A stretch of DNA of 64,000 bases from Paraoerskovia sediminicola. Its GTDB lineage: Bacteria > Actinomycetota > Actinomycetes > Actinomycetales > Cellulomonadaceae. Numbering within the stretch: position 1 is the first letter of the stretch; each line of letters begins with the position of its first letter. Under the pieces are notes generated by a model. That model had not been told where the DNA came from. It saw nothing but the letters and a program-made list of their open reading frames with translations, and made no database searches. This document shows positions 1-64,000 of this stretch, piece after piece. Where the stretch lies: the NCBI RefSeq assembly GCF_030296575.1, contig NZ_AP027729.1, positions 434,001 through 498,000 on the forward strand, read 5' to 3'. The translations under genes and the position numbers were made by a program.

Positions 1-110
1 TTCCAGGGCCGGACCAGGCCGCACTCCCGCCACAGCGAGACGACCTGCTCGACGTCCGAGTCCTCGATGTCCGTGATCGCGACGTCGGTGAGCTCGACGG
101 GCACCGTCAC
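1..110 (-). CDS. GNAT family acetyltransferase, N-terminal fragment
   Basis: Only the first 36 codons are present; the gene runs off the left edge. The translation starts VTVPVELTDVAI and contains LWRECGLVRPW, which resembles the beginning of YpeA-type GNAT N-acetyltransferases (L-W-x-x-C-x-L-x-R-P-W). The acetyl-CoA binding motif lies outside the window, so substrate and activity cannot be judged. The GTG start overlaps the stop of the upstream guaB3 gene in a GTGA arrangement, which fixes the start and suggests translational coupling. Family assignment is by recognition of this N-terminal motif only. Confidence 0.6.
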   Translation of the reverse strand, partial: MTVPVELTDVAITDIEDSDVEQVVSLWRECGLVRPW

Positions 111-1230
111 CGCGGCTGGTAGGGCGAGATCACGACCTCGACCCGCTGGAACTCCTTGAGGTCGGAGTACCCGGTCGTGGCCATCGCGCGCCGCAGGGCG
201 CCGACGATGTTGAGGGTGCCGTCGGCCTGGCGACCGGGACCGAAGAGGACCTCCTCGAGCGTCCCGGCCGTCCCGACGCGGACACGCTCACCACGCGGGA
301 GCTGCGGGTGGTGCGCCTCGGGGCCCCAGTGCCACCCCTGCCCGGGGGCCTCCTCGGCGCGCGCGAGCGCGGCACCCAGCATGACGGCGTCGGCGCCGCA
401 GGCGACGGCCTTCACGAGGTCGCCGGAGTGCCCGACCCCCCGTCGGCGATGACGTGCACGTACCGGCCGCCGGACTCGTCGAGGTAGTCGCGGCGCGCCG
501 CCGCGACGTCCGCGACCGCGGAGGCCATGGGCGCGTGGATGCCGAGCGAGACACGCGTGGTGTGGGCGGCCCCGCCGCCGAAGCCGACGAGGACGCCCGC
601 GGCGCCCGTCCGCATCAGGTGCAGCGCGGCGGTGTAGGTCGACGCACCGCCGACGACCACCGGCACGTCGAGCTCGTAGATGAAGCGTTTGAGGTTGAGC
701 GGCTCGGCGTTGCCGGAGACGTGCTCGGCGGAGACCGTCGTGCCGCGGATGACGAAGAGGTCGACGCCCGCATCGACCACGCTCTGGTAGTGCTCCTGCG
801 TGCGCTGCGGCGAGAGCGCCCCGGCGACGGGGACGCCCGCCGCGCGGATCTCGCGCAGCCGCTCCGTGATGAGGTCGGGCTTGATGGGCTCTGCGTAGAC
901 CTGCTGCATGCGGCGGATCGCCTCGGTGGGCTCGAGGTTCGCGATCTCCGCGAGGATCGGCTCGGGCGACTCGTACCGGGTCCAGAGGCCCTCGAGGTCG
1001 AGGACGCCGAGCCCGCCGTGCCGGCCGAAGTCGATCGCCGTCGCGGGGCTCATCACCGAGTCCATCGGCGCCGCGATGATCGGCAGCTCGAAGTGGTAGG
1101 CGTCGATCTGCCACCCGACGGACACGTCCTTCGGGTCGCGGGTGCGCCTCGAGGGCACCACCGCGATGTCGTCGAACGAGTAGGCACGACGCCCACGCTT
1201 GCCTCGGCCGATCTCGATCTCGTTGCTCAC
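107..1230 (-). CDS. guaB3: GuaB3 family IMP dehydrogenase-related protein (frameshifted in this sequence)
   Basis: TIM-barrel protein of the IMPDH/GMPR superfamily, about 374 aa when the reading frame is restored; cellular role of GuaB3 is not firmly established. It lacks the CBS pair found in GuaB. The N-terminal part (VPSRRTRDPKDV, PIIAAPMDSVMSP) runs to VIADGG; the rest (VGHSGDLVKAVACGADAVMLG to the end) is in another frame. One C lost from the six-C run at 436-441 explains the break. The loop that carries the catalytic Cys in GuaB (GSICTTR) reads GAAHTTR here, so Cys is absent, as I recall for mycobacterial GuaB3. GTG start; a TAGGCT hexamer lies six bases upstream. Confidence 0.85.
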
Positions 1231-1236
1231 GCGGTC

Positions 1237-1242
1237 AGCCTA
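1237..1242 (-). promoter_or_regulatory. -10 element of guaB3 (leaderless)
   Basis: TAGGCT on the minus strand ends six bases before the GTG start. It fits the actinobacterial TANNNT -10 consensus and the spacing predicts transcription starting at or next to the start codon. No clear -35 is seen. Confidence 0.5.
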
Positions 1243-1378
1243 CCGGTCGGCGGGCCCTCGACCTGGTTGTCGGTGCCTCCTGGGAGAGTCGTTCCCGAGG
1301 GTCGGACGAGGCGACGCCGGACCGGCGGCAGCAGCGGAACCTGGCCGCGCGACAGGACGGAGCGAGGGCGTGAGGGAC

Positions 1379-2122
1379 ATGGGTTCGAGGGACACGGGTT
1401 CGAGCGGTGGGGGCTGGACGAGCGGTCCGCTGATCGGGTTCGACACCGAGACCACCGGGGTCGACGTGACGACCGACCGCGTCGTCACGGCCGCGCTCGT
1501 GCTCCGCGCGCCGGGGCGGCCCGCGTCGTCCCGGACCTGGTTGATCGACCCGGGGGTCGAGATCCCCGCCGAGGCGGCCGCCATCCACGGCATCACGACC
1601 GCGCACGCCCGCGCGCACGGCAGCGCGCCCGCCCCCGCGCTCGACGAGATCGCCGACGAGATCGTGGCGGCGCTGCGCGCCGACACCCCGGTCGTGGCGT
1701 ACAACGCGGCGTTCGACCTGTCGATCCTCGACGCCGAGCTCCGCCGGCACGCGCTGCCGACGCTGCGCGAACGGCTGGGGCACGAGGTCGGGCCGGTCAT
1801 CGACCCGCTCGTCCTGGACCGCGCGCTGGTGCGCAAGCGGTACGGCAAGCGCCGGCTCGGCGACCTGTGCCTGCACTACGGCGTCACCGCCGGCGCCGGA
1901 GGGCTCCACTCGGCCGACGTGGACGTCGAGGCGACGCTGGACGTGCTCGCGGCGATCGTCGCGGACCACCCCTGGGTCTCGACGAAAGACCTTGCCGAGA
2001 TCCACCGCTTCCAGGTCGGCGCACACCGCACGTGGGCCGACGACTTCAACGCGTGGCGGCGGCGCCAGGGCTTCGAGGGGGCCGGCGCGTCCACGGCGTG
2101 GCCCTACTACGACCTGGTGTGA
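1379..2122 (+). CDS. DEDDh-type 3'-5' exonuclease (DnaQ/epsilon-like)
   Basis: RNase T/DnaQ-fold exonuclease of 247 aa. The first acidic motif is FDTETTG near residues 21-27 (D22, E24), the second is AYNAAFDLSIL (Asp), and the third is [14 protein letters not shown], giving the DEDDh set needed for two-metal catalysis. Stand-alone proteins of this type act in DNA repair or RNA/nucleotide turnover; the polymerase-bound epsilon role is not implied. The start is ambiguous: ATG at 1379, or GTG at 1370 with GGAG seven bases upstream. It is divergent from guaB3. No partner gene is adjacent. Confidence 0.8.
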   Translation: MGSRDTGSSGGGWTSGPLIGFDTETTGVDVTTDRVVTAALVLRAPGRPASSRTWLIDPGVEIPAEAAAIHGITTAHARAHGSAPAPALDEIADEIVAALRADTPVVAYNAAFDLSILDAELRRHALPTLRERLGHEVGPVIDPLVLDRALVRKRYGKRRLGDLCLHYGVTAGAGGLHSADVDVEATLDVLAAIVADHPWVSTKDLAEIHRFQVGAHRTWADDFNAWRRRQGFEGAGASTAWPYYDLV

Positions 2123-2198
2123 CGAAATATCACGGACGGCATGGGATCGTCGGCAGATGTTGTGAAGGAGGCCCGAGACACGCCTGAGACCATGTCAT

Positions 2199-2218
2199 GT
2201 ATCTCATCGCTGAGATAC
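2199..2218. promoter_or_regulatory. palindromic operator upstream of the XRE-MurA fusion
   Basis: Perfect inverted repeat: GTATCTCA (2199-2206), four-base spacer TCGC, TGAGATAC (2211-2218). The right arm overlaps the putative -10 hexamer TACGGT at 2216-2221 and the palindrome fills the -35/-10 spacer. The downstream protein begins with an XRE helix-turn-helix, so autoregulation by that domain is the simplest inference. Confidence 0.6.
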
Positions 2219-2221
2219 GGT
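2216..2221 (+). promoter_or_regulatory. -10 element of the XRE-MurA gene (leaderless)
   Basis: TACGGT ends six bases before the ATG at 2228. No Shine-Dalgarno sequence is visible, in keeping with a leaderless transcript. It overlaps the right arm of the 2199-2218 palindrome. Confidence 0.5.
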
Positions 2222-2227
2222 GCCGCC

Positions 2228-3766
2228 ATGACGATCACCGAAGAGGCTCCGCAGCACCTCGCCCAGGTCGGCGCACTGATCCGCGGCGCGCGCCAGCACC
2301 AAGGTCTGACCCAGGCCCAGCTCGCCGACCGCTTGGGCACGAGCCAGAGCGCCGTGCACCGCATCGAGCAGGGCGCCCAGAACATCAGCCTCGACATGCT
2401 CGCCCGCGTCAGCGACGCGCTCGCGGCCGACATCGTCACGATCGGCGCGCCCAAGCACGCCCACCTGCGGGTGACGGGCGGCCAGACGCTCTCGGGGGCG
2501 ATCCGGGTCAACTCGTCGAAGAACGCCGCCGTGGCTCTGCTGTGCGCGTCGCTGCTGAACCGCGGTCGCACGACCCTCCGCGACGTGGCGCGCATCGTCG
2601 AGGTCGACCGCATCCTCACCGTGCTCCGCAGCATCGGGGTCAGCACGAGCTGGTCGCCGAACGGGCGCGACCTCGTGATCGTCCGGCCCGCGCACCTCGA
2701 CCTCGACGCGATCGACGCCGACACCGCGCGCCGCACCCGCTCCATCATCATGTTCCTGGGCCCCCTCCTCGGCCTCGAGGACACCTTCGCCCTCCCCTAC
2801 GCCGGCGGCTGCGACCTGGGGACCAGGACCGTCGACCCGCACATGAGCGCGCTGCGCCACTTCGGGCTCGAGGTGACCGCGACCTCGGGCAACTACGACG
2901 GCACCGTCGACCGCACGCGGGGGGACATCACCGTGGTGCTGACGGAGCGCGGGGACACCGTCACCGAGAACGCGCTCATGGCCGCCGCGCTCCACGACGG
3001 CGCCACCACGATCCGCAACGCGAGCCCGAACTACATGGTCCAGGACCTCTGCTTCTTCCTCGAGCTCCTGGGCGTGCGCATCGAGGGCATCGGCACGACG
3101 ACCCTCACGGTCCACGGCGTCCAGGAGATCGACACCGACGTGGAGTACGCCGTCTCGGAGGACCCGGTGGAGGCGATGAGCCTGCTCACGGCAGGAGTCG
3201 TCACGGGCTCCGAGATCACCGTCCAGCGCACGCCGATCGAGTTCATGGAGATCGAGCTCACGACGCTCTCCGAGATGGGTCTGCGCTACTCGCTCTCGGA
3301 CGAGTACGTGGCCCGCAACGGCCGGACGAGGCTCGTGGACATCACCGTGCACCCGAGCGAGCTCGTGGCCCCGCGCGGGACGATCCACCCCATGCCGTTC
3401 CCCGGGCTGAACATCGACAACCTGCCGTTCTTCGCCGTGATCGCCGCGTGCGCGACCGGAAGCACCCTCATCCACGACTGGGTGTACGACGGCCGGGCGA
3501 TCCACCTCACCGACCTCACCCGCCTGGGCGCCAACGTACGGCTGCTCGACTCGCACCGGCTCGACGTCACGGGCCCGACCCGCTGGTCCGGCGCGGAGGT
3601 GAGCTGCCCGCCGGCGCTGCGCCCCGCTGTCGTCATCCTGCTCGGCATGCTCGCGGCCAAGGGGACGTCCGTGCTCCGCAACGTCGACATCATCGCGCGC
3701 GGCTACGAGGACCTGGCGGCCCGCCTGCGCGAGCTCGGTGCGCAGATCGAGACGTTCCGGGACTGA
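2228..3766 (+). CDS. XRE helix-turn-helix fused to UDP-GlcNAc 1-carboxyvinyltransferase (MurA-like)
   Basis: 512-aa two-domain protein. Residues about 10-68 form an XRE HTH (LIRGARQHQGLTQAQLADRL, TSQSAVHRIEQG). Residues about 75-510 match MurA, which transfers enolpyruvate from PEP to UDP-GlcNAc in the first committed peptidoglycan step. Conserved MurA residues are present: Lys-Asn in NSSKNAA, Cys and Arg in GGCDLGTRTVDPHM, Asp in NIDNLPFF, and ARGYEDL near the C-terminus. The Cys rather than Asp at the active-site loop predicts the fosfomycin-susceptible form. The upstream ATG at 2141 is rejected because it would read through the operator. It may be an active second MurA, a sensor of cell-wall precursors, or both. 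Confidence 0.88.
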   Translation: MTITEEAPQHLAQVGALIRGARQHQGLTQAQLADRLGTSQSAVHRIEQGAQNISLDMLARVSDALAADIVTIGAPKHAHLRVTGGQTLSGAIRVNSSKNAAVALLCASLLNRGRTTLRDVARIVEVDRILTVLRSIGVSTSWSPNGRDLVIVRPAHLDLDAIDADTARRTRSIIMFLGPLLGLEDTFALPYAGGCDLGTRTVDPHMSALRHFGLEVTATSGNYDGTVDRTRGDITVVLTERGDTVTENALMAAALHDGATTIRNASPNYMVQDLCFFLELLGVRIEGIGTTTLTVHGVQEIDTDVEYAVSEDPVEAMSLLTAGVVTGSEITVQRTPIEFMEIELTTLSEMGLRYSLSDEYVARNGRTRLVDITVHPSELVAPRGTIHPMPFPGLNIDNLPFFAVIAACATGSTLIHDWVYDGRAIHLTDLTRLGANVRLLDSHRLDVTGPTRWSGAEVSCPPALRPAVVILLGMLAAKGTSVLRNVDIIARGYEDLAARLRELGAQIETFRD

Positions 3767-3773
3767 CCGGACC

Positions 3774-3803
3774 CGTCACCGGGAGCCTGCGCTCCCGGTG
3801 ACG
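3774..3803. terminator. bidirectional terminator hairpin
   Basis: Perfect 13-bp stem (3774-3786 with 3791-3803) and a CTGC loop, placed between the convergent XRE-MurA and guaB genes. No T-run follows, as is usual in GC-rich actinobacteria. Confidence 0.85.
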
Positions 3804-3808
3804 CGGTC

Positions 3809-5347
<1,539 letters not shown>

Positions 5348-5377
5348 CGGCCGCGGCGGGGGCCGGTTCACCCGCGA

Positions 5378-6658
5378 TCAGCCGACGGTGGCGAGGACCT
5401 CGTGGAGCAGCCCTGTGAAGCTGCGCACACGCAGGACGTTCGTGGCGAGCGGGAGCTCGGCCTCGACCGCGTCGTGGGAGAGCCCGACGAAGATCGGCAG
5501 CTCGGGGTTCGCCTCGTGGGTGGCGTCCACGACGTCGAGGACCGGGCGTTGCAGCGACGTGACCGCGACCACCGCGGCGGGCCGCACCATGGTGACGATC
5601 TCGAGGGAGCGGTGCGTGTTGGCCGGCCCCGTCACGATCTTGGCCGTCCCGCCACGAGACTCCAGGGCGGCCGCGAGCGCGTGCGCGGCGAGGGGCAGAC
5701 GCTCCTCCGGGGCGACGAAGATGAGGACGATCCGCCGCATCCGGGACGGGTGGTTCGCCGGGGGCGCGCCGGCCGCGACAGCGATCGCCTCGCGCTCGCG
5801 CGCCGACCTGCGCAGCGCGTGCAGCGTCGCGTTGGCGAGCAGGACCACCGGGTCCTCCCCGGGGCCGGCGAGGACCGTCCGCTCGCGCAGGCGCCGGAAC
5901 GCCGGGTCCACGAGGTTCGGCCACCACACGCCCGGGTCCGTCTCGGCGTCGATGTGCAGGAGCTCGTCGCAGAGGTCCTGGTCGTAGGCGATCGCGGCGT
6001 CCACGATGTCCGAGACCGACGGCGTGTGGGACGACGGAGCGTTGGACGGCGCCTGCGGGGCGCCGCGCCCGCGAGCGCCGTCGGCGCCGACGCCCGGCTC
6101 GGACCCGGGCGTCGGGAGCGCACGGAGCCGGGGGCGGCCAGGGGCCGACGGATCGGCGGCGCGCGGAGGCGCATCCGCGGCACCGACCGGCGCGAGACCG
6201 GACCGCCGCGCGCGGCCGGTGTCGCCGTCGGCTGCGTCGTCACCGGCAGGATCGGCGTCGCGGTCGGACGCGTCCCCGCGCTCGGACTTCTGCGCGGCGT
6301 CCTGGGGCTGCCCGGCGGCCCGCACGGCCCCGAGCATGCCGCCGCCGTCGCCCCAGGGGTCGATCTCGCTCACGTCGGCCTCGAGCGCCGACGCGGCGGC
6401 GTCGACCGGCGCGACGCCCTCGATCGTGAGCCCGCGCATGACGAGCAGCCGGGCGACGTCGTCCCCCGTGTACCGGCGGTGGGATCCGGCGGTGCGGCTC
6501 GACGGGCCGAGCCCGTAGCGCCGGTCCCAGGTGCGCAGCGTCGCCGGGGCCACCCCCAGGCGGCGGGCGACGGCGGCCACCGTCAGCGAGTGCCCGAGGG
6601 CACCCGAGTCCGTCCCACCACCGTCGCCGTCGCGAGAGGTGGGATCGGGAGGTGTCAT
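5378..6658 (-). CDS. MerR family regulator with a C-terminal cobalamin-binding-like domain
   Basis: 426 aa. An N-terminal MerR DNA-binding domain (LTVAAVARRLGVAPATLRTWDRRYG, SHRRYTGDDVARL) is followed by a low-complexity linker rich in Ala, Gly and Pro, a helical segment (RERTVLAGPGED, NATLHALRRSARERE) and a C-terminal Rossmann-like segment (IVLIFVAPEERLPLAAHALAAALESRGG). The layout resembles CarH/LitR photoreceptor or B12-dependent repressors, but the D-x-H-x-x-G cobalamin ligand motif is not seen, so B12 binding is doubtful. It is divergent from the WhiD-type gene, and TGAACA half-sites lie between them. The likely target is the shared control region. A CACAAT hexamer lies six bases before the ATG. 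Confidence 0.82.
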   Translation of the reverse strand: MTPPDPTSRDGDGGGTDSGALGHSLTVAAVARRLGVAPATLRTWDRRYGLGPSSRTAGSHRRYTGDDVARLLVMRGLTIEGVAPVDAAASALEADVSEIDPWGDGGGMLGAVRAAGQPQDAAQKSERGDASDRDADPAGDDAADGDTGRARRSGLAPVGAADAPPRAADPSAPGRPRLRALPTPGSEPGVGADGARGRGAPQAPSNAPSSHTPSVSDIVDAAIAYDQDLCDELLHIDAETDPGVWWPNLVDPAFRRLRERTVLAGPGEDPVVLLANATLHALRRSAREREAIAVAAGAPPANHPSRMRRIVLIFVAPEERLPLAAHALAAALESRGGTAKIVTGPANTHRSLEIVTMVRPAAVVAVTSLQRPVLDVVDATHEANPELPIFVGLSHDAVEAELPLATNVLRVRSFTGLLHEVLATVG

Positions 6659-6664
6659 GCCTCG

Positions 6665-6670
6665 ATTGTG
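6665..6670 (-). promoter_or_regulatory. -10 element of the MerR gene (leaderless)
   Basis: CACAAT on the minus strand, six bases before ATG at 6658. It deviates from TANNNT at the first base, but the spacing matches that of neighbouring genes. Confidence 0.35.
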
Positions 6671-6740
6671 CCGAGCGTGATGACCCGCTGCCACCGCACC
6701 CCGCACCTTCTGCACGAATCGTGATGGGGCGGCCGCTGGG

Positions 6741-6792
6741 TGAACAAGGGCTGAACAGTCGAAGTTGTTCAGAACTGCCCCTTGAACAACTT
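6741..6792. promoter_or_regulatory. TGAACA repeat operator between MerR and whiD
   Basis: Four copies of the half-site TGAACA lie here: direct copies at 6741-6746 and 6752-6757 (11-nt periodicity) and a perfect 10-bp inverted repeat, 6762-6771 with 6783-6792. The last copy overlaps the -35 of the whiD promoter. CarH-type MerR proteins are known to bind 11-bp-spaced repeats, so the adjacent MerR protein is the best candidate ligand; this is inference. Confidence 0.6.
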
Positions 6793-6810
6793 CTGCAACG
6801 CTTGTAGGTT
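6782..6810 (+). promoter_or_regulatory. whiD promoter
   Basis: -35 TTGAAC (6782-6787), 17-bp spacer, -10 TAGGTT (6805-6810). The ATG at 6818 is seven bases beyond the -10, predicting a leaderless transcript. The -35 lies inside the TGAACA inverted repeat, so an operator-bound protein would block it. Confidence 0.65.
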
Positions 6811-6817
6811 TACCGCC

Positions 6818-7099
6818 ATGACAGAGATCTCGAGGTTGCCCGGTCCGGTGATGGAGCTGTGGGAGTGGCAGTACCAGGGGTCCTGCCGCGACCAGGACGA
6901 CACCCTCTTCTTCCACCCGGAGGGCGAGCGCGGGTCGACCCGTCGCCGCCGCGCCGAGGCCGCCAAGGCGATCTGCCACGCGTGCCCGGTCATGATGCAG
7001 TGCCGCGAGCAGTCGCTGCGCGTCCGGGAGCCGTACGGCGTCTGGGGCGGGCTCTCCGAGGACGAGCGCAGCGCGATCCTCGCCCAGCAGGCGGGCTGA
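6818..7099 (+). CDS. whiD: WhiB family iron-sulfur regulator, WhiD/WhiB3 type
   Basis: 93-aa WhiB-like protein. The four Fe-S cluster cysteines are C23, C53, C56 and C62 (SCRDQDD, AICHACPVMMQC), followed by the GVWGG turn at 74-78. The opening SRLPGPVMELWEWQYQG and the FFHPEGERG segment match Streptomyces WhiD and mycobacterial WhiB3 rather than WhiB1. WhiB proteins bind the primary sigma factor region 4 and sense redox state or NO through the [4Fe-4S] cluster. Position next to guaB and near groES also mirrors the Streptomyces whiD locus. The upstream in-frame ATG at 6782 lies in the promoter and is rejected. Confidence 0.9.
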   Translation: MTEISRLPGPVMELWEWQYQGSCRDQDDTLFFHPEGERGSTRRRRAEAAKAICHACPVMMQCREQSLRVREPYGVWGGLSEDERSAILAQQAG

Positions 7100-7113
7100 C
7101 CCCGCGAGAACGC

Positions 7114-7150
7114 CGAAGCCCCCGCGACCATCGAGGTCGCGGGGGCTTCG
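7114..7150. terminator. bidirectional terminator hairpin
   Basis: Perfect 15-bp stem (7114-7128 with 7136-7150) and 7-nt loop between the convergent whiD and groES genes. Confidence 0.9.
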
Positions 7151-7164
7151 TGATGTCGAGAGCG

Positions 7165-7461
7165 TCAGCTCACGACGACGGCGAGCACGTCGCGCGCCGA
7201 GAGGACCAGGAGGTCCTGGCCGTCGTACTTGACCTCGGTGCCGCCGTACTTGCTGTAGATGACCTTGTCACCCACGGCGACGTCGACGGGGACGCGGTTG
7301 CCGTTGTCGTCGACACGGCCCGGGCCCACGGCAAGGACCTCGCCCTCCTGGGGCTTCTCCTTGGCGGTGTCCGGGATGACGAGACCGGATGCGGTCGTGG
7401 TCTCGGCCTCGAGGGCCTTGACGACGATCCGATCCTCGAGCGGCTTGATGGAGACCGACAC
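7165..7461 (-). CDS. groES: co-chaperonin GroES (Hsp10)
   Basis: 98-aa co-chaperonin that caps the GroEL folding chamber. It begins [20 protein letters not shown] and has the mobile-loop region [19 protein letters not shown] and a C-terminal [23 protein letters not shown]. The GTG start at 7461 has a strong GGGGAGG six bases upstream; longer in-frame starts extend into the leader. groEL is not adjacent, so this is a stand-alone groES, with groEL presumably elsewhere. Control is by the CIRCE element and promoter at 7610-7651. Confidence 0.97.
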
Positions 7462-7609
7462 GTCGGACCTCCCCTTTCGCGAGAGAACTGCAACGGATGG
7501 GGCCGCACTCCCTGGACCGGCCGCCGTCGCGGGGGTCGACCTGCCTGGGTGGTGCACGGGGCGACGCTGCGTCGACGGCGGTGCCGCCGGGCCGCGTGAC
7601 CCACGGTCA

Positions 7610-7639
7610 AATCTAGGCGCCTGATTAGCACTCGGTCAA
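7610..7639 (-). promoter_or_regulatory. groES promoter
   Basis: On the minus strand, -35 TTGACC (7639-7634), 18-bp spacer, -10 TAGATT (7615-7610). The -35 sits in the spacer of the CIRCE element. This gives a leader of about 140 nt. Confidence 0.65.
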
Positions 7640-7651
7640 CACGAGTGCCAG
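7625..7651. promoter_or_regulatory. CIRCE operator (HrcA binding site)
   Basis: TTAGCACTC (7625-7633), nine-base spacer, GAGTGCCAG (7643-7651). This is the 9-N9-9 CIRCE architecture with one arm identical to consensus and the other differing at two positions. HrcA is the known CIRCE repressor; hrcA is not in this window. Confidence 0.9.
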
Positions 7652-7729
7652 CGTTCCGCCGAGGGCGCAGAGAGACGTCCCCGAATGCCTCGCGGACCTC
7701 CGCCGACCTGCCCGTGCAAGGATTCTCGG

Positions 7730-8997
7730 ATGGATGCCGAGGCCGCTGACTCCCTCACCAAGCTGCTGCACCCCGACGGCTGGGCCCTGCTCAACGCGCT
7801 CCCCCGTACGACGAGAAGCAGGCGATGACCCTGGCTGCCGGGCTGCGCGCGCAGGGCGTCGACCCCGGGCTCGCCGCCGCCGCGATGACGCAGTCCCGGC
7901 TGCGCGCCAAGGGCCGCGAGAAGTTCGGCGAGTTCGCGGCCGGGATGCTCTTCACCCAGGCGGGCCTGGAGCAGGCGACGCGGCTCGTGGTCGCCGCCCG
8001 GCACGCGCAGCGCTACGTCGGCGCGGGCGTCACCCACGTCGCCGACCTGACCTGCGGGCTCGGCGGCGACGCGATGGCGTTCGCCGGGTCCGGCCTGCGG
8101 GTCCTCGCGACCGATGTCGACGAGCCGACCGCCGCCCTCGCCACGGTGAACCTGCGTCACCAGCCCGAGGCCGTCGTCCGGCACGGGGACGGGCTCGCGC
8201 TCGACCTGGCCGCCGAGGGCGTCGACGGCGTGTTCGCCGACCCCGCGCGGCGCACCCGCTCCGGGTCGCGCGTCTTCGACCCCCGCGCGTACGCGCCGCC
8301 GCTCGACGCGGTCTGGGCGCTGCGGGACCAGGTGCCCGCCGTCGGCATCAAGGTCGGCCCCGGGATCTCGCACAACGGCCTTCCCCAGGACGCCGAGGCT
8401 CAGTGGGTCTCGGTGGACGGGGACGTGGTCGAGGCCGGGCTGTGGTTCGGCCCCCTCGCCCCGGACGGGCCGGGGCGGTGTGCGCTCGTCCTGCGCACGG
8501 TCCGCGAGGACGACGGCGCCGGGCAGACGGTCGCGCGCACCGTCGCGCAGTCCGTGCGGCAGGACGCCGGGTCCCCGGAGGTCGTCCCGGACGCGGGAGG
8601 GGTCGGCGCCTACCTCTACGAGCCGGACGGCGCGGTCGTGCGCGCAGGTCTCGTCGCCCACGCCGCGCTCGCCCTGGGCGGGCGGCTCGTGGACCGCACC
8701 ATCGCGTACGTCACGACCGACTCCCCCGCCCCGGTCGGGCCGAACGGCCTCGGCGCGGGCCTCGCGACCGGGTACCGGGTCCTCGACGTGATGCCCTTCG
8801 GACTCAAGCGGCTGCGCGCCTACCTGCGCGAACGCGACGTGGGCCGGCTGACGATCAAGAAGCGCGGCACCGCTGTCGTGCCCGAGCAGCTCCGCAAGCA
8901 GCTCGACCTCAAGGGCTCGCAGGAGGGCACGATCGTGCTCACGCGGGTCGGCGGCGCCCAGCAGGTCATCGTGGTCGAGCCGCTCACCGGCAGATGA
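7730..8997 (+). CDS. class I SAM-dependent methyltransferase with THUMP-like domain (frameshifted in this sequence)
   Basis: About 422 aa when restored. The first 25 codons (MDAEAADSLTKLLHPDGWALL..) read into CGT ACG; the remainder (YDEKQAMTLAAGL.. onwards) is in another frame. One C missing from the five-C run at 7801-7805 restores the family sequence NALPPYDEKQA. The Rossmann SAM motif is VADLTCGLGGDAMAFAGSG, with FADPARRT at the catalytic loop position. The C-terminus (LTIKKRGTAVVPEQLRKQL) matches the THUMP-like domain seen in actinobacterial homologues. The substrate is unknown, presumably RNA. It is transcribed away from groES. Confidence 0.8.
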
Positions 8998-9109
8998 GCG
9001 CGGGGCCCGCGTCCCTCGGGGCCGCGAAGACCGCGCGTCGACCGTAGGCTGACGGCGAGCCCCGCACGGGGTTCCCGCAAGCCCTGGCCAGCACGCGAGA
9101 GGACCGTCC

Positions 9110-10267
9110 ATGACCGGTCGGCAGGAGCAGCTCACCCTCCCCTTCGCGGAGTCCGGACGGTCGTCGGTCGGGATCGAGTGGGAGCTCGCCCTCGTCGACG
9201 CGGACTCGGGCGACCTGCGCCAGGTCGCCAACACGGTCCTCGAGGGCGTACGCCGTGAGGACGGGAGCCCCGACCCGAACATCGCGCAAGAGCTCCTGCT
9301 CAACACGGTCGAGGTGATCAGCCGGCCCTCGAAGACGGTCCGCGAGGCCGCGGACGACCTCGCCGAGTCGATCGGGCGGATCCGTGAGGTGACCGACCCG
9401 CTCCGCGTGGAGCTGATGTGCGCGGGCACGCACCCCTTCGGACGCTGGGACCACCAGCGCGTCACGGACAAGCAGCGGTACAACACGCTCATCGACCGCA
9501 CCCAGTGGTGGGGTCGCCAGATGCTCATCTACGGGGTGCACGTGCACGTCGGCATCGAGGACCGGGCCAAGGTCCTGCCGATCCAGCGCGCGATGCACAC
9601 GGTGTTCGCGCACCTCCAGTCCCTGTCGGCGTCGTCACCGTTCTGGGGCGGTGAGGACACCGGGTACGCCTCGAACCGGGCGCTGATGTTCCAGCAGCTG
9701 CCGACGGCGGGGCTCGGGTTCCAGTTCGCCGAGTGGTCCGAGCTCGAGCACTACGTCGGCGACATGATGCACACCGGCGTGATCGACGGCTTCGACGAGG
9801 TGCGCTGGGACATCCGACCGTCACCGAAGTTCGGCACCCTCGAGATGCGGATCTGCGACGGCATCACGAACCTCACCGAGCTGCGCGCCATCTCGGCGCT
9901 CACGCACTGCCTGGTCGAGCACTTCTCGACGATGATCGACGAGGGTCGCGAGCTCCCGGCCCTGCCCGCGTGGTTCCTGCAGGAGAACAAGTGGCGCTCG
10001 GCGCGCTACGGCATGGACGCGATCATCATCCTCGACGCGGAGGGCAACGAGGGCCTGGTGACCGACGACGTCGCGCGCCTCATCGGCGAGCTCGCCCCGG
10101 TCGCCGAGCGCCTGGGCTGCTCCGCCGAGCTCGCGGACCTCAAGGTCACGCTGCGTCGCGGTGCGTCGTACCAACGTCAGCGCGCCGTGGCCCGCAAGAA
10201 CGCCGGTGAGCTGGACGCGGTCGTCGCGTCGCTCGTCAAGGAGATGCGGGCCGACCGGCCGCTGTAG
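9110..10267 (+). CDS. glutamate-cysteine ligase family 2 protein (YbdK-like carboxylate-amine ligase)
   Basis: 385-aa member of the GCS2 family (ATP-dependent carboxylate-amine ligases). Features include VGIEWELALVDADSGDLR near residues 20-37, the family histidines in YGVHVHVGIED, and KFGTLEMRICDG. E. coli YbdK has weak gamma-glutamylcysteine synthetase activity; in actinobacteria that make mycothiol the physiological product is uncertain. The ATG at 9110 is preceded by GAGAGGA. It ends 18 bp from the end of convergent tsaD. Confidence 0.85.
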   Translation: MTGRQEQLTLPFAESGRSSVGIEWELALVDADSGDLRQVANTVLEGVRREDGSPDPNIAQELLLNTVEVISRPSKTVREAADDLAESIGRIREVTDPLRVELMCAGTHPFGRWDHQRVTDKQRYNTLIDRTQWWGRQMLIYGVHVHVGIEDRAKVLPIQRAMHTVFAHLQSLSASSPFWGGEDTGYASNRALMFQQLPTAGLGFQFAEWSELEHYVGDMMHTGVIDGFDEVRWDIRPSPKFGTLEMRICDGITNLTELRAISALTHCLVEHFSTMIDEGRELPALPAWFLQENKWRSARYGMDAIIILDAEGNEGLVTDDVARLIGELAPVAERLGCSAELADLKVTLRRGASYQRQRAVARKNAGELDAVVASLVKEMRADRPL

Positions 10268-10285
10268 GGGTCGGACGCGCGGAGA

Positions 10286-11335
10286 TCAGACGCTGACGGT
10301 GGTCAGCGGCATCGAGGAGTCGACCCCGATGTCGAGCGACGAGGGCGGCAGCCCCGCGCGCACGACGGCCGACCCGAGCGCACCGATCATCGCGCCGTTG
10401 TCGGTGCAGAACCTGATCGGCGGGATCCGCAGCTCGATGCCCGCCTCGGCGCACCGCTGCGCCGCCATCTCGCGGAGCTGGCTGTTCGCCGAGAACCCTC
10501 CGCCGACGACGAGGGTCCCCACGTCGTGGCGGTGGCAGGCCGCGATCGTCTTCGCGGTCAGGACGTCGGCGACGGCGTCGGCGAAGGACGCCGCGACGTC
10601 GTTGACCGGGATCTCCTCGCCGGCGTCCTCGCGCGTCTCGACCCACCGCGCCACCGCCGTCTTGAGGCCGGAGAACGAGAAGTCGTAGGCGTGCTTCTCC
10701 TGGTCCTTGCGGGCGGTGAGGCCGCGCGGGAACCGGATCGCGGTCGGGTCGCCGTCGCGCGCCAGCCGGTCGATGTGGGGTCCGCCCGGGTAGGGCAGGC
10801 CCAGGAGCCGACCGACCTTGTCGAACGCCTCGCCCGCCGCGTCGTCGAGGGTCGACCCCAGCTCGGTGACCGACGTCGCGACGTCGTCCACCAGGAGGAG
10901 CGACGAGTGTCCGCCCGAGACCACGAGGGCCATCACCCGGTCCGGGAACTGCCCGTGGACCAGCTGGTCGACCGCCGCGTGACCGATGACGTGGTTCACC
11001 CCGTGCAGCGGCTTGCCGAGCGCCAGCGCCAGCGACTTGGCGGCGGCCGTACCGATCGTGAGGGGGCCCACGAGCCCGGGCCCGGCGGTGCACGCGATCG
11101 CGTCCACCTGCTCGAGCGTCACCCCGGACTCCGCGAGCGCCCGCTCGACGGTCGGCACCATCGCCTCCAGGTGGGCGCGCGAGGCGACCTCGGGGATGAT
11201 GCCGCCGTAGCGCGCGTGCTCCTCCATCGAGCTCGCGACCGCGTCGAAGAGCAGCTCGTCGCCGCGCACCAGCGCGACGCCGGTCTCGTCGCAGGAGGTC
11301 TCGATGCCGAGGACGAGGGGGTCGCCTGATGCCAT
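10286..11335 (-). CDS. tsaD: tRNA N6-adenosine threonylcarbamoyltransferase TsaD
   Basis: 349 aa. Transfers the threonylcarbamoyl group to A37 of ANN-decoding tRNAs, working with TsaB and TsaE encoded at 13.5-14.8 kb. Motifs: [15 protein letters not shown] at the N-terminus, metal-binding histidines in [11 protein letters not shown] near residue 115, [12 protein letters not shown], and the ATP site [22 protein letters not shown] closes the protein as in the family. A TATCCT hexamer six bases upstream of the ATG predicts a leaderless mRNA. It is separated from the tsaB-tsaE operon by a nitroreductase and a sulfurtransferase. Confidence 0.97.
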
Positions 11336-11341
11336 GCCCCG

Positions 11342-11347
11342 AGGATA
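11342..11347 (-). promoter_or_regulatory. -10 element of tsaD (leaderless)
   Basis: TATCCT on the minus strand, six bases before the ATG at 11335. The same hexamer at the same distance precedes tsaB. Confidence 0.5.
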
Positions 11348-11421
11348 GTCGGCCCGACCGGGTGACCCGATTCACACGACGCGGGGGAACACGCGGCCCG
11401 CCGGCCCCGGTTGAGCACGTC

Positions 11422-12063
11422 ATGACGACCGAGACCCTCGACGCGACCGAGATCCCCGACACCACCGGCCTCCTGATCGACCCCGCGACCGCGGCCCTCT
11501 TGTTCACGGAGGCGCGTACCGTCAACGGCTTCGCCGACGGCGACGTCGCGGACGCGCAGGTCCAGGCCGCCTACGACCTCGTGCGCTGGGGCCCGACCGC
11601 GATGAACACGGTGCCGCTGCGCATCCTCCTCGTCCGCAGCCCCGAGGCACGCGAGCGCCTCGCCGGGCACATGGCCGAGGGCAACCGCGCCCGTGTCCTC
11701 GCCGCGCCCCTGACGGTCGTCGTCGCGGCCGACACGGACTTCCACGAGCACCTGCCGCGCCTCGCGCCGCACATGGAGGGCGGGCGCGAGCGCTTCGCCG
11801 AGGCGGGCACCGCCGGGCGGGCGCCGATGGCGACGCAGTCCACCAACATCCAGATCGGCTACCTGATCGTCGGCCTGCGCGCCGCCGGCCTGCACGTCGG
11901 CGCCATGGGCGGGTTCGACCACGCCGGCGTCGACGCCGAGTTCTTCGCCGACAACGGCTGGCAGTCGCAGCTCGTGATCAACGTCGGGACCCCGGCGGCC
12001 GAGGGCGCGTCGCGCCCGCGCCAGGAGCGCCTCGCGTTCGACGAGGTCAGCGCGACCGTCTGA
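11422..12063 (+). CDS. nitroreductase family protein (malonic semialdehyde reductase RutE/HadB-like)
   Basis: 213-aa flavoprotein of the nitroreductase fold. The region AYDLVRWGPTAMNTVPLRILLVRSPEARERL and the segment ATQSTNIQIGYLIVGLRAAGLHVGAMGGFD match the RutE-type subgroup, which reduces malonic semialdehyde to 3-hydroxypropionate with NADPH in pyrimidine degradation; other members act on quinones or nitro compounds. No rut genes are nearby, so the substrate is unassigned. It is divergent from tsaD and ends two bases from the convergent sulfurtransferase. Confidence 0.8.
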   Translation: MTTETLDATEIPDTTGLLIDPATAALLFTEARTVNGFADGDVADAQVQAAYDLVRWGPTAMNTVPLRILLVRSPEARERLAGHMAEGNRARVLAAPLTVVVAADTDFHEHLPRLAPHMEGGRERFAEAGTAGRAPMATQSTNIQIGYLIVGLRAAGLHVGAMGGFDHAGVDAEFFADNGWQSQLVINVGTPAAEGASRPRQERLAFDEVSATV

Positions 12064-12065
12064 CC

Positions 12066-12934
12066 TCAGGCGCCGACCGCGACCTCGCGGTCCGGGTCGG
12101 ACGACCACTGCGACCACGAGCCCGGGTAGAGCGCCGCGCGGATGCCGATCGCCGCGAGCGCGGCGATCTCGTGCGCCGCCGTGACCCCGGAGCCGCAGTA
12201 GACGCCGACCTGGCCCGGGGCGCCGTCCGCGGCGTCCGCCCCGACCCCCAGCGCGGCGAACCGCTCGCGCAGCGCCCGGTCGTCCAGGAACCGTCCTCGG
12301 GCGTCGAGGTTGTCGGCGGTCGGCGCGCTCACGGCGTGCGGGACGTGCCCGGCCCTGGGGTCCACGGGCTCGACCTCCCCGCGGTATCGGGCACCCGCGC
12401 GCGCGTCGAGCAGGGTGCCGGACGTCGCCAGCCGGGCCGCGCCGTCGGCGTCCAGCGTCGGGACGGATCCCGGGTGCAGGACGACGTCCCCGCGCTCGGG
12501 GGTCACCTCCCCGTCTCCGTGCTCAGCCCGGCGTCCTGCCACGCGGCGACGCCACCGTCGAGGATGCGCACGTCGGCGTGACCCGCCCAGCGCAGCAGCC
12601 ACCAGGCCCGGGCCGCCGACGTGCCGCCGACGGAGTCGTAGACGACGACCGGCGAGGTACCGGTGACGCCCCAGCGCCGGGCCGCGTCCTGGAGGTCCCC
12701 CGGTGCCGGGAGCGGGTGCCGACCCTGCGCGGGCGACGGCGGGCCGGCGAGCTCGGTCTCGAGCGGGACGTAGACGGCGCCCGGCAGGTGACCCTCGAGG
12801 TAGCGCTCGTGGCCGTCGTCGCGGCCGAGCTCCCACCGGACGTCGAGGAGCACGGGCGGCACGCGGCCCGGGTCGTGCGCGCCCAGCGCGAGCGCGAGCT
12901 CGTCGACCGTCACGAGCACGTCCGTGCGGCTCAC
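12066..12934 (-). CDS. sulfurtransferase, tandem rhodanese domains (frameshifted in this sequence)
   Basis: About 289 aa when restored. The N-terminal rhodanese domain (LLDVRWELG, GHLPGAVYV, VVVYDSVGGTSAARAWWLLRWAG) ends at a frameshift. The C-terminal catalytic domain (LLDARAGARYRGEVEP, GHVPHAVSAP, GVYCGSGVTAAHEIAAL) follows in another frame and carries the Cys of the CGSGVTA loop typical of thiosulfate/3-mercaptopyruvate sulfurtransferases. Adding one C to the four-C run at 12509-12512 joins TETG to EVTPERG. The GTG start overlaps the rimI stop (GTGA). Last gene of the minus-strand run that begins at nnr. Confidence 0.85.
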
Positions 12935-13530
12935 AGCACGTCCGACCCGACAGGTCCGGGCGACGGCGCGGCGCGCGTCTGCAGCTCGAGCCGCATCGTG
13001 TAGGCGTCCGTCCCCTCGGGCCAGTAGTACTTCTTGCGCAACCCCATCTGCACGAACCCGTAGCTCGCGTACAGGTTGAGCGCGGGGACGTTGTCCACCG
13101 CGACCTCGAGCAGCACCGCCTCGGCGCGCAGGTCGCGGGACCTGGAGATCAACGCCTCGAGGAGCAGCCGGCCCACGCCCTGGTGCTGGACCTCCGGATC
13201 GACGCCGAGGGTCATCACCTGCGTGACGTCACCGTCGAACCACAGGCCCGCGTACCCCACGACGTCCTGACGTCCGGCGGCGTACGGGCGCTCGGGCTCC
13301 GCGGCGACGTACCAGCGGCCGAGCCCGCCGAGCTCGTCGGCGAGCATGCCGTACGTCCAGGCGCTCCGCCCGAACAGCACCTGCTCGAGCCGTTCGACAC
13401 GGCGCAGGTCCGCGGCCTCGAGCGGGCGCAGCCGGATCTCGAACGGCGCACCCTCCGGCCCGTCGGTGCCGCCTGCGACCGGAGGCGTCCCGAACACGGG
13501 CGTCCCGTCCGTCGTCGGGTCCGTGCTCAT
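12931..13530 (-). CDS. rimI: ribosomal protein S18-alanine N-acetyltransferase RimI
   Basis: 199-aa GNAT protein. The acetyl-CoA site is LGVDPEVQHQGVGRLLLEAL (Q/R-x-x-G-x-G/A), followed by the RimI-specific NVPALNLYASYGFVQMGLRKKYY. RimI acetylates the N-terminus of S18 in E. coli. It overlaps the tsaB stop by an ATGA junction and the sulfurtransferase start by GTGA. The alr-tsaE-tsaB-rimI order is common in bacteria and supports the call. An N-terminal extension of about 30 residues rich in Gly and Pro (STDPTTDGTPVFGTPP) is extra. Confidence 0.92.
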   Translation of the reverse strand: MSTDPTTDGTPVFGTPPVAGGTDGPEGAPFEIRLRPLEAADLRRVERLEQVLFGRSAWTYGMLADELGGLGRWYVAAEPERPYAAGRQDVVGYAGLWFDGDVTQVMTLGVDPEVQHQGVGRLLLEALISRSRDLRAEAVLLEVAVDNVPALNLYASYGFVQMGLRKKYYWPEGTDAYTMRLELQTRAAPSPGPVGSDVL

Positions 13531-14258
13531 CGGCTCGCCTCTGCGGGCGCCACCGCCCGCTTGCGCGGTGCCGGCACCTGCACGTCCGGACGACGGAGGT
13601 ACAGCGGCTCGGTCCCCAGCTCCTCCCCGGCCGCCCGGCGGTCCAGCGCGAGCCGCGCGAGGGTGACGGGGTCGGGGACGAGCGGGGCGCCGTCCGACGC
13701 CCCGAGCGCGTCCGGGTACAGGACCGTGCCCTGCCCGACGACCGCCGCACCCTCGGCGAGACCGCCCGGGCCGGCGAGGTCGGTGGCCGGGCCGACGTCG
13801 TAGCCGTCGGTCCGCTCCAGCCGCGCGACGCCGGCTGTCGCGCCCGTCGAAGCCGTCGCGGTGACCGAGTACCGGGCCCAGTAGACCTGCTTGCGCCGCG
13901 CGTCGGAGGTCGCCAGCACCCGGTCGCCGACCCCGAGCCCGAGCGCGGGGACCGCGTCGGCGGCGATCGCGTCGAGGCTCGCCACCCCGAGCACGGGGAC
14001 GCCGCGGGCGAGCCCGAAGGTCCGCGCCGTCACGAGCCCCACCCGCAGGCCGGTGAACGGGGCGGGGCCGGTCCCGGCCACGACGGTCGTCACGTCCGTC
14101 GGCCGCGCACCGACCTCGTCCAGGAGTCCGGAGATCATGGGGGCCAGCAGCTCGGCGTGGCGTCGCTGCTCCGGGACGCTCGCCGCGGCGAGCGCCGCAC
14201 CGTCGTCGTCCAGGAGCGCCGCGGCCACGGCCGCCGAGGTGTCGATCGAGAGGATCAC
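13527..14258 (-). CDS. tsaB: tRNA threonylcarbamoyladenosine biosynthesis protein TsaB
   Basis: 243 aa, ASKHA-fold scaffold that dimerises with TsaD in t6A synthesis. Starts VILSIDTSAAVAAALL and contains the family motif GTGPAPFTGLRVGLVTARTFGLARGVPVLGV (split here as GPAPFTGLRVGL and TARTFGLA). The GTG start at 14258 is six bases after a TATCCT hexamer lying in the 19-bp gap behind tsaE, so it may have its own leaderless promoter as well as operon transcription. The stop overlaps the rimI ATG. Confidence 0.95.
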   Translation of the reverse strand: MILSIDTSAAVAAALLDDDGAALAAASVPEQRRHAELLAPMISGLLDEVGARPTDVTTVVAGTGPAPFTGLRVGLVTARTFGLARGVPVLGVASLDAIAADAVPALGLGVGDRVLATSDARRKQVYWARYSVTATASTGATAGVARLERTDGYDVGPATDLAGPGGLAEGAAVVGQGTVLYPDALGASDGAPLVPDPVTLARLALDRRAAGEELGTEPLYLRRPDVQVPAPRKRAVAPAEASR

Positions 14259-14264
14259 GCCCCC

Positions 14265-14270
14265 AGGATA
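14265..14270 (-). promoter_or_regulatory. -10 element of tsaB (internal, leaderless)
   Basis: TATCCT on the minus strand, six bases before the GTG of tsaB, within the short tsaE-tsaB gap. Confidence 0.4.
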
Positions 14271-14277
14271 CGGCGAC

Positions 14278-14838
14278 TCAGCGGGTGAGGGCCCGCAGCC
14301 CGGCGAGCGCGTGGGCACCGGACCAGCGGGGCCCGACGGCGCGGAGCACGACGCGCCGCACCCCCGCCTCGAGCCGGTCCGTGTCGGCGTCGCTGGCGTC
14401 CACGACCCCGCCGCGCGGCCGCGCGATCGAGATCTCCAGCCGGTCCTCGCTGAGCACGTCCGCGAGGCCCTCGCCCCACTCGACCACCGTGACGGCGTCG
14501 TCCAGGCTCGAGTCGAGATCGAGGGCGTCGAGGTCGTCCAGACCGCCGAGCCGGTAGGCGTCGACGTGCACGAGCGCAGGCCCGTCGCCGAGCGGCGGGT
14601 GCTCGCGCGCGACGACGAACGTCGGCGACGCGACCTGCCCCCGGACACCGAGGCCGGCGCCCAGGCCCTGCGTCATGGTCGTCTTGCCCGCCCCGAGGTC
14701 CCCGGTCAGCACGACCAGATCACCGGCCCGCAGCAGCCCGGACAGCCTCCGGCCGAGGTCGCGGGTCGCGTCGGCGTCCGCGAGCTCGAGGGTCACCTCG
14801 GTCGCCGCGCCCCTGTCGTTCGTCCGTCCCTCGGTCAC
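14278..14838 (-). CDS. tsaE: tRNA threonylcarbamoyladenosine biosynthesis ATPase TsaE
   Basis: 186-aa P-loop ATPase that drives the TsaB-TsaD cycle. Walker A is LTGDLGAGKTTMTQGLGAGL, then SPTFVVAREH and the HVDAYRL segment typical of TsaE, and VVEWGEGLADVL. The GTG start overlaps the alr stop by GTGA, which fixes the start. It carries a slightly extended N-terminus relative to E. coli YjeE (about 153 aa). Confidence 0.95.
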   Translation of the reverse strand: MTEGRTNDRGAATEVTLELADADATRDLGRRLSGLLRAGDLVVLTGDLGAGKTTMTQGLGAGLGVRGQVASPTFVVAREHPPLGDGPALVHVDAYRLGGLDDLDALDLDSSLDDAVTVVEWGEGLADVLSEDRLEISIARPRGGVVDASDADTDRLEAGVRRVVLRAVGPRWSGAHALAGLRALTR

Positions 14839-16088
14839 CGGACCTCCTTCGTCCCGTCCACATACACCCTCGGGACCCGCGTCCCGACCCTGGTGACGAT
14901 CTCGTACGCGATCGTGCCCGCGGCGTCCGCCCAGTCCTGCGCGGTCGGGGCGCCGCCCCGCGCGAGCCCCGTGCCCGCGCCGAAGAGCGTGACCACGTCG
15001 CCCGCCTGCTCGGTCGCCCACGGACCGAGGTCGAGCACGAGCTGATCCATGCACACCCGTCCGGCGACGCGCAGCACGCGCGCCGCGCCGTCCGACCCGA
15101 GCTCGTCGGCCGTGCCACCCACGAGGACCGGGCCGCCCGGGCGCTCGGGCAGGTCGCCCGACGCGTGCCGCGGGACGCCGTCCGCGTACCCGACGGGCAC
15201 GACGCCGAGCATCGTGTCCTGGGCCGTCGTGTAGCGGTGGGCGTAGGAGACGCCGTGCCCCGCACCGACGCGCTTGACGTTGGCGAGCTCGGCCTCGAAG
15301 GTCATCGCGGGCACCAGCCCGTAGGCCACGGAGTCCGACACCTGCGGTACCGGCGAGATCCCGTAGACCGCGATACCCGGCCGCACGAGGTCGTAGTGCA
15401 TGCGCGGTGCGGTGAGGGTCGCGGCGGAGTTCGCGAGGTGCCGGACCTCGAGCCCCGCGCCCGCCGCCTCCACGAGGCGCACGGCGTCGTCGAAGACCTC
15501 CGCCTGGTGCAGCACGGTCGGGTTGCCCGGGTCGTCGGCGAACGCGAGGTGCGACCAGACGCCCACCAGGCGCACCGCGCCGTCCGCCTCGGCCTGCCGG
15601 GCCGCGGGGAGCAGGTCGGCGAGGTCGGCGGGCGTGAGCCCGTTGCGCCCGAGGCCGGTGTCGACCTTGAGGTGGACCCGCGCCGTCCGACCCGTCGCCC
15701 GCGCTGCCGCGACGACCTCGTCGAGGGCCCACGCCGCGTGGACGGACACGTCGACGTCGGCCTCCAGCGCCGCGTCGAGCGGCGCCCCGGGAGCGTAGAG
15801 CCACGTCAGGACCCGAGCGTCGGACGGCGTGATCCCCGCCGCGCGCAACGCCAGCGCCTCGGGGACCTGCGCGGCTCCCAGCCACGTCGCACCGCCCGCG
15901 AGCGCCGCCCGCGCCGACGGGACCAGGCCGTGGCCGTACGCGTCGGCCTTGACGACGGCCATCACCTGGGCCGACGGGGCGTGCCCCGCCAGCGCCCCGA
16001 CGTTCCGGGCGATCGCGTCGAGGTCCACCACGACGCGTGCGGGGAAGTCGAGGCTCGGGGTGGGCGAGCTGCCGGGGGCGGTGGTCAC
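14835..16088 (-). CDS. alr: alanine racemase
   Basis: 417-aa PLP enzyme making D-alanine for peptidoglycan. Residues: the PLP lysine in VMAVVKADAYGHGLV, the DTGLGRNG loop, GVWSHLAFADDP, and the second catalytic Tyr region GVSYAHRYTT with PVGYADGVPR. C-terminal domain has GRVCMDQLVLDLG. The GTG start lies in a GTGA overlap with the stop of the pseudouridine synthase (after the frame of that gene is corrected), which fixes both ends. The tsaE start overlaps its own stop in the same way. Confidence 0.96.
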   Translation of the reverse strand: MTTAPGSSPTPSLDFPARVVVDLDAIARNVGALAGHAPSAQVMAVVKADAYGHGLVPSARAALAGGATWLGAAQVPEALALRAAGITPSDARVLTWLYAPGAPLDAALEADVDVSVHAAWALDEVVAAARATGRTARVHLKVDTGLGRNGLTPADLADLLPAARQAEADGAVRLVGVWSHLAFADDPGNPTVLHQAEVFDDAVRLVEAAGAGLEVRHLANSAATLTAPRMHYDLVRPGIAVYGISPVPQVSDSVAYGLVPAMTFEAELANVKRVGAGHGVSYAHRYTTAQDTMLGVVPVGYADGVPRHASGDLPERPGGPVLVGGTADELGSDGAARVLRVAGRVCMDQLVLDLGPWATEQAGDVVTLFGAGTGLARGGAPTAQDWADAAGTIAYEIVTRVGTRVPRVYVDGTKEVR

Positions 16089-17075
16089 GGCTGCGATTCT
16101 CTCACCGTCGCGGGCCCGACCGCGGGCGGCGTCCCCGGCCAGAGTGCGAGCCGACGGCGTGACGTGAACCGACGGCGCTCCCCGTGAACGGGTCGTCGAA
16201 GGCGATCGACCGCGCGAGCAGCTGCAGCGGGTCGCTGAAGTCGCCCGGCTCGCGGTGGCGCAGGTCCGGGTAGAAGTCGTCACCGAGGATCGGGACGCCG
16301 AGCCGCAGCATGTGCAGCCGGAGCTGGTGGGTCTTGCCGGTCGTCGGCGTGAGCCGGTAGCCGGCGCGCCCCTGCGCCGCGTCGACCGACTCGAGCTCGA
16401 CGAGGCTCTGCGCGTTCGGCTCCCCCTCGATCTCGTACGCCCGCGGGACCCCCGTTCCTTGAGGATCCGGCTGCGCACCGTCGTCGGCAGGTCGAGCGCC
16501 GGGTCGAACCGGGCGACGGCGGCGTACTCCTTCGCGACGCGGCGGTCGGCGAACAGGGTCTGGTACGGGCCCCGGGCCTCGGGCCGGACGGTCAGGACCA
16601 GCACCCCCGCCGTCGGTCGGTCGAGACGGTGCGCGGGGACCAGCTGCGGCAGGTCGAGGTCGCGGCGCAGCCGGACCAGGACCGACTGGGTGACCCACTG
16701 CCCCCGCGGGATCGTGGACAGGAAGTGCGGCTTGTCGACGACGAGCAGGTTCTCGTCCCGGTGCAGCACCTCGACCTCGAAGGGGATGCGCGGCTCGTCC
16801 CGCGGCGGGTCCCGGTACACCCACACGATCGCGCCCGGGCGGTACGCGGCCGTCGCGCTCACCGGCTGCAGGAGCCCGTCGAGGACCTCGCCCCCCGCGA
16901 TCTTCTCGGCCACCCGAGCCGCGTCGTCGGGGAACCTGCCGACCAGGTAGTCGGCCACCGTGGCGGGGAGCCGGTCGTTCGGGCCGGCTCCCGGCAGGAC
17001 GACCCGGGTCGGGTTCAGTCCCTCGCGCAGGGGCGGGACGAGCGCGCGGTGTCGGGTCGTCCGGCGGGCAGGCAC
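16085..17075 (-). CDS. RluA-family pseudouridine synthase (two frameshifts in this sequence)
   Basis: About 330 aa when restored. Isomerises uridine in rRNA or tRNA; target site not predictable. The catalytic Asp is in PAHRLDRPTAGVLVL, with LLVVDKPHFLSTIPRG before it and GKTHQLRLHMLRLGVPILGDDFYP after it. Two losses are needed: one C in the five-C run at 16449-16453 (restores KERGVPRAYEIEGE) and one C in the four-C run at 16180-16183 (restores DPFTGERRRFTSRRRLALWPG). With the second correction the stop falls at 16085, giving a GTGA overlap with alr. GTG at 17075 is six bases after a TAGGCT hexamer; GTG at 17078 is the alternative. Confidence 0.82.
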
Positions 17076-17081
17076 CACCGC

Positions 17082-17087
17082 AGCCTA
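17082..17087 (-). promoter_or_regulatory. -10 element of the pseudouridine synthase gene
   Basis: TAGGCT on the minus strand. It is six bases from GTG at 17075, matching the leaderless spacing in the window. Confidence 0.4.
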
Positions 17088-17113
17088 CGGGCAGCGGTAC
17101 TGCGGCAGGCCCG

Positions 17114-17920
17114 TCAGGCGGGGTGCAGGACGACGTCCGCCCGGTCGCGCGTGGCGGCGACGAGCCGGGCGTTGCGCTCGTCAGGACCGAGCGCCCAGGC
17201 CCGCGCCTCGGACTCCCGGCGACCGTGAGCGACGTGCCGCGCCACGAGACGCCGGACGCGCAGGTCCTCCGGCGGCTCCACGAACCACGTCTCGTCGAGC
17301 AGAGAGCGGACCGGGGTCCAGCGGCCCGGCACGGCGCCGGGCTCCGGACCGTCGTCCGCTACGTCGTCGGGCAGGTCGTCAGTCAGGTCGTCAGTCAGGT
17401 CGTCGCTGTCGGCGAGCAGGTAGTTGCCCTCGGTGAGCACGACCTGGACGTCGGGGTCGACCCTGATCGCGCCCGCGACCGCCGCCTCGATCTCCCGGCG
17501 GAACTCCGGGGCGTAGACGGGCCCGCGTCCGTCGCGGACGCGGCGCAGCAGGGCGACGTACCCCTCCGCGTCGAACGTGTCGGGTGCGCCTTTGCGGTCG
17601 CCCCGCCCGAGCCGCGCGAGCTCCTCGTCCGCGAGGTGGAACCCGTCCATCGGGAGCACGACCACCCGCGGCGCCGGGCCGTCGGGCCCGGCCTCCGTCG
17701 CCTCGATCGGCCGGATCGCCTCGATCGCCTTGGCGACTGCCGTCGCGAGCGTCGACTTGCCCGCACCGGGAGCGCCCGCCAGACCCACGACCACGCGGCG
17801 ACCCGCGGCGACGTCGACCAGGCGTGCGACCCGTGCCGCGAGCGCAGCCGGGGACGCGGCCGCGCCCTCGAGGACGACGGGGTTCATCGCGAGACCCGGG
17901 TTCGCACGCTCACTCGTCAT
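17114..17920 (-). CDS. nucleoside/nucleotide kinase family protein (uridine kinase/phosphoribulokinase fold)
   Basis: 268-aa P-loop kinase. Walker A is VGLAGAPGAGKSTLATAVAKAI, followed by VVVLPMDGFHLADEELARLGR, the catalytic D-G-F-H segment of YfgH/PanK-like small-molecule kinases, and the GAPDTFDAEGYVALLRR and VLTEGNYLL stretches. Substrate unknown (a sugar or nucleoside is likely). The acidic DDLTDDLTDDLPDD segment is encoded by a 12-bp tandem repeat at 17372-17407 and is probably a length-variable loop. It overlaps the end of nnr by 11 nt. Confidence 0.82.
   Translation of the reverse strand: MTSERANPGLAMNPVVLEGAAASPAALAARVARLVDVAAGRRVVVGLAGAPGAGKSTLATAVAKAIEAIRPIEATEAGPDGPAPRVVVLPMDGFHLADEELARLGRGDRKGAPDTFDAEGYVALLRRVRDGRGPVYAPEFRREIEAAVAGAIRVDPDVQVVLTEGNYLLADSDDLTDDLTDDLPDDVADDGPEPGAVPGRWTPVRSLLDETWFVEPPEDLRVRRLVARHVAHGRRESEARAWALGPDERNARLVAATRDRADVVLHPA
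17372..17407. repeat. 12-bp tandem repeat inside the kinase gene
   Basis: CAGGTCGTCAGT occurs twice perfectly (17372-17395), and a third copy differs at its end. It keeps the reading frame and encodes Asp/Leu/Thr repeats. Confidence 0.85.
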
Positions 17921-19606
17921 CGTCCCGCAGGAGCTCCGCGATCACCGCCGGGATCGCGCGGGCCACGTCCATCGCGGCGACCGGACCGCCCGGGTTGGCG
18001 GCACCCCCGCGACGCCGTGCACCAGGGCGGCGGCGGCGGCCAGCCGGGCCGGCAGCTCGGGGTCCTCGACGGCCTCCTCGCTGAAGGCCGCGAGCAGCGT
18101 CCCGAGGATCCCGGTCAGCACGTCGCCCGACCCGGCGGTCGCCATCCACGCGGACCCGTCGGCCTGGGAGTACGGGACCCCGGGGCCGACGACGACCGTC
18201 ACCCCGCCCTTGAGGAGCACCGTCGCGCCGGTGAGCTCGTGCGCCCGGCGCGCGTGGGCGAGCGGCGCCGCCTCGACGTCCGCGCGGTGCACCCGCTCCC
18301 CCAGGGACCGCAGCAGGCGGGCCAGCTCACCCGCGTGCGGGGTGAGGACGACGTGCGCGGGGAGCGGGCCGCCGTCCTGCACCAGCAGCGAGACGACGTC
18401 GAGCCCGCCGGCGTCCACGACGACGGGAACCGCGCCGTGCTCGCCCGGGGTGACCGCCTCCTGGAGGGCCGCGCGGGCGAGCGCGAGCTGCCCCGCGTCG
18501 TCCCCCGCGCCCTCCGTCGGTAGGCCGGGACCGATCGCCCAGGCCTGGACGCGGCCGGTGCCGGGGACCACCTCGGGTCGCGCGGCCAGGACCGAGGACG
18601 CGACGGCGTCCGGCCCCAGGTAGCGGACCATCCCGGCGCCCGTGCGCACGGCCGCGGTCGTCGCGAGGACTGCCGCCCCCGGGTACGCCGGTGTGCCGGC
18701 GACGACGCCGACGACGCCGCGCGAGTACTTGTCGTCCCACGGGCCGGGCACGGGCCAGAGGTCCGCGACGTCCTTGAGGTCGAGGCGACGCAGCGCGGGC
18801 TCGGCGCCCTGCTCCGCGATGGACTGGCTCAGGCCGAGATCGATGAAGTGCAGATCACCGGCGTGGTGCGCCGCGGGCGGCAGCAGCAGCCCGGGCTTCG
18901 TCGCGCCGAAGGTGAGCGTGACGTCGGCCGTCAGGACGGGCCCCTCCACCGTGCCGTCGTCCACCCCGATACCGCTCGGGGTGTCGACCGCGACGATCAC
19001 CGGGCGCGGACGCTCGGTCTTGCCCGTCGCCGGCCGACCGCCCAGCGTCGCGATCGCCGTGCCCTTGCGGGCCGGACCGGGACCCGTGCTGGTGCTGGTC
19101 GACTCGAGGGTCCGGGCGAGCTCGTCGGCACCCGTCAGGGACCGGACGAGGTCCTCGGCGACGCCGCGCAGCGGCCCCGTCGCGCCGATCCCGACCAGCC
19201 CGTCGAGGACCAGGTCCGAGGCGAGGATGTCGGCGAGGGTGCTCGACCAGTCGGGGCTCGACGGGCCCGCCGACAGGTCGACCACGCGACCCCCGGCCTC
19301 GACGTAGGCCGCGAGCGCCTCCTCGTGGACGTTCTCGCTGACGCACGCCGCGACGACGTCGGCCTCGCGCCCGAGGAGGACCACGCCCGCCTGGAGCGCG
19401 TCACCGCCGTTCGCGCCGCTGCCCACGAGGAGCGCGACCCGGACCCCGGGGAGCGCGTCGAGCTCGTCGCCGCTGCCCGTCGGCAGGAGCGCCGGCGTGG
19501 AGGTCGTGGCGAGCATGAACGCGGCCATCTCCATCAACGGCACCCCGCTCTCGAGCAGAGGGACCTCGGCGGCTCGGACGTCCTCGGCGGACCAGGCTTC
19601 GATCAT
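17910..19606 (-). CDS. nnr: bifunctional NAD(P)H-hydrate epimerase/dehydratase (frameshifted in this sequence)
   Basis: About 565 aa when restored. Repairs hydrated NAD(P)H. The N-terminal YjeF_N epimerase half has VALLVGSGANGGDALQAGV and DTPSGIGVDDG; the C-terminal ADP-dependent dehydratase half has DDKYSRGVVGVVAGTPAYPGAA, VVVDAGGLD, VLTPHAGELARLL and the ATP-site ATAGSGDVLTGILG. The last 35 codons are in another frame; one C added to the five-C run at 18004-18008 restores HGVAGGAANPGGPVAAMDVARAIP. First gene of the minus-strand run to 12.1 kb. In many actinobacteria acpS lies directly upstream; here 2.6 kb separates them. Confidence 0.88.
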
Positions 19607-19676
19607 GCGCCCATCCTGCCCGGACCCGGTGACGTGCGCGCAATCCGGCGAGCCACGTTCTGGCCGGAGTAAAGTC

Positions 19677-20723
19677 ATGGTCATGCGATTCGGACTCTTC
19701 ATCCCGCAAGGCTGGCGTCACGACCTCGTCGGCATCGACCCCTCGGAGCAGTGGGAGACCATGCGCTCCCTCGCCCGCTACGCCGACACCGCGCTCGCCG
19801 GCAAGGGCCTGCCGGGCGACCTGCCGGCCTTCGAGTCGGTGTGGGTGTACGACCACTTCCACCCCGTCCCGGAGCCGACGACGGAGGCCACCCACGAGGC
19901 GTGGACGCTGATGGCGGCGTTCGCGGCCTCGACCGAGCGCGTCCGCCTCGGGCAGATGTGCAGCTGCATCGCGTACCGCAACCCCGCCTACCTCGCGAAG
20001 GTCGCCGCGACCGTCGACATCGTCTCGGGCGGCCGCACCGAGATGGGGATCGGTGCCGGCTGGTACGAGCACGAGTGGCGCGCGTACGGCTACGGGTTCC
20101 CGGGCGCCGGCGACCGGCTCAAGGCGCTCGACGAGGGCGTGCAGATCATGGCCCAGGCCTGGCGCGAGGGGACGTCGACCTTCGCGGGCGACTACTACAC
20201 GACCGACGGCGCGCTCTGCCACCCCCAGCCGCTGCAGCACGGGGCGGGCGACGGCGTCGGGCCCTCGATCCCGCTGTGGATCGCCGGCGGCGGCGAGAAG
20301 CGCACCCTGCGCACGGCCGCGAAGTACGCGCAGTACACGAACTTCGACGGGGCGCCCGAGGGGTTCGCCCACAAGTCCCAGGTGCTGCGCGACCACTGCG
20401 CAGACGTCGGGACGGACTTCGACGCGATCACCCGCTCGGGCAACTACAACGTGGTGATCGGCGAGGACGAGGCGGAGGTCGCGGACCGGCTCGCCTGGAT
20501 CGAGGACCACTACCGCCGTGCCGTCCCCGGCAAGGCCGACGGCGAGATCCAGTCGTGGAAGAACGGTCCGCTCGTCGGGACCCCGGAGCAGATCGTCGAG
20601 AAGCTCACGGAGCTCCAGGGCCTCGGCATGACCTACGGGATCACCTACTTCGCGGACGCGGCGTACGACCGGTCGGCGATGGAGCTGTTCGCGCGCGAGG
20701 TGATCCCGGCGTTCCGGGACTGA
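19677..20723 (+). CDS. LLM class F420-dependent oxidoreductase
   Basis: 348-aa luciferase-like monooxygenase-fold protein. Starts MVMRFGLFIPQGWRHDL; the conserved barrel segments are SVWVYDHFHPVPEP, RVRLGQMCSCIAYRNPAYLAKVAATVD, SGGRTEMGIGAGWYEHEWRAYGYGFP and PLWIAGGGEKRTLRTAAKYA. This is the actinobacterial subgroup that uses coenzyme F420. Substrate unknown. ATG at 19677 has GGAG seven bases upstream; ATG at 19683 is the alternative. It is divergent from nnr and lies next to the inverted-repeat cassette. Confidence 0.9.
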   Translation: MVMRFGLFIPQGWRHDLVGIDPSEQWETMRSLARYADTALAGKGLPGDLPAFESVWVYDHFHPVPEPTTEATHEAWTLMAAFAASTERVRLGQMCSCIAYRNPAYLAKVAATVDIVSGGRTEMGIGAGWYEHEWRAYGYGFPGAGDRLKALDEGVQIMAQAWREGTSTFAGDYYTTDGALCHPQPLQHGAGDGVGPSIPLWIAGGGEKRTLRTAAKYAQYTNFDGAPEGFAHKSQVLRDHCADVGTDFDAITRSGNYNVVIGEDEAEVADRLAWIEDHYRRAVPGKADGEIQSWKNGPLVGTPEQIVEKLTELQGLGMTYGITYFADAAYDRSAMELFAREVIPAFRD

Positions 20724-20770
20724 CCCCCTCGTCCTCCTCGTCCCTCCCCTCTCCGTCCCTCTCCCCCTTC
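20724..20770. other. polypyrimidine tract
   Basis: The 47 bases after the oxidoreductase stop are almost entirely C and T. A matching purine-rich stretch follows the right repeat (about 22211-22230), so the tract mirrors the cassette symmetry. No gene seen. Confidence 0.6.
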
Positions 20771-20860
20771 TCTCTTCCCGCCGAACCGGTGGTTGTGTGC
20801 GATCAGGAGCTCGTGATCGCACACAACCACCGGTTCGACCGTCGCTGATCGCCGGTTCGG
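20771..20860. repeat. left 90-bp inverted repeat of the AbiEi-like cassette
   Basis: It aligns without gaps to the reverse complement of 22131-22220 (about 70 of 90 positions identical by eye). Inside it lies a perfect 24-bp hairpin, 20782-20805 with 20814-20837, and an 8-nt loop. The inner 14 bases (20847-20860, GATCGCCGGTTCGG) match the right copy exactly. Confidence 0.9.
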
Positions 20861-21077
20861 CAGGGCCGAGTCGGTGGGTCTGGGGTCGGCGGGGCGGGTG
20901 ATGGGTCAGCTGGTGACGGGTCAGGGGTGGTGTAGGCGGGTGACGGGTCGTCGGCTCCACCGGGGGCTCGGACGCGGCGCGGGCTCGCCACGATCCACAG
21001 CCTGTCCTGCCTGCGTGGCGTCCACAGGCCACTCGTCGACGACGCTGTTCGCGTCGCGTCCGCGGTGGGATCGATCC

Positions 21078-22028
21078 GTGCGCCGGACGACGATCCCACC
21101 CTCGCTCCTGGACCTCGCCGAGCGACAGGCGGGGCTGGTGAGCGCCGCGCAGTGCGCCGCGCACGGACTGGGCCCCGGACCCACCAGGACGCTCGTCGCT
21201 CGTCGCGAGTGGTCGAGGCCGACCCGCGGCGTGTACGACACCTGCCCGGTCGGCGAGCGGACCCCCGGCCGAGGCCGCCTGGTCGCCGCCTGGACCGCTC
21301 TGCTCGCCTACGGGCCGCGCTCCGTGGCGGTCGGGGCGTGCGCGCTCGCCCTGCACGGCGTGAACGGGCTGCCACCCCGCATCTCCCCCGAGGCAGCGGT
21401 GGCAGGAGCGGACAACCGCGTCGATCGCGACGGACTGCGCTGCCGCGACTTCACGACGCCAGCCCCGGCGGGCAAGGGCGACCCGCAGGCGACGGCACTC
21501 TCCGGCGGACGGCGCGTCGTCCCGCTCGAGCTCGCTCTCGCCCAGGCGGTCCCGGAGCTCCCGAGGGCCAACGCCCTCGCGGTGCTCGACGACGTGCTGC
21601 ACCGCGGACGGCTGACGACCGGCGGGCTCGCGACCGTGCACGATCTCGCTCGCGGACGTCGAGGGGTGGCGCGCGCCCACGAGCTCTTCGCGCTCGCCGA
21701 CGCGCGGGCCGAGTCCCCGCTGGAGTCCTTCGCCCGACTGGACTGCATCGACGCCGGCGTCGCGCCCGACGTCCTGCAGCTCCCGGTCATCGACCGACGG
21801 GGTCACGTGAGCGCTCGAGGCGACATGGCCTGGCGCCAGACCCGGGACCGCTGGCTGGTCGCCGAGATCGACGGACGGGACGTGCACGGCGCGCCGGATG
21901 CGGTCTACGCCGATCGCGCGCGGCAGAACGCCCTCGTCTCGACCGGCCAGATCGACGTGCTGCGGTTCACGGCTCGCGACCTCGGCCAGATCGGCTCGAC
22001 GGTGCGACGCGCCCTGAACCGCGGCTGA
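21078..22028 (+). CDS. AbiEi-like / DUF559-type protein in the inverted-repeat cassette
   Basis: 316 aa. The N-terminus (LLDLAERQAGLVSAAQCAAHGLG, TRTLVARREWSRPTRGVYDT) is the winged-helix domain found in type IV toxin-antitoxin AbiEi antitoxins. The C-terminus (ESPLESFARLDCIDAGVAPDVLQLPVIDRRG, RDRWLVAEIDGRDVHG, DVLRFTARDL) resembles DUF559/Vsr-like endonuclease folds, with candidate catalytic acids in the E-S-x-x-E and E-I-D-G segments. No AbiEii-like nucleotidyltransferase toxin is adjacent, so toxin-antitoxin function is unproven. GTG at 21078 was chosen because the domain begins there and TGGGAT lies six bases upstream. Nuclease or regulatory function is open. Confidence 0.75.
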   Translation: MRRTTIPPSLLDLAERQAGLVSAAQCAAHGLGPGPTRTLVARREWSRPTRGVYDTCPVGERTPGRGRLVAAWTALLAYGPRSVAVGACALALHGVNGLPPRISPEAAVAGADNRVDRDGLRCRDFTTPAPAGKGDPQATALSGGRRVVPLELALAQAVPELPRANALAVLDDVLHRGRLTTGGLATVHDLARGRRGVARAHELFALADARAESPLESFARLDCIDAGVAPDVLQLPVIDRRGHVSARGDMAWRQTRDRWLVAEIDGRDVHGAPDAVYADRARQNALVSTGQIDVLRFTARDLGQIGSTVRRALNRG

Positions 22029-22130
22029 CCGCTCGTTCCACGCCGCCCGGCAGAAGGCGTCGAATGCCGGGGGCCGCCTGCGGGGTGTCAGTTGCCGGCT
22101 GTCAGGAGCCGGCTGCCAGGTGCCCCGCCG

Positions 22131-22220
22131 CCGAACCGGCGATCGCGTGCCCCCGAACCGGTGGTGATGTGCGATCCGGAGCCCAGGATCGAGCACAACC
22201 ACCGGTTCGGCAGGAAGAAG
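22131..22220. repeat. right 90-bp inverted repeat of the AbiEi-like cassette
   Basis: Reverse-complement partner of 20771-20860. Its internal hairpin (22153-22177 with 22186-22210) has 25-bp arms with four mismatches, so it is less perfect than the left copy. Confidence 0.9.
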
Positions 22221-22228
22221 AGTGGGGG

Positions 22229-22579
22229 TCAGGACTCGGCGACCACCATCGCCGACGCGATCCCGGCGTCGTGCGAGATCGACAGGTGGAACGACGTGAT
22301 GCCGAGCTCGGCGGCGCGGGCGGCCACGGTGCCCGAGATCTCGACCTCGGGCGGCCCGCCGGGGACCCGGTGCACGGTCGCGTCGTGCCAGCGCATCCCG
22401 CCCGGCGCCCCCAGCGCCTTGGCGATCGCCTCCTTCGCCGCGAAACGCGCCGCCAGCGAGGCGTCCGGCAGGTCGCGCTCCGCCGGGGTGAAGAGCTTCT
22501 CCCGGAGCCTCGGCGCCCGCTCCAGCGTCGCCATGAACCGGTCGACGTCGACGACGTCGATCCCCACGCCCACGATCAC
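22229..22579 (-). CDS. acpS: holo-[acyl-carrier-protein] synthase
   Basis: 116-aa 4'-phosphopantetheinyl transferase that activates ACP for fatty-acid synthesis. Metal-binding motifs are [12 protein letters not shown] at the N-terminus and [13 protein letters not shown] near residue 55; the C-terminal [18 protein letters not shown] completes the fold. GTG start with GGGGAGG upstream, 21 bp behind the glmS stop, so the two form an operon. The right inverted repeat of the cassette ends eight bases beyond its stop. Confidence 0.97.
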
Positions 22580-22600
22580 CGCGCCGCCTCCCCGGGGCCG

Positions 22601-24466
22601 CTACTCGACCGTGACCGACTTCGCGAGGTTGCGCGGCTGGTCGACGTCGAGCCCCTTGGCCTCCGCGAGCGCCATCGCGAAGATCTGCAGGGGCACGGTG
22701 GCCAGCAGCGGCTGCATGAGGGTCGGCACCGGCGGCACCCAGAAGATCTCGTCGGCGTACGGCCGCACGGCGTCGTCGCCGTCCTCGGCGATGACCAGCG
22801 TCCGCGCGCCGCGGGCCCTGATCTCCTGGATGTTGGAGACCACCTTCGAGTGCAGCGAGTCGCGGCCGCGCGGCGACGGCACGACGACGAACACCGGCTG
22901 CCCCTCGTCGATGAGCGCGATCGGCCCGTGCTTGAGCTCCCCGGCCGCGAAGCCCTCGGCGTGGATGTAGGCGAGCTCCTTGAGCTTGAGCGCACCCTCC
23001 ATCGCGACGGGGAATCCGACGTGCCGGCCGAGGAACAGCACCGACGACGCGTCCTTCATGGACCGCGCCGTCGCCCGGACGTACTCGCCGCGCTCGATGA
23101 CCGTCTGGATCTTGCGCGGCATGTCGCGCAGCTCGTCCATCAGGGTGTTGATCTCGTCCGGGAACTTGTTGCCGCGCAGCTGGGCGAGGTAGAGCCCGAG
23201 CAGGTAGGCCGCCGTGATCTGCGACAGGAACGCCTTGGTCGAGGCGACCGCGATCTCGGGGCCGGCGTGCGTGTAGAGCACCGCGTCGGACTCGCGCGGG
23301 ATCGTCGACCCGTTGGTGTTGACGATCGAGATCACCTTGGCGCCCTGCTCGCGCGCGTGGCGCACCGCCATGAGCGTGTCCATGGTCTCGCCGGACTGGG
23401 TGATCGCAACGACGAGCGTCTTCTCGGTGACGATCGGGTCGCGGTAGCGGAACTCGTGCGCGAGCTCGACCTCGACGGGGATGCGGCACCAGTGCTCGAT
23501 CGCGTACTTCGCGACGTGCCCGGCATAGGCCGCGGTGCCGCACGCGATCACGATGATCTTGTCGATCGACCGGAGCACGGACTCCTCGATGCGCAGGTCG
23601 TCGAGCATCAGCCGACCGTCGACGTCGGTGCGACCGAGCAGGGTGTCGCCGACGGCCTGCGGCTGGTCGTGGATCTCCTTGTCCATGAACGACGCGAAGC
23701 CGCCCTTCTCGGCGGCCGCCGCGTCCCAGTCGACGGTGTAGCGCTTGCCCTCGGCCGGGGACCCGTCGAAGCCGACGACGTCCACCGAGGTCGGCGTGAT
23801 CGTCACGACCTGGTCCTGGCCCAGCTCGAGGGCCTCCTTGCTGTACGCGACGAACGCGGCGACGTCCGACCCCATGAAGTTCTCCCCGTCGCCGAGACCG
23901 ACGACCAGCGGGGAGTCGTGGCGGGCGCCGACCACGGTGTCGGGGAGGTCGGTGTGGACGGCGAGCAGGGTGAAGGTGCCCTCGAGGCGGTTCGAGACCT
24001 CGACCATCGCGGCGGTGAGGTCCTTCGACGCACGGTAGGCGCGGGCCACGAGCTGGGCGGCGACCTCCGTGTCGGTCTCGGACAGGAAGGTCGCTCCGTC
24101 GGCGACGAGCTCGGCCTTGAGGGTCGCGAAGTTCTCGACGATGCCGTTGTGGATCACCGCGAGCCGACCGTCGTCGGCGAGGTGCGGGTGCGCGTTGCGG
24201 TCGGTCGGGCCACCGTGCGTCGCCCACCGGGTGTGCCCGATCGCGGCGGACGCGTCGGGGAGCGGCCGCTCCTCGAGCTCGCCGACGAGGTTCGCCAGCT
24301 TCCCCGCCTTCTTCGCCGAGGCGACCTCGGTGAGACCCGGCCCGACGAGCGCGACGCCCGCGGAGTCGTAGCCCCGGTACTCGAGCCGGCGCAGGCCCTC
24401 CAGCACGACGTCAAGCGGGCGCGCACCGGCGTCCTGGGGACCTACGTAACCCACGATTCCACACAT
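22601..24466 (-). CDS. glmS: glutamine-fructose-6-phosphate aminotransferase (isomerizing)
   Basis: 621 aa. Makes glucosamine-6-phosphate from fructose-6-P and glutamine; glmM at 27.3 kb catalyses the next step. The N-terminal glutaminase begins with the nucleophile Cys (MCGIVGYVG) and has HTRWATHGGPTDRNAHPH. The C-terminal isomerase has two SIS domains (ITQSGETMDTLMAVRHAREQG; GELKHGPIALID) and ends DQPRNLAKSVTVE as in the family. ATG at 24466 is set by the need for Cys2. A TAGACT hexamer seven bases upstream suggests a leaderless transcript, and no glmS ribozyme is possible in so short a leader. Confidence 0.98.
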   Translation of the reverse strand: MCGIVGYVGPQDAGARPLDVVLEGLRRLEYRGYDSAGVALVGPGLTEVASAKKAGKLANLVGELEERPLPDASAAIGHTRWATHGGPTDRNAHPHLADDGRLAVIHNGIVENFATLKAELVADGATFLSETDTEVAAQLVARAYRASKDLTAAMVEVSNRLEGTFTLLAVHTDLPDTVVGARHDSPLVVGLGDGENFMGSDVAAFVAYSKEALELGQDQVVTITPTSVDVVGFDGSPAEGKRYTVDWDAAAAEKGGFASFMDKEIHDQPQAVGDTLLGRTDVDGRLMLDDLRIEESVLRSIDKIIVIACGTAAYAGHVAKYAIEHWCRIPVEVELAHEFRYRDPIVTEKTLVVAITQSGETMDTLMAVRHAREQGAKVISIVNTNGSTIPRESDAVLYTHAGPEIAVASTKAFLSQITAAYLLGLYLAQLRGNKFPDEINTLMDELRDMPRKIQTVIERGEYVRATARSMKDASSVLFLGRHVGFPVAMEGALKLKELAYIHAEGFAAGELKHGPIALIDEGQPVFVVVPSPRGRDSLHSKVVSNIQEIRARGARTLVIAEDGDDAVRPYADEIFWVPPVPTLMQPLLATVPLQIFAMALAEAKGLDVDQPRNLAKSVTVE

Positions 24467-24473
24467 GGCCGCG

Positions 24474-24479
24474 AGTCTA
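24474..24479 (-). promoter_or_regulatory. -10 element of glmS (leaderless)
   Basis: TAGACT on the minus strand, seven bases before the ATG. The stretch TAGACTCGCGG is shared with guaB. Confidence 0.45.
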
Positions 24480-24526
24480 GCCGCGCCGCCCGGAGGCGGG
24501 CGCATCCGCGCGCGCCACTGATCAGG

Positions 24527-24532
24527 CACAAT
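24527..24532 (+). promoter_or_regulatory. -10 element of coaA (leaderless)
   Basis: CACAAT ends seven bases before the GTG at 24540. The same CACAATCGAG string lies at almost the same distance upstream of the MerR gene. Confidence 0.35.
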
Positions 24533-24539
24533 CGAGCCC

Positions 24540-25616
24540 GTGGCCCCGACGTCCGACCCGACCCAGCGCGACCCGCGGCGTGCCCAGACGACGCCGCCGT
24601 CCGGCACGGTCCCGGTCGTGGACCCGGGTGCGCAGGACGCTCCGACGTTCCCCCGCCCGGACCGCCCGTTCCTCGTCCCCGAGAGCTCGAGCACGTACGT
24701 CGACCTGGATCGTGCGGCGTGGAGCCGGCTGTCCCGCTCGACCCCGCTCCCCCTCACGGACGTGGACATCCGCAAGCTTCGCGGGCTCGGTGACCCGATC
24801 GACCTCGCCGAGGTCGACGCCGTGTACAGGCCGCTGTCGCGTCTGCTGAACCTCTACGTCCAGGCGACCTCGGGCCTGCACGACGTCACGTCGACGTTCC
24901 TCGGCGAGCACCCGGCGCGGACCCCCTACGTCATCGGGGTCGCCGGCTCGGTGGCCGTCGGCAAGTCCACGACCGCGCGTCTGCTCCGCGAGATGATGGC
25001 CCGCTGGCCCGAGACCCCGCGCGTCGAGCTGATCACCACCGACGGGTTCCTCTACCCGAACGCCGAGCTCGAGCGGCGCGGCCTCATGGAGCGCAAGGGG
25101 TTCCCGGAGTCCTACGACCGTCGCTCGCTGATCCGGTTCCTGACCCGCGTCAAGGCCGGGCAGTCCGAGGTCAGGGCGCCGGTGTACAGCCACCTGACGT
25201 ACGACCGGGTCCCGGGTGCGGAGGCGGTCGTGCACCGCCCGGACGTGCTGATCGTCGAGGGTCTGAACGTGCTGCAGCCGTCGCGTCCCGGGGCGGGCGA
25301 CACCTCGCCCGTCGCGGTCAGCGACTTCTTCGACTTCTCGATCTACGTCGACGCGCGGACCCGGAACATCCGCCAGTGGTACGTGGACCGCTTCCTGTCC
25401 CTGCGTCGGACGGCGTTCGCCGACCCGAGCTCGTACTTCCGTCGCTACGCGGATCTCGACGACGCCGAGGCGACGGCGACGGCGAAGCGGATCTGGGACA
25501 CGATCAACGCCCCCAACCTGGAGCACAACGTCCTGGCGACCCGGGGTCGGGCGACGCTCGTGCTGACGAAGGGGCACGACCACGCGGTGCAGCGGGTCCG
25601 TCTGCGCAAGCTCTGA
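24540..25616 (+). CDS. coaA: type I pantothenate kinase
   Basis: 358 aa. Phosphorylates pantothenate, first step of CoA synthesis. Walker A is [17 protein letters not shown]; downstream are [42 protein letters not shown] and [11 protein letters not shown], all typical of CoaA. The N-terminus has about 35 extra residues before the family core. It is divergent from glmS (73 bp apart) and convergent with the DedA gene, four bases beyond its stop. Confidence 0.97.
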
Positions 25617-25620
25617 CCTG

Positions 25621-26385
25621 CTAGCGGTCGGCGCTCTCGGTCTGCCGCTCGCGCTGCCCGGCCGCCTCAGTCTGCTCGGCCTGCTCGACCTGCTCGGCGA
25701 CCGTCTCGGGGGCGACGTCGTCCGCCGCCTCGTCGGGCAGCGCCGGGATCGGGGTGACGGCCGGCTTGCCGTGCCGCCGCGACCAGCGCGAGACGATCCG
25801 GTCGAGCAGGAACCCGCTGACGACGCCGAACGCGACGCCGACGACCATCGCGAGCAGCGTGTTGTGCCCCAACCACTGGGCGGCAGCGACGCCGATGCCC
25901 AGCGAGTACGCCGCCCAGAGCACGGCGGCGATGCCGGAGAACGCCATGAACCGGCGCTGCGGGTAGCCCACCGCGCCCGCGGTCATGTTCACGGCGACCC
26001 GCCCGATCGGCACGTAGCGGGCGGCGAGGATGAAGGAGGCCCCGCGGTGCGCCAGGGCGTGCCGCGCCCAGTTGATGATCTTGCGGCCGCGCTCGGAGCG
26101 CAGCATCGGGACGCGCTCGGTCCCCACGTACCGCCCGATCAGGTAGGCGATCTGGTCGCCGAGCCACGCCCCCGCGATCGCGATGAGCAGCACCGCCCAC
26201 AGCACGGGGCCGTCGTGCGCGAACGCCGCGACCGCGAGCGTGATGACGACCGACTCGCTCGGGACCGGTGGGAAGAAGCCGTCGATCGTGACGAGGGCGA
26301 GCAGCGCCGGGTACACCCAGGCGGACGACGAGAGCACGAGGACCCAGGCCTCCAGGTCCGCGAGGTAGTTCGTCAGGAGGTGCAC
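25621..26385 (-). CDS. DedA family membrane protein
   Basis: 254-aa integral membrane protein of the SNARE-associated/VTT superfamily. Hydrophobic segments near residues 12-35, 45-78, 128-165 and 172-195; family motifs FFPPVPSESVVITLAVAAF, AGAWLGDQIAYLIGRYVG, and RYVPIGRVAVNMTAG. DedA proteins support membrane homeostasis, some by flipping undecaprenyl phosphate or phosphatidylethanolamine. The C-terminal 55 residues form an acidic, Gln/Glu-rich cytoplasmic tail. GTG start. No clear operon partner. Confidence 0.9.
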   Translation of the reverse strand: MHLLTNYLADLEAWVLVLSSSAWVYPALLALVTIDGFFPPVPSESVVITLAVAAFAHDGPVLWAVLLIAIAGAWLGDQIAYLIGRYVGTERVPMLRSERGRKIINWARHALAHRGASFILAARYVPIGRVAVNMTAGAVGYPQRRFMAFSGIAAVLWAAYSLGIGVAAAQWLGHNTLLAMVVGVAFGVVSGFLLDRIVSRWSRRHGKPAVTPIPALPDEAADDVAPETVAEQVEQAEQTEAAGQRERQTESADR

Positions 26386-26507
26386 TGGGCCTCGATCGTC
26401 GTCGGTACGGGGTTCCCAGCCTACGGAGCGTCCGGGCTCACGTCACCGGGGAGAACCCCACTCTTTCCCTGACCACACCCTGACAGATCTGCGCGGTCGT
26501 CGGGTGG

Positions 26508-27254
26508 TCAGTGCGTGGAGAACCCGAGGATCTTGCCCACCGGTGCCGGGTCGACGGTGCCCGCCCAGAAGCGGCCCATGTTCTCGTCCGTGCTGAGCGA
26601 CCGCATCTCGGCACGGTCGACGTAGAGCTCCCCGCGCAGGTGGTCGGTCTCGTGCGCGACGATCCGCGCCGGCCAGCCGGTCAGGACCTCGTCGAGCGCG
26701 GCGCCGGTCTCGTCCTGCCCGGTGAGCCGCACGCTGCGGTGCCGGGTGCGGACGGCGTGCCACCCGGGCACGCTCAGGCACCCTTCGTAGAACGAGCGCA
26801 GCTCGTCGGACGCCGCCGCGTAGGCCGGGTTGACGAGGGTCCCGTGCGGGACGGGGGTGCGCTCGCGCGGGTCGTCGGTGCCGTCGGCGCCGTCGGCGCC
26901 CGGCGCGGAGCCGGCGTCGTGGATCACCGCGAGCGCCAGCCCGATCCCGATCTGCGGGGCGGCGAGCCCGACTCCTGGCGCGTCCAGCATGGTCGCGCGC
27001 ATGGCCTCGAGGAGGTCGGGCAGGACATCGCCGAGCTGGCCCGTGTACGGGGCCGCGGGCGCCCGCAGGACCGGGTGGCCCGCGTGGACGAGCGGCAGGA
27101 CGCCGTCGGGGTGCGCATCGAGGAAGCGTCGGACGGCGTCGCGCAGCCCCGCGTCGACCTCGCCCGTGCCCGGGCCGCCCCACGCCTGGCCGGTGGTCGT
27201 TCCGCCGCGGGCCGCTGCGCCGTCCGACCGGTCGTCCCCGCCTGCCGACGTCAC
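26508..27254 (-). CDS. def: peptide deformylase
   Basis: 248-aa metalloenzyme that removes the N-formyl group from nascent proteins. Motif I is [17 protein letters not shown], motif [11 protein letters not shown] (metal Cys), motif [19 protein letters not shown] (H-E-x-x-H). Longer than usual because of a Gly/Thr-rich N-terminus of about 40 residues and an insert ([17 protein letters not shown]) after motif I. The GTG start overlaps the glmM stop as GTGA, so the pair is co-translated. Methionine aminopeptidase, the next enzyme on the same nascent chain, is at 37.6 kb. Confidence 0.95.
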
Positions 27255-28615
27255 AGCGCCAACCGCTCCCTGACGACGTCCGCCAGGTCGTTCGCGACCG
27301 AGTCGGCCTGCGCCTGGGTGCCGGCCTCGACCATGACGCGCACGAGCGGCTCGGTGCCCGAGGACCGCAGCAGGACGCGCCCGGTCGCCCCGAGCCGGGA
27401 CTCGGCAGCGGCGACGGCCTCGAGGACGCTCTCGTCGGAGCCGGCCCGGGCCTTGTCGACGCCCCGGACGTTGACGAGCGTCTGCGGGAGCCGTCGGACC
27501 GCCGCGGCGAGGTCGGCGATCCGCTTGCCGGTCTCCTTCACGCGGGCGGCGAGGTGCAGCGCCGTCAGGACGCCGTCGCCCGTGGTCGCGTGCCGCGACA
27601 TGATGATGTGCCCGGACTGCTCCCCGCCGAGCGTGAAGCCGCGGGCGCGCATCTCCTCGAGGACGTAACGGTCCCCCACCCCGGTCTGGACGGTCTCGAT
27701 CCCGGCCTCGCGCATCGCGATGATGAGCCCGAGGTTCGACATGACGGTCACGACGAGGGTGTCGTCCGCGAGCCGGCCCGCGTCGTGCTCGGCGAGCGCG
27801 AGGACCCCCATGATCTGGTCGCCGTCGACGAGCACCCCGCCGTGGTCGACGGCGAGGCAGCGGTCGGCGTCGCCGTCGAACGCGACACCGAAGTCCGACT
27901 CGGAGGCGACGACGACGGCCTGGAGCTGCTCGGGGTGCGTGGACCCGCACTTCTCGTTGATGTTGCGGCCGTCGGGGCTCGCGTTGATGACGACGACGTC
28001 CGCGCCGGCGGCACGCAGCGCCTGCGGCCCGATGTCGCTCGCCGCCCCGTTCGCGCAGTCGACGGCGATCCGCAGGCCCGCGAGGGGCTTGGTGTACTCG
28101 TCGGCGCCGATCGTCGAGATCAGGTGGGCGACGTAGCCCTCGGCCGCCCGGCCGGAGTCCGTCACGATGTGGCCGACCTCGGCACCGACGGGCCGATCCC
28201 AGGGCTCCTGGAGCCGTGCCTCGATCTGGTCCTCGATCGCGTCGTCGAGCTTCACGCCGCCCCGGGCGAAGAACTTGATCCCGTTGTCGGGCATCGCGTT
28301 GTGGGACGCGGAGATCATCACGCCGAGGTCGACGTCCGCCGCGGCGGTCATGTGGGCGACCCCGGGCGTGGGCAGCACCCCGACGTTGATGACGTCGGCG
28401 CCGGCGCTGGCGAGCCCGGCCGCCACGGCGGCGGAGAGGAACTCTCCCGAGACCCGCGGGTCCCGGCCGACGACCGCGCGCGGGCGGTGGCCGTCGAACT
28501 CCCCCGACGTGCCGAGCACGTGGGCCGCCGCGACCCCGAGGTCGAGCGCGAGCTCCGCCGTCACGTCCTTGTTGGCGAGCCCGCGGACCCCGTCCGTCCC
28601 GAACAACCGAGCCAT
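27251..28615 (-). CDS. glmM: phosphoglucosamine mutase
   Basis: 454 aa. Converts glucosamine-6-P to glucosamine-1-P for UDP-GlcNAc synthesis. Starts [15 protein letters not shown]; the phosphoserine loop is [18 protein letters not shown]; the metal loop is [14 protein letters not shown]; the sugar-binding segment is [10 protein letters not shown]; and the phosphate-binding loop near the C-terminus is [23 protein letters not shown] precedes the ATG. It follows the rpsI terminator and heads the glmM-def operon. Confidence 0.98.
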
Positions 28616-28680
28616 CGTCACTCCTTGTGAGAACCGTCTGAGGTAATTGTGAGCACTCCGGCGAAACCGCCGTGGAACGC

Positions 28681-28717
28681 CGACGGCCCCGGCGGACAGT
28701 GTCCGTCGGGGCCGTCG
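28681..28717 (-). terminator. rplM-rpsI terminator
   Basis: 17-bp stem with one G-T pair (28681-28697 with 28701-28717) and a 3-nt loop, 17 bp beyond the rpsI stop. Confidence 0.85.
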
Positions 28718-28733
28718 TGGTGAAGTCGCCGGA

Positions 28734-29219
28734 TCAGCGCTTCGAGTACTGCGGAGCCTTGCGGGCCTTCTTGAGACCAGCCTTCTTGCGCTCGACCGCA
28801 CGGGGGTCGCGCGTCAGGAAGCCGGCCTTCTTGAGGGTCGCACGGTTGTGCTCCTCGTCGATCTCGTTCAGCGCACGAGCGATGCCGAGGCGCAGCGCGC
28901 CGGCCTGACCGGCGATGCCGCCACCGTGGATGCGCGCGATGATGTCGAAGCGACCCTCGACGTCCACGGCCTTCAGCGGGTCGTTCGCGATCTGCTGGTG
29001 CAGCTTGTTCGGGAAGTAGTCCTCGATCGTACGACCGTTGATCTTCCACTGACCGGTGCCCGGAACGAGGCGGACGCGAGCGACCGCCTCCTTGCGGCGG
29101 CCCAGGGCCTGTGCCGGTGCGGTGATGCTCTGGCCCTGGCCCGTGGGGGCGACGGTCTCAGAGGTGTAGTTGCTGGGGGTCTCGTCCAGCGTGTCGTTGT
29201 CGACGGTGGTCTCGGCCAC
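28734..29219 (-). CDS. rpsI: 30S ribosomal protein S9
   Basis: 161 aa. The S9 core starts at [21 protein letters not shown] near residue 40 and ends in the basic tail [12 protein letters not shown] that reaches the ribosomal P site. The first 39 residues (acidic, Thr-rich) are an extension relative to the 130-aa E. coli protein, as in other actinobacteria. Second gene of the rplM operon. Confidence 0.98.
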
Positions 29220-29288
29220 TGGTGTGTCCTCGCGTCCTAGTTCTTCGGGAAGTCGGTGGCGCGCCCGGGGGCGCGATCCGGGGGCTCG

Positions 29289-29732
29289 TTACTGAGCGAC
29301 CTGGGTGATCTCGAACGGCTTCGGCTGCTGCGCGGCGTGCGGGTGCTCAGCACCGCGGTACACCTTGAGCTTGCCGAGCTGCTGACGGCCGAGGGACGTC
29401 TTGGGGACCATGCCGCGGACGGCGGTCTCCACGACGCGCTCGGGGTTCTTGTCGAGCAGGTCGCCGACGGCGACAGCCTTGAGCCCGCCCGGGTATCCCG
29501 AGTGGGTGTAGGCGAGCTTCTGCTCACGCTTGTTGCCGGTGAGGGCGACCTTGTCGGCGTTGATGACGATGACGAAGTCACCGCCATCGACGTGCGGGGC
29601 AAAGGTGGCCTTGTGCTTCCCACGCAGCAGGGTAGCGACGTGGGTGGCGAGGCGGCCCAGGACGACGTCGGTCGCGTCGATGACGTACCAGTCACGCTGG
29701 ACGTCGCCGGGCTTCGGGGTGTACGTACGCAC
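29289..29732 (-). CDS. rplM: 50S ribosomal protein L13
   Basis: 147 aa. Contains [44 protein letters not shown] and [19 protein letters not shown] start preceded by GAAGG. L13 nucleates 23S rRNA assembly and in E. coli represses its own operon through the leader; the leader here is about 150 nt, long enough for such control. Confidence 0.98.
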
Positions 29733-29890
29733 GGTCGTAGCCTTCGTTTCGTGTCTCGATGTCTTCTTCGGCGCAGAGGACTGCGGCCGACGAGTGTCGT
29801 TGTCGATGCTCGATGAACCGGGCTTCGTCAGACAGCGAGTGGGAGAACACGCGTGACGTCGATCCCGAGCGGGAAGCACAACGGCTACCT

Positions 29891-29920
29891 ACGATACCGG
29901 CGATGGGCGTCGCGGGTCAA
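29891..29920 (-). promoter_or_regulatory. rplM-rpsI promoter
   Basis: On the minus strand, -35 TTGACC (29920-29915), 18-bp spacer, -10 TATCGT (29896-29891). It lies between trhO and rplM and implies a leader of about 150 nt. Confidence 0.6.
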
Positions 29921-29975
29921 AAGGGGACGCGTCACACCTGAGTCGCGCTCGAGCCTGGCTCGGATCCGGCCCGGG

Positions 29976-30911
29976 TCACGCGCGCGAGCCCGCCCAGGTG
30001 CGGGTGTCGCGCAGCGTCGCCGCGGGTCGGACGACGTGGCACGGGTCGCACTGCCGCCGCCGGTGGGCGTCGACGCAGCCCTCGCACACCAGCGTCAGGG
30101 TCGAGCACGACGGGTCCCCGCAGTTCTCGTAGAACGACGTCGGCGCGTCGCAGTCCGAGCAGCGACCGCGGGGCACGGCGTCCGGCGAGAGGTCGACGTG
30201 CCGCCGCTCGTCGAAGACGTAGAGCGAACCCTCCCAGAGGCCGGCGTCGGCCCGCGCCTCGCCGTAGCGGACGATCCCCCCGTCGAGCTGGTAGACCTCC
30301 GAGAACCCGCGGTCGACCATGAGCGCGGAGAGCACCTCGCACCGGACGCCGCCCGTGCAGTAGGTGACGACCGGACGGTCCTTGAGGTGGTCGTACCTGC
30401 CCGAGTCGAGCTCCCCGACGAAGTCGCGGGTGGTGGACACGTCGGGGACCACGGCGCCACGGAAGCGCCCGATCTCGGCCTCGAACGCGTTGCGGCCGTC
30501 GAAGAGGACCACCTCGTCGCCCCGGTCCGCGACGAGCGCGTCGAGCTCGGCGGGCCGCAGGCGCGTCCCGCCGCCGACGACACCGTGCTCGTCCACCCGC
30601 ACCGCCGCCGGGTCCCCGAAGCTCACGAGCTCGGGGCGCACCTTGACCGACAGCCTCGGGAAGTCGCGCCCGGTGCCGTCGGACCACTTCACGTCGACGT
30701 CGGCGAAGCCCGGGTGCTCCCGCGTCTCCTTGACGTACTGCTTGAGCGCCTCGACCGTGCCCCCGAGCGTGGCGTTGATGCCGTGCTCGGCGACGACCAC
30801 ACGCCCGGTCAGGCCGTGCTCACGCGCCAGGGACCGCTGCCAGAGCCGGACCGCCTGCGGGTCCGGCAGCGGGGTGAAGGCGTAGAAGAGCACGATCTTG
30901 TGGACGGCCAT
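29976..30911 (-). CDS. trhO: tRNA uridine(34) hydroxylase TrhO (rhodanese-related)
   Basis: 311 aa. Forms 5-hydroxyuridine at tRNA position 34. An N-terminal acylphosphatase-like domain ([25 protein letters not shown]) precedes a rhodanese domain with catalytic Cys in [16 protein letters not shown]. The C-terminal tail is rich in Cys pairs ([20 protein letters not shown]) and may bind zinc. A TAAAAT hexamer six bases upstream of the ATG predicts a leaderless mRNA. It is divergent from the DUF5709 gene. Confidence 0.95.
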
Positions 30912-30917
30912 GCGTCG

Positions 30918-30923
30918 ATTTTA
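30918..30923 (-). promoter_or_regulatory. -10 element of trhO (leaderless)
   Basis: TAAAAT on the minus strand, six bases before ATG at 30911. Best match to TATAAT among the leaderless set. Confidence 0.55.
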
Positions 30924-30978
30924 CGAGGACGTCCCGGGTGCAGGTGCGGCCCGGGCCGCACGGTGCGACGGTGTGGTG

Positions 30979-31374
30979 ATGAGCGAGCAGACACCGGCCA
31001 CCAGCCCGGAACCGGAGCAGGCCAACGAGGGCGACACCAACCAGCTGTCCGCCGAGGACACGCTGGTCGACCGAGGCGTCAAGGACGCCCTCGACGAGGG
31101 GTACTCGCCGCCCGACCGGCCACGCTCGAACCACTACGGCGAGACCGCGTGGGAGGAGTCGCACCCCGAGTCGTTCGACCAGCGGCTCGCGCAGGAGGAG
31201 CCGGACGAGGACGAGTCCTCGCCCCGCCCCGACACGACGCGGGCGGGCAGGCTCGCCGAGAACTCGGACGCCGCGGAGGGCCGCCAGAACGACCTCTACG
31301 CGGACGACGCCGGGATCGACGGCGCGGGCGCGAGCGCCGAGGAGGCGTCCGTCCACATCGTCGACGAGATCTGA
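30979..31374 (+). CDS. DUF5709 domain-containing protein
   Basis: 131-aa, very acidic, predicted disordered protein without signal peptide or membrane segment. Its hallmark segments, VDRGVKDALDEGYSPPDRP, SFDQRLAQEEPD, RAGRLAEN and GIDGAGASAEEASVHIV, match DUF5709, a family confined to actinobacteria whose function is unknown. Start chosen at ATG 30979; upstream GTG codons at 30973 and 30976 are possible. It ends six bases from convergent truA. Confidence 0.8.
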   Translation: MSEQTPATSPEPEQANEGDTNQLSAEDTLVDRGVKDALDEGYSPPDRPRSNHYGETAWEESHPESFDQRLAQEEPDEDESSPRPDTTRAGRLAENSDAAEGRQNDLYADDAGIDGAGASAEEASVHIVDEI

Positions 31375-31380
31375 GCCGCC

Positions 31381-32361
31381 TCAGTCCTCGTCGACGTCCT
31401 CGTCCATGCGGCGCGCCCGCACCTGACGCGCCCGCGACGCGAGCTCGGCGTCCGGCGGGTAGTCCACCGCCTCGAGCACCAGCCCGTGCGCGGCAGCGCG
31501 CCCCGCGTCGCTCGTGCGTCGGCGTCCGCGCAGGTGCTCCGCGGGGAACTCCACCGGCCGGCGACCCTCGCCCACCGCGAGCGAGGCCCCGACGAGGGAC
31601 CGGACCATGTTGTGGCAGAACGCGTCCGCGCTCACACGGGCGACGACGAGCCCGGCGTCGGCCCCCTCCTCGACCCGGCACCAGTCCATCCGGGTGAGCT
31701 CACGGATCGTGGTCGCCCCCGGCCGCGGGCGGCAGTACGCCGCGAAGTCCCGCAGCCCGAGCAGCGGCTGCATCGACGCGTGCATGGCGTCGACGTCGAG
31801 CCGGCGACGCGCCCAGAGCGTCCACCCCCGACGGAGGGGGTCACGCAGGTCCGGGTCGTCGACGATGCGGTAGGTGTAGTGCCGGTGCTGCGCCGAGAAG
31901 CGCGCGTCGAAGCCCGGTGGCGCCGGCTCCGCGGAACGGACCACGACGTCGTCCGGCAGCACGCCCGCGAGCCGGGCGACCATCGACTCCCCCGGCGCCC
32001 TGTCGGACCGCCCGGGCATGGCCTCCCACCGCTCGAGCGGCAGGTCGACGTGCACGACCTGGCCGCGGGCGTGGACCCCCGTGTCGGTGCGCCCCGCCAC
32101 GGTGACGCGGGGGCGGCCCGGGCGGGAGATCCGGGCGATCCCCTCCTCGAGGACCCCCTGCACGGTCCGCAGGCCCGGCTGCACCGCCCACCCGGCGAAC
32201 GCGCGGCCGTCGTAGGCGAGGTCGAGGCGCAGCCGCACGGTGTCGTGGGCGCCGTCCACGCCGCCGGCAGACCTGTGGGTCCCGCTGTGGTTCTCACCGT
32301 GGGTCTCGCCATGGGTCTCGCCATACGCCTGGCCGTTGGTCTGGTCGTCCGTCTCGAGCAC
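31381..32361 (-). CDS. truA: tRNA pseudouridine(38-40) synthase TruA
   Basis: 326 aa. Catalytic Asp in AGRTDTGVHARGQVVHVD; further motifs LDLAYDGRAFAGWAVQPGLRTVQ, FDARFSAQHRHYTYRI and FCHNMVRSLVGASLAVG. The first 40 residues are an extension with GETHGETHGENH repeats encoded by a 12-bp tandem array. GTG at 32361 is preceded by TACGGT six bases upstream. It often follows rplQ in actinobacteria; here the hydrolase and ROK genes lie between. Confidence 0.95.
   Translation of the reverse strand: MLETDDQTNGQAYGETHGETHGENHSGTHRSAGGVDGAHDTVRLRLDLAYDGRAFAGWAVQPGLRTVQGVLEEGIARISRPGRPRVTVAGRTDTGVHARGQVVHVDLPLERWEAMPGRSDRAPGESMVARLAGVLPDDVVVRSAEPAPPGFDARFSAQHRHYTYRIVDDPDLRDPLRRGWTLWARRRLDVDAMHASMQPLLGLRDFAAYCRPRPGATTIRELTRMDWCRVEEGADAGLVVARVSADAFCHNMVRSLVGASLAVGEGRRPVEFPAEHLRGRRRTSDAGRAAAHGLVLEAVDYPPDAELASRARQVRARRMDEDVDED
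32282..32346. repeat. 12-bp imperfect tandem array in the truA N-terminus
   Basis: Units such as CCGTGGGTCTCG, CCATGGGTCTCG, CCATACGCCTGG and CCGTTGGTCTGG follow each other in frame and encode the Gly-Glu-Thr-His-type repeats. Confidence 0.7.
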
Positions 32362-32367
32362 CCGCCC

Positions 32368-32373
32368 ACCGTA
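32368..32373 (-). promoter_or_regulatory. -10 element of truA (leaderless)
   Basis: TACGGT on the minus strand, six bases before GTG at 32361. Confidence 0.45.
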
Positions 32374-32419
32374 TCGGCCGCCGGACGCCGTACAGGACCC
32401 CGGTGGCGGGGCCCGGGGC

Positions 32420-32425
32420 TACCGT
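32420..32425 (+). promoter_or_regulatory. -10 element of the ROK gene (leaderless)
   Basis: TACCGT ends six bases before ATG at 32432. Confidence 0.45.
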
Positions 32426-32431
32426 GACCTC

Positions 32432-33193
32432 ATGGCAGACGACCTGAGGACGCTCGCCGTCGACTGCGGCGGCGGCTCGATCAAGGCGAACGTGCTCGAT
32501 GCGTCCGGCACCGCGCACGCCACCGCCGTCCGCGTACCGACGCCGTACCCGCTCCCGCCCGAGCGCCTCGTCGAGACCGTCGCCGAGGTCGCCGCCGGGC
32601 TGCCCGCGGCCGACCGCGTCACGGTCGGGCTGCCGGGCATGGTCCGGCACGGCGTCGTGGTCCACACGCCGCACTACATCACCCGGTCCGGCCCTCGCTC
32701 GCGCGTGGTCCCCGAGCTGCTCGACGCGTGGTCGTCCTTCGACGTCCGCGCCGCCGTCGCCGCCCGCTTGGGGATCCCCGCGCTCGTCCTGAACGACGCC
32801 GAGGTGCACGCCGCGGGCGTCGTCGCCGGCTCCGGCCTGGAGCTCGTCCTGACGCTCGGCACGGGACTCGGCTCCGCTCTCTTCGACGGCGGACGGCGCG
32901 CCCCGCACCTCGAGTGGTCGCACGCGCCGATCCGTCGCGGGACGACGTACGACGCGTACATCGGCGAGATCGAGCGTCGCCGCCTGGGCGACGGGCTCTG
33001 GTCCCGCCGGGTCGTCACCGTCGTCGAGGGGCTACGCCCCGTGTTCCGGTGGGACCGCCTCTACGTCGGGGGCGGGAACTCGCGCGCCATCACCCGCAAC
33101 GCGCTCGACCGGCTGGGGGACGACGTCGTCGTGGTCCCGAACTCCGCGGCGCTCGTCGGCGGCGCCCGCGCCTGGGAGATGCCCGGCATCTGA
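32432..33193 (+). CDS. ROK family sugar kinase-like protein (PpgK-like)
   Basis: 253 aa, ASKHA fold. Phosphate-1 motif VDCGGGSIKANVLD, catalytic Asp in PALVLNDAEVHAAG, phosphate-2 motif LTLGTGLGSALFDGG, and the adenosine loop LYVGGGNSRAI. The size and the VGLPGMVRHGVV segment resemble actinobacterial polyphosphate glucokinases, which also lack the ROK zinc-binding cysteines; substrate and phosphoryl donor cannot be fixed from sequence. The last 162 bp overlap the convergent hydrolase frame. Confidence 0.8.
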   Translation: MADDLRTLAVDCGGGSIKANVLDASGTAHATAVRVPTPYPLPPERLVETVAEVAAGLPAADRVTVGLPGMVRHGVVVHTPHYITRSGPRSRVVPELLDAWSSFDVRAAVAARLGIPALVLNDAEVHAAGVVAGSGLELVLTLGTGLGSALFDGGRRAPHLEWSHAPIRRGTTYDAYIGEIERRRLGDGLWSRRVVTVVEGLRPVFRWDRLYVGGGNSRAITRNALDRLGDDVVVVPNSAALVGGARAWEMPGI

Positions 33194-33928
33194 GCCGCGC
33201 CCGGCGACCTCGTCGGCGGCCTCGAGCAGCACCCGAGCGAACGCCACCGGCGCGTCCAGGCTGACGAGGTGCTTGGCCCGCGGCACGACGACGAGCCGTG
33301 CGGCCCCTCCACCGCGCCGGGCCGCCGCGACGTAGGCACGCTCCTGGGTCCGGAAGTGGTCGAGCGCACCGTTGACGACCCACACGGGCGACCCCGCGTC
33401 CGCGAGCCGCGCCACCGTGTCGACCCGCGCCACCTCGTCCAGCACGTCGGTCATCACGTCGAGCGCGTACCCGCCGGCCGCGAGGTCCGCCCGCTGCGCC
33501 GTCGCGACCGTCGCCCGCACCATCGCCCGGTTCAGCAGGGCGCCCGAGTCGGGGCTCGCCTCGATCGCCCGGGCCGCGAGCCGCCAGAGGCCGCGCAGCG
33601 GCGACGTCGGGATCGTGCTGCAGCTCGCCGCGACGAGCCCCCGGGACTCCGCCGGGTACCGGCCACGGTGCTCGATCGCGACGTAGCCGCCCAGGGAGAG
33701 ACCGACGACCAGGGCAGGGCCCGGACCGCCCACCGCCTCGGCGACGCCCTCGCGGACCTCCTCGACCGCGCCGTCCAGGGTGAACCGTTCACCGGCGCGA
33801 CGACCGTGCCCGGGCAGGTCGACCGCCACCGGCCGGTGACCCGCCGCCCCCAGCGCGGCGACCTGGGCCCGCCACATGGTCGCGGACGTGCGAGCACCGT
33901 GGAGCAGGACCACCGGGACGCTCGTCAC
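33032..33928 (-). CDS. alpha/beta hydrolase
   Basis: 298 aa. VPVVLLHGARTSATMW (oxyanion region), nucleophile Ser in VVGLSLGGYVAIEH, Asp in VVNGALDHFRT and His in PRAKHLVSLD form a canonical triad. The core ends near residue 245; the last 50 or so residues are antisense to the ROK gene and unlike a hydrolase, so the true stop may have been lost or the overlap is genuine. The GTG at 33928 is preceded by TACGGT six bases upstream, whereas the earlier ATG at 34009 would run through the rplQ terminator. Substrate unknown. Confidence 0.8.
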   Translation of the reverse strand: MTSVPVVLLHGARTSATMWRAQVAALGAAGHRPVAVDLPGHGRRAGERFTLDGAVEEVREGVAEAVGGPGPALVVGLSLGGYVAIEHRGRYPAESRGLVAASCSTIPTSPLRGLWRLAARAIEASPDSGALLNRAMVRATVATAQRADLAAGGYALDVMTDVLDEVARVDTVARLADAGSPVWVVNGALDHFRTQERAYVAAARRGGGAARLVVVPRAKHLVSLDAPVAFARVLLEAADEVAGRGSDAGHLPGAGAADERRGVRDHDDVVPQPVERVAGDGARVPAPDVEAVPPEHGA

Positions 33929-33934
33929 CGGAGC

Positions 33935-33940
33935 ACCGTA
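33935..33940 (-). promoter_or_regulatory. -10 element of the alpha/beta hydrolase gene (leaderless)
   Basis: TACGGT on the minus strand, six bases before GTG at 33928 and just downstream of the rplQ terminator. Confidence 0.45.
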
Positions 33941-33952
33941 TCCGGACACAGC

Positions 33953-33991
33953 GAGGGCCCGCTCCGAGAGGTCGTCTCGGGGCGGGCCCTC
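33953..33991 (-). terminator. terminator of the alpha operon (after rplQ)
   Basis: 17-bp stem with one G-T pair (33953-33969 with 33975-33991), 5-nt loop, 36 bp beyond the rplQ stop. Confidence 0.85.
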
Positions 33992-34026
33992 GGTGAGCGC
34001 GGCCGGCATGGTGACCGGCCGTGCGC

Positions 34027-34530
34027 TCAGTCCTCCGTGGAGGAGCTCTTCTCGTCGGCCGCGGCAGGTGCCTCGTCGGCCGGCTTCTCGGCCGGAGCAG
34101 CCTTCGACGACGACTTCGCCGACTTCTCGGTGGCCTTGGTGGCCTCCTTGACGACGGCCTGCTTCGGGCTCACGGGCTCGGTCACGAGCTCGATGACCGC
34201 CATGGGCGCGTTGTCGCCCTTGCGGTTGCCGACCTTCGTGATGCGCGTGTAGCCGCCCTGGCGCTCGGCCATCGTCGGCGCGATGTCGACGAACAGGTGC
34301 TGGACGACGCCCTTGTCACGCACGACCGTCAGGACGCGACGACGCGCGCTCAGGTCTCCGCGCTTGGCGAACGTGATGAGCCGCTCGGCGAGCGGACGCA
34401 GGCGCTTGGCCTTCGTCTCGGTCGTCGTGATGCGGCCGTGCTCGAACAGCGCGGTGGCCAGGTTCGCGAGCATGAGGCGCTCGTGGGCCGGTCCGCCGCC
34501 GAGCCGGGGTCCCTTGGAGGGGGTAGGCAT
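34027..34530 (-). CDS. rplQ: 50S ribosomal protein L17
   Basis: 167 aa. Core: [52 protein letters not shown] and [24 protein letters not shown]. After residue 120 comes a tail of about 45 residues rich in Ala, Lys, Ser and Glu that is absent from E. coli L17. Last gene of the infA-to-rplQ cluster. Confidence 0.98.
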
Positions 34531-34587
34531 GGTGATGCTCCTTGAGGTGCAGGGTCCCGGGTGCGGCCGAACCGCCCCCGGACGTCG

Positions 34588-35598
34588 TCAGTAGGTCTGG
34601 TCGCCCGAGAAGGTCTCGTCGTCGGACTCGTAGTAGTCGGCCTTCGACGGGTCGAAGTCCAGCGGCGAGTCCTTGAGCGCGAGGCCGAGCTCGGCCAGCT
34701 TCTCCTTGACCTCCGTGATCGACTTCGCACCGAAGTTGCGGATGTCGAGGAGGTCGGCCTCGCTGCGAGCGACGAGCTCACCCACCTGGTGGATGCCCTC
34801 GCGCTTGAGGCAGTTGTACGAGCGGATCGTGAGGTTGAGCTCCTCGATCGGCAGCGCCAGGTCCGCCGCGAGCGCGGCGTCCGTGGGCGACGGCCCGATC
34901 TCGATGCCCTCGGCCTCGACGTTCAGCTCGCGGGCGAGCCCGAAGAGCTCGACCAGGGTCTTGCCGGCAGAGGCCAGCGCGTCGCGCGGGCTGATCGCCG
35001 ACTTCGTCTCGACGTCGACGACGAGCTTGTCGAAGTCGGTGCGCTGCTCGACACGGGTCGCCTCGACCTTGTAGGTCACCTTGAGCACGGGCGAGTAGAT
35101 CGAGTCGACCGGCACGCGGCCGATCTCGGCGTCGAACGACTTGTTCTGGCTCGCGGAGACGTAGCCGCGACCGCGCTCGACGGTCAGCTCGATCTCGAGA
35201 CGACCGGCCTCGTTGAGCGTGGCGATCTCGAGGTCCGGGTTGTGGATCTCGACGCCGGCCGGCGGGACGATCTCCGCGGCGGTGACGACACCGGCACCCT
35301 GCTTGCGCAGGTACATCACGACGGGCTCGTCGTTCTCCGAGGAGACGACGAGGTTCTTGATGTTCAGGATGATCTCGGTGACGTCCTCCTTGACACCGGA
35401 GACGGTCGTGAACTCGTGGAGCACGCCGTCGATCCGGATGGAGGTGACCGCTGCGCCCGGGATGGAGGAGAGCAGCGTGCGACGCAGCGAGTTGCCGAGC
35501 GTGTACCCGAACCCGGGCTCGAGCGGCTCGATGGAGAACCGCGAACGGCTGTCCGAGATGACCTCTTCGGTCAGCGTGGGGCGCTGTGCGATGAGCAC
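34588..35598 (-). CDS. rpoA: DNA-directed RNA polymerase subunit alpha
   Basis: 336 aa. N-terminal assembly domain with [31 protein letters not shown] (split by the family at LGNSLRR) and C-terminal domain with [30 protein letters not shown], which binds UP elements and activators. GTG start with AGGAACG upstream. No rpsD lies between it and rpsK. A hairpin at 35692-35725 may modulate read-through from rpsK. Confidence 0.99.
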
Positions 35599-35691
35599 TG
35601 GTTTCGTTCCTCTCAGTGTGCGTCCGCTATTTGACGCATCACGGTGGTGCAGTCACGCCCGGGGTCTCGGTCCACCCGCGAACGTGCCGTG

Positions 35692-35725
35692 GCCGTCGCC
35701 CTCCCGCTACGGGGAGGACGACGGC
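35692..35725 (-). terminator. attenuator-like hairpin between rpsK and rpoA
   Basis: GCCGTCG pairs with CGACGGC and CCTCCC with GGGAGG, leaving a small internal loop and GCTAC apex. It may be a partial terminator or processing site. Confidence 0.5.
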
Positions 35726-35737
35726 GACGGAGGAGAA

Positions 35738-36140
35738 TCAGACGCGGCGACGCTTCGGGGGCGGCAGCCGTTGTGCGCCTGGGGCGTGACGTCCGAGATC
35801 GAGCCGACCTCGAGGCCTGCACCCTGGAGCGAACGGATCGCGGTCTCGCGGCCGGAACCCGGCCCCTTGACGAACACGTCGACCTTCTTCACGCCGTGCT
35901 CGGCGGCCTTGCGGGCGGCGGCCTCAGCGGCCATGCCGGCGGCGTAGGGGTCGACTTGCGCGAGCCCTTGAAGCCGACGTCGCCGCCGGAGGCCCACGCG
36001 ATCACAGCGCCCGAAGGGTCCGTGATCGAGACGATGGTGTTGTTGAACGTGCTCTTGATGTGCGCCTGGCCGAGCGGGACGTTCTTCTTGTCCTTGCGAC
36101 GCGGCTTGCGGCCTGCGGCCGCACGAGTCTTGGGAGGCAT
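35738..36140 (-). CDS. rpsK: 30S ribosomal protein S11 (two frameshifts in this sequence)
   Basis: 134 aa when restored, the normal S11 length. Frame 1 gives [18 protein letters not shown] to [10 protein letters not shown]; frame 2 gives [41 protein letters not shown] to HNGCRP; frame 3 gives PKRRRV and the stop at 35738. One G is missing from each of the runs at 35947-35950 and 35757-35761. S11 is essential and single-copy in bacteria, so two disabling lesions cannot be biological; sequence error is by far the likelier cause. Confidence 0.92.
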
Positions 36141-36210
36141 TGCTGTGTTCTCTCCTGGTCTGAGGTCTTCGGACCGGGGCGGTCACTGGGGCCGCACCAC
36201 GGACTGCTGC

Positions 36211-36585
36211 TTAGCGGGCCTTCTTCTTGCCGGCCACGGTGCGCTTCGGGCCCTTGCGGGTACGAGCGTTCGTCTTCGTGCGCTGACCGCGCACGGGGAG
36301 GCCGCGGCGGTGCCGGATGCCCTCGTAGCAGCCGATCTCGACCTTGCGGCGGATGTCGGCAGCGACCTCACGGCGGAGGTCACCCTCGAGCTTGAAGTTG
36401 CCCTCGAGGTGGTCGCGCAGTGCGACGAGCTCGGCGTCGCCGATGTCCTTCACGCGCAGGTTGGGGTCGATGCCCGTCGCCGCCAGCGTCTGCTGGGCGC
36501 GGGTACGGCCGACGCCGTAGATGTAGGTGAGCGCGATCTCGAGCCGCTTCTCGCGGGGGAGATCGACGCCGACAAGACGTGCCAT
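36211..36585 (-). CDS. rpsM: 30S ribosomal protein S13
   Basis: 124 aa. Starts [26 protein letters not shown]; has the helix-two-turns-helix and the C-terminal [18 protein letters not shown] basic tail that contacts 16S rRNA head and tRNA. The 194-bp gap upstream to rpmJ holds small GC hairpins (for example 36646-36663). Confidence 0.98.
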
Positions 36586-36779
36586 GCCTTATGGCTCCTG
36601 TTGCTTCGTCCGGAGGTGTGGTGCACCGCCCTCCCGCTGCTTGCGGGCCCCGGCCTCCGGGCCGAGGGTTCCCCGTCCGCCCGGGGGCGGTCAGGTTCGT
36701 GGCTGTGCAGTTCGTGGTGGCGACCCGTAGGTCACCGGGTGATCAGGACGACGTCCCGCGCACCGCAGATCTCAGGGAC

Positions 36780-36893
36780 TCAGCCCTGGCGCTGCTTGTG
36801 GCGCAGGTTGTCGCAGATCACCATGACGCGTCCGTTGCGACGGATGACCTTGCAGTTGTCGCAGATCTTCTTGACGCTGGGCTTGACCTTCAT
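36780..36893 (-). CDS. rpmJ: 50S ribosomal protein L36
   Basis: 37-aa protein, [20 protein letters not shown].., ending RHKQRQG. It has the zinc-ribbon set C11, C14, C27 and H32, so this is the zinc-binding (C+) form. GGAGGAAA precedes the ATG. It lies between infA and rpsM. Confidence 0.97.
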
Positions 36894-36965
36894 GAGGTTT
36901 CCTCCGCCGCCGTGCGCACGGCACGGTCTCCCGTGCCGACATCGACGGCGCTGATCGAGTGGTGG

Positions 36966-37187
<222 letters not shown>

Positions 37188-37404
37188 ATCCTCCGCTAAC
37201 TCTCGTCTGACTGCTGTCCCACGACCACGAGACCCCAGCGGGCTCCGTGTCGTGGATGTACGTGCGTGCCGGACCCGACGCGTGTGCCACGGCCCTGCCG
37301 GCCGAGGACCGGAGGATGCACGGAACGTCCGTCGGTGATCCGTGGACCACCTGGGACGTGTCGTGCCGTGGACGGATCGTCGAACGGACCACACCCAACG
37401 GACC

Positions 37405-37433
37405 ATCTTACGCCATCAGGGAGGTTGTGAGAA
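37405..37433 (-). promoter_or_regulatory. putative infA operon promoter
   Basis: On the minus strand, -35 TTCTCA (37433-37428), 17-bp spacer, -10 TAAGAT (37410-37405). It implies a leader of about 210 nt and separates infA-rpmJ-rpsM-rpsK-rpoA-rplQ from secY-adk-map. Confidence 0.5.
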
Positions 37434-37452
37434 CCGGAGCCATGTCACACCC

Positions 37453-37500
37453 GTGTCGTGAGCTGAGGCGCGACCTGTGTCGTGAGCTGAGGCGCGACCT
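37453..37500. repeat. perfect 24-bp tandem duplication
   Basis: GTGTCGTGAGCTGAGGCG... is present twice back to back (37453-37476 and 37477-37500), followed by degenerate remnants to about 37550. It is placed just downstream of map and upstream of the infA promoter. Confidence 0.9.
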
Positions 37501-37568
37501 GTGCGGTGCGCCGTGCCGTCAGCTGTGACGTGAGCTGTGTCGTGTGCTGCCGCGCACGGCGCGGGGAG

Positions 37569-38447
37569 TCAGACGAGGGTGGCGACCCGGACACCCCGTG
37601 CCGCGAGCTCCTCGGCACCGCCGTCCCGCGCGGTCAGGACGAGCACGCCCTCCGGCAGGACCGCGACCGTGTGCTCCCAGTGCGCCGCACGCGACCCGTC
37701 GTCCGACACGACGGTCCAGTCGTCCTGCAGCACCCGCGTGCCGGCACTCCCCCGGGTCACCATCGGCTCGATCGCCACGCACAGCCCCGGCCGTACGCGA
37801 GGGCCGCGATGACCGCTGCGGAAGTTCAGCACGTCCGGCGGCTGATGCATCGCGGTGCCGATCCCGTGCCCCGTGTACTCGGTGACGATCCCGTACTCGA
37901 CACCGTCGGCGGCGCCGTCCGCCACCACCGAGTCGTCGATGGCGTCCCCGACCTCGCCGAGCCGAGCCGCGCCGGCCAGGGCCGCGATGCCCGACCACAT
38001 CGCCCGCTCCGTCGCAGCGACGAGCGCGAGGTCAGCGGTCGCGTCCGGAGCCGCGTCGGGTGGCGCCGCGTCGGGTGACGCCGCACCGTCGGCGCCGAGC
38101 ACGAAGCTCAGCGCGGAGTCGCCGTGCCAGCCGTCGACGATCGCACCGCAGTCGACGGACACCAGGTCGCCGGCAGCCAGCACACGGTCGCCGGGGATGC
38201 CGTGCACGACCTCGTCGTTCACGGACACGCAGATCGTCGCCGGGAACCCCTGGTAGCCGAGGAAGGACGGCGTCGCGCCCGCGCGAGCGATCACGTCGGC
38301 CGCGACCGCGTCCAGGTCCAGGGTCGTCAGACCCGGGCGAGCCGCTGCGCGCACGGCGTCGAGCGCGTCGGCCACCACGAGCCCCGCCCGCCGCATCACG
38401 CGGAGGTCGGCGACGGACTTGAGCTCGATGCTCTCGCGGCCGAACAT
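37569..38447 (-). CDS. map: type I methionine aminopeptidase
   Basis: 292 aa. Removes initiator Met. Metal ligands and active site: GFPATICVSVNDEVVHGIPG (His), VDCGAIVDGWHGDSALSF (two Asp), EYTGHGIGTAMHQPP (His), IEPM (Glu) and HWEHTVAV (Glu). An unusual 20-residue Ala/Pro/Asp insert (SPDAAPPDAAPD) follows the first metal loop. The start is four bases beyond the adk stop, completing secY-adk-map. Confidence 0.96.
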   Translation of the reverse strand: MFGRESIELKSVADLRVMRRAGLVVADALDAVRAAARPGLTTLDLDAVAADVIARAGATPSFLGYQGFPATICVSVNDEVVHGIPGDRVLAAGDLVSVDCGAIVDGWHGDSALSFVLGADGAASPDAAPPDAAPDATADLALVAATERAMWSGIAALAGAARLGEVGDAIDDSVVADGAADGVEYGIVTEYTGHGIGTAMHQPPDVLNFRSGHRGPRVRPGLCVAIEPMVTRGSAGTRVLQDDWTVVSDDGSRAAHWEHTVAVLPEGVLVLTARDGGAEELAARGVRVATLV

Positions 38448-38451
38448 CCGG

Positions 38452-39051
38452 TCAGGACAGGTGCGGCTCGAGCGCAGCGCCGAGCCGCGAGGCGACCTCG
38501 TCGATCGCGCCGATCCCGTCGACCTGGACGAGCAGGTCGCGCGAGGCGTAGGCCGAGGTGAGCGGGGCCGTCTGCTCCGCGTAGATGTCGAGGCGACGGG
38601 CGATGGTCTCCTCGGTGTCGTCCTCGCGACCCTCGAGCTCGGCACGACGCGCGAGCCGCGCGAGGAGCTCGTCACGGTCGGCGGTGAGCTCGATCACGGC
38701 GTCGAGGGAGACCCCGAGGTCGCCGAGGATCGCGTCGAGCTCGGTCACCTGGGCCGCGTTGCGGGGGTAACCGTCGAGGATGAAGCCGCGGGAGACGTCG
38801 TCCGCCCCGAGCCGGTCACGCACCATGGCGTTGGTGACCGAGTCGGGGACGAGCTCGCCCTTCGCCGTGAAGCTCTGCGCGGTGCGCCCGAGCTCCGTAC
38901 CGCCCTTGATGTTCGCGCGGAAGATGTCGCCGGTCGAGATCGCCGGGACGTCGAGACGCTCCGCCAGGAGCGCCGCCTGGGTGCCCTTGCCGGCACCCTG
39001 AGGTCCCATGATGACGAGCCGTGCGGTCACGGCGTCCGAGATGCTGCTCAC
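38452..39051 (-). CDS. adk: adenylate kinase
   Basis: 199 aa. P-loop GPQGAGKGTQAALLAERL, AMP-binding STGDIFRANIKGG and DGYPRNAAQV, and a short LID without zinc cysteines (RRAELEGREDDTEETIARRLDIY). GTG at 39051 overlaps the secY stop as GTGA; GTG at 39030 is a shorter option closer to the usual N-terminus. Confidence 0.97.
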   Translation of the reverse strand: MSSISDAVTARLVIMGPQGAGKGTQAALLAERLDVPAISTGDIFRANIKGGTELGRTAQSFTAKGELVPDSVTNAMVRDRLGADDVSRGFILDGYPRNAAQVTELDAILGDLGVSLDAVIELTADRDELLARLARRAELEGREDDTEETIARRLDIYAEQTAPLTSAYASRDLLVQVDGIGAIDEVASRLGAALEPHLS

Positions 39052-40343
39052 CGCAGGAACCCTTCGTAGTGACGCTGCTGGAGCTGAGCGTCGATCTGCT
39101 TGATGGTCTCGAGCCCGACCCCGACCACGATGAGGATCGAGCTGCCGCCGAACGGGATGTTCGTCTCGACGCCGAGGCCGATGAGCACCATGGTCGGCAG
39201 CAGCGCGACGAGCGCGAGGTAGACCGAACCGGCGCTCGTGATGCGGGTGATCACGTAGTCGAGGTACTCGGCGGTCGGGCGCCCGGCACGGATGCCGGGG
39301 ATGAAGCCGCCGTACTTCTTCATGTTGTCGGCGACCTCGTCCGGGTTGAACGTGATCGCGGTGTAGAAGAACGCGAAGAAGATGATCATCAGCGTGTACA
39401 GCACGATGTGCAGCGGCGCGCCCTGCGGCACGAGGTGACGGCTGATCCACACGACCCACCCGGCCGTCGGGTCACCGAACTGGGCGATGAGCCCCGGGAC
39501 CGCGAGGATCGACGACGCGAAGATCACCGGGATGACGCCGGCCATGTTGATCTTGATCGGGATGTAGGTCGACGAGCCCCCGTACATCTTGCGGCCGACC
39601 ATGCGCTTGGCGTACTGCACCGGGATGCGGCGCTGCGACTGCTCGACGAAGACCACGAGCCCGATCACCAGGATGATCACGATGATCACCAGGGCGAACT
39701 TGCCGATGCCGCCCGCGCCGGCGGCGATCGACCAGAGGGCCGTCGGGAAGCTGGCGGCGATCGACGTGAAGATCAGGAGCGACATGCCGTTGCCGATGCC
39801 GCGCTCGGAGATCAGCTCGCCCAGCCACATGATGAGGCCGGTACCGGCGGTCATGGTGATGACCATGATCGTCAGCGTGACGAAGCTGTCGTCCGGGATG
39901 ACCTCGACGGCACAGGTCGGGAAGAGCAGACCGTTCCTGGCCGTCGTGATCACGGTCGTCGACTGCAGGATCGCGAGCGCGATGGTCAGGTAGCGCGTGT
40001 ACTGCGTGAGCTTCGCGGTACCGGCCTGGCCCTCCTTGTGGAGCGCCTCGAAGTGTGGGATCACCACACGCAGGAGCTGCACGATGATGCTCGCGGTGAT
40101 GTACGGCATGATCCCGAGCGCGAAGATCGAGAGCTGGAGGAGCGCACCACCGCTGAAGAGGTTGATCAGCCCGAGGAGGTCGTTCTGGTCCTGGGTCGCG
40201 ATGCACTGCTGCACGTTCGGGTAGTCGACACCCGGCGTCGGGATGAACGAACCGACCCGGTAGATGACGATGATCGCGATGGTGAACAGCAGCTTGCGCC
40301 GCAGGTCGGGCGTCCGGAAAGCCCGGGCGAATGCGGTGAGCAC
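39048..40343 (-). CDS. secY: preprotein translocase subunit SecY
   Basis: 431-aa ten-helix channel of the Sec translocon. Opens with [27 protein letters not shown], plug region [31 protein letters not shown], and the ribosome/SecA-binding loop [27 protein letters not shown] precedes the GTG. It is cut off from rplO by a strong terminator, so secY-adk-map is a separate transcription unit. Confidence 0.99.
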
Positions 40344-40491
40344 CTATCCTCCTGGCCCGCGCTTGCGGGATTAGTGCGCCGGCGGGACCGACGGGACGTG
40401 ACGATCGCGTGAGCGGGACGCCACGGGCACCTTAGCCCGTCCACCGCCGCGCACGGCAGCCGCTCTCGCGACCGGTCTGCGATTCTACGTG

Positions 40492-40497
40492 CTCCGC
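40492..40497 (-). promoter_or_regulatory. possible -10 of the secY-adk-map unit
   Basis: TAGAAT on the minus strand in the 255-bp gap between rplO and secY. No convincing -35 is present, so this is tentative. Confidence 0.3.
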
Positions 40498-40554
40498 AGA
40501 GCACTCCTGACATCCGACGGCGGCCCCGGAGCTCCCGAGATCCCCGCCTACGAC

Positions 40555-40592
40555 GACAGGGCCGGTGGCGCGTGTGCGCCACCGGCCCTGTC
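40555..40592 (-). terminator. terminator of the spc operon (after rplO)
   Basis: Perfect 17-bp stem (40555-40571 with 40576-40592) and GTGT loop, six bases beyond the rplO stop. Confidence 0.92.
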
Positions 40593-40598
40593 GGTCGA

Positions 40599-41234
40599 TC
40601 AGTTCTCCGAGACGGAGCCACCGGCCGCGAGGATCTTCTCCTTCGCGGAACCCGAGTACGCGTCGACCGCGACCTCGAGCTTGACGGTGAGCTCACCCGC
40701 ACCCAGCACCTTCACGAGCTGGCCCTTGCGGACCGCTCCCTTGGCGACCAGGTCCTCGACGGTGACGGAGCCACCCTCGGGGTAGAGCGCGGACAGCTTC
40801 TCCAGGTTCACGACCTGGAACTCCGTGCGGAACGGGTTCGTGAACCCGCGCAGCTTCGGGAGCCGCATGTGCAGCGGCATCTGTCCACCCTCGAACCGCT
40901 CGGGCACCTGGTAGCGGGCCTTCGTGCCCTTGGTGCCACGACCGGCGGTCTTGCCCTTCGACGCCTCACCACGACCCACGCGGGTCTTGGCCTTCTTGGC
41001 GCCGGGAGCCGGACGCAGGTGGTGCATCTTCAGCGTCTGCACGGACTCCTCGACCGGCTCGGCAGCAGGCTTCGCAGCCTTCGCCGGAGCCTTCTTGGCC
41101 GGGGCCTTCTTCGCCGGAGCCTTCGTCGAGTCCGCAGCGGCCGCCGCCTTGGCCGGAGCCTTCTTGGCGGGAGCCTTCTTCTTCGGAGCCTCGGTCGCGG
41201 TGACCTCGGCGTCCTTCTCGGCCTTCTCAGCCAT
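40599..41234 (-). CDS. rplO: 50S ribosomal protein L15 with a histone-H1-like N-terminal extension
   Basis: 211 aa against about 147 in E. coli. The L15 core starts near residue 65 ([38 protein letters not shown], here quoted in parts: [19 protein letters not shown]). The first 64 residues are Ala/Lys/Pro repeats ([35 protein letters not shown]) resembling H1 tails. The ATG at 41234 lies two bases after the rpmD stop, so the extension is in the operon's normal reading context. Low-complexity extensions of this sort occur in some actinobacterial ribosomal proteins; role unknown. Confidence 0.97.
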
Positions 41235-41236
41235 GA

Positions 41237-41419
41237 TCAGTCGACCTCCTCAACCGTGACGAGGTGCGCCACGGTCGCGACCATGCCACGAACCTCCGGG
41301 CGGTCCTCCTTCACGGCGCTGTCGCCGATCCGCTTGAGGCCCAGGGTGCGAAGCGTGTCGCGCTGGTTCTGCTTGCCGCCGATGGCGGACTTGGTCTGGG
41401 TCACCTTGAGACGAGCCAT
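41237..41419 (-). CDS. rpmD: 50S ribosomal protein L30
   Basis: 60 aa: [43 protein letters not shown] overlaps the rpsE stop (TGATG). Confidence 0.97.
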
Positions 41420-42098
41420 CACGCACCTGCCTCTGCTGCGACGGCCTTGCCCGCGGCCTGCGCACGCAACATGGCCGCGGGAGCGACCTGCTCGAGCGAC
41501 AGCCCACGACGCGCGGCCACGGCCTCGGGCTGCTCCAGGTTACGGAGCGCCTCGACCGTCGCGTGGACGATGTTGATCGAGTTCGAGGACCCGAGCGACT
41601 TCGAGAGCACGTCGTGGATGCCCGCGCACTCGAGGACGGCGCGGACCGGACCGCCGGCGATCACACCGGTACCCGGTGCGGCCGGACGGAGGAAGACCAC
41701 ACCGGCCGCCGCCTCACCCTGGATGGGGTGAGGGATGGTGCCCTGGATGCGGGGGACGCGGAAGAAGTTCTTCTTGGCCTCCTCGACGCCCTTCGCGATC
41801 GCGGCGGGCACCTCCTTGGCCTTGCCGTAGCCGACGCCGACCTGACCGTCACCGTCGCCGACGACGACGAGAGCGGTGAAGCTGAAGCGACGACCACCCT
41901 TGACGACCTTCGACACGCGGTTGATCGTGACGACGCGCTCGACGAACTGGTTCTTGTCCGCGGCGTCGTTGCGGCCGCCGCGACGACCGTCGCCGCGCCC
42001 GCCGCCCTGGCCGCCGCGACCGCCCTGGCCACCGCGTCCGTTCGACTCGTTGGCGGCACCCTGGGGGCGCCGGTGCTGCTGCGCTGCCCTGCAGCCAT
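41419..42098 (-). CDS. rpsE: 30S ribosomal protein S5 (frameshifted in this sequence)
   Basis: About 226 aa when restored. The start [12 protein letters not shown] is in one frame; adding one G to the five-G run at 42063-42067 continues with [19 protein letters not shown], then [30 protein letters not shown] in the main frame. S5 stabilises 16S rRNA helix 34 and translational accuracy. The Gly/Arg-rich N-terminal segment of about 45 residues is typical of actinobacterial S5. Confidence 0.93.
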
Positions 42099-42138
42099 CA
42101 GAGAATCCTTTGCTTCCGTGCGGGAATGATGAGCGTCG

Positions 42139-42510
42139 TCACAGGGCCAGACCGCCTTCGCGGGCCCCGTCGGCGACTGCCGCCACCCGACCGTGGTACT
42201 TGTTGCCACCACGGTCGAACACGACCTCGTCGATGCCGGCTGCCTTCGCACGGGCGGCCACGAGCTCGCCGACCTTGCGTGCCTTGTCGCTCTTGTCGCC
42301 GTCGGCGGCACGCAGGTCCGCCTCGAGCGTCGAGGCAGAGACCAGGGTGCGACCCACGGCGTCGTCCACGACCTGAGCCGTGATGTGCCGCGAGGAGCGG
42401 GTGACGACGAGCCGCGGACGAACCGCGGTGCCGACGATCTTCTTGCGCAGGCGCAGGTGACGCCGGCGGCGCGAGACCGCCTTGCCCTTGCCGAGAACCT
42501 TGAGAGCCAT
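42139..42510 (-). CDS. rplR: 50S ribosomal protein L18
   Basis: 123 aa, 5S rRNA binding. [21 protein letters not shown] and [16 protein letters not shown], ending [27 protein letters not shown] overlaps the rplF stop (TGATG), so GTG three bases earlier is not used here. Confidence 0.97.
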
Positions 42511-43046
42511 CACTTACCAGCCTTTCCGACCTTGCGGCGGACGACCTCGCCGGCGTACCGCACACCCTTGCCCTTGTACGGCTCGGGCTTGCGGATCTTG
42601 CGGATGTTCGCAGCGACCTCGCCGACCTGCTGCTTGTCGATGCCGCTGACCGAGAACTTGGTCGGGCTCTCCACGGCGAACGAGATGCCCTCGGGCGCCG
42701 TGACGCTGACGGGGTGGCTGAAGCCGAGCGCGAACTCGAGCGTCGAGCCCTTCGCGGCGACGCGGTAACCCGTGCCGACGATCTCGAGCTTCTTCTCGTA
42801 GCCCTGCGTGACACCGGTCACCAGGTTCGCGAGGAGCGTGCGGGTGAGGCCGTGCAGCGAGCGCGACTCGCGCTCGTCGTCGGGACGGCGGACCGCGAGG
42901 GCACCGTCCTCGAGCTCGACCGTGATGGGTGCGGGCACCGTGTGCTCAAGAGAACCCTTGGGTCCCTTGACCGTGACGAGGGCACCGCTGACGGTGACAT
43001 CTACTCCGGCCGGAACCGGAACGGGGATCTTGCCGATACGAGACAT
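42510..43046 (-). CDS. rplF: 50S ribosomal protein L6
   Basis: 178 aa, two homologous RNA-binding halves. [33 protein letters not shown], and C-terminal [27 protein letters not shown]. Lies near the GTPase centre of the 50S subunit. Confidence 0.98.
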
Positions 43047-43073
43047 GGCGTATCTCTCCTTTCCGAGTTTCGA

Positions 43074-43472
43074 TTACCAGACGTAGGCGAGCACTTCGCC
43101 GCCGACGCCCTTGGAGTGTGCCTGCCGGTCCGTGAGGAGGCCGGACGACGTGGAGAGGATCGCCACGCCGAGTCCGCCGCGCACGGTGGGAAGCTTGGTC
43201 GACTTCGCGTAGACGCGGAGCCCAGGCTTGGAGACACGGGTGATGCCGACGAGCGAGCGCTCGCGGTTGGGCCCGTACTTCAGGTCGATCGTGAGGTTCT
43301 TGCCCACGGCAGCGTCCGAGACGCTCCAGCCGGAGATGTAGCCCTCCGCCTGGAGGATCTCCGCGATGTGGGACTTGAGCTTCGAGAACGGCATGGTCAC
43401 CACGTCGTGGTGCGCCGAGTTCGCGTTACGCAGACGCGTGAGCATGTCTGCGATGGGGTCTGTCATCGTCAT
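43074..43472 (-). CDS. rpsH: 30S ribosomal protein S8
   Basis: 132 aa: [40 protein letters not shown], and [21 protein letters not shown]8 binds helix 21 of 16S rRNA and in E. coli represses the spc operon by binding near rplE. Confidence 0.98.
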
Positions 43473-43545
43473 TGGGCTTCAGCCCTTCCTCGCCGGGGTA
43501 TCCGGCCACTGTCCTCGGACGGGGGCCGGACCTGCGACGTAGTTG

Positions 43546-43731
43546 TTACCAGCTGCTCTTGGTGACGCCGGGGAGCTCACCACGGTGGGCCATCTCGCGA
43601 AGGCACACGCGGCAGAGGCCGAACTTGCGGTACACGGAGTGCGGACGACCGCACCGCTGGCACCGGGTGTAGGCGCGGACGGCGAACTTGGGCTTCGCCG
43701 CCGCCTTGTTGACCAGGGCCTTCTTCGCCAT
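43546..43731 (-). CDS. rpsN: 30S ribosomal protein S14 type Z
   Basis: 61-aa zinc-binding S14: C24, C27, C40 and C43 ([21 protein letters not shown]). This is the short C+ form; actinobacteria often have a zinc-free paralogue elsewhere under Zur control. Confidence 0.98.
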
Positions 43732-43732
43732 G

Positions 43733-44302
43733 TCAGTTCTCCTTGAAGGGGAAGCCGAGACGGCGCAGCAGGGAGCGGCCCTCAGCATCGGTCGTGGCGG
43801 TCGAGACGATGGTGATGTCCATGCCGCGCACGCGGTCGATCTTGTCCTGATCGATCTCGTGGAACATCGACTGCTCCGTCAGACCGAAGGTGTAGTTGCC
43901 GTTGCCGTCGAACTGCTTCGGCGACAGACCGCGGAAGTCACGGATGCGCGGGAGCGCGGTCGACAGCAGCCGGTCCAGGAACTCCCACATGCGGTCGCCG
44001 CGCAGCGTGACGTGCGCACCGATCGGCATGCCCTCACGCAGCTTGAACTGCGCGATGGACTTGCGGGCCTTCGTGACCTGCGGCTTCTGACCCGTGATCG
44101 CCGTGAGGTCGCGGATCGCGCCCTCGATCAGCTTCGAGTCCTTGGCGGCGTCACCGACGCCCATGTTGACGACGACCTTGGTCAGGCCGGCGACCTCGTT
44201 GACGTTCCCGTGGCCGAACTCCTCACGAAGGCCGGCGATGATCTCCTCGCGGTACCGCGCCTTGAGGCGCGGGACGGCGGGAGCCTCGATCTCGGTGCTC
44301 AT
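43733..44302 (-). CDS. rplE: 50S ribosomal protein L5
   Basis: 189 aa, central protuberance protein contacting 5S r[45 protein letters not shown] and [20 protein letters not shown]. Its ATG overlaps the rplX stop (ATGA). Confidence 0.98.
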
Positions 44303-44643
44303 CAGATGTCCTTCCCGGAACGCTTGGCCACCCGGACGCGCGTGGTGCGGGTCCGGCCGTCGCGCTCGACCTCTTCGGTGCGGTAGCCGACGCGGGTGCC
44401 CTTCTTGGTCTCCGGGTCCACGACCATCACGTTGCTCACGTGGATCGGGGCCTCGACCGTCTCGATGCCACCGGTGCGGGTGCCGCGCTGCGACTGCCCG
44501 ACCTTGGTGTGCTTCGTGACGCGCTGGACACCCTCGACGACCAGACGGTCGCTGTCCTGGAGGACCTCGAGGACGCGCCCCTGCTTGCCCTTGTCCTTGC
44601 CGGCGATGACGACGACGAGGTCGCCCTTCTTGATCTTCGCCAT
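44302..44643 (-). CDS. rplX: 50S ribosomal protein L24
   Basis: 113 aa with a KOW motif at the N-terminus ([25 protein letters not shown]). Early assembly protein of the 50S subunit. Two bases separate it from rplN. Confidence 0.98.
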
Positions 44644-44645
44644 GG

Positions 44646-45014
44646 TCAGATCACCTCCGGAGCCAGCGAGATGATCTTCATGAACTTCTTGTCACGAAGC
44701 TCGCGACCGACGGGCCCGAAGATACGGGTCCCGCGCGGCTCGCCGTCGGTCTTGAGGACCACGGCCGCGTTCTCGTCGAACTTGATGTAGGAACCGTCAG
44801 GACGGCGACGCTCCTTGACGGTACGGACGATGACCGCCTTGACGACGTCGCCCTTCTTGACGTTGCCGCCGGGGATCGCGTCCTTGACGGTGGCGACGAT
44901 GGTGTCGCCGATACCGGCGTAGCGACGGCCCGAGCCACCGAGAACGCGGATGCAGAGAATCTCCTTGGCACCCGTGTTGTCGGCGACGCGAAGTCGCGAC
45001 TCCTGCTGGATCAT
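44646..45014 (-). CDS. rplN: 50S ribosomal protein L14
   Basis: 122 aa: [64 protein letters not shown]. First gene of the spc segment, 158 bp downstream of rpsQ with a hairpin between. Confidence 0.98.
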
Positions 45015-45136
45015 TAATGAACTCCTGTCGTCGAGCTGGTTCTCGCTGCGCGAGCCTTGCCGAACGGATATCTGTCAGCATCGGTTCCGCTGCACCGAGG
45101 TGCGGGCGGATCCGGTTCAGTCGATGCCCGCCGTGC

Positions 45137-45160
45137 GGGCCTGCTCCGGGGAGCAGGCCC
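45137..45160 (-). terminator. hairpin between rpsQ and rplN
   Basis: Perfect 10-bp stem (45137-45146 with 45151-45160), CGGG loop, 13 bp beyond the rpsQ stop, with partial extension outward. Likely the end of the S10 operon or an attenuator. Confidence 0.75.
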
Positions 45161-45172
45161 TACGGCGGAGAA

Positions 45173-45469
45173 CTACTTGGCCTTCTCGAGGATCTCCACG
45201 AGCCGCCAGCGCTTCGACGCCGACAGCGGACGGGTCTCCTGGATGACGACGAGGTCGCCGACACCAGCGGTGTTCTGCTCGTCGTGCACCTTGACCTTGG
45301 TCGTGCGCCGGATGACCTTGCCGTAGAGCGGGTGCTTGACCCGGTCCTCGACCTCGATCACGACGGTCTTGTCCATCTTGTCGCTCACCACGTACCCGCG
45401 CCGCGTCTTGCGGAGCGCACGGGCCGCTGCGGGCGTGGTCGGCTCGGTGGCCGCCTGCTTCTCGCTCAT
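45173..45469 (-). CDS. rpsQ: 30S ribosomal protein S17
   Basis: 98 aa: [39 protein letters not shown] is the OB-fold core, [21 protein letters not shown] the tail. Start ATG at 45469, eight bases after rpmC. About 18 extra N-terminal residues rich in Ala and Thr. Confidence 0.98.
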
Positions 45470-45476
45470 CAGAACC

Positions 45477-45716
45477 TCACTCGCTCGGGCTCGGTGCGGT
45501 ACGGATCCCGAGCTCGCGCTCACGGATGATCGTGTGGATCCGCGCAATGTCACGGCGCACGGCCTTCAGGCGACCGTGGCTCTCCAGCTGGCCGGTGGCC
45601 GACTGGAATCGGAGGTTGAAGAGTTCCTCCTTGGCCTTCTTGAGCTCGGCGACGAGACGCTCGTCGTCGAACCCGTCCAGGTTGCTGGTCTCCAGCTCCT
45701 TGGTCCCGACAGCCAT
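45477..45716 (-). CDS. rpmC: 50S ribosomal protein L29
   Basis: 79 aa, two-helix protein near the exit tunnel: [44 protein letters not shown] overlap with rplP. Confidence 0.97.
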
Positions 45717-46135
45717 CAGTTGCCACCACCCTCACGCACGACGAAACGGCACTTCATCGGCAGCTTGTGCATCGCGCGGCGCATGGCCTCGCGAGCAAGC
45801 GCCTCATCCACGCCGGCCAGCTCGAAGACGATCCGGCCGGGCTTGACGTTCGCGACCCACCACTCGGGCGAACCCTTACCGGAACCCATGCGGGTCTCGG
45901 CAGGCTTCTTCGTGAGCGGGCGGTCCGGGTAGATGTTGATCCAGACCTTTCCGCCACGCTTGATGTGCCGCGTCATGGCGATACGCGCCGACTCGATCTG
46001 CCGGTTGGTCACGTAGGCCGGCGCGAGCGCCTGGATCCCGTAGTCACCGAAGGCGATCGTGGTGCCACCCTTGGCCGCGCCGGAGCGCGAGGGGTGGTGC
46101 TGCTTGCGGTGCTTGACCCTGCGAGGGATCAGCAT
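45716..46135 (-). CDS. rplP: 50S ribosomal protein L16
   Basis: 139 aa: [49 protein letters not shown]. Binds the 50S A-site region and organises the peptidyl transferase centre. Two bases after the rpsC stop. Confidence 0.98.
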
Positions 46136-46137
46136 GG

Positions 46138-46977
46138 TCAGGCCTCCGTTCCGGACTCGGGGGCCGCCGCGGGCGCCGCCGGAGCAGCTGCCTGCTCGGG
46201 AGCGGACGCAGGTGCCTCGGCACCACGGTCGGCCGAACGCTCGGGCCCGCGGCGCGGTGCACGACGCTCGCCACCACCGCGAGGGCCGCCACGGCCCTGG
46301 CGAGGTGCGGCGGTCGCCTGCTGCGCAGCGAACTCCTTCTCGGTCATGTCGCCCTTGTAGACCCAGACCTTGACGCCGATGCGCCCGAAGGTCGTGCGGG
46401 CCTCGAAGAAGCCATAGTCGATGTTCGCGCGGAGCGTGTGCAGGGGCACGCGGCCCTCGCGGTAGAACTCCGAGCGGCTCATCTCGGCACCGCCGAGGCG
46501 GCCGGAGACCGCGACACGGATGCCCTTGGCGCCGGCGCGCTGCGCCGACTGGATGCCCTTGCGCATGGCGCGGCGGAACGAGACGCGGCTCGCGAGCTGC
46601 TCGGCGATGCCCTGCGCGACCAGCTGCGCGTCGATCTCGGGGTTCTTGACCTCGAGGATGTTCAGCTGCACCTGCTTGCCGGAGAGCTTCTCGAGCTCGC
46701 CGCGGATGCGGTCGGCCTCGGCGCCACGGCGACCGATGACGATGCCGGGACGCGCGGTGTGGATGTCCACACGGACGCGGTCGCGGGTGCGCTCGATCTC
46801 GACCTTGGAGATGCCGGCACGCTCGAGGCCGGTGCCCATGAGCTTGCGGATCTCGACGTCCTCACGGACGTAGTCGCGGTAGCGCTGGCCGGCCTTGGTG
46901 CTGTCGGCGAACCACCGCGACCGGTGATCAGTCGTGATGCCGAGACGGTACCCGTGCGGGTGAACCTTCTGTCCCAC
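46138..46977 (-). CDS. rpsC: 30S ribosomal protein S3
   Basis: 279 aa. [22 protein letters not shown] domain [18 protein letters not shown], and C-terminal S3 domain to about residue 215. The last 60 residues are an Arg/Gly then Ala/Pro-rich tail ([33 protein letters not shown]). GTG start overlapping the rplV stop (TAGTG). Confidence 0.98.
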
Positions 46978-47348
46978 TATCGGGCCCTTCCCTTCATGTC
47001 GTCGCGCGGCGTGAGGACCACGGTGATGTGGCTCGTCCGCTTGAGGATCTGGCTCGCCCGCCCCTGGGCGCGCGGCCGGAACCGCTTGAGTGTCGGGCCC
47101 TCGTCGACGAACGCCTCGGTGATGACGAGCTCCTGCTCGTCGAACCGGACGCTCGCGCTGTCGGCCTTCACCCGTGCGTTCGCGATCGCGCTCTCCACGA
47201 GCTTGCGGACCGGCTCGCTCGCGGCCTGCGGTGCGAACTTGAGCACCGCCACGGCCTCAACGGCCTGCTTGCCACGGATGAGGTCCACGACGCGCCGGGC
47301 CTTCTGGGGCGTGACGCGGATGAACCGCACCTGCGCCTTGGCTTCCAT
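46977..47348 (-). CDS. rplV: 50S ribosomal protein L22
   Basis: 123 aa: [40 protein letters not shown], and the tunnel loop [22 protein letters not shown] longer in-frame start at 47381 is rejected; ATG 47348 follows GGCAGGAC and matches family length. Confidence 0.97.
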
Positions 47349-47426
47349 TGCTGTCCTGCCTTCTTCTGTCTTGACCGTCATTCGACCGTCCGGTTCGTCG
47401 TCGCTGGGATGCCCGGGGGCACCGCG

Positions 47427-47707
47427 TCAGCGACGACGACCCTTCTTGTCGTCCTTCACGTGGCCGCGGAAGGTCCGCGTGGGAGCGAACTCGCCGAGCT
47501 TGTGACCGACCATCGACTCAGTGACGAAGACCGGCGTGTGCTTGCGTCCGTCGTGGACGGCAAACGTGTGACCGAGGAAGTCGGGCGTGATGACCGACCG
47601 ACGGGACCAGGTCTTGATGACGTTCTTGGTCCCCTTCTCGTTCTGCACGTCCACCTTCTTCTGAAGGTGGTCGTCGACGAAGGGCCCTTCTTCAGGCTAC
47701 GAGGCAT
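47427..47707 (-). CDS. rpsS: 30S ribosomal protein S19 (frameshifted in this sequence)
   Basis: 93 aa when restored, the canonical length. MPRSLKKGP is in one frame and the rest ([67 protein letters not shown]) in another. One base missing from the GGGCCC at 47682-47687 restores [16 protein letters not shown]19 with S13 binds the 30S head. Confidence 0.94.
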
Positions 47708-47722
47708 GTCTCCAGGCTCCTA

Positions 47723-48559
<837 letters not shown>

Positions 48560-48590
48560 GGGGATCTGTCCTCAATCTGCTCTCGTCGGC

Positions 48591-48902
48591 TCAGCCGAAG
48601 ATGTCGATCGTGCCCTCGCGGAGGGTGACGATCGCACGCTTGGTGTCCTTGCGCTTACCGAGACCGAACCGCGTCCGACGGGCCTTGCCCTTGCGGTTGA
48701 TCGTGTTGACCGACTTGACCTTGACGTCGAAGACCTTCTCGACGGCGATCTTGATCTCGGTCTTGTTCGCCGACGGGTGCACGATGAAGGTGTACTTACC
48801 CTCGTCGAGCAGCCCGTAGCTCTTCTCCGAGACGACCGGTGCGATCAGGATGTCGCGCGGGTCCTTGCGGTCCACGGTCACGGCAGTGTTCTCGGCGCTC
48901 AC
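48591..48902 (-). CDS. rplW: 50S ribosomal protein L23
   Basis: 103 aa, docking site for trigger factor and SRP at the tunnel exit. [45 protein letters not shown] start in a GTGA overlap with the rplD stop. Confidence 0.98.
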
Positions 48903-49603
48903 TTGGCGGCCTCCTCGGTTGCGGTCTCAGCAGCCTCGGTGGACGTCGCCACGGCGGTGACCGAACGACCGGTCGCCGGGCCCGCCACGAACGCTGCGAG
49001 CGCGCCCTCGGTGAAGACGATGTCGTCGGACACCAGGACGTCGTAGGTGTTCAGCTGGTCGGCGACCAGCAGGTGAACCCGCTCGACGTTGCGCAGCGAG
49101 CGCAGGGTGACGTCGTCACCGCGCTCGAGCACGACGAGCACGTTCTGACGCGGCGTGAGCGAGGCGAGGGACGCCAGCGCGGCCTTGGTCGACGGGGTGC
49201 CGTCGACGCCGAAGGCGGAGACGACGTGCACGCGACCTGCGCGGGCCCGGTCGGAGAGGGCACCGCGGAGCGCGGCAGCCTTCATCTTCTTGGGCGTGCG
49301 CTGGTCGTAGCTGCGCGGCTGAGGGCCGTGCACGGTGCCACCACCGGCGAACTGGGGCGCGCGGATCGAGCCCTGACGGGCGCGGCCGGTGCCCTTCTGC
49401 TTGTAAGGCTTGCGGCCACCGCCGCGGACCTCGCCGCGGGTCTTGGTGGCGGCGGTGCCCTGACGGGCCGCGGCGCGCTGGGCGACGACGACCTGGTGGA
49501 TCAGGGGGACGTTCGTCTGCACGTCGAAGACCTCGGCGGGAAGGTCGACGGTGCCGGCCTTCTTGCCCTTCGCGTCCAGGACGTCAACAGTCTGAGCAGC
49601 CAT
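48899..49603 (-). CDS. rplD: 50S ribosomal protein L4
   Basis: 234 aa. [22 protein letters not shown], the tunnel loop with [30 protein letters not shown] (quoted in parts), and [19 protein letters not shown]. In E. coli L4 autoregulates the S10 operon; a matching leader structure was not identified here. Confidence 0.98.
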
Positions 49604-49608
49604 GGGTG

Positions 49609-50270
49609 TCAGGCTCCCTTCACGGCGCTGCGAACGAGGACGACGCCGCCCTTGGGGCCGGGAACCGCGCCCTTGACGAGCAGCAGACCCTTCTCGGCGT
49701 CGACCGCGTGGACGGTCAGGTTCTGGGTGGTCTGGCGCTCGTGGCCCATGCGACCGGCCATGCGCAGACCCTTGAAGACTCGCGACGGCGTCGATGCGCC
49801 ACCGATCGAGCCGGGCTTGCGGTGGTTGCGGTGCGCACCGTGCGAGGCGCCGACGCCGGAGAAGCCGTGACGCTTCATCACACCGGCGAAGCCCTTGCCG
49901 CGCGTCGTGCCGACGACGTCGACCTTCACGCCGGCGTCGAAGACGGTCGCGTCGATCTCCTGACCGAGCGTGAACTCGGCGGCGTTCGACGTGCGGACCT
50001 CGGTCACGTGACGGCGCGGCGTGACGCCGGCCTTCTCGAAGTGACCCTTGAGGGGCTGCGTGACCTTGCGCGGGTCGATCTGGCCCGACGCGAGCTGGAC
50101 CGCGGCGTAGCCGTCGGTCTCCGCCGCGCGGACCTGGGTGACCACGTTCGTGGGCACACCGACCACGGTGACGGGGACGAGGCGGCCGGCGTCGTCCCAC
50201 ACCTGGGTCATGCCGAGCTTGGTCCCGAGCACGGCCGTGACCGCGCGTGCGTTCTGCTGGGGGTAGTCAT
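49609..50270 (-). CDS. rplC: 50S ribosomal protein L3 (frameshifted in this sequence)
   Basis: About 220 aa when restored. The start MTTP is in one frame and is preceded by GGAGGAA; one G missing from the five-G run at 50259-50263 restores [23 protein letters not shown] in the main frame. Core motifs: [19 protein letters not shown] and [27 protein letters not shown]. Calling it from the internal Met (50232) would drop about 12 N-terminal residues and the ribosome binding site. Confidence 0.95.
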
Positions 50271-50284
50271 GAGTTCCTCCAGCC

Positions 50285-50593
50285 TCAGAGCTTGATCTCG
50301 ATGTTCACGTCCGCAGGCAGGTCGAGTCGCATGAGCGAGTCCACCGCCTTCGGCGTGGGATCGATGATGTCGATCAGTCGCTTGTGCGTACGCATCTCGA
50401 AGTGCTCACGGCTGTCCTTGTACTTGTGAGGCGATCGGATGACGCAGAACACGTTCTTCTCCGTCGGCAGCGGCACCGGGCCCACGACCGTTGCACCAGC
50501 GCGAGTCACCGTGTCGACGATCTTGCGCGCCGAGCTGTCGATGACCTCGTGGTCGTAGGACTTGAGCCGGATGCGGATCTTCTGTCCCGCCAT
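50285..50593 (-). CDS. rpsJ: 30S ribosomal protein S10
   Basis: 102 aa: [56 protein letters not shown]. Also NusE, a component of antitermination complexes. First gene of the S10 operon. Confidence 0.99.
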
Positions 50594-51053
50594 GGCGTCG
50601 TCTGACTCTCTCTCTCGAACCTGTCCGACCCCCGCGTTCGGGCGTGTCGCTTGTTGCGACCTACCTCGACGCGCGCACCACCAGGGTGCAGGGCCGTTGG
50701 ATATGCGCCCCACCCGGATCCCGACCCGAGGCCGGCGTCCGCGCGGTGGACCGCAACGTTTGCTCGCCTGTCCGAACATGTGTCCGCAGGGCGCTCGATC
50801 CGTCTCGACAGAGAGCTCAACCTGCGGCAGAGAGCCGCTGCACCCCGATCTCCGACCGGGGGCGGTTCAACACACTGTTCGAGACTTGAAAGAGCGCGCC
50901 CGTAACAGGCAACCTGACTATCTTGACACAGACCGGCGCTCAGGCCAAGTCCGTGAGCGCCGATCCTCGTGTGACCTCCACGACGATCGCGCTCCCCCGC
51001 CCTGTCGTCGGACCGGCACGGGGACCTGAGGACGCTCAGCGGCGTCCCCCGCG
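50594..51053. other. S10 operon upstream region, no gene
   Basis: 460 bp with no supportable gene. An AT-richer patch at about 50905-50930 could hold the S10 promoter, but no -35/-10 pair on the minus strand is convincing. Short ORFs here are shadows. Confidence 0.5.
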
Positions 51054-51098
51054 CACGAGGGCTCCGACCAGACCGTCCGATCTGCCGGAGCCCTCGTG
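51054..51098 (-). terminator. second hairpin downstream of tuf
   Basis: Perfect 13-bp arms (51054-51066 with 51086-51098) with a 19-nt loop. It lies just beyond the main tuf terminator and may serve as back-up termination or end a transcript from the other side. Confidence 0.6.
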
Positions 51099-51100
51099 GT

Positions 51101-51134
51101 GCCGGTCAGGGGTGCTGACGCGCCCCTGACCGGC
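51101..51134 (-). terminator. tuf terminator
   Basis: Perfect 12-bp stem (51101-51112 with 51123-51134), 10-nt loop, starting seven bases after the tuf stop. Confidence 0.88.
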
Positions 51135-51140
51135 GGTGGA

Positions 51141-52337
<1,197 letters not shown>

Positions 52338-52453
52338 TGGGGTCCTCCTGGGACTTGGGTAGTTGTGCCGAACGATGCAGGTACAAGGTGCACCTGCGGG
52401 GCGTGCGGGTCGCTACAGGTTGATGGATGGTGCAGGGGTCGACCTGTGGGGAC

Positions 52454-54556
<2,103 letters not shown>

Positions 54557-54616
54557 GGTGAGTTCCCTTTGGGTCGAGAGGTGGGTCGGTACGCGCGGGT
54601 CCCGCGCGGTGCGGCC

Positions 54617-54656
54617 GCCGGCCGGTGGGGAGCACGAGGTGCTCCGCCCGGCCGGC
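54617..54656 (-). terminator. attenuator-like hairpin between rpsG and fusA
   Basis: A long stem of about 16 pairs with one mismatch and one bulge (54617-54635 with 54639-54656) and GAG loop, eight bases after the rpsG stop. It is probably a partial terminator or RNA processing site, since fusA is usually co-transcribed. Confidence 0.6.
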
Positions 54657-54664
54657 GTGCCGGG

Positions 54665-55134
54665 TCACCAGCGGTAGTGCGCGAAGGCCTTGTTCGAGTC
54701 GGCCATCTTGTGCATGTCCTCGCGGCGCTTGACCGCGGCACCGAGGCCGTTGCTCGCGTCGAGGATCTCGTTCATCAGGCGCTCGGTCATCGTCTTCTCG
54801 CGACGGGCGCGCGAGTAGTCGGTGAGCCAGCGCAGCGCCAGGGTCGTGGACCGCACGGGGCGGACCTCGACCGGCACCTGGTAGGTCGCGCCACCGACGC
54901 GGCGGCTACGGACCTCGAGCGCGGGGCGGATGTTGTCCAGCGCGCGCTTGAGGACGACGACCGGGTCGCCGTCCGTCTTCGCGCGGACGCCCTCGAGGGC
55001 GCCGTAGACGATCGCCTCGGCGGTGGACTTCTTGCCGTCGAGCAGGATCTTGTTGACCAGCTGCGTGACGACGGGCGACCCGTAGACGGGGTCGACGGCG
55101 AGCGGCCGCTTGGGGGCCGGACCCTTGCGAGGCA

Positions 55135-55135
<1 letters not shown>
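54665..55135 (-). CDS. rpsG: 30S ribosomal protein S7
   Basis: 156 aa: [83 protein letters not shown] overlaps the rpsL stop (TAATG), so the pair is co-translated. E. coli S7 represses the str operon. Confidence 0.99.
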
Positions 55136-55509
<374 letters not shown>

Positions 55510-55793
55510 TACGGCTCCGTGTCTTCTCGAGCTGTTCAGGTCCGGCTGGACCCGACGGGTGGTCTGACTTGGCCGGCAGCACGCGGCGCCGGCACGACGA
55601 GGACGTCGTGTCAGCCACCTACCACCGGCTCGATGGTCCGTCCCCGGCCGTGAGGCCCTGGTCCGGATTGCCCTCGCCCCGGAGACCGGGCCCTCACCCG
55701 CCTCGGGCGTCCTGTTCGAGCTGCCTGCACTGCAGGAGCGACGGACGCCGGTCTGGCAGACCGGAGGGCCCACCGGAGCGGGCACAGTGTCCA
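55510..55793. other. str operon leader
   Basis: Predicted transcribed leader of about 280 nt between the rpsL promoter and the GTG. It contains a 7-bp hairpin (55748-55764) close to the predicted transcription start and a short palindrome (55724-55736). No gene is seen. Confidence 0.5.
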
Positions 55794-55822
55794 AGACTAC
55801 CGGGGGCGCACGGACCCGTCAA
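55794..55822 (-). promoter_or_regulatory. rpsL (str operon) promoter
   Basis: On the minus strand, -35 TTGACG (55822-55817), 17-bp spacer, -10 TAGTCT (55799-55794). The -35 is embedded in an inverted repeat, CGGACCCG (55811-55818) with CGGGTCCG (55826-55833). Confidence 0.72.
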
Positions 55823-55833
55823 AGTCGGGTCCG
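55811..55833. promoter_or_regulatory. inverted repeat over the rpsL -35
   Basis: Perfect 8-bp arms with a 7-bp spacer TCAAAGT that contains part of the -35. It may be an operator or simply sequence symmetry; no known regulator is assigned. Confidence 0.4.
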
Positions 55834-55878
55834 TCACAGCCTCCGTCAGAGGCTCTGCCGGCCTCTGCCGGCCTCAGC

Positions 55879-55935
55879 GATGGCCTGGTGATGGCCTCAG
55901 AGATGGCCTCAGTGATGGCCTCAGCGATGGCCACC
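55879..55935. repeat. 12-bp tandem repeats (GATGGCCTCAG)
   Basis: Five GATGGCC starts in a row; three central units are GATGGCCTCAG plus one variable base with exact 12-bp period. Located between the rpoC terminator and the str promoter. Confidence 0.85.
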
Positions 55936-56001
55936 TGCCGGCCCTGGTGCCGGCCAGCTGCAATAACCACCTCCCAGCCGACCAGACGGCTCGGGACGCG
56001 C

Positions 56002-56035
56002 GCGAGGCGCGACACCCGAAGGTGCCGCGCCTCGC
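56002..56035 (-). terminator. rpoBC terminator
   Basis: GCGAGGCGCG (56002-56011) pairs with CGCGCCTCGC (56026-56035), continued by CACC/GGTG around a CGAA tetraloop with one mismatch. A second hairpin (56044-56050 with 56056-56062) lies closer to the rpoC stop. Confidence 0.85.
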
Positions 56036-56103
56036 AGGCCGAGCCGGCCCGCACAGGGCCGGGTACGTCGTCCGACGACCTCGCGGCCGGCCGGACGCCG
56101 TGA

Positions 56104-59979
<3,876 letters not shown>

Positions 59980-60089
59980 TGTGTCCTACTTCCTTCGTCT
60001 GCCGCCGGGTCCAGGTCCCGTGCGGCGCGGTGGAGCTTGTTCGTTTCGGGGTCACGCCGGGGCCCCGGAGGGCCCCGGCGTCCCCGGGA

Positions 60090-63611
<3,522 letters not shown>

Positions 63612-63763
63612 GAGGGGTCCTTCCCTGCGGATCGATGACACGCTGTACGCTGCGTGCCTGAAGGGTTCCGCAGTCCCGGACCGACCCGTCGCGCGAAGAA
63701 GCACGACGTGGGTTGGTGGGTGGGCTGGAGGAGGACCGTGGGCGCACGCGAGCGCAAAGCGAT

Positions 63764-63792
63764 AGCATACCCGGCAGACATAACAATGTCCA
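63764..63792 (-). promoter_or_regulatory. rpoBC promoter
   Basis: On the minus strand, -35 TGGACA (63792-63787), 17-bp spacer, -10 TATGCT (63769-63764). Predicted leader about 145 nt. Read-through from upstream rplJ-rplL (outside the window) is also likely. Confidence 0.7.
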
Positions 63793-63972
63793 CCGGTCGG
63801 TGCGAACGTCCTGGTGGCCGCCATATGCCGCCCAAGAGCTCTCCCGCCGCACGACCGTCCGACGAGCGGACTCGTCGAACCTGACGCGCTACGGGCAATA
63901 ACTACTCAGCCCTGCACCTTACCAGATGGTCGTGGTGCCGAGGACTGACGAGAGTTCGTGGAGACGGGACGA
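63793..63972. other. rpoB upstream region, no gene
   Basis: AT-richer than average with TAATAACT near 63898-63905. No coding region or tRNA is seen. Confidence 0.5.
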
Positions 63973-64000
63973 GGCCCGCACCCCGTGCAGGGTGCGGGCC
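63973..64000 (-). terminator. terminator hairpin at the right edge
   Basis: Perfect 11-bp stem (63973-63983 with 63990-64000) and 6-nt loop. By conserved gene order it probably follows rplL just outside the window. Confidence 0.75.

What the first reader, a model, noticed from the sequence alone, without database searches (positions are those of the whole stretch)
2199..3766. MurA-like enzyme fused to an XRE repressor domain with its own palindromic operator
The protein keeps the MurA residues I can recognise (Lys-Asn, Cys, Arg, Asp) yet starts with an HTH. A perfect GTATCTCA-N4-TGAGATAC palindrome overlaps the -10 of its own promoter. It may sense PEP or UDP-GlcNAc through the enzyme fold and control cell-wall genes, making it a trigger-enzyme candidate. 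XRE-MurA fusions are annotated in actinobacteria but I know of no described mechanism.
Basis: partly seen in the sequence, partly recalled or inferred. Interest (0 to 1): 0.7.

Follow-up and report, generated by a model that had tools for sequence, protein, structure and literature searches.

The report
A cell-wall enzyme repressing its own gene
Across many soil actinobacteria an enzyme for the first step of cell-wall synthesis carries its own DNA-binding head and a matching binding site on its own promoter; since it is the only such enzyme in some species, it is probably both a working enzyme and its own gene's repressor.

Summary
Window 2228-3766 encodes a 512-aa protein: an XRE HTH fused to a full-length MurA fold. 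A perfect GTATCTCA-N4-TGAGATAC palindrome (2199-2218) covers the -10 of an apparently leaderless promoter.

Orthologues (60-87% identity) occur across Actinomycetes, including Streptomyces, where synteny identifies the gene as murA2/SCO5998. In 170 of 184 orthologues with the standard recognition helix the operator core is present (at least 7 of 8 bases). It is essentially found nowhere else in the genome.

HTH and operator co-evolve. A Ser-to-Gly change in the recognition helix goes with a symmetric ATCTCA-to-AACTCA change (4 of 4, once within a genus). Where the HTH decayed or was deleted, the operator is gone.

Seven genomes, including Rarobacter faecitabidus and Piscicoccus intestinalis, have this protein as their only MurA homologue. 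Across the order, 40 of 88 carriers lack a detectable canonical MurA, against 2 of 209 non-carriers. Main catalytic residues are invariant, but UDP-GlcNAc-binding loops are remodelled.

Best reading: an active MurA isozyme that represses only its own gene. Control of other cell-wall genes is not supported; ligand sensing is plausible but untested. New variant of the trigger-enzyme kind; I found no description of its HTH or operator.

The parts
2228..3766 (+). XRE-MurA (MurA2-type) CDS, 512 aa, apparently monocistronic (dnaQ-like gene upstream ends at 2122; guaB downstream is convergent)
2264..2443 (+). XRE helix-turn-helix domain, residues about 13-72; recognition helix contains T38-S39-Q40-S41-A42
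   Evidence: PF01381/PF13560 over cut-off; helices H9-24, H29-36, H40-47, H55-65 in the AlphaFold2 model
2462..3757 (+). MurA-fold enolpyruvyltransferase domain, residues 79-510
   Evidence: model aligns to solved MurA structures with Z about 46, rmsd 2.0-2.2 over about 414 residues
2199..2218 (.). self-operator GTATCTCA-TCGC-TGAGATAC
   Evidence: conserved upstream of orthologues
2216..2221 (+). -10 element TACGGT, overlapping the operator, six bases before the ATG (leaderless)
   Evidence: sequence; TANNNT conserved in 158 of 178 orthologues
2192..2197 (+). possible -35 element ATGTCA (4 of 6 to TTGACA, spacer 18); weak
   Evidence: sequence
2127..2132 (+). possible auxiliary half-site ATATCA, exactly 74 bp (about 7 turns) upstream of the main half-site
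   Evidence: ATCTCA at exactly -74 in 12 distinct orthologues, against 11 occurrences at all other distances together; full second palindromes 74 bp upstream in G135 and G040
2519..2524 (+). codons K98-N99 (E. coli MurA K22-N23)
2810..2812 (+). codon C195 (E. coli MurA C115, the fosfomycin-reactive Cys)

Best explanation
The gene encodes a catalytically competent MurA isozyme (PEP + UDP-GlcNAc enolpyruvyl transfer) with its own XRE-type repressor domain. The HTH, most likely as a dimer, binds the palindrome over the -10 of its own leaderless promoter and blocks RNA polymerase, so the enzyme limits its own synthesis. It regulates essentially only itself. Inferred from comparative sequence evidence: HTH-operator pairing, self-only regulation, and MurA activity (from the lineages where it is the only MurA homologue). 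Inferred without a direct test: repression rather than activation (from the position over the -10), dimerisation, and coupling of DNA binding to the state of the active site (substrate, PEP adduct or inhibitor bound), which would make it a trigger enzyme that raises its own supply when the enzyme is occupied or inhibited.
For: Operator conserved at the promoter of orthologues 60-87% identical: core CTCA-N4-TGAG complete in 132 and at least 7 of 8 in 170 of 184 distinct orthologues with an SQSA helix. Operator tracks the gene, not the neighbourhood: guaB/dnaQ neighbours in cellulomonads, aconitase in Streptomyces. Presence by genome: 49 of 52 carriers against 8 of 98 non-carriers (Fisher p about 3e-27). 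Co-evolution: SQGA helix with AACTCA-N4-TGAGTT in 4 of 4, against 1 of 184 with SQSA (p about 1e-7); genus g88 holds both states (L284 SQGA/AACTCA, L293 SQSA/ATCTCA); degenerate HTH in genus g50 (L267, L272) and deleted HTH in G337 (L286) have no operator. Enzyme: an exhaustive PF00275 search finds only AroA plus XRE-MurA in G007, G031 (= Rarobacter faecitabidus, G714), G047, G300, G367, G632 and G717 (Piscicoccus intestinalis) (AroA typing); six of these checked for murB all have it. Order-wide 40 of 88 carriers lack the canonical MurA against 2 of 209 non-carriers (p about 2e-22). Main catalytic residues invariant.
Against: No binding, activity or expression data. Substrate-side residues differ from canonical MurA and are shared by all XRE-MurAs compared (P121-V-D-L to T-[VI]-[DE]-P, K160-V-S-V-G to ERGDT, E188/E190 to N/M, R232 to P, D369 to P), so substrate preference could differ. 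TIGR01072 scores below its cut-off (297 vs 393 bits). For most of the 40 genomes lacking the canonical MurA, an E. coli-type MurA (as found in Klenkia, L247) was not excluded. The operator is degraded or shifted in some lineages (Curtobacterium, Rarobacter, f6, parts of f13). Genomes within a lineage are not independent, so p-values overstate the evidence.
Confidence: 0.8

Rival explanations
1. Plain autogenous control without sensing: an active MurA isozyme whose HTH only keeps expression constant (negative autoregulation by protein amount), with no influence of ligand on DNA binding.
For: The operator is essentially self-only. HTH and catalytic domain are joined by a short low-confidence linker (residues 70-75, pLDDT under 50). 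Lineages that lost the HTH (G337, genus g50) kept the MurA domain.
Against: MurA undergoes large open/closed changes on substrate binding (established knowledge), and the architecture parallels BzdR, where an enzyme-derived domain does gate DNA binding (PMC3602430). Nothing here tests it.
Confidence: 0.4
2. A sensor that has lost catalysis: the MurA fold only binds a ligand (as BzdR lost shikimate kinase activity), and the protein is purely a regulator.
For: Remodelled UDP-GlcNAc loops, D369 and E188/E190 replaced; in Streptomyces and in this genome a canonical MurA is also present.
Against: Only MurA homologue in seven searched genomes, six of which were checked for murB and have it; a regulator with a single target, itself, would regulate nothing else; catalytic Lys, Asn, Cys, Asp and Arg invariant.
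Confidence: 0.08
3. An enolpyruvyltransferase with another substrate (as NikO acts on UMP), autoregulated, with peptidoglycan precursors made another way in the lineages without canonical MurA.
For: Conserved differences in the UDP-GlcNAc-binding loops; deep branch apart from canonical and E. coli-type MurA; NikO is a recognisable relative.
Against: No other MurA-like protein in seven searched genomes; no known alternative to MurA for UDP-MurNAc.
Confidence: 0.1
4. The palindrome is the site of another regulator (for example BldM in Streptomyces) and the HTH acts elsewhere or not at all.
For: Streptomyces murA2 is a BldM-WhiI target and SCO5998 has a SigB-dependent promoter (PMC4125116, PMC8346170).
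Against: BldM consensus TCACcCgnncGgGTGA and TGnnCCGnnCGGGTGA do not match ATCTCA-N4-TGAGAT; the operator changes and is lost together with this protein's own HTH.
Confidence: 0.04

Closest known systems
Streptomyces murA2 (SCO5998 / sven5810 / vnz_28735)
   Same: Same orthologous family by inference: about 70% identity over the full length, HTH and operator included; divergent from aconitase, matching the SCO5998-SCO5999 arrangement (PMC12161575). Known as a BldM-WhiI developmental target (PMC4125116), SigB-dependent (PMC8346170), predicted DmdR1 target (PMC12161575).
   Different: The papers found treat it simply as a second MurA; none of the passages read mentions the HTH, the operator or autoregulation. 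The S. coelicolor and S. venezuelae sequences themselves were not read here.
Canonical MurA (EC 2.5.1.7)
   Same: Fold and main catalytic residues.
   Different: N-terminal XRE domain; 26-35% identity; nucleotide-binding loops remodelled; separate deep branch.
BzdR/BoxR regulators (XRE + shikimate-kinase-like domain)
   Same: XRE domain fused to a shikimate-pathway-type enzyme fold, binding sites at its target promoter (PMC3602430).
   Different: BzdR lost enzyme activity and controls catabolic genes; here activity seems kept and the only target is itself. It resembles the synthetic Q1 chimera (active shikimate kinase + BzdR DNA-binding domain) of that paper, but natural.
Trigger enzymes / autogenous repressor enzymes (PutA, BirA, NadR; from general knowledge)
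   Same: Metabolic enzyme that also binds DNA.
   Different: No described member found that is a peptidoglycan-precursor enzyme; single self-target; ligand coupling not shown.

Membership tests
MurA | EPSP synthase/MurA inside-out alpha/beta barrel fold | tested here: met
   AlphaFold2 pLDDT 87; Z about 46 to MurA structures, 41 to NikO, 37 or less to AroA
MurA | Catalytic Lys22, Asn23, Arg91, Cys115, Arg120, Asp305, Arg331, Arg371, Arg397 | tested here: met
   invariant in the window protein and 15 orthologues aligned to E. coli MurA
MurA | UDP-GlcNAc loops and Asp369 as in canonical MurA | tested here: not met
   ERGDT, N/M and P replacements shared by all XRE-MurAs compared
MurA | NCBIfam TIGR01072 equivalog cut-off | tested here: not met
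   297 vs 392.7 bits; subfamily model NF006873 is met, 313 vs 297
MurA | Able to be the organism's only MurA | tested here: met
   seven searched genomes with only AroA + XRE-MurA; genomic inference, not an assay
MurA | Enolpyruvyl-UDP-GlcNAc formation | not testable with these tools
   needs enzymology
XRE-family autorepressor | XRE HTH over the family cut-off | tested here: met
   PF01381 47.7 bits vs 23
XRE-family autorepressor | Conserved palindromic operator over its own promoter, co-evolving with the recognition helix | tested here: met
XRE-family autorepressor | Protein binds the operator and represses | not testable with these tools
   needs EMSA/footprint/reporter
Trigger enzyme | Catalysis plus DNA binding in one protein, with DNA binding governed by enzyme ligands | not testable with these tools
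   first half supported by inference; ligand dependence untested
BzdR/BoxR family | Shikimate-kinase-like C-terminal domain | tested here: not met
   C-terminal domain is PF00275, not a P-loop kinase
Streptomyces MurA2 (SCO5998) | Full-length orthology and synteny of the Streptomyces member with aconitase | tested here: met
   about 70% identity over the full length; acn divergent next to it in many Streptomyces loci

The most novel reading that the evidence does not exclude
[quoted passage not shown] In some lineages this is the sole MurA, so wall-precursor supply there would be governed by one self-sensing protein.
Probability: 0.4. Interest if true: 0.85.

Novelty: new variant of a known kind. 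Interest (0 to 1): 0.68.

Why it matters
MurA commits carbon to the cell wall and is the target of fosfomycin. Its control is known mostly at the protein level (feedback, proteolysis, CwlM; from general knowledge). Here the enzyme appears to control its own gene through a fused DNA-binding domain, with a conserved operator that can be tested directly, in Streptomyces (murA2, a developmental gene) and in species where it is the only MurA. It would also be a natural counterpart of the enzyme-with-DNA-binding-domain intermediate that was built artificially to explain the origin of BzdR.

Tried and rejected
A regulon beyond the gene: exact and near-exact operator scans in 150 family genomes and 12 Streptomyces/other genomes gave essentially only the self-site plus scattered one-offs. 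The idea that the operator decays where the protein is the sole MurA: rejected, most such genomes keep it; decay is lineage-specific. Klenkia marina as a sole-MurA case: rejected, its extra PF00275 hit is an E. coli-type MurA (L247, 45% identity to E. coli MurA). BldM as owner of the palindrome: consensus does not match. Rfam RNA in the leader: none at gathering threshold; the gene looks leaderless anyway. PADLOC hits are generic HTH matches only.

Full report
Observation. The CDS at 2228-3766 encodes a 512-aa protein with an XRE HTH and a full-length EPSP-synthase/MurA domain. The palindrome is at 2199-2218, is perfect, and is unique in window and genome with up to 3 mismatches. It overlaps TACGGT, which sits six bases before the ATG; a TANNNT element 5-8 bases from the start is found in 158 of 178 orthologues with a recognisable operator. 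The AlphaFold2 model (pLDDT 87, pTM 0.79) gives a four-helix HTH domain, a short uncertain linker and a MurA fold (Z about 46 to MurA crystal structures).

Distribution. Full-length orthologues are in 52 of 150 genomes of the family (12 of 25 genera) and 88 of 297 of the order (33 of 94 genera), and outside the order in Streptomyces, Kitasatospora, Nonomuraea, Klenkia, Geodermatophilus, Blastococcus, Actinopolymorpha and others. Presence is patchy but the protein is highly conserved. In Streptomyces it lies divergently next to aconitase in many loci. This matches SCO5998 (MurA2)/SCO5999 (AcnA) (PMC12161575), so the family is inferred to be Streptomyces MurA2: a BldM-WhiI target (PMC4125116) with a SigB-dependent promoter (PMC8346170). 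Paper searches found no description of its HTH, operator or autoregulation; the library holds open-licence papers only.

Operator. ATCTCA-N4-TGAG[AT]TA is found directly upstream of orthologues from cellulomonads to Streptomyces. Among 184 distinct orthologues with the SQSA recognition helix, the CTCA-N4-TGAG core is complete in 132 and at least 7 of 8 in 170. Neighbour genes differ between lineages, so the site follows the gene. In the family scan, 49 of 52 carriers have an exact site at the gene, one carrier (G047) has a further site elsewhere, and 8 of 98 non-carriers have stray sites. Streptomyces genomes have one exact site, at the gene, apart from one genome with a second. The strict regulon is therefore the gene itself. 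A second ATCTCA exactly 74 bp upstream occurs in 12 distinct orthologues, against 11 occurrences at all other distances within 150 bp, and full second palindromes occur in G135 and G040; the window has ATATCA there. Two sites about seven helical turns apart suggest cooperative binding or a loop; this is inference.

Co-evolution. Three kinds of natural change link this HTH to this site. Where the helix reads SQGA the operator is AACTCA-N4-TGAGTT in both halves (4 of 4, three genera), against 1 of 184 with SQSA; genus g88 contains both states. Where the HTH has degenerated (genus g50, L267 and L272) or been deleted (G337, L286) no operator remains. This is strong comparative evidence for HTH-operator recognition. 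It is not a binding experiment.

Is it an enzyme? The canonical MurA is present in nearly all family genomes (145 of 150), but order-wide it is undetected (E up to 1e-60) in 42 genomes, 40 of which carry XRE-MurA; only 2 of 209 non-carriers lack it (the cross-count of the two lists was made by hand and agrees with the tool tallies). Because an E. coli-type MurA, as in Klenkia (L247), could escape that query, PF00275 was searched exhaustively in 24 genomes and the hits typed. G007, G031 = Rarobacter faecitabidus, G047, G300, G367, G632 and G717 = Piscicoccus intestinalis contain only AroA-type proteins and XRE-MurA. Six of these were checked for murB and have it; G300 was not checked. G062 of the Rarobacter group shows the same but is 81% complete, and one fragmentary hit there was not typed. 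Since no other route to UDP-MurNAc is known, XRE-MurA most likely supplies MurA activity there. All main catalytic residues are invariant, while the uridine/diphosphate loops and D369 are changed in all XRE-MurAs compared, in sole-MurA and dual-MurA species alike, which suggests one shared chemistry with a remodelled substrate pocket. The lineages that lost HTH and operator keep the MurA domain, so catalysis and DNA binding are separable.

Mechanism and confidence. HTH recognition of its own -10 operator: about 0.93. Active MurA: about 0.85. Both together: 0.8. Coupling of DNA binding to active-site state: about 0.4, untested. Repression rather than activation is inferred from the overlap with the -10.

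Relation to known systems. It works like an autogenous-repressor enzyme or trigger enzyme, and parallels BzdR (XRE + shikimate-kinase-like domain), in which the enzyme domain has lost activity; the active fusion Q1 in that work was synthetic (PMC3602430). Here the active fusion appears to be natural, widespread and retained.

Limits. No biochemistry; genomes within a lineage are not independent, so p-values overstate the evidence; the literature library is incomplete.

Noticed in passing
window 107-1230 (- strand), C run at 436-441: The guaB3-type IMP dehydrogenase gene is split by an apparent frameshift at a CCCCCC run, probably an assembly error (genome completeness 87.6%).
   Followed up: partly
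G000:C1 about 2515700 (L004, L005): The canonical murA of this genome is also split by an apparent frameshift, intact in three congeners; probably an assembly error, otherwise XRE-MurA would be the sole MurA here too.
   Followed up: partly
G713 (Klenkia marina), L247: An E. coli-type MurA (45% identity to E. coli MurA) instead of the usual actinobacterial MurA, alongside XRE-MurA.
   Followed up: partly
genus g7 genomes, e.g. G049:C2:283334-283349: An additional exact operator palindrome about 205 bp downstream of the main one, inside the coding region, in all g7 carriers listed; possibly a second repression site or coding constraint.
   Followed up: no
L296, L298, L302, L306, L307, L309, L311, L312, L315 (family f6): The operator has drifted towards weaker forms such as AGCTCA-N4-TGATAT, with an altered HTH (QSA[VI]ARMEQG).
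   Followed up: partly
G254, G293: Two order genomes in which neither canonical MurA nor XRE-MurA was detected at the thresholds used.
   Followed up: no
L267 and L272 (genus g50), L286 (G337): XRE-MurA with a decayed or deleted HTH and no operator, in genomes lacking the canonical MurA: natural reversions to a plain enzyme.
   Followed up: yes

Follow-up and report, generated by a model that had tools for sequence, protein, structure and literature searches.

The locus lies in a 64,000-nt stretch of the Paraoerskovia sediminicola genome (contig NZ_AP027729.1, positions 434,001 to 498,000; hereafter the window), between an LLM/F420-type gene (19497-20723) and acpS (22229-22579), both named from sequence. 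There, an AbiEi-like gene is bounded on both sides, in inverted orientation, by a 60-nt hairpin and by a half site CCGGTTCGGC placed 22 bp further in (Table 1). A first-pass annotation made from the letters alone had described inverted ends around this gene, and these hold up as an ungapped inverted repeat of 80 nt (20758-20837 / 22154-22233, 79% complementary), whose left/right match score of 50 compares with a median of 12.4, a 99th percentile of 29.5 and a maximum of 49 for neighbour-window controls at 109 loci. The arm hairpin noticed within each end is present as well, with arms of 28 nt on the left (96% complementary) and 25 nt on the right (84%), and the inner segment described as common to both ends proved to be a perfect 15-nt match. 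Read from outside to inside, the element consists of a pyrimidine tract, the 60-nt hairpin (GCCGAACCGGYGGTTGTG..GATC..loop..GATC..CACAACCRCCGGTTCGGC), about 8 nt and the half site GATCGCCGGTTCGGC; the hairpin consensus is a 60-nt unit with ends GCCGAAC..GTTCGGC. When folded as RNA, the two hairpin units are far more stable than shuffled sequences (z of -7.5 and -5.6).

The pyrimidine and purine tracts flanking the locus had also been remarked upon, and the outer pyrimidine bias is general: across 140 hairpins, the 20 nt outside the hairpin are 62% pyrimidine versus 52% in controls, and the outer tract of 18 solo copies (described below) reaches 66%. Pyrimidine-rich tracts outside the hairpins are seen at many individual loci, for example L116, L093, L173 and L218, and beside solo copies. 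This recurring tract could belong to the element or reflect a preference for certain targets. In the locus's own sequence no direct target-site duplication is visible beside 20780 and 22211, the 1.45-kb unit contains no integrase and the region has no Rfam match.

Table 1. Features of the locus, in positions of the window
Feature	Position	Strand	Evidence
Pyrimidine-rich tract outside the left hairpin, from the stop codon of the upstream LLM/F420-type gene to the element	20724..20779	+	Sequence
Left 60-nt hairpin, GCCGAACCGGTGGTTGTGTGCGATC..GATCGCACACAACCACCGGTTCGAC	20780..20839	+	Inverted repeat, folding, dispersed copies
Left inner half site GATCGCCGGTTCGGC; its CCGGTTCG is 22 bp from that in the inner arm of the hairpin	20847..20861	+	Spacing general
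Gene: AbiEi-type winged helix and CTD fused to a Vsr/EDxHD nuclease domain (predicted)	21078..22028	+	Profiles, model, homologues
Right inner half site, inverted copy of the left half site	22130..22144	-	Perfect 15-nt match
Right 60-nt hairpin, inverted copy of the left hairpin	22152..22211	-	Inverted repeat, folding
Purine-rich tract (pyrimidine-rich on the opposite strand) that runs from the right hairpin to the stop codon of acpS	22212..22231	+	Sequence

Domains of the encoded protein

The gene most likely starts at GTG 21078 and stops at 22028; taking the codon at 21081 as residue 1, the AbiEi-type part spans approximately residues 1-207 and the nuclease domain residues 212-315. This combination of an AbiEi-type winged helix with a Vsr-like C-terminus had been proposed from the sequence, and both profile and structure comparison agree with it. 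PF13338 (AbiEi_4) matches the window protein barely above its cut-off, the AbiEi profile of the PADLOC defence-gene library matches at 5e-9 within the DNA-binding module only, and Pfam REase_MTES_1575 falls below its cut-off for the window protein and is matched by 5 of 10 homologues. NCBIfam gave no match, and none of the solved structures searched by sequence profile matched. Using an AlphaFold model of the protein (mean pLDDT 88), VIA-align superposes the AbiEi antitoxin (6y8q) over residues 1-207 with Z 8.5 and the I-Bth0305I catalytic domain (3r3p) over 92 residues within 212-315 with Z 10.4, TnsA scoring below both (Z 6.7); Foldseek returned weak matches only, the best at E 1e-3 (Rv2827c and AbiEi, then TnsA).

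Six catalytic-type residues (E215, D248, E262, D264, H269 and D278), presumed to correspond to residues of I-Bth0305I, are invariant in all 113 family homologues and nearly invariant in 20 homologues from elsewhere in the phylum. Such invariance points to an intact active site under selection, and nuclease activity is predicted. Beside the locus there is neither an AbiEii (DUF1814) toxin gene nor a defence neighbourhood, and the plasmid and phage collections searched contain no homologue of the gene.

Hairpin copies in the genome and in relatives

A search of the genome for the end, as suggested in the first-pass annotation, was rewarding: the left end, BLASTed against the 3.5-Mb assembly, returned about 24 places (E below 0.005), namely both hairpins at the gene plus about 21-22 solo copies made of hairpin and half site without cargo, a number that, being a count of BLAST matches, is a lower bound. 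With about 21 solo copies elsewhere in the genome, the ends of the locus are members of a dispersed REP-like family and not private to one cassette. The CCGAACCGG..CCGGTTCGG spacing is exactly 49 bp in 20 of 20 aligned copies, in which the half site follows 20-22 bp further on the same side. Copies are almost all intergenic and, according to a simple GC3 gene finder, about half of them have, no more than 60 bp from their outer side, the stop codon of a converging gene; the solo copies showed no remnants of the AbiEi-like gene. Covariation within this hairpin family is modest (85% of cells paired, a score reached by 6 of 500 shuffles), and pairs changed on both sides do not go beyond shuffles; therefore we claim no selection at the RNA level.

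A cassette with exchangeable cargo, as first imagined, finds no backing in these data: the roughly 21 other copies are solo, homologous units carry one gene family only, and the sole pair of copies inspected at a 2-kb distance (262.9 and 264.9 kb) is direct, not inverted. These two same-orientation copies (L008/L010, C1 262.9-265.0 kb) flank an apparent SulP-type transporter gene. An integron-like reading was set aside as the best explanation, given that the cargo is not varied and the ends are mostly solo. Repeats at many loci without cargo, which had been put forward as grounds for abandoning the idea of a mobile unit, are indeed what is found, and they point to a gene with a dispersed cognate family rather than to nothing. 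A few copies have peculiarities of their own. Near the contig ends (L029/L026, 22.3 kb and 3,428.5 kb), near-identical hairpin arrays contain additional CCGAACCGG iterons spaced by 20-22 bp, and an assembly overlap may have made two loci out of one; solo copy L030 (2494223) has extra half sites in tandem, and solo copy L005 (C1:1186564) lies near a separate repeated sequence, CTACCTGTCGGCATGCCG. The genome also encodes a second, distant paralogue (L224, C1:697083-697871, about 33% identity), adjoined by weak, unmatched hairpins.

Among 199 other genomes of the family, with the four best candidates per genome scored, only one, a congener, contains this very hairpin at E <= 1e-6. The gene itself is matched at E <= 1e-15 in 140 of 200 family genomes, many of the matches being distant paralogues, and homologues with matched flanking hairpins occur in about a dozen other genera of the family, with a hairpin sequence that differs by lineage. 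In Sediminihabitans and Isoptericola, for example, the two hairpins flanking the homologue are alike and unrelated to that of P. sediminicola (GAGCGTCTCTG..CAGAGACGCTC, GCCGAACAGGAACCTGGGCCCGCTTTGG). Considering 109 loci, the inverted match between the left and right sides of the same locus has a median of 31 versus approximately 12 for mismatched pairs or neighbour windows, 60 loci exceed the 99th percentile of the control and 66 have strong hairpins on both sides; in about a third of homologues no matched pair is detectable. The median hairpin length is 62 nt, and a repeat of the inner end, at +21/22 bp, is found in 21 of 140 hairpins versus 3 on the outer side.

The arrangement extends further: roughly half of 18 homologues from other families and another class (about 22-40% identity) have matched flanks, most clearly L237, L226, L221, L228 and L218. 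Outside the family the pairing could thus be followed to a protein identity as low as about 25%. In all homologous units the cargo is the AbiEi-nuclease gene family. Repeat families are thus lineage-specific and the gene-hairpin arrangement is shared; the pairing of gene and hairpin is well supported. Dispersal is likewise not confined to P. sediminicola: in three other genomes searched, each of four further hairpin families had some 2 to 16 additional sites. Isoptericola sp. AK164 has about 13 places with the L047 hairpin and about 5 with that of L051, which is different; in G216, a member of another class, the L237 hairpin is at about 18 places, and in G592 the corresponding hairpin is at four.

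Conservation in place had been named as another possible objection to mobility, and it applies in part: the acpS-side copy occupies the same site in several genera, but its presence is patchy, it is sometimes inverted and its hairpin sequence varies between genomes. Empty acpS sites, a search for which had been suggested, do exist, in the congener G025 and others, and empty and filled sites occur within one genus; empty ones hold an ordinary terminator-like hairpin instead. In a gene tree built with profile-chosen reading frames, genes of one site tend to group, and site A is filled from more than one clade, for which several entries are needed; the gene tends to stay long at a few sites. Genus g8 shows the unit inverted relative to conserved neighbours at two sites, with the breakpoints at the hairpin arms.

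Hairpins of paralogues in one genome differ, with a median similarity of 0.45 versus 0.74 within a locus (9 pairs). At the same site across genomes, the two hairpins of a locus were more alike than the between-genome mean in 24 of 27 pairs, a comparison restricted to the hairpins of 36 loci, each with two strong hairpins, in which the pairs are not independent. A telling example is site C, where the outer GAGCGTCTCTG is kept and all four arms have jointly acquired a different inner stem (TTTCTCAGGA, AAAGTCCGGG, GTTGCACGGG, TTCGTCAGGA), so that two hairpins 1 kb apart change in concert. More generally, both hairpins of one locus tend to change sequence jointly.

A REPtron-like reading and its rivals

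We propose, with a probability of roughly 0.6, that the locus represents, within a REP-like hairpin family, the copy that carries the gene, that is, a REPtron-like selfish unit equipped with an EDxHD nuclease and not with an HUH transposase. That gene and hairpins form one functional unit seems to us very probable; that the nuclease drives the spread of the hairpins is a somewhat favoured suggestion. A dedicated nuclease gene would sit between two inverted copies of the palindrome recognised by its product, other copies being solo. What computation shows is that gene and cognate hairpin are paired, that such pairs recur with different sequences, that the hairpins are dispersed, that the active site does not vary and that the two ends change jointly; binding, cutting and movement are presumed steps. 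The AbiEi-type winged-helix module would bind its own hairpin family, both at the arms and at the half sites spaced by 22 bp. AbiEi proteins bind 23-bp inverted repeats near their own gene (PMC7319586) and I-Bth0305I forms a dimer on a target almost 60 bp long (PMC3943268); it is therefore plausible that this protein recognises a 60-nt palindrome whose half sites have a 22-bp spacing. The EDxHD domain would then nick or cut the element, probably as an extruded or single-stranded hairpin, or on one strand only, because the approximately 20 intact chromosomal copies would otherwise be lethal targets. Repair of the break would copy the hairpin, and occasionally the whole unit, into intergenic spots, mostly behind gene ends, and would also convert existing copies to one sequence, a step that we infer because of the dispersal, the concerted change and the inversion in place.

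REPtrons place a single enzyme gene between inverted palindromes, with a matched dispersed repeat family and several families per genome (PMC3733652). Like the locus, they combine one gene, enclosed by a palindrome in inverted copies, with numerous solo copies that lie mostly in intergenic DNA close to gene ends; a genome has several families, every one with a gene of its own, and the gene stays long at one site, as described for RAYTs (PMC3733652 and related papers). The first-pass annotation had listed a REP-type unit among its options, which was the right direction as regards a gene with dispersed cognate repeats, although the enzyme is not the HUH Y1 protein of REP/RAYT (TnpA-REP) systems but an unrelated EDxHD/Vsr-type nuclease with an AbiEi winged helix, and the consensus lacks a GTAG/CGTC tag. 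Hairpins are also longer here (about 60 nt versus 20-40) and are accompanied by a half site 22 bp inwards; copy numbers are lower (about 4-24 versus hundreds). Its statement that there is no transposase stands for the Y1 family: PF01797 had no match at E <= 0.01 in this genome and 9 others, in which controls were detected. CGTC-tagged REPs, which lack a dedicated HUH transposase (PMC3733652), are similar as a hairpin family without a known enzyme of this kind; they belong to another sequence class and other phyla, whereas here a candidate enzyme lies between the repeats.

As to the protein, residues 1-207 share the N-terminal winged helix and CTD fold of AbiEi type IV antitoxins (S. agalactiae AbiEi, M. 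tuberculosis Rv2827c), but there is no adjacent AbiEii nucleotidyltransferase toxin, a nuclease domain is added, and the repeats are on both sides of the gene and dispersed. The nuclease resembles the EDxHD homing endonuclease I-Bth0305I in fold and in the E-D-x-H-D residue pattern, whereas the DNA-binding part is AbiEi-like. TnsA of Tn7 has a related nuclease fold; it acts together with a DDE transposase, with target selectors and with defined transposon ends, and the locus shows none of them.

The resemblance to I-Bth0305I, the nearest fold, suggests a homing-type selfish gene instead, whose EDxHD nuclease would cut gene-less alleles or ectopic hairpin sites, with repair copying gene and hairpins in and solo hairpins being landing pads or scars of lost genes. 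The dimer's target of nearly 60 bp (PMC3943268) is close to the median hairpin of 62 nt, different gene clades fill the same sites (several entries at site A), and acpS sites are both empty and filled within one genus. Homing insertion should, however, destroy its target, and here the gene lies outside any intron or intein, between two intact repeats, without interrupting its own target, which is dispersed in the genome; all solo copies are intact too and have no gene remnants. Because the repeats beside the gene are intact, classical homing fits less well than a selfish REPtron-like unit, and we regard it as unlikely. Less likely still is a domesticated regulator, in which the protein would bind and regulate hairpins that serve as bidirectional transcription terminators or form mRNA 3′ ends, their dispersal being ancient. 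In roughly half of the copies in this genome the outer side does follow a stop codon by no more than 60 bp, the RNA hairpins are very stable, ordinary terminator-like hairpins occupy empty acpS sites and AbiEi proteins autoregulate by binding inverted repeats (PMC7319586); the long residence at a few sites fits a domesticated function as much as a selfish unit. Terminators nevertheless require neither a shared primary sequence, nor a 22-bp half site, nor joint change of hairpins 1 kb apart; a T run is absent, a promoter regulon is not expected at gene ends and the nuclease active site is invariant. A terminator or regulator role thus accounts for where the hairpins lie, but neither for their joint change in sequence nor for the invariance of the nuclease.

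The matches to AbiEi profiles of a defence-gene library would agree with a nuclease attacking incoming DNA, with the chromosomal hairpins as operators or self marks, but they are confined to the DNA-binding module, and an AbiEii toxin neighbour, a defence neighbourhood and, in the collections searched, a plasmid or phage homologue are all absent; we give this reading very little weight. The same low weight goes to host recombination alone, in which gene conversion would have homogenised an old hairpin family and the gene would be a neutral passenger. By gene conversion, terminal repeats can stay alike and the enclosed segment can be inverted, and host recombination can by itself suffice for the inversion and the homogenised flanking repeats, which counts against the selfish-unit reading; it leaves unexplained, however, why one gene family has matched hairpins of unrelated sequence in genus after genus and why paralogues in one genome keep different hairpin families. 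For the REPtron-like unit that we prefer, spread driven by the nuclease faces the objection that a protein cutting its own 20-odd chromosomal sites needs some restraint. The roughly one third of homologues in which no matched pair is seen, and the lack of a visible target-site duplication, also weigh against this reading.

In formal terms, a nuclease of another superfamily relates here to its hairpin family as RAYTs relate to REPs; this is seen in many genera, in which the gene and the sequence of its hairpin change together. Should the preferred reading be right, selfish systems built on palindromes evolved on two or more occasions, with enzymes that are unrelated. This bears on the open problem of REP-like palindromes without a known mobilising enzyme. 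We see about an even chance that these loci represent an undescribed repeat-spreading class, common in Actinomycetota, in which AbiEi-EDxHD nucleases spread and homogenise their own long hairpin family without a transposase, via nuclease-triggered repair or copying of extruded hairpins. A search of the literature short of preprints and most subscription journals gave nothing relevant that links DUF559 or Vsr with REP or palindromes, and an earlier description of an AbiEi-nuclease hairpin system is possible. On the preferred reading, many Actinomycetota genes annotated as 'AbiEi antitoxin domain' or 'DUF559' would gain a testable role, and the sequence-diverse nuclease-hairpin pairs could be used for recognition studies. 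Some homologues carry the hairpin in tandem: a distant one in G582 (L226) has two copies per side, TGCTGTGAGCA..TGCTCACAGCA, matched over 125 bp, and in Cellulomonas biazotea (L045) the left flank consists of two tandem hairpin units, CGACCCCGTC..GACGGGGTCG.
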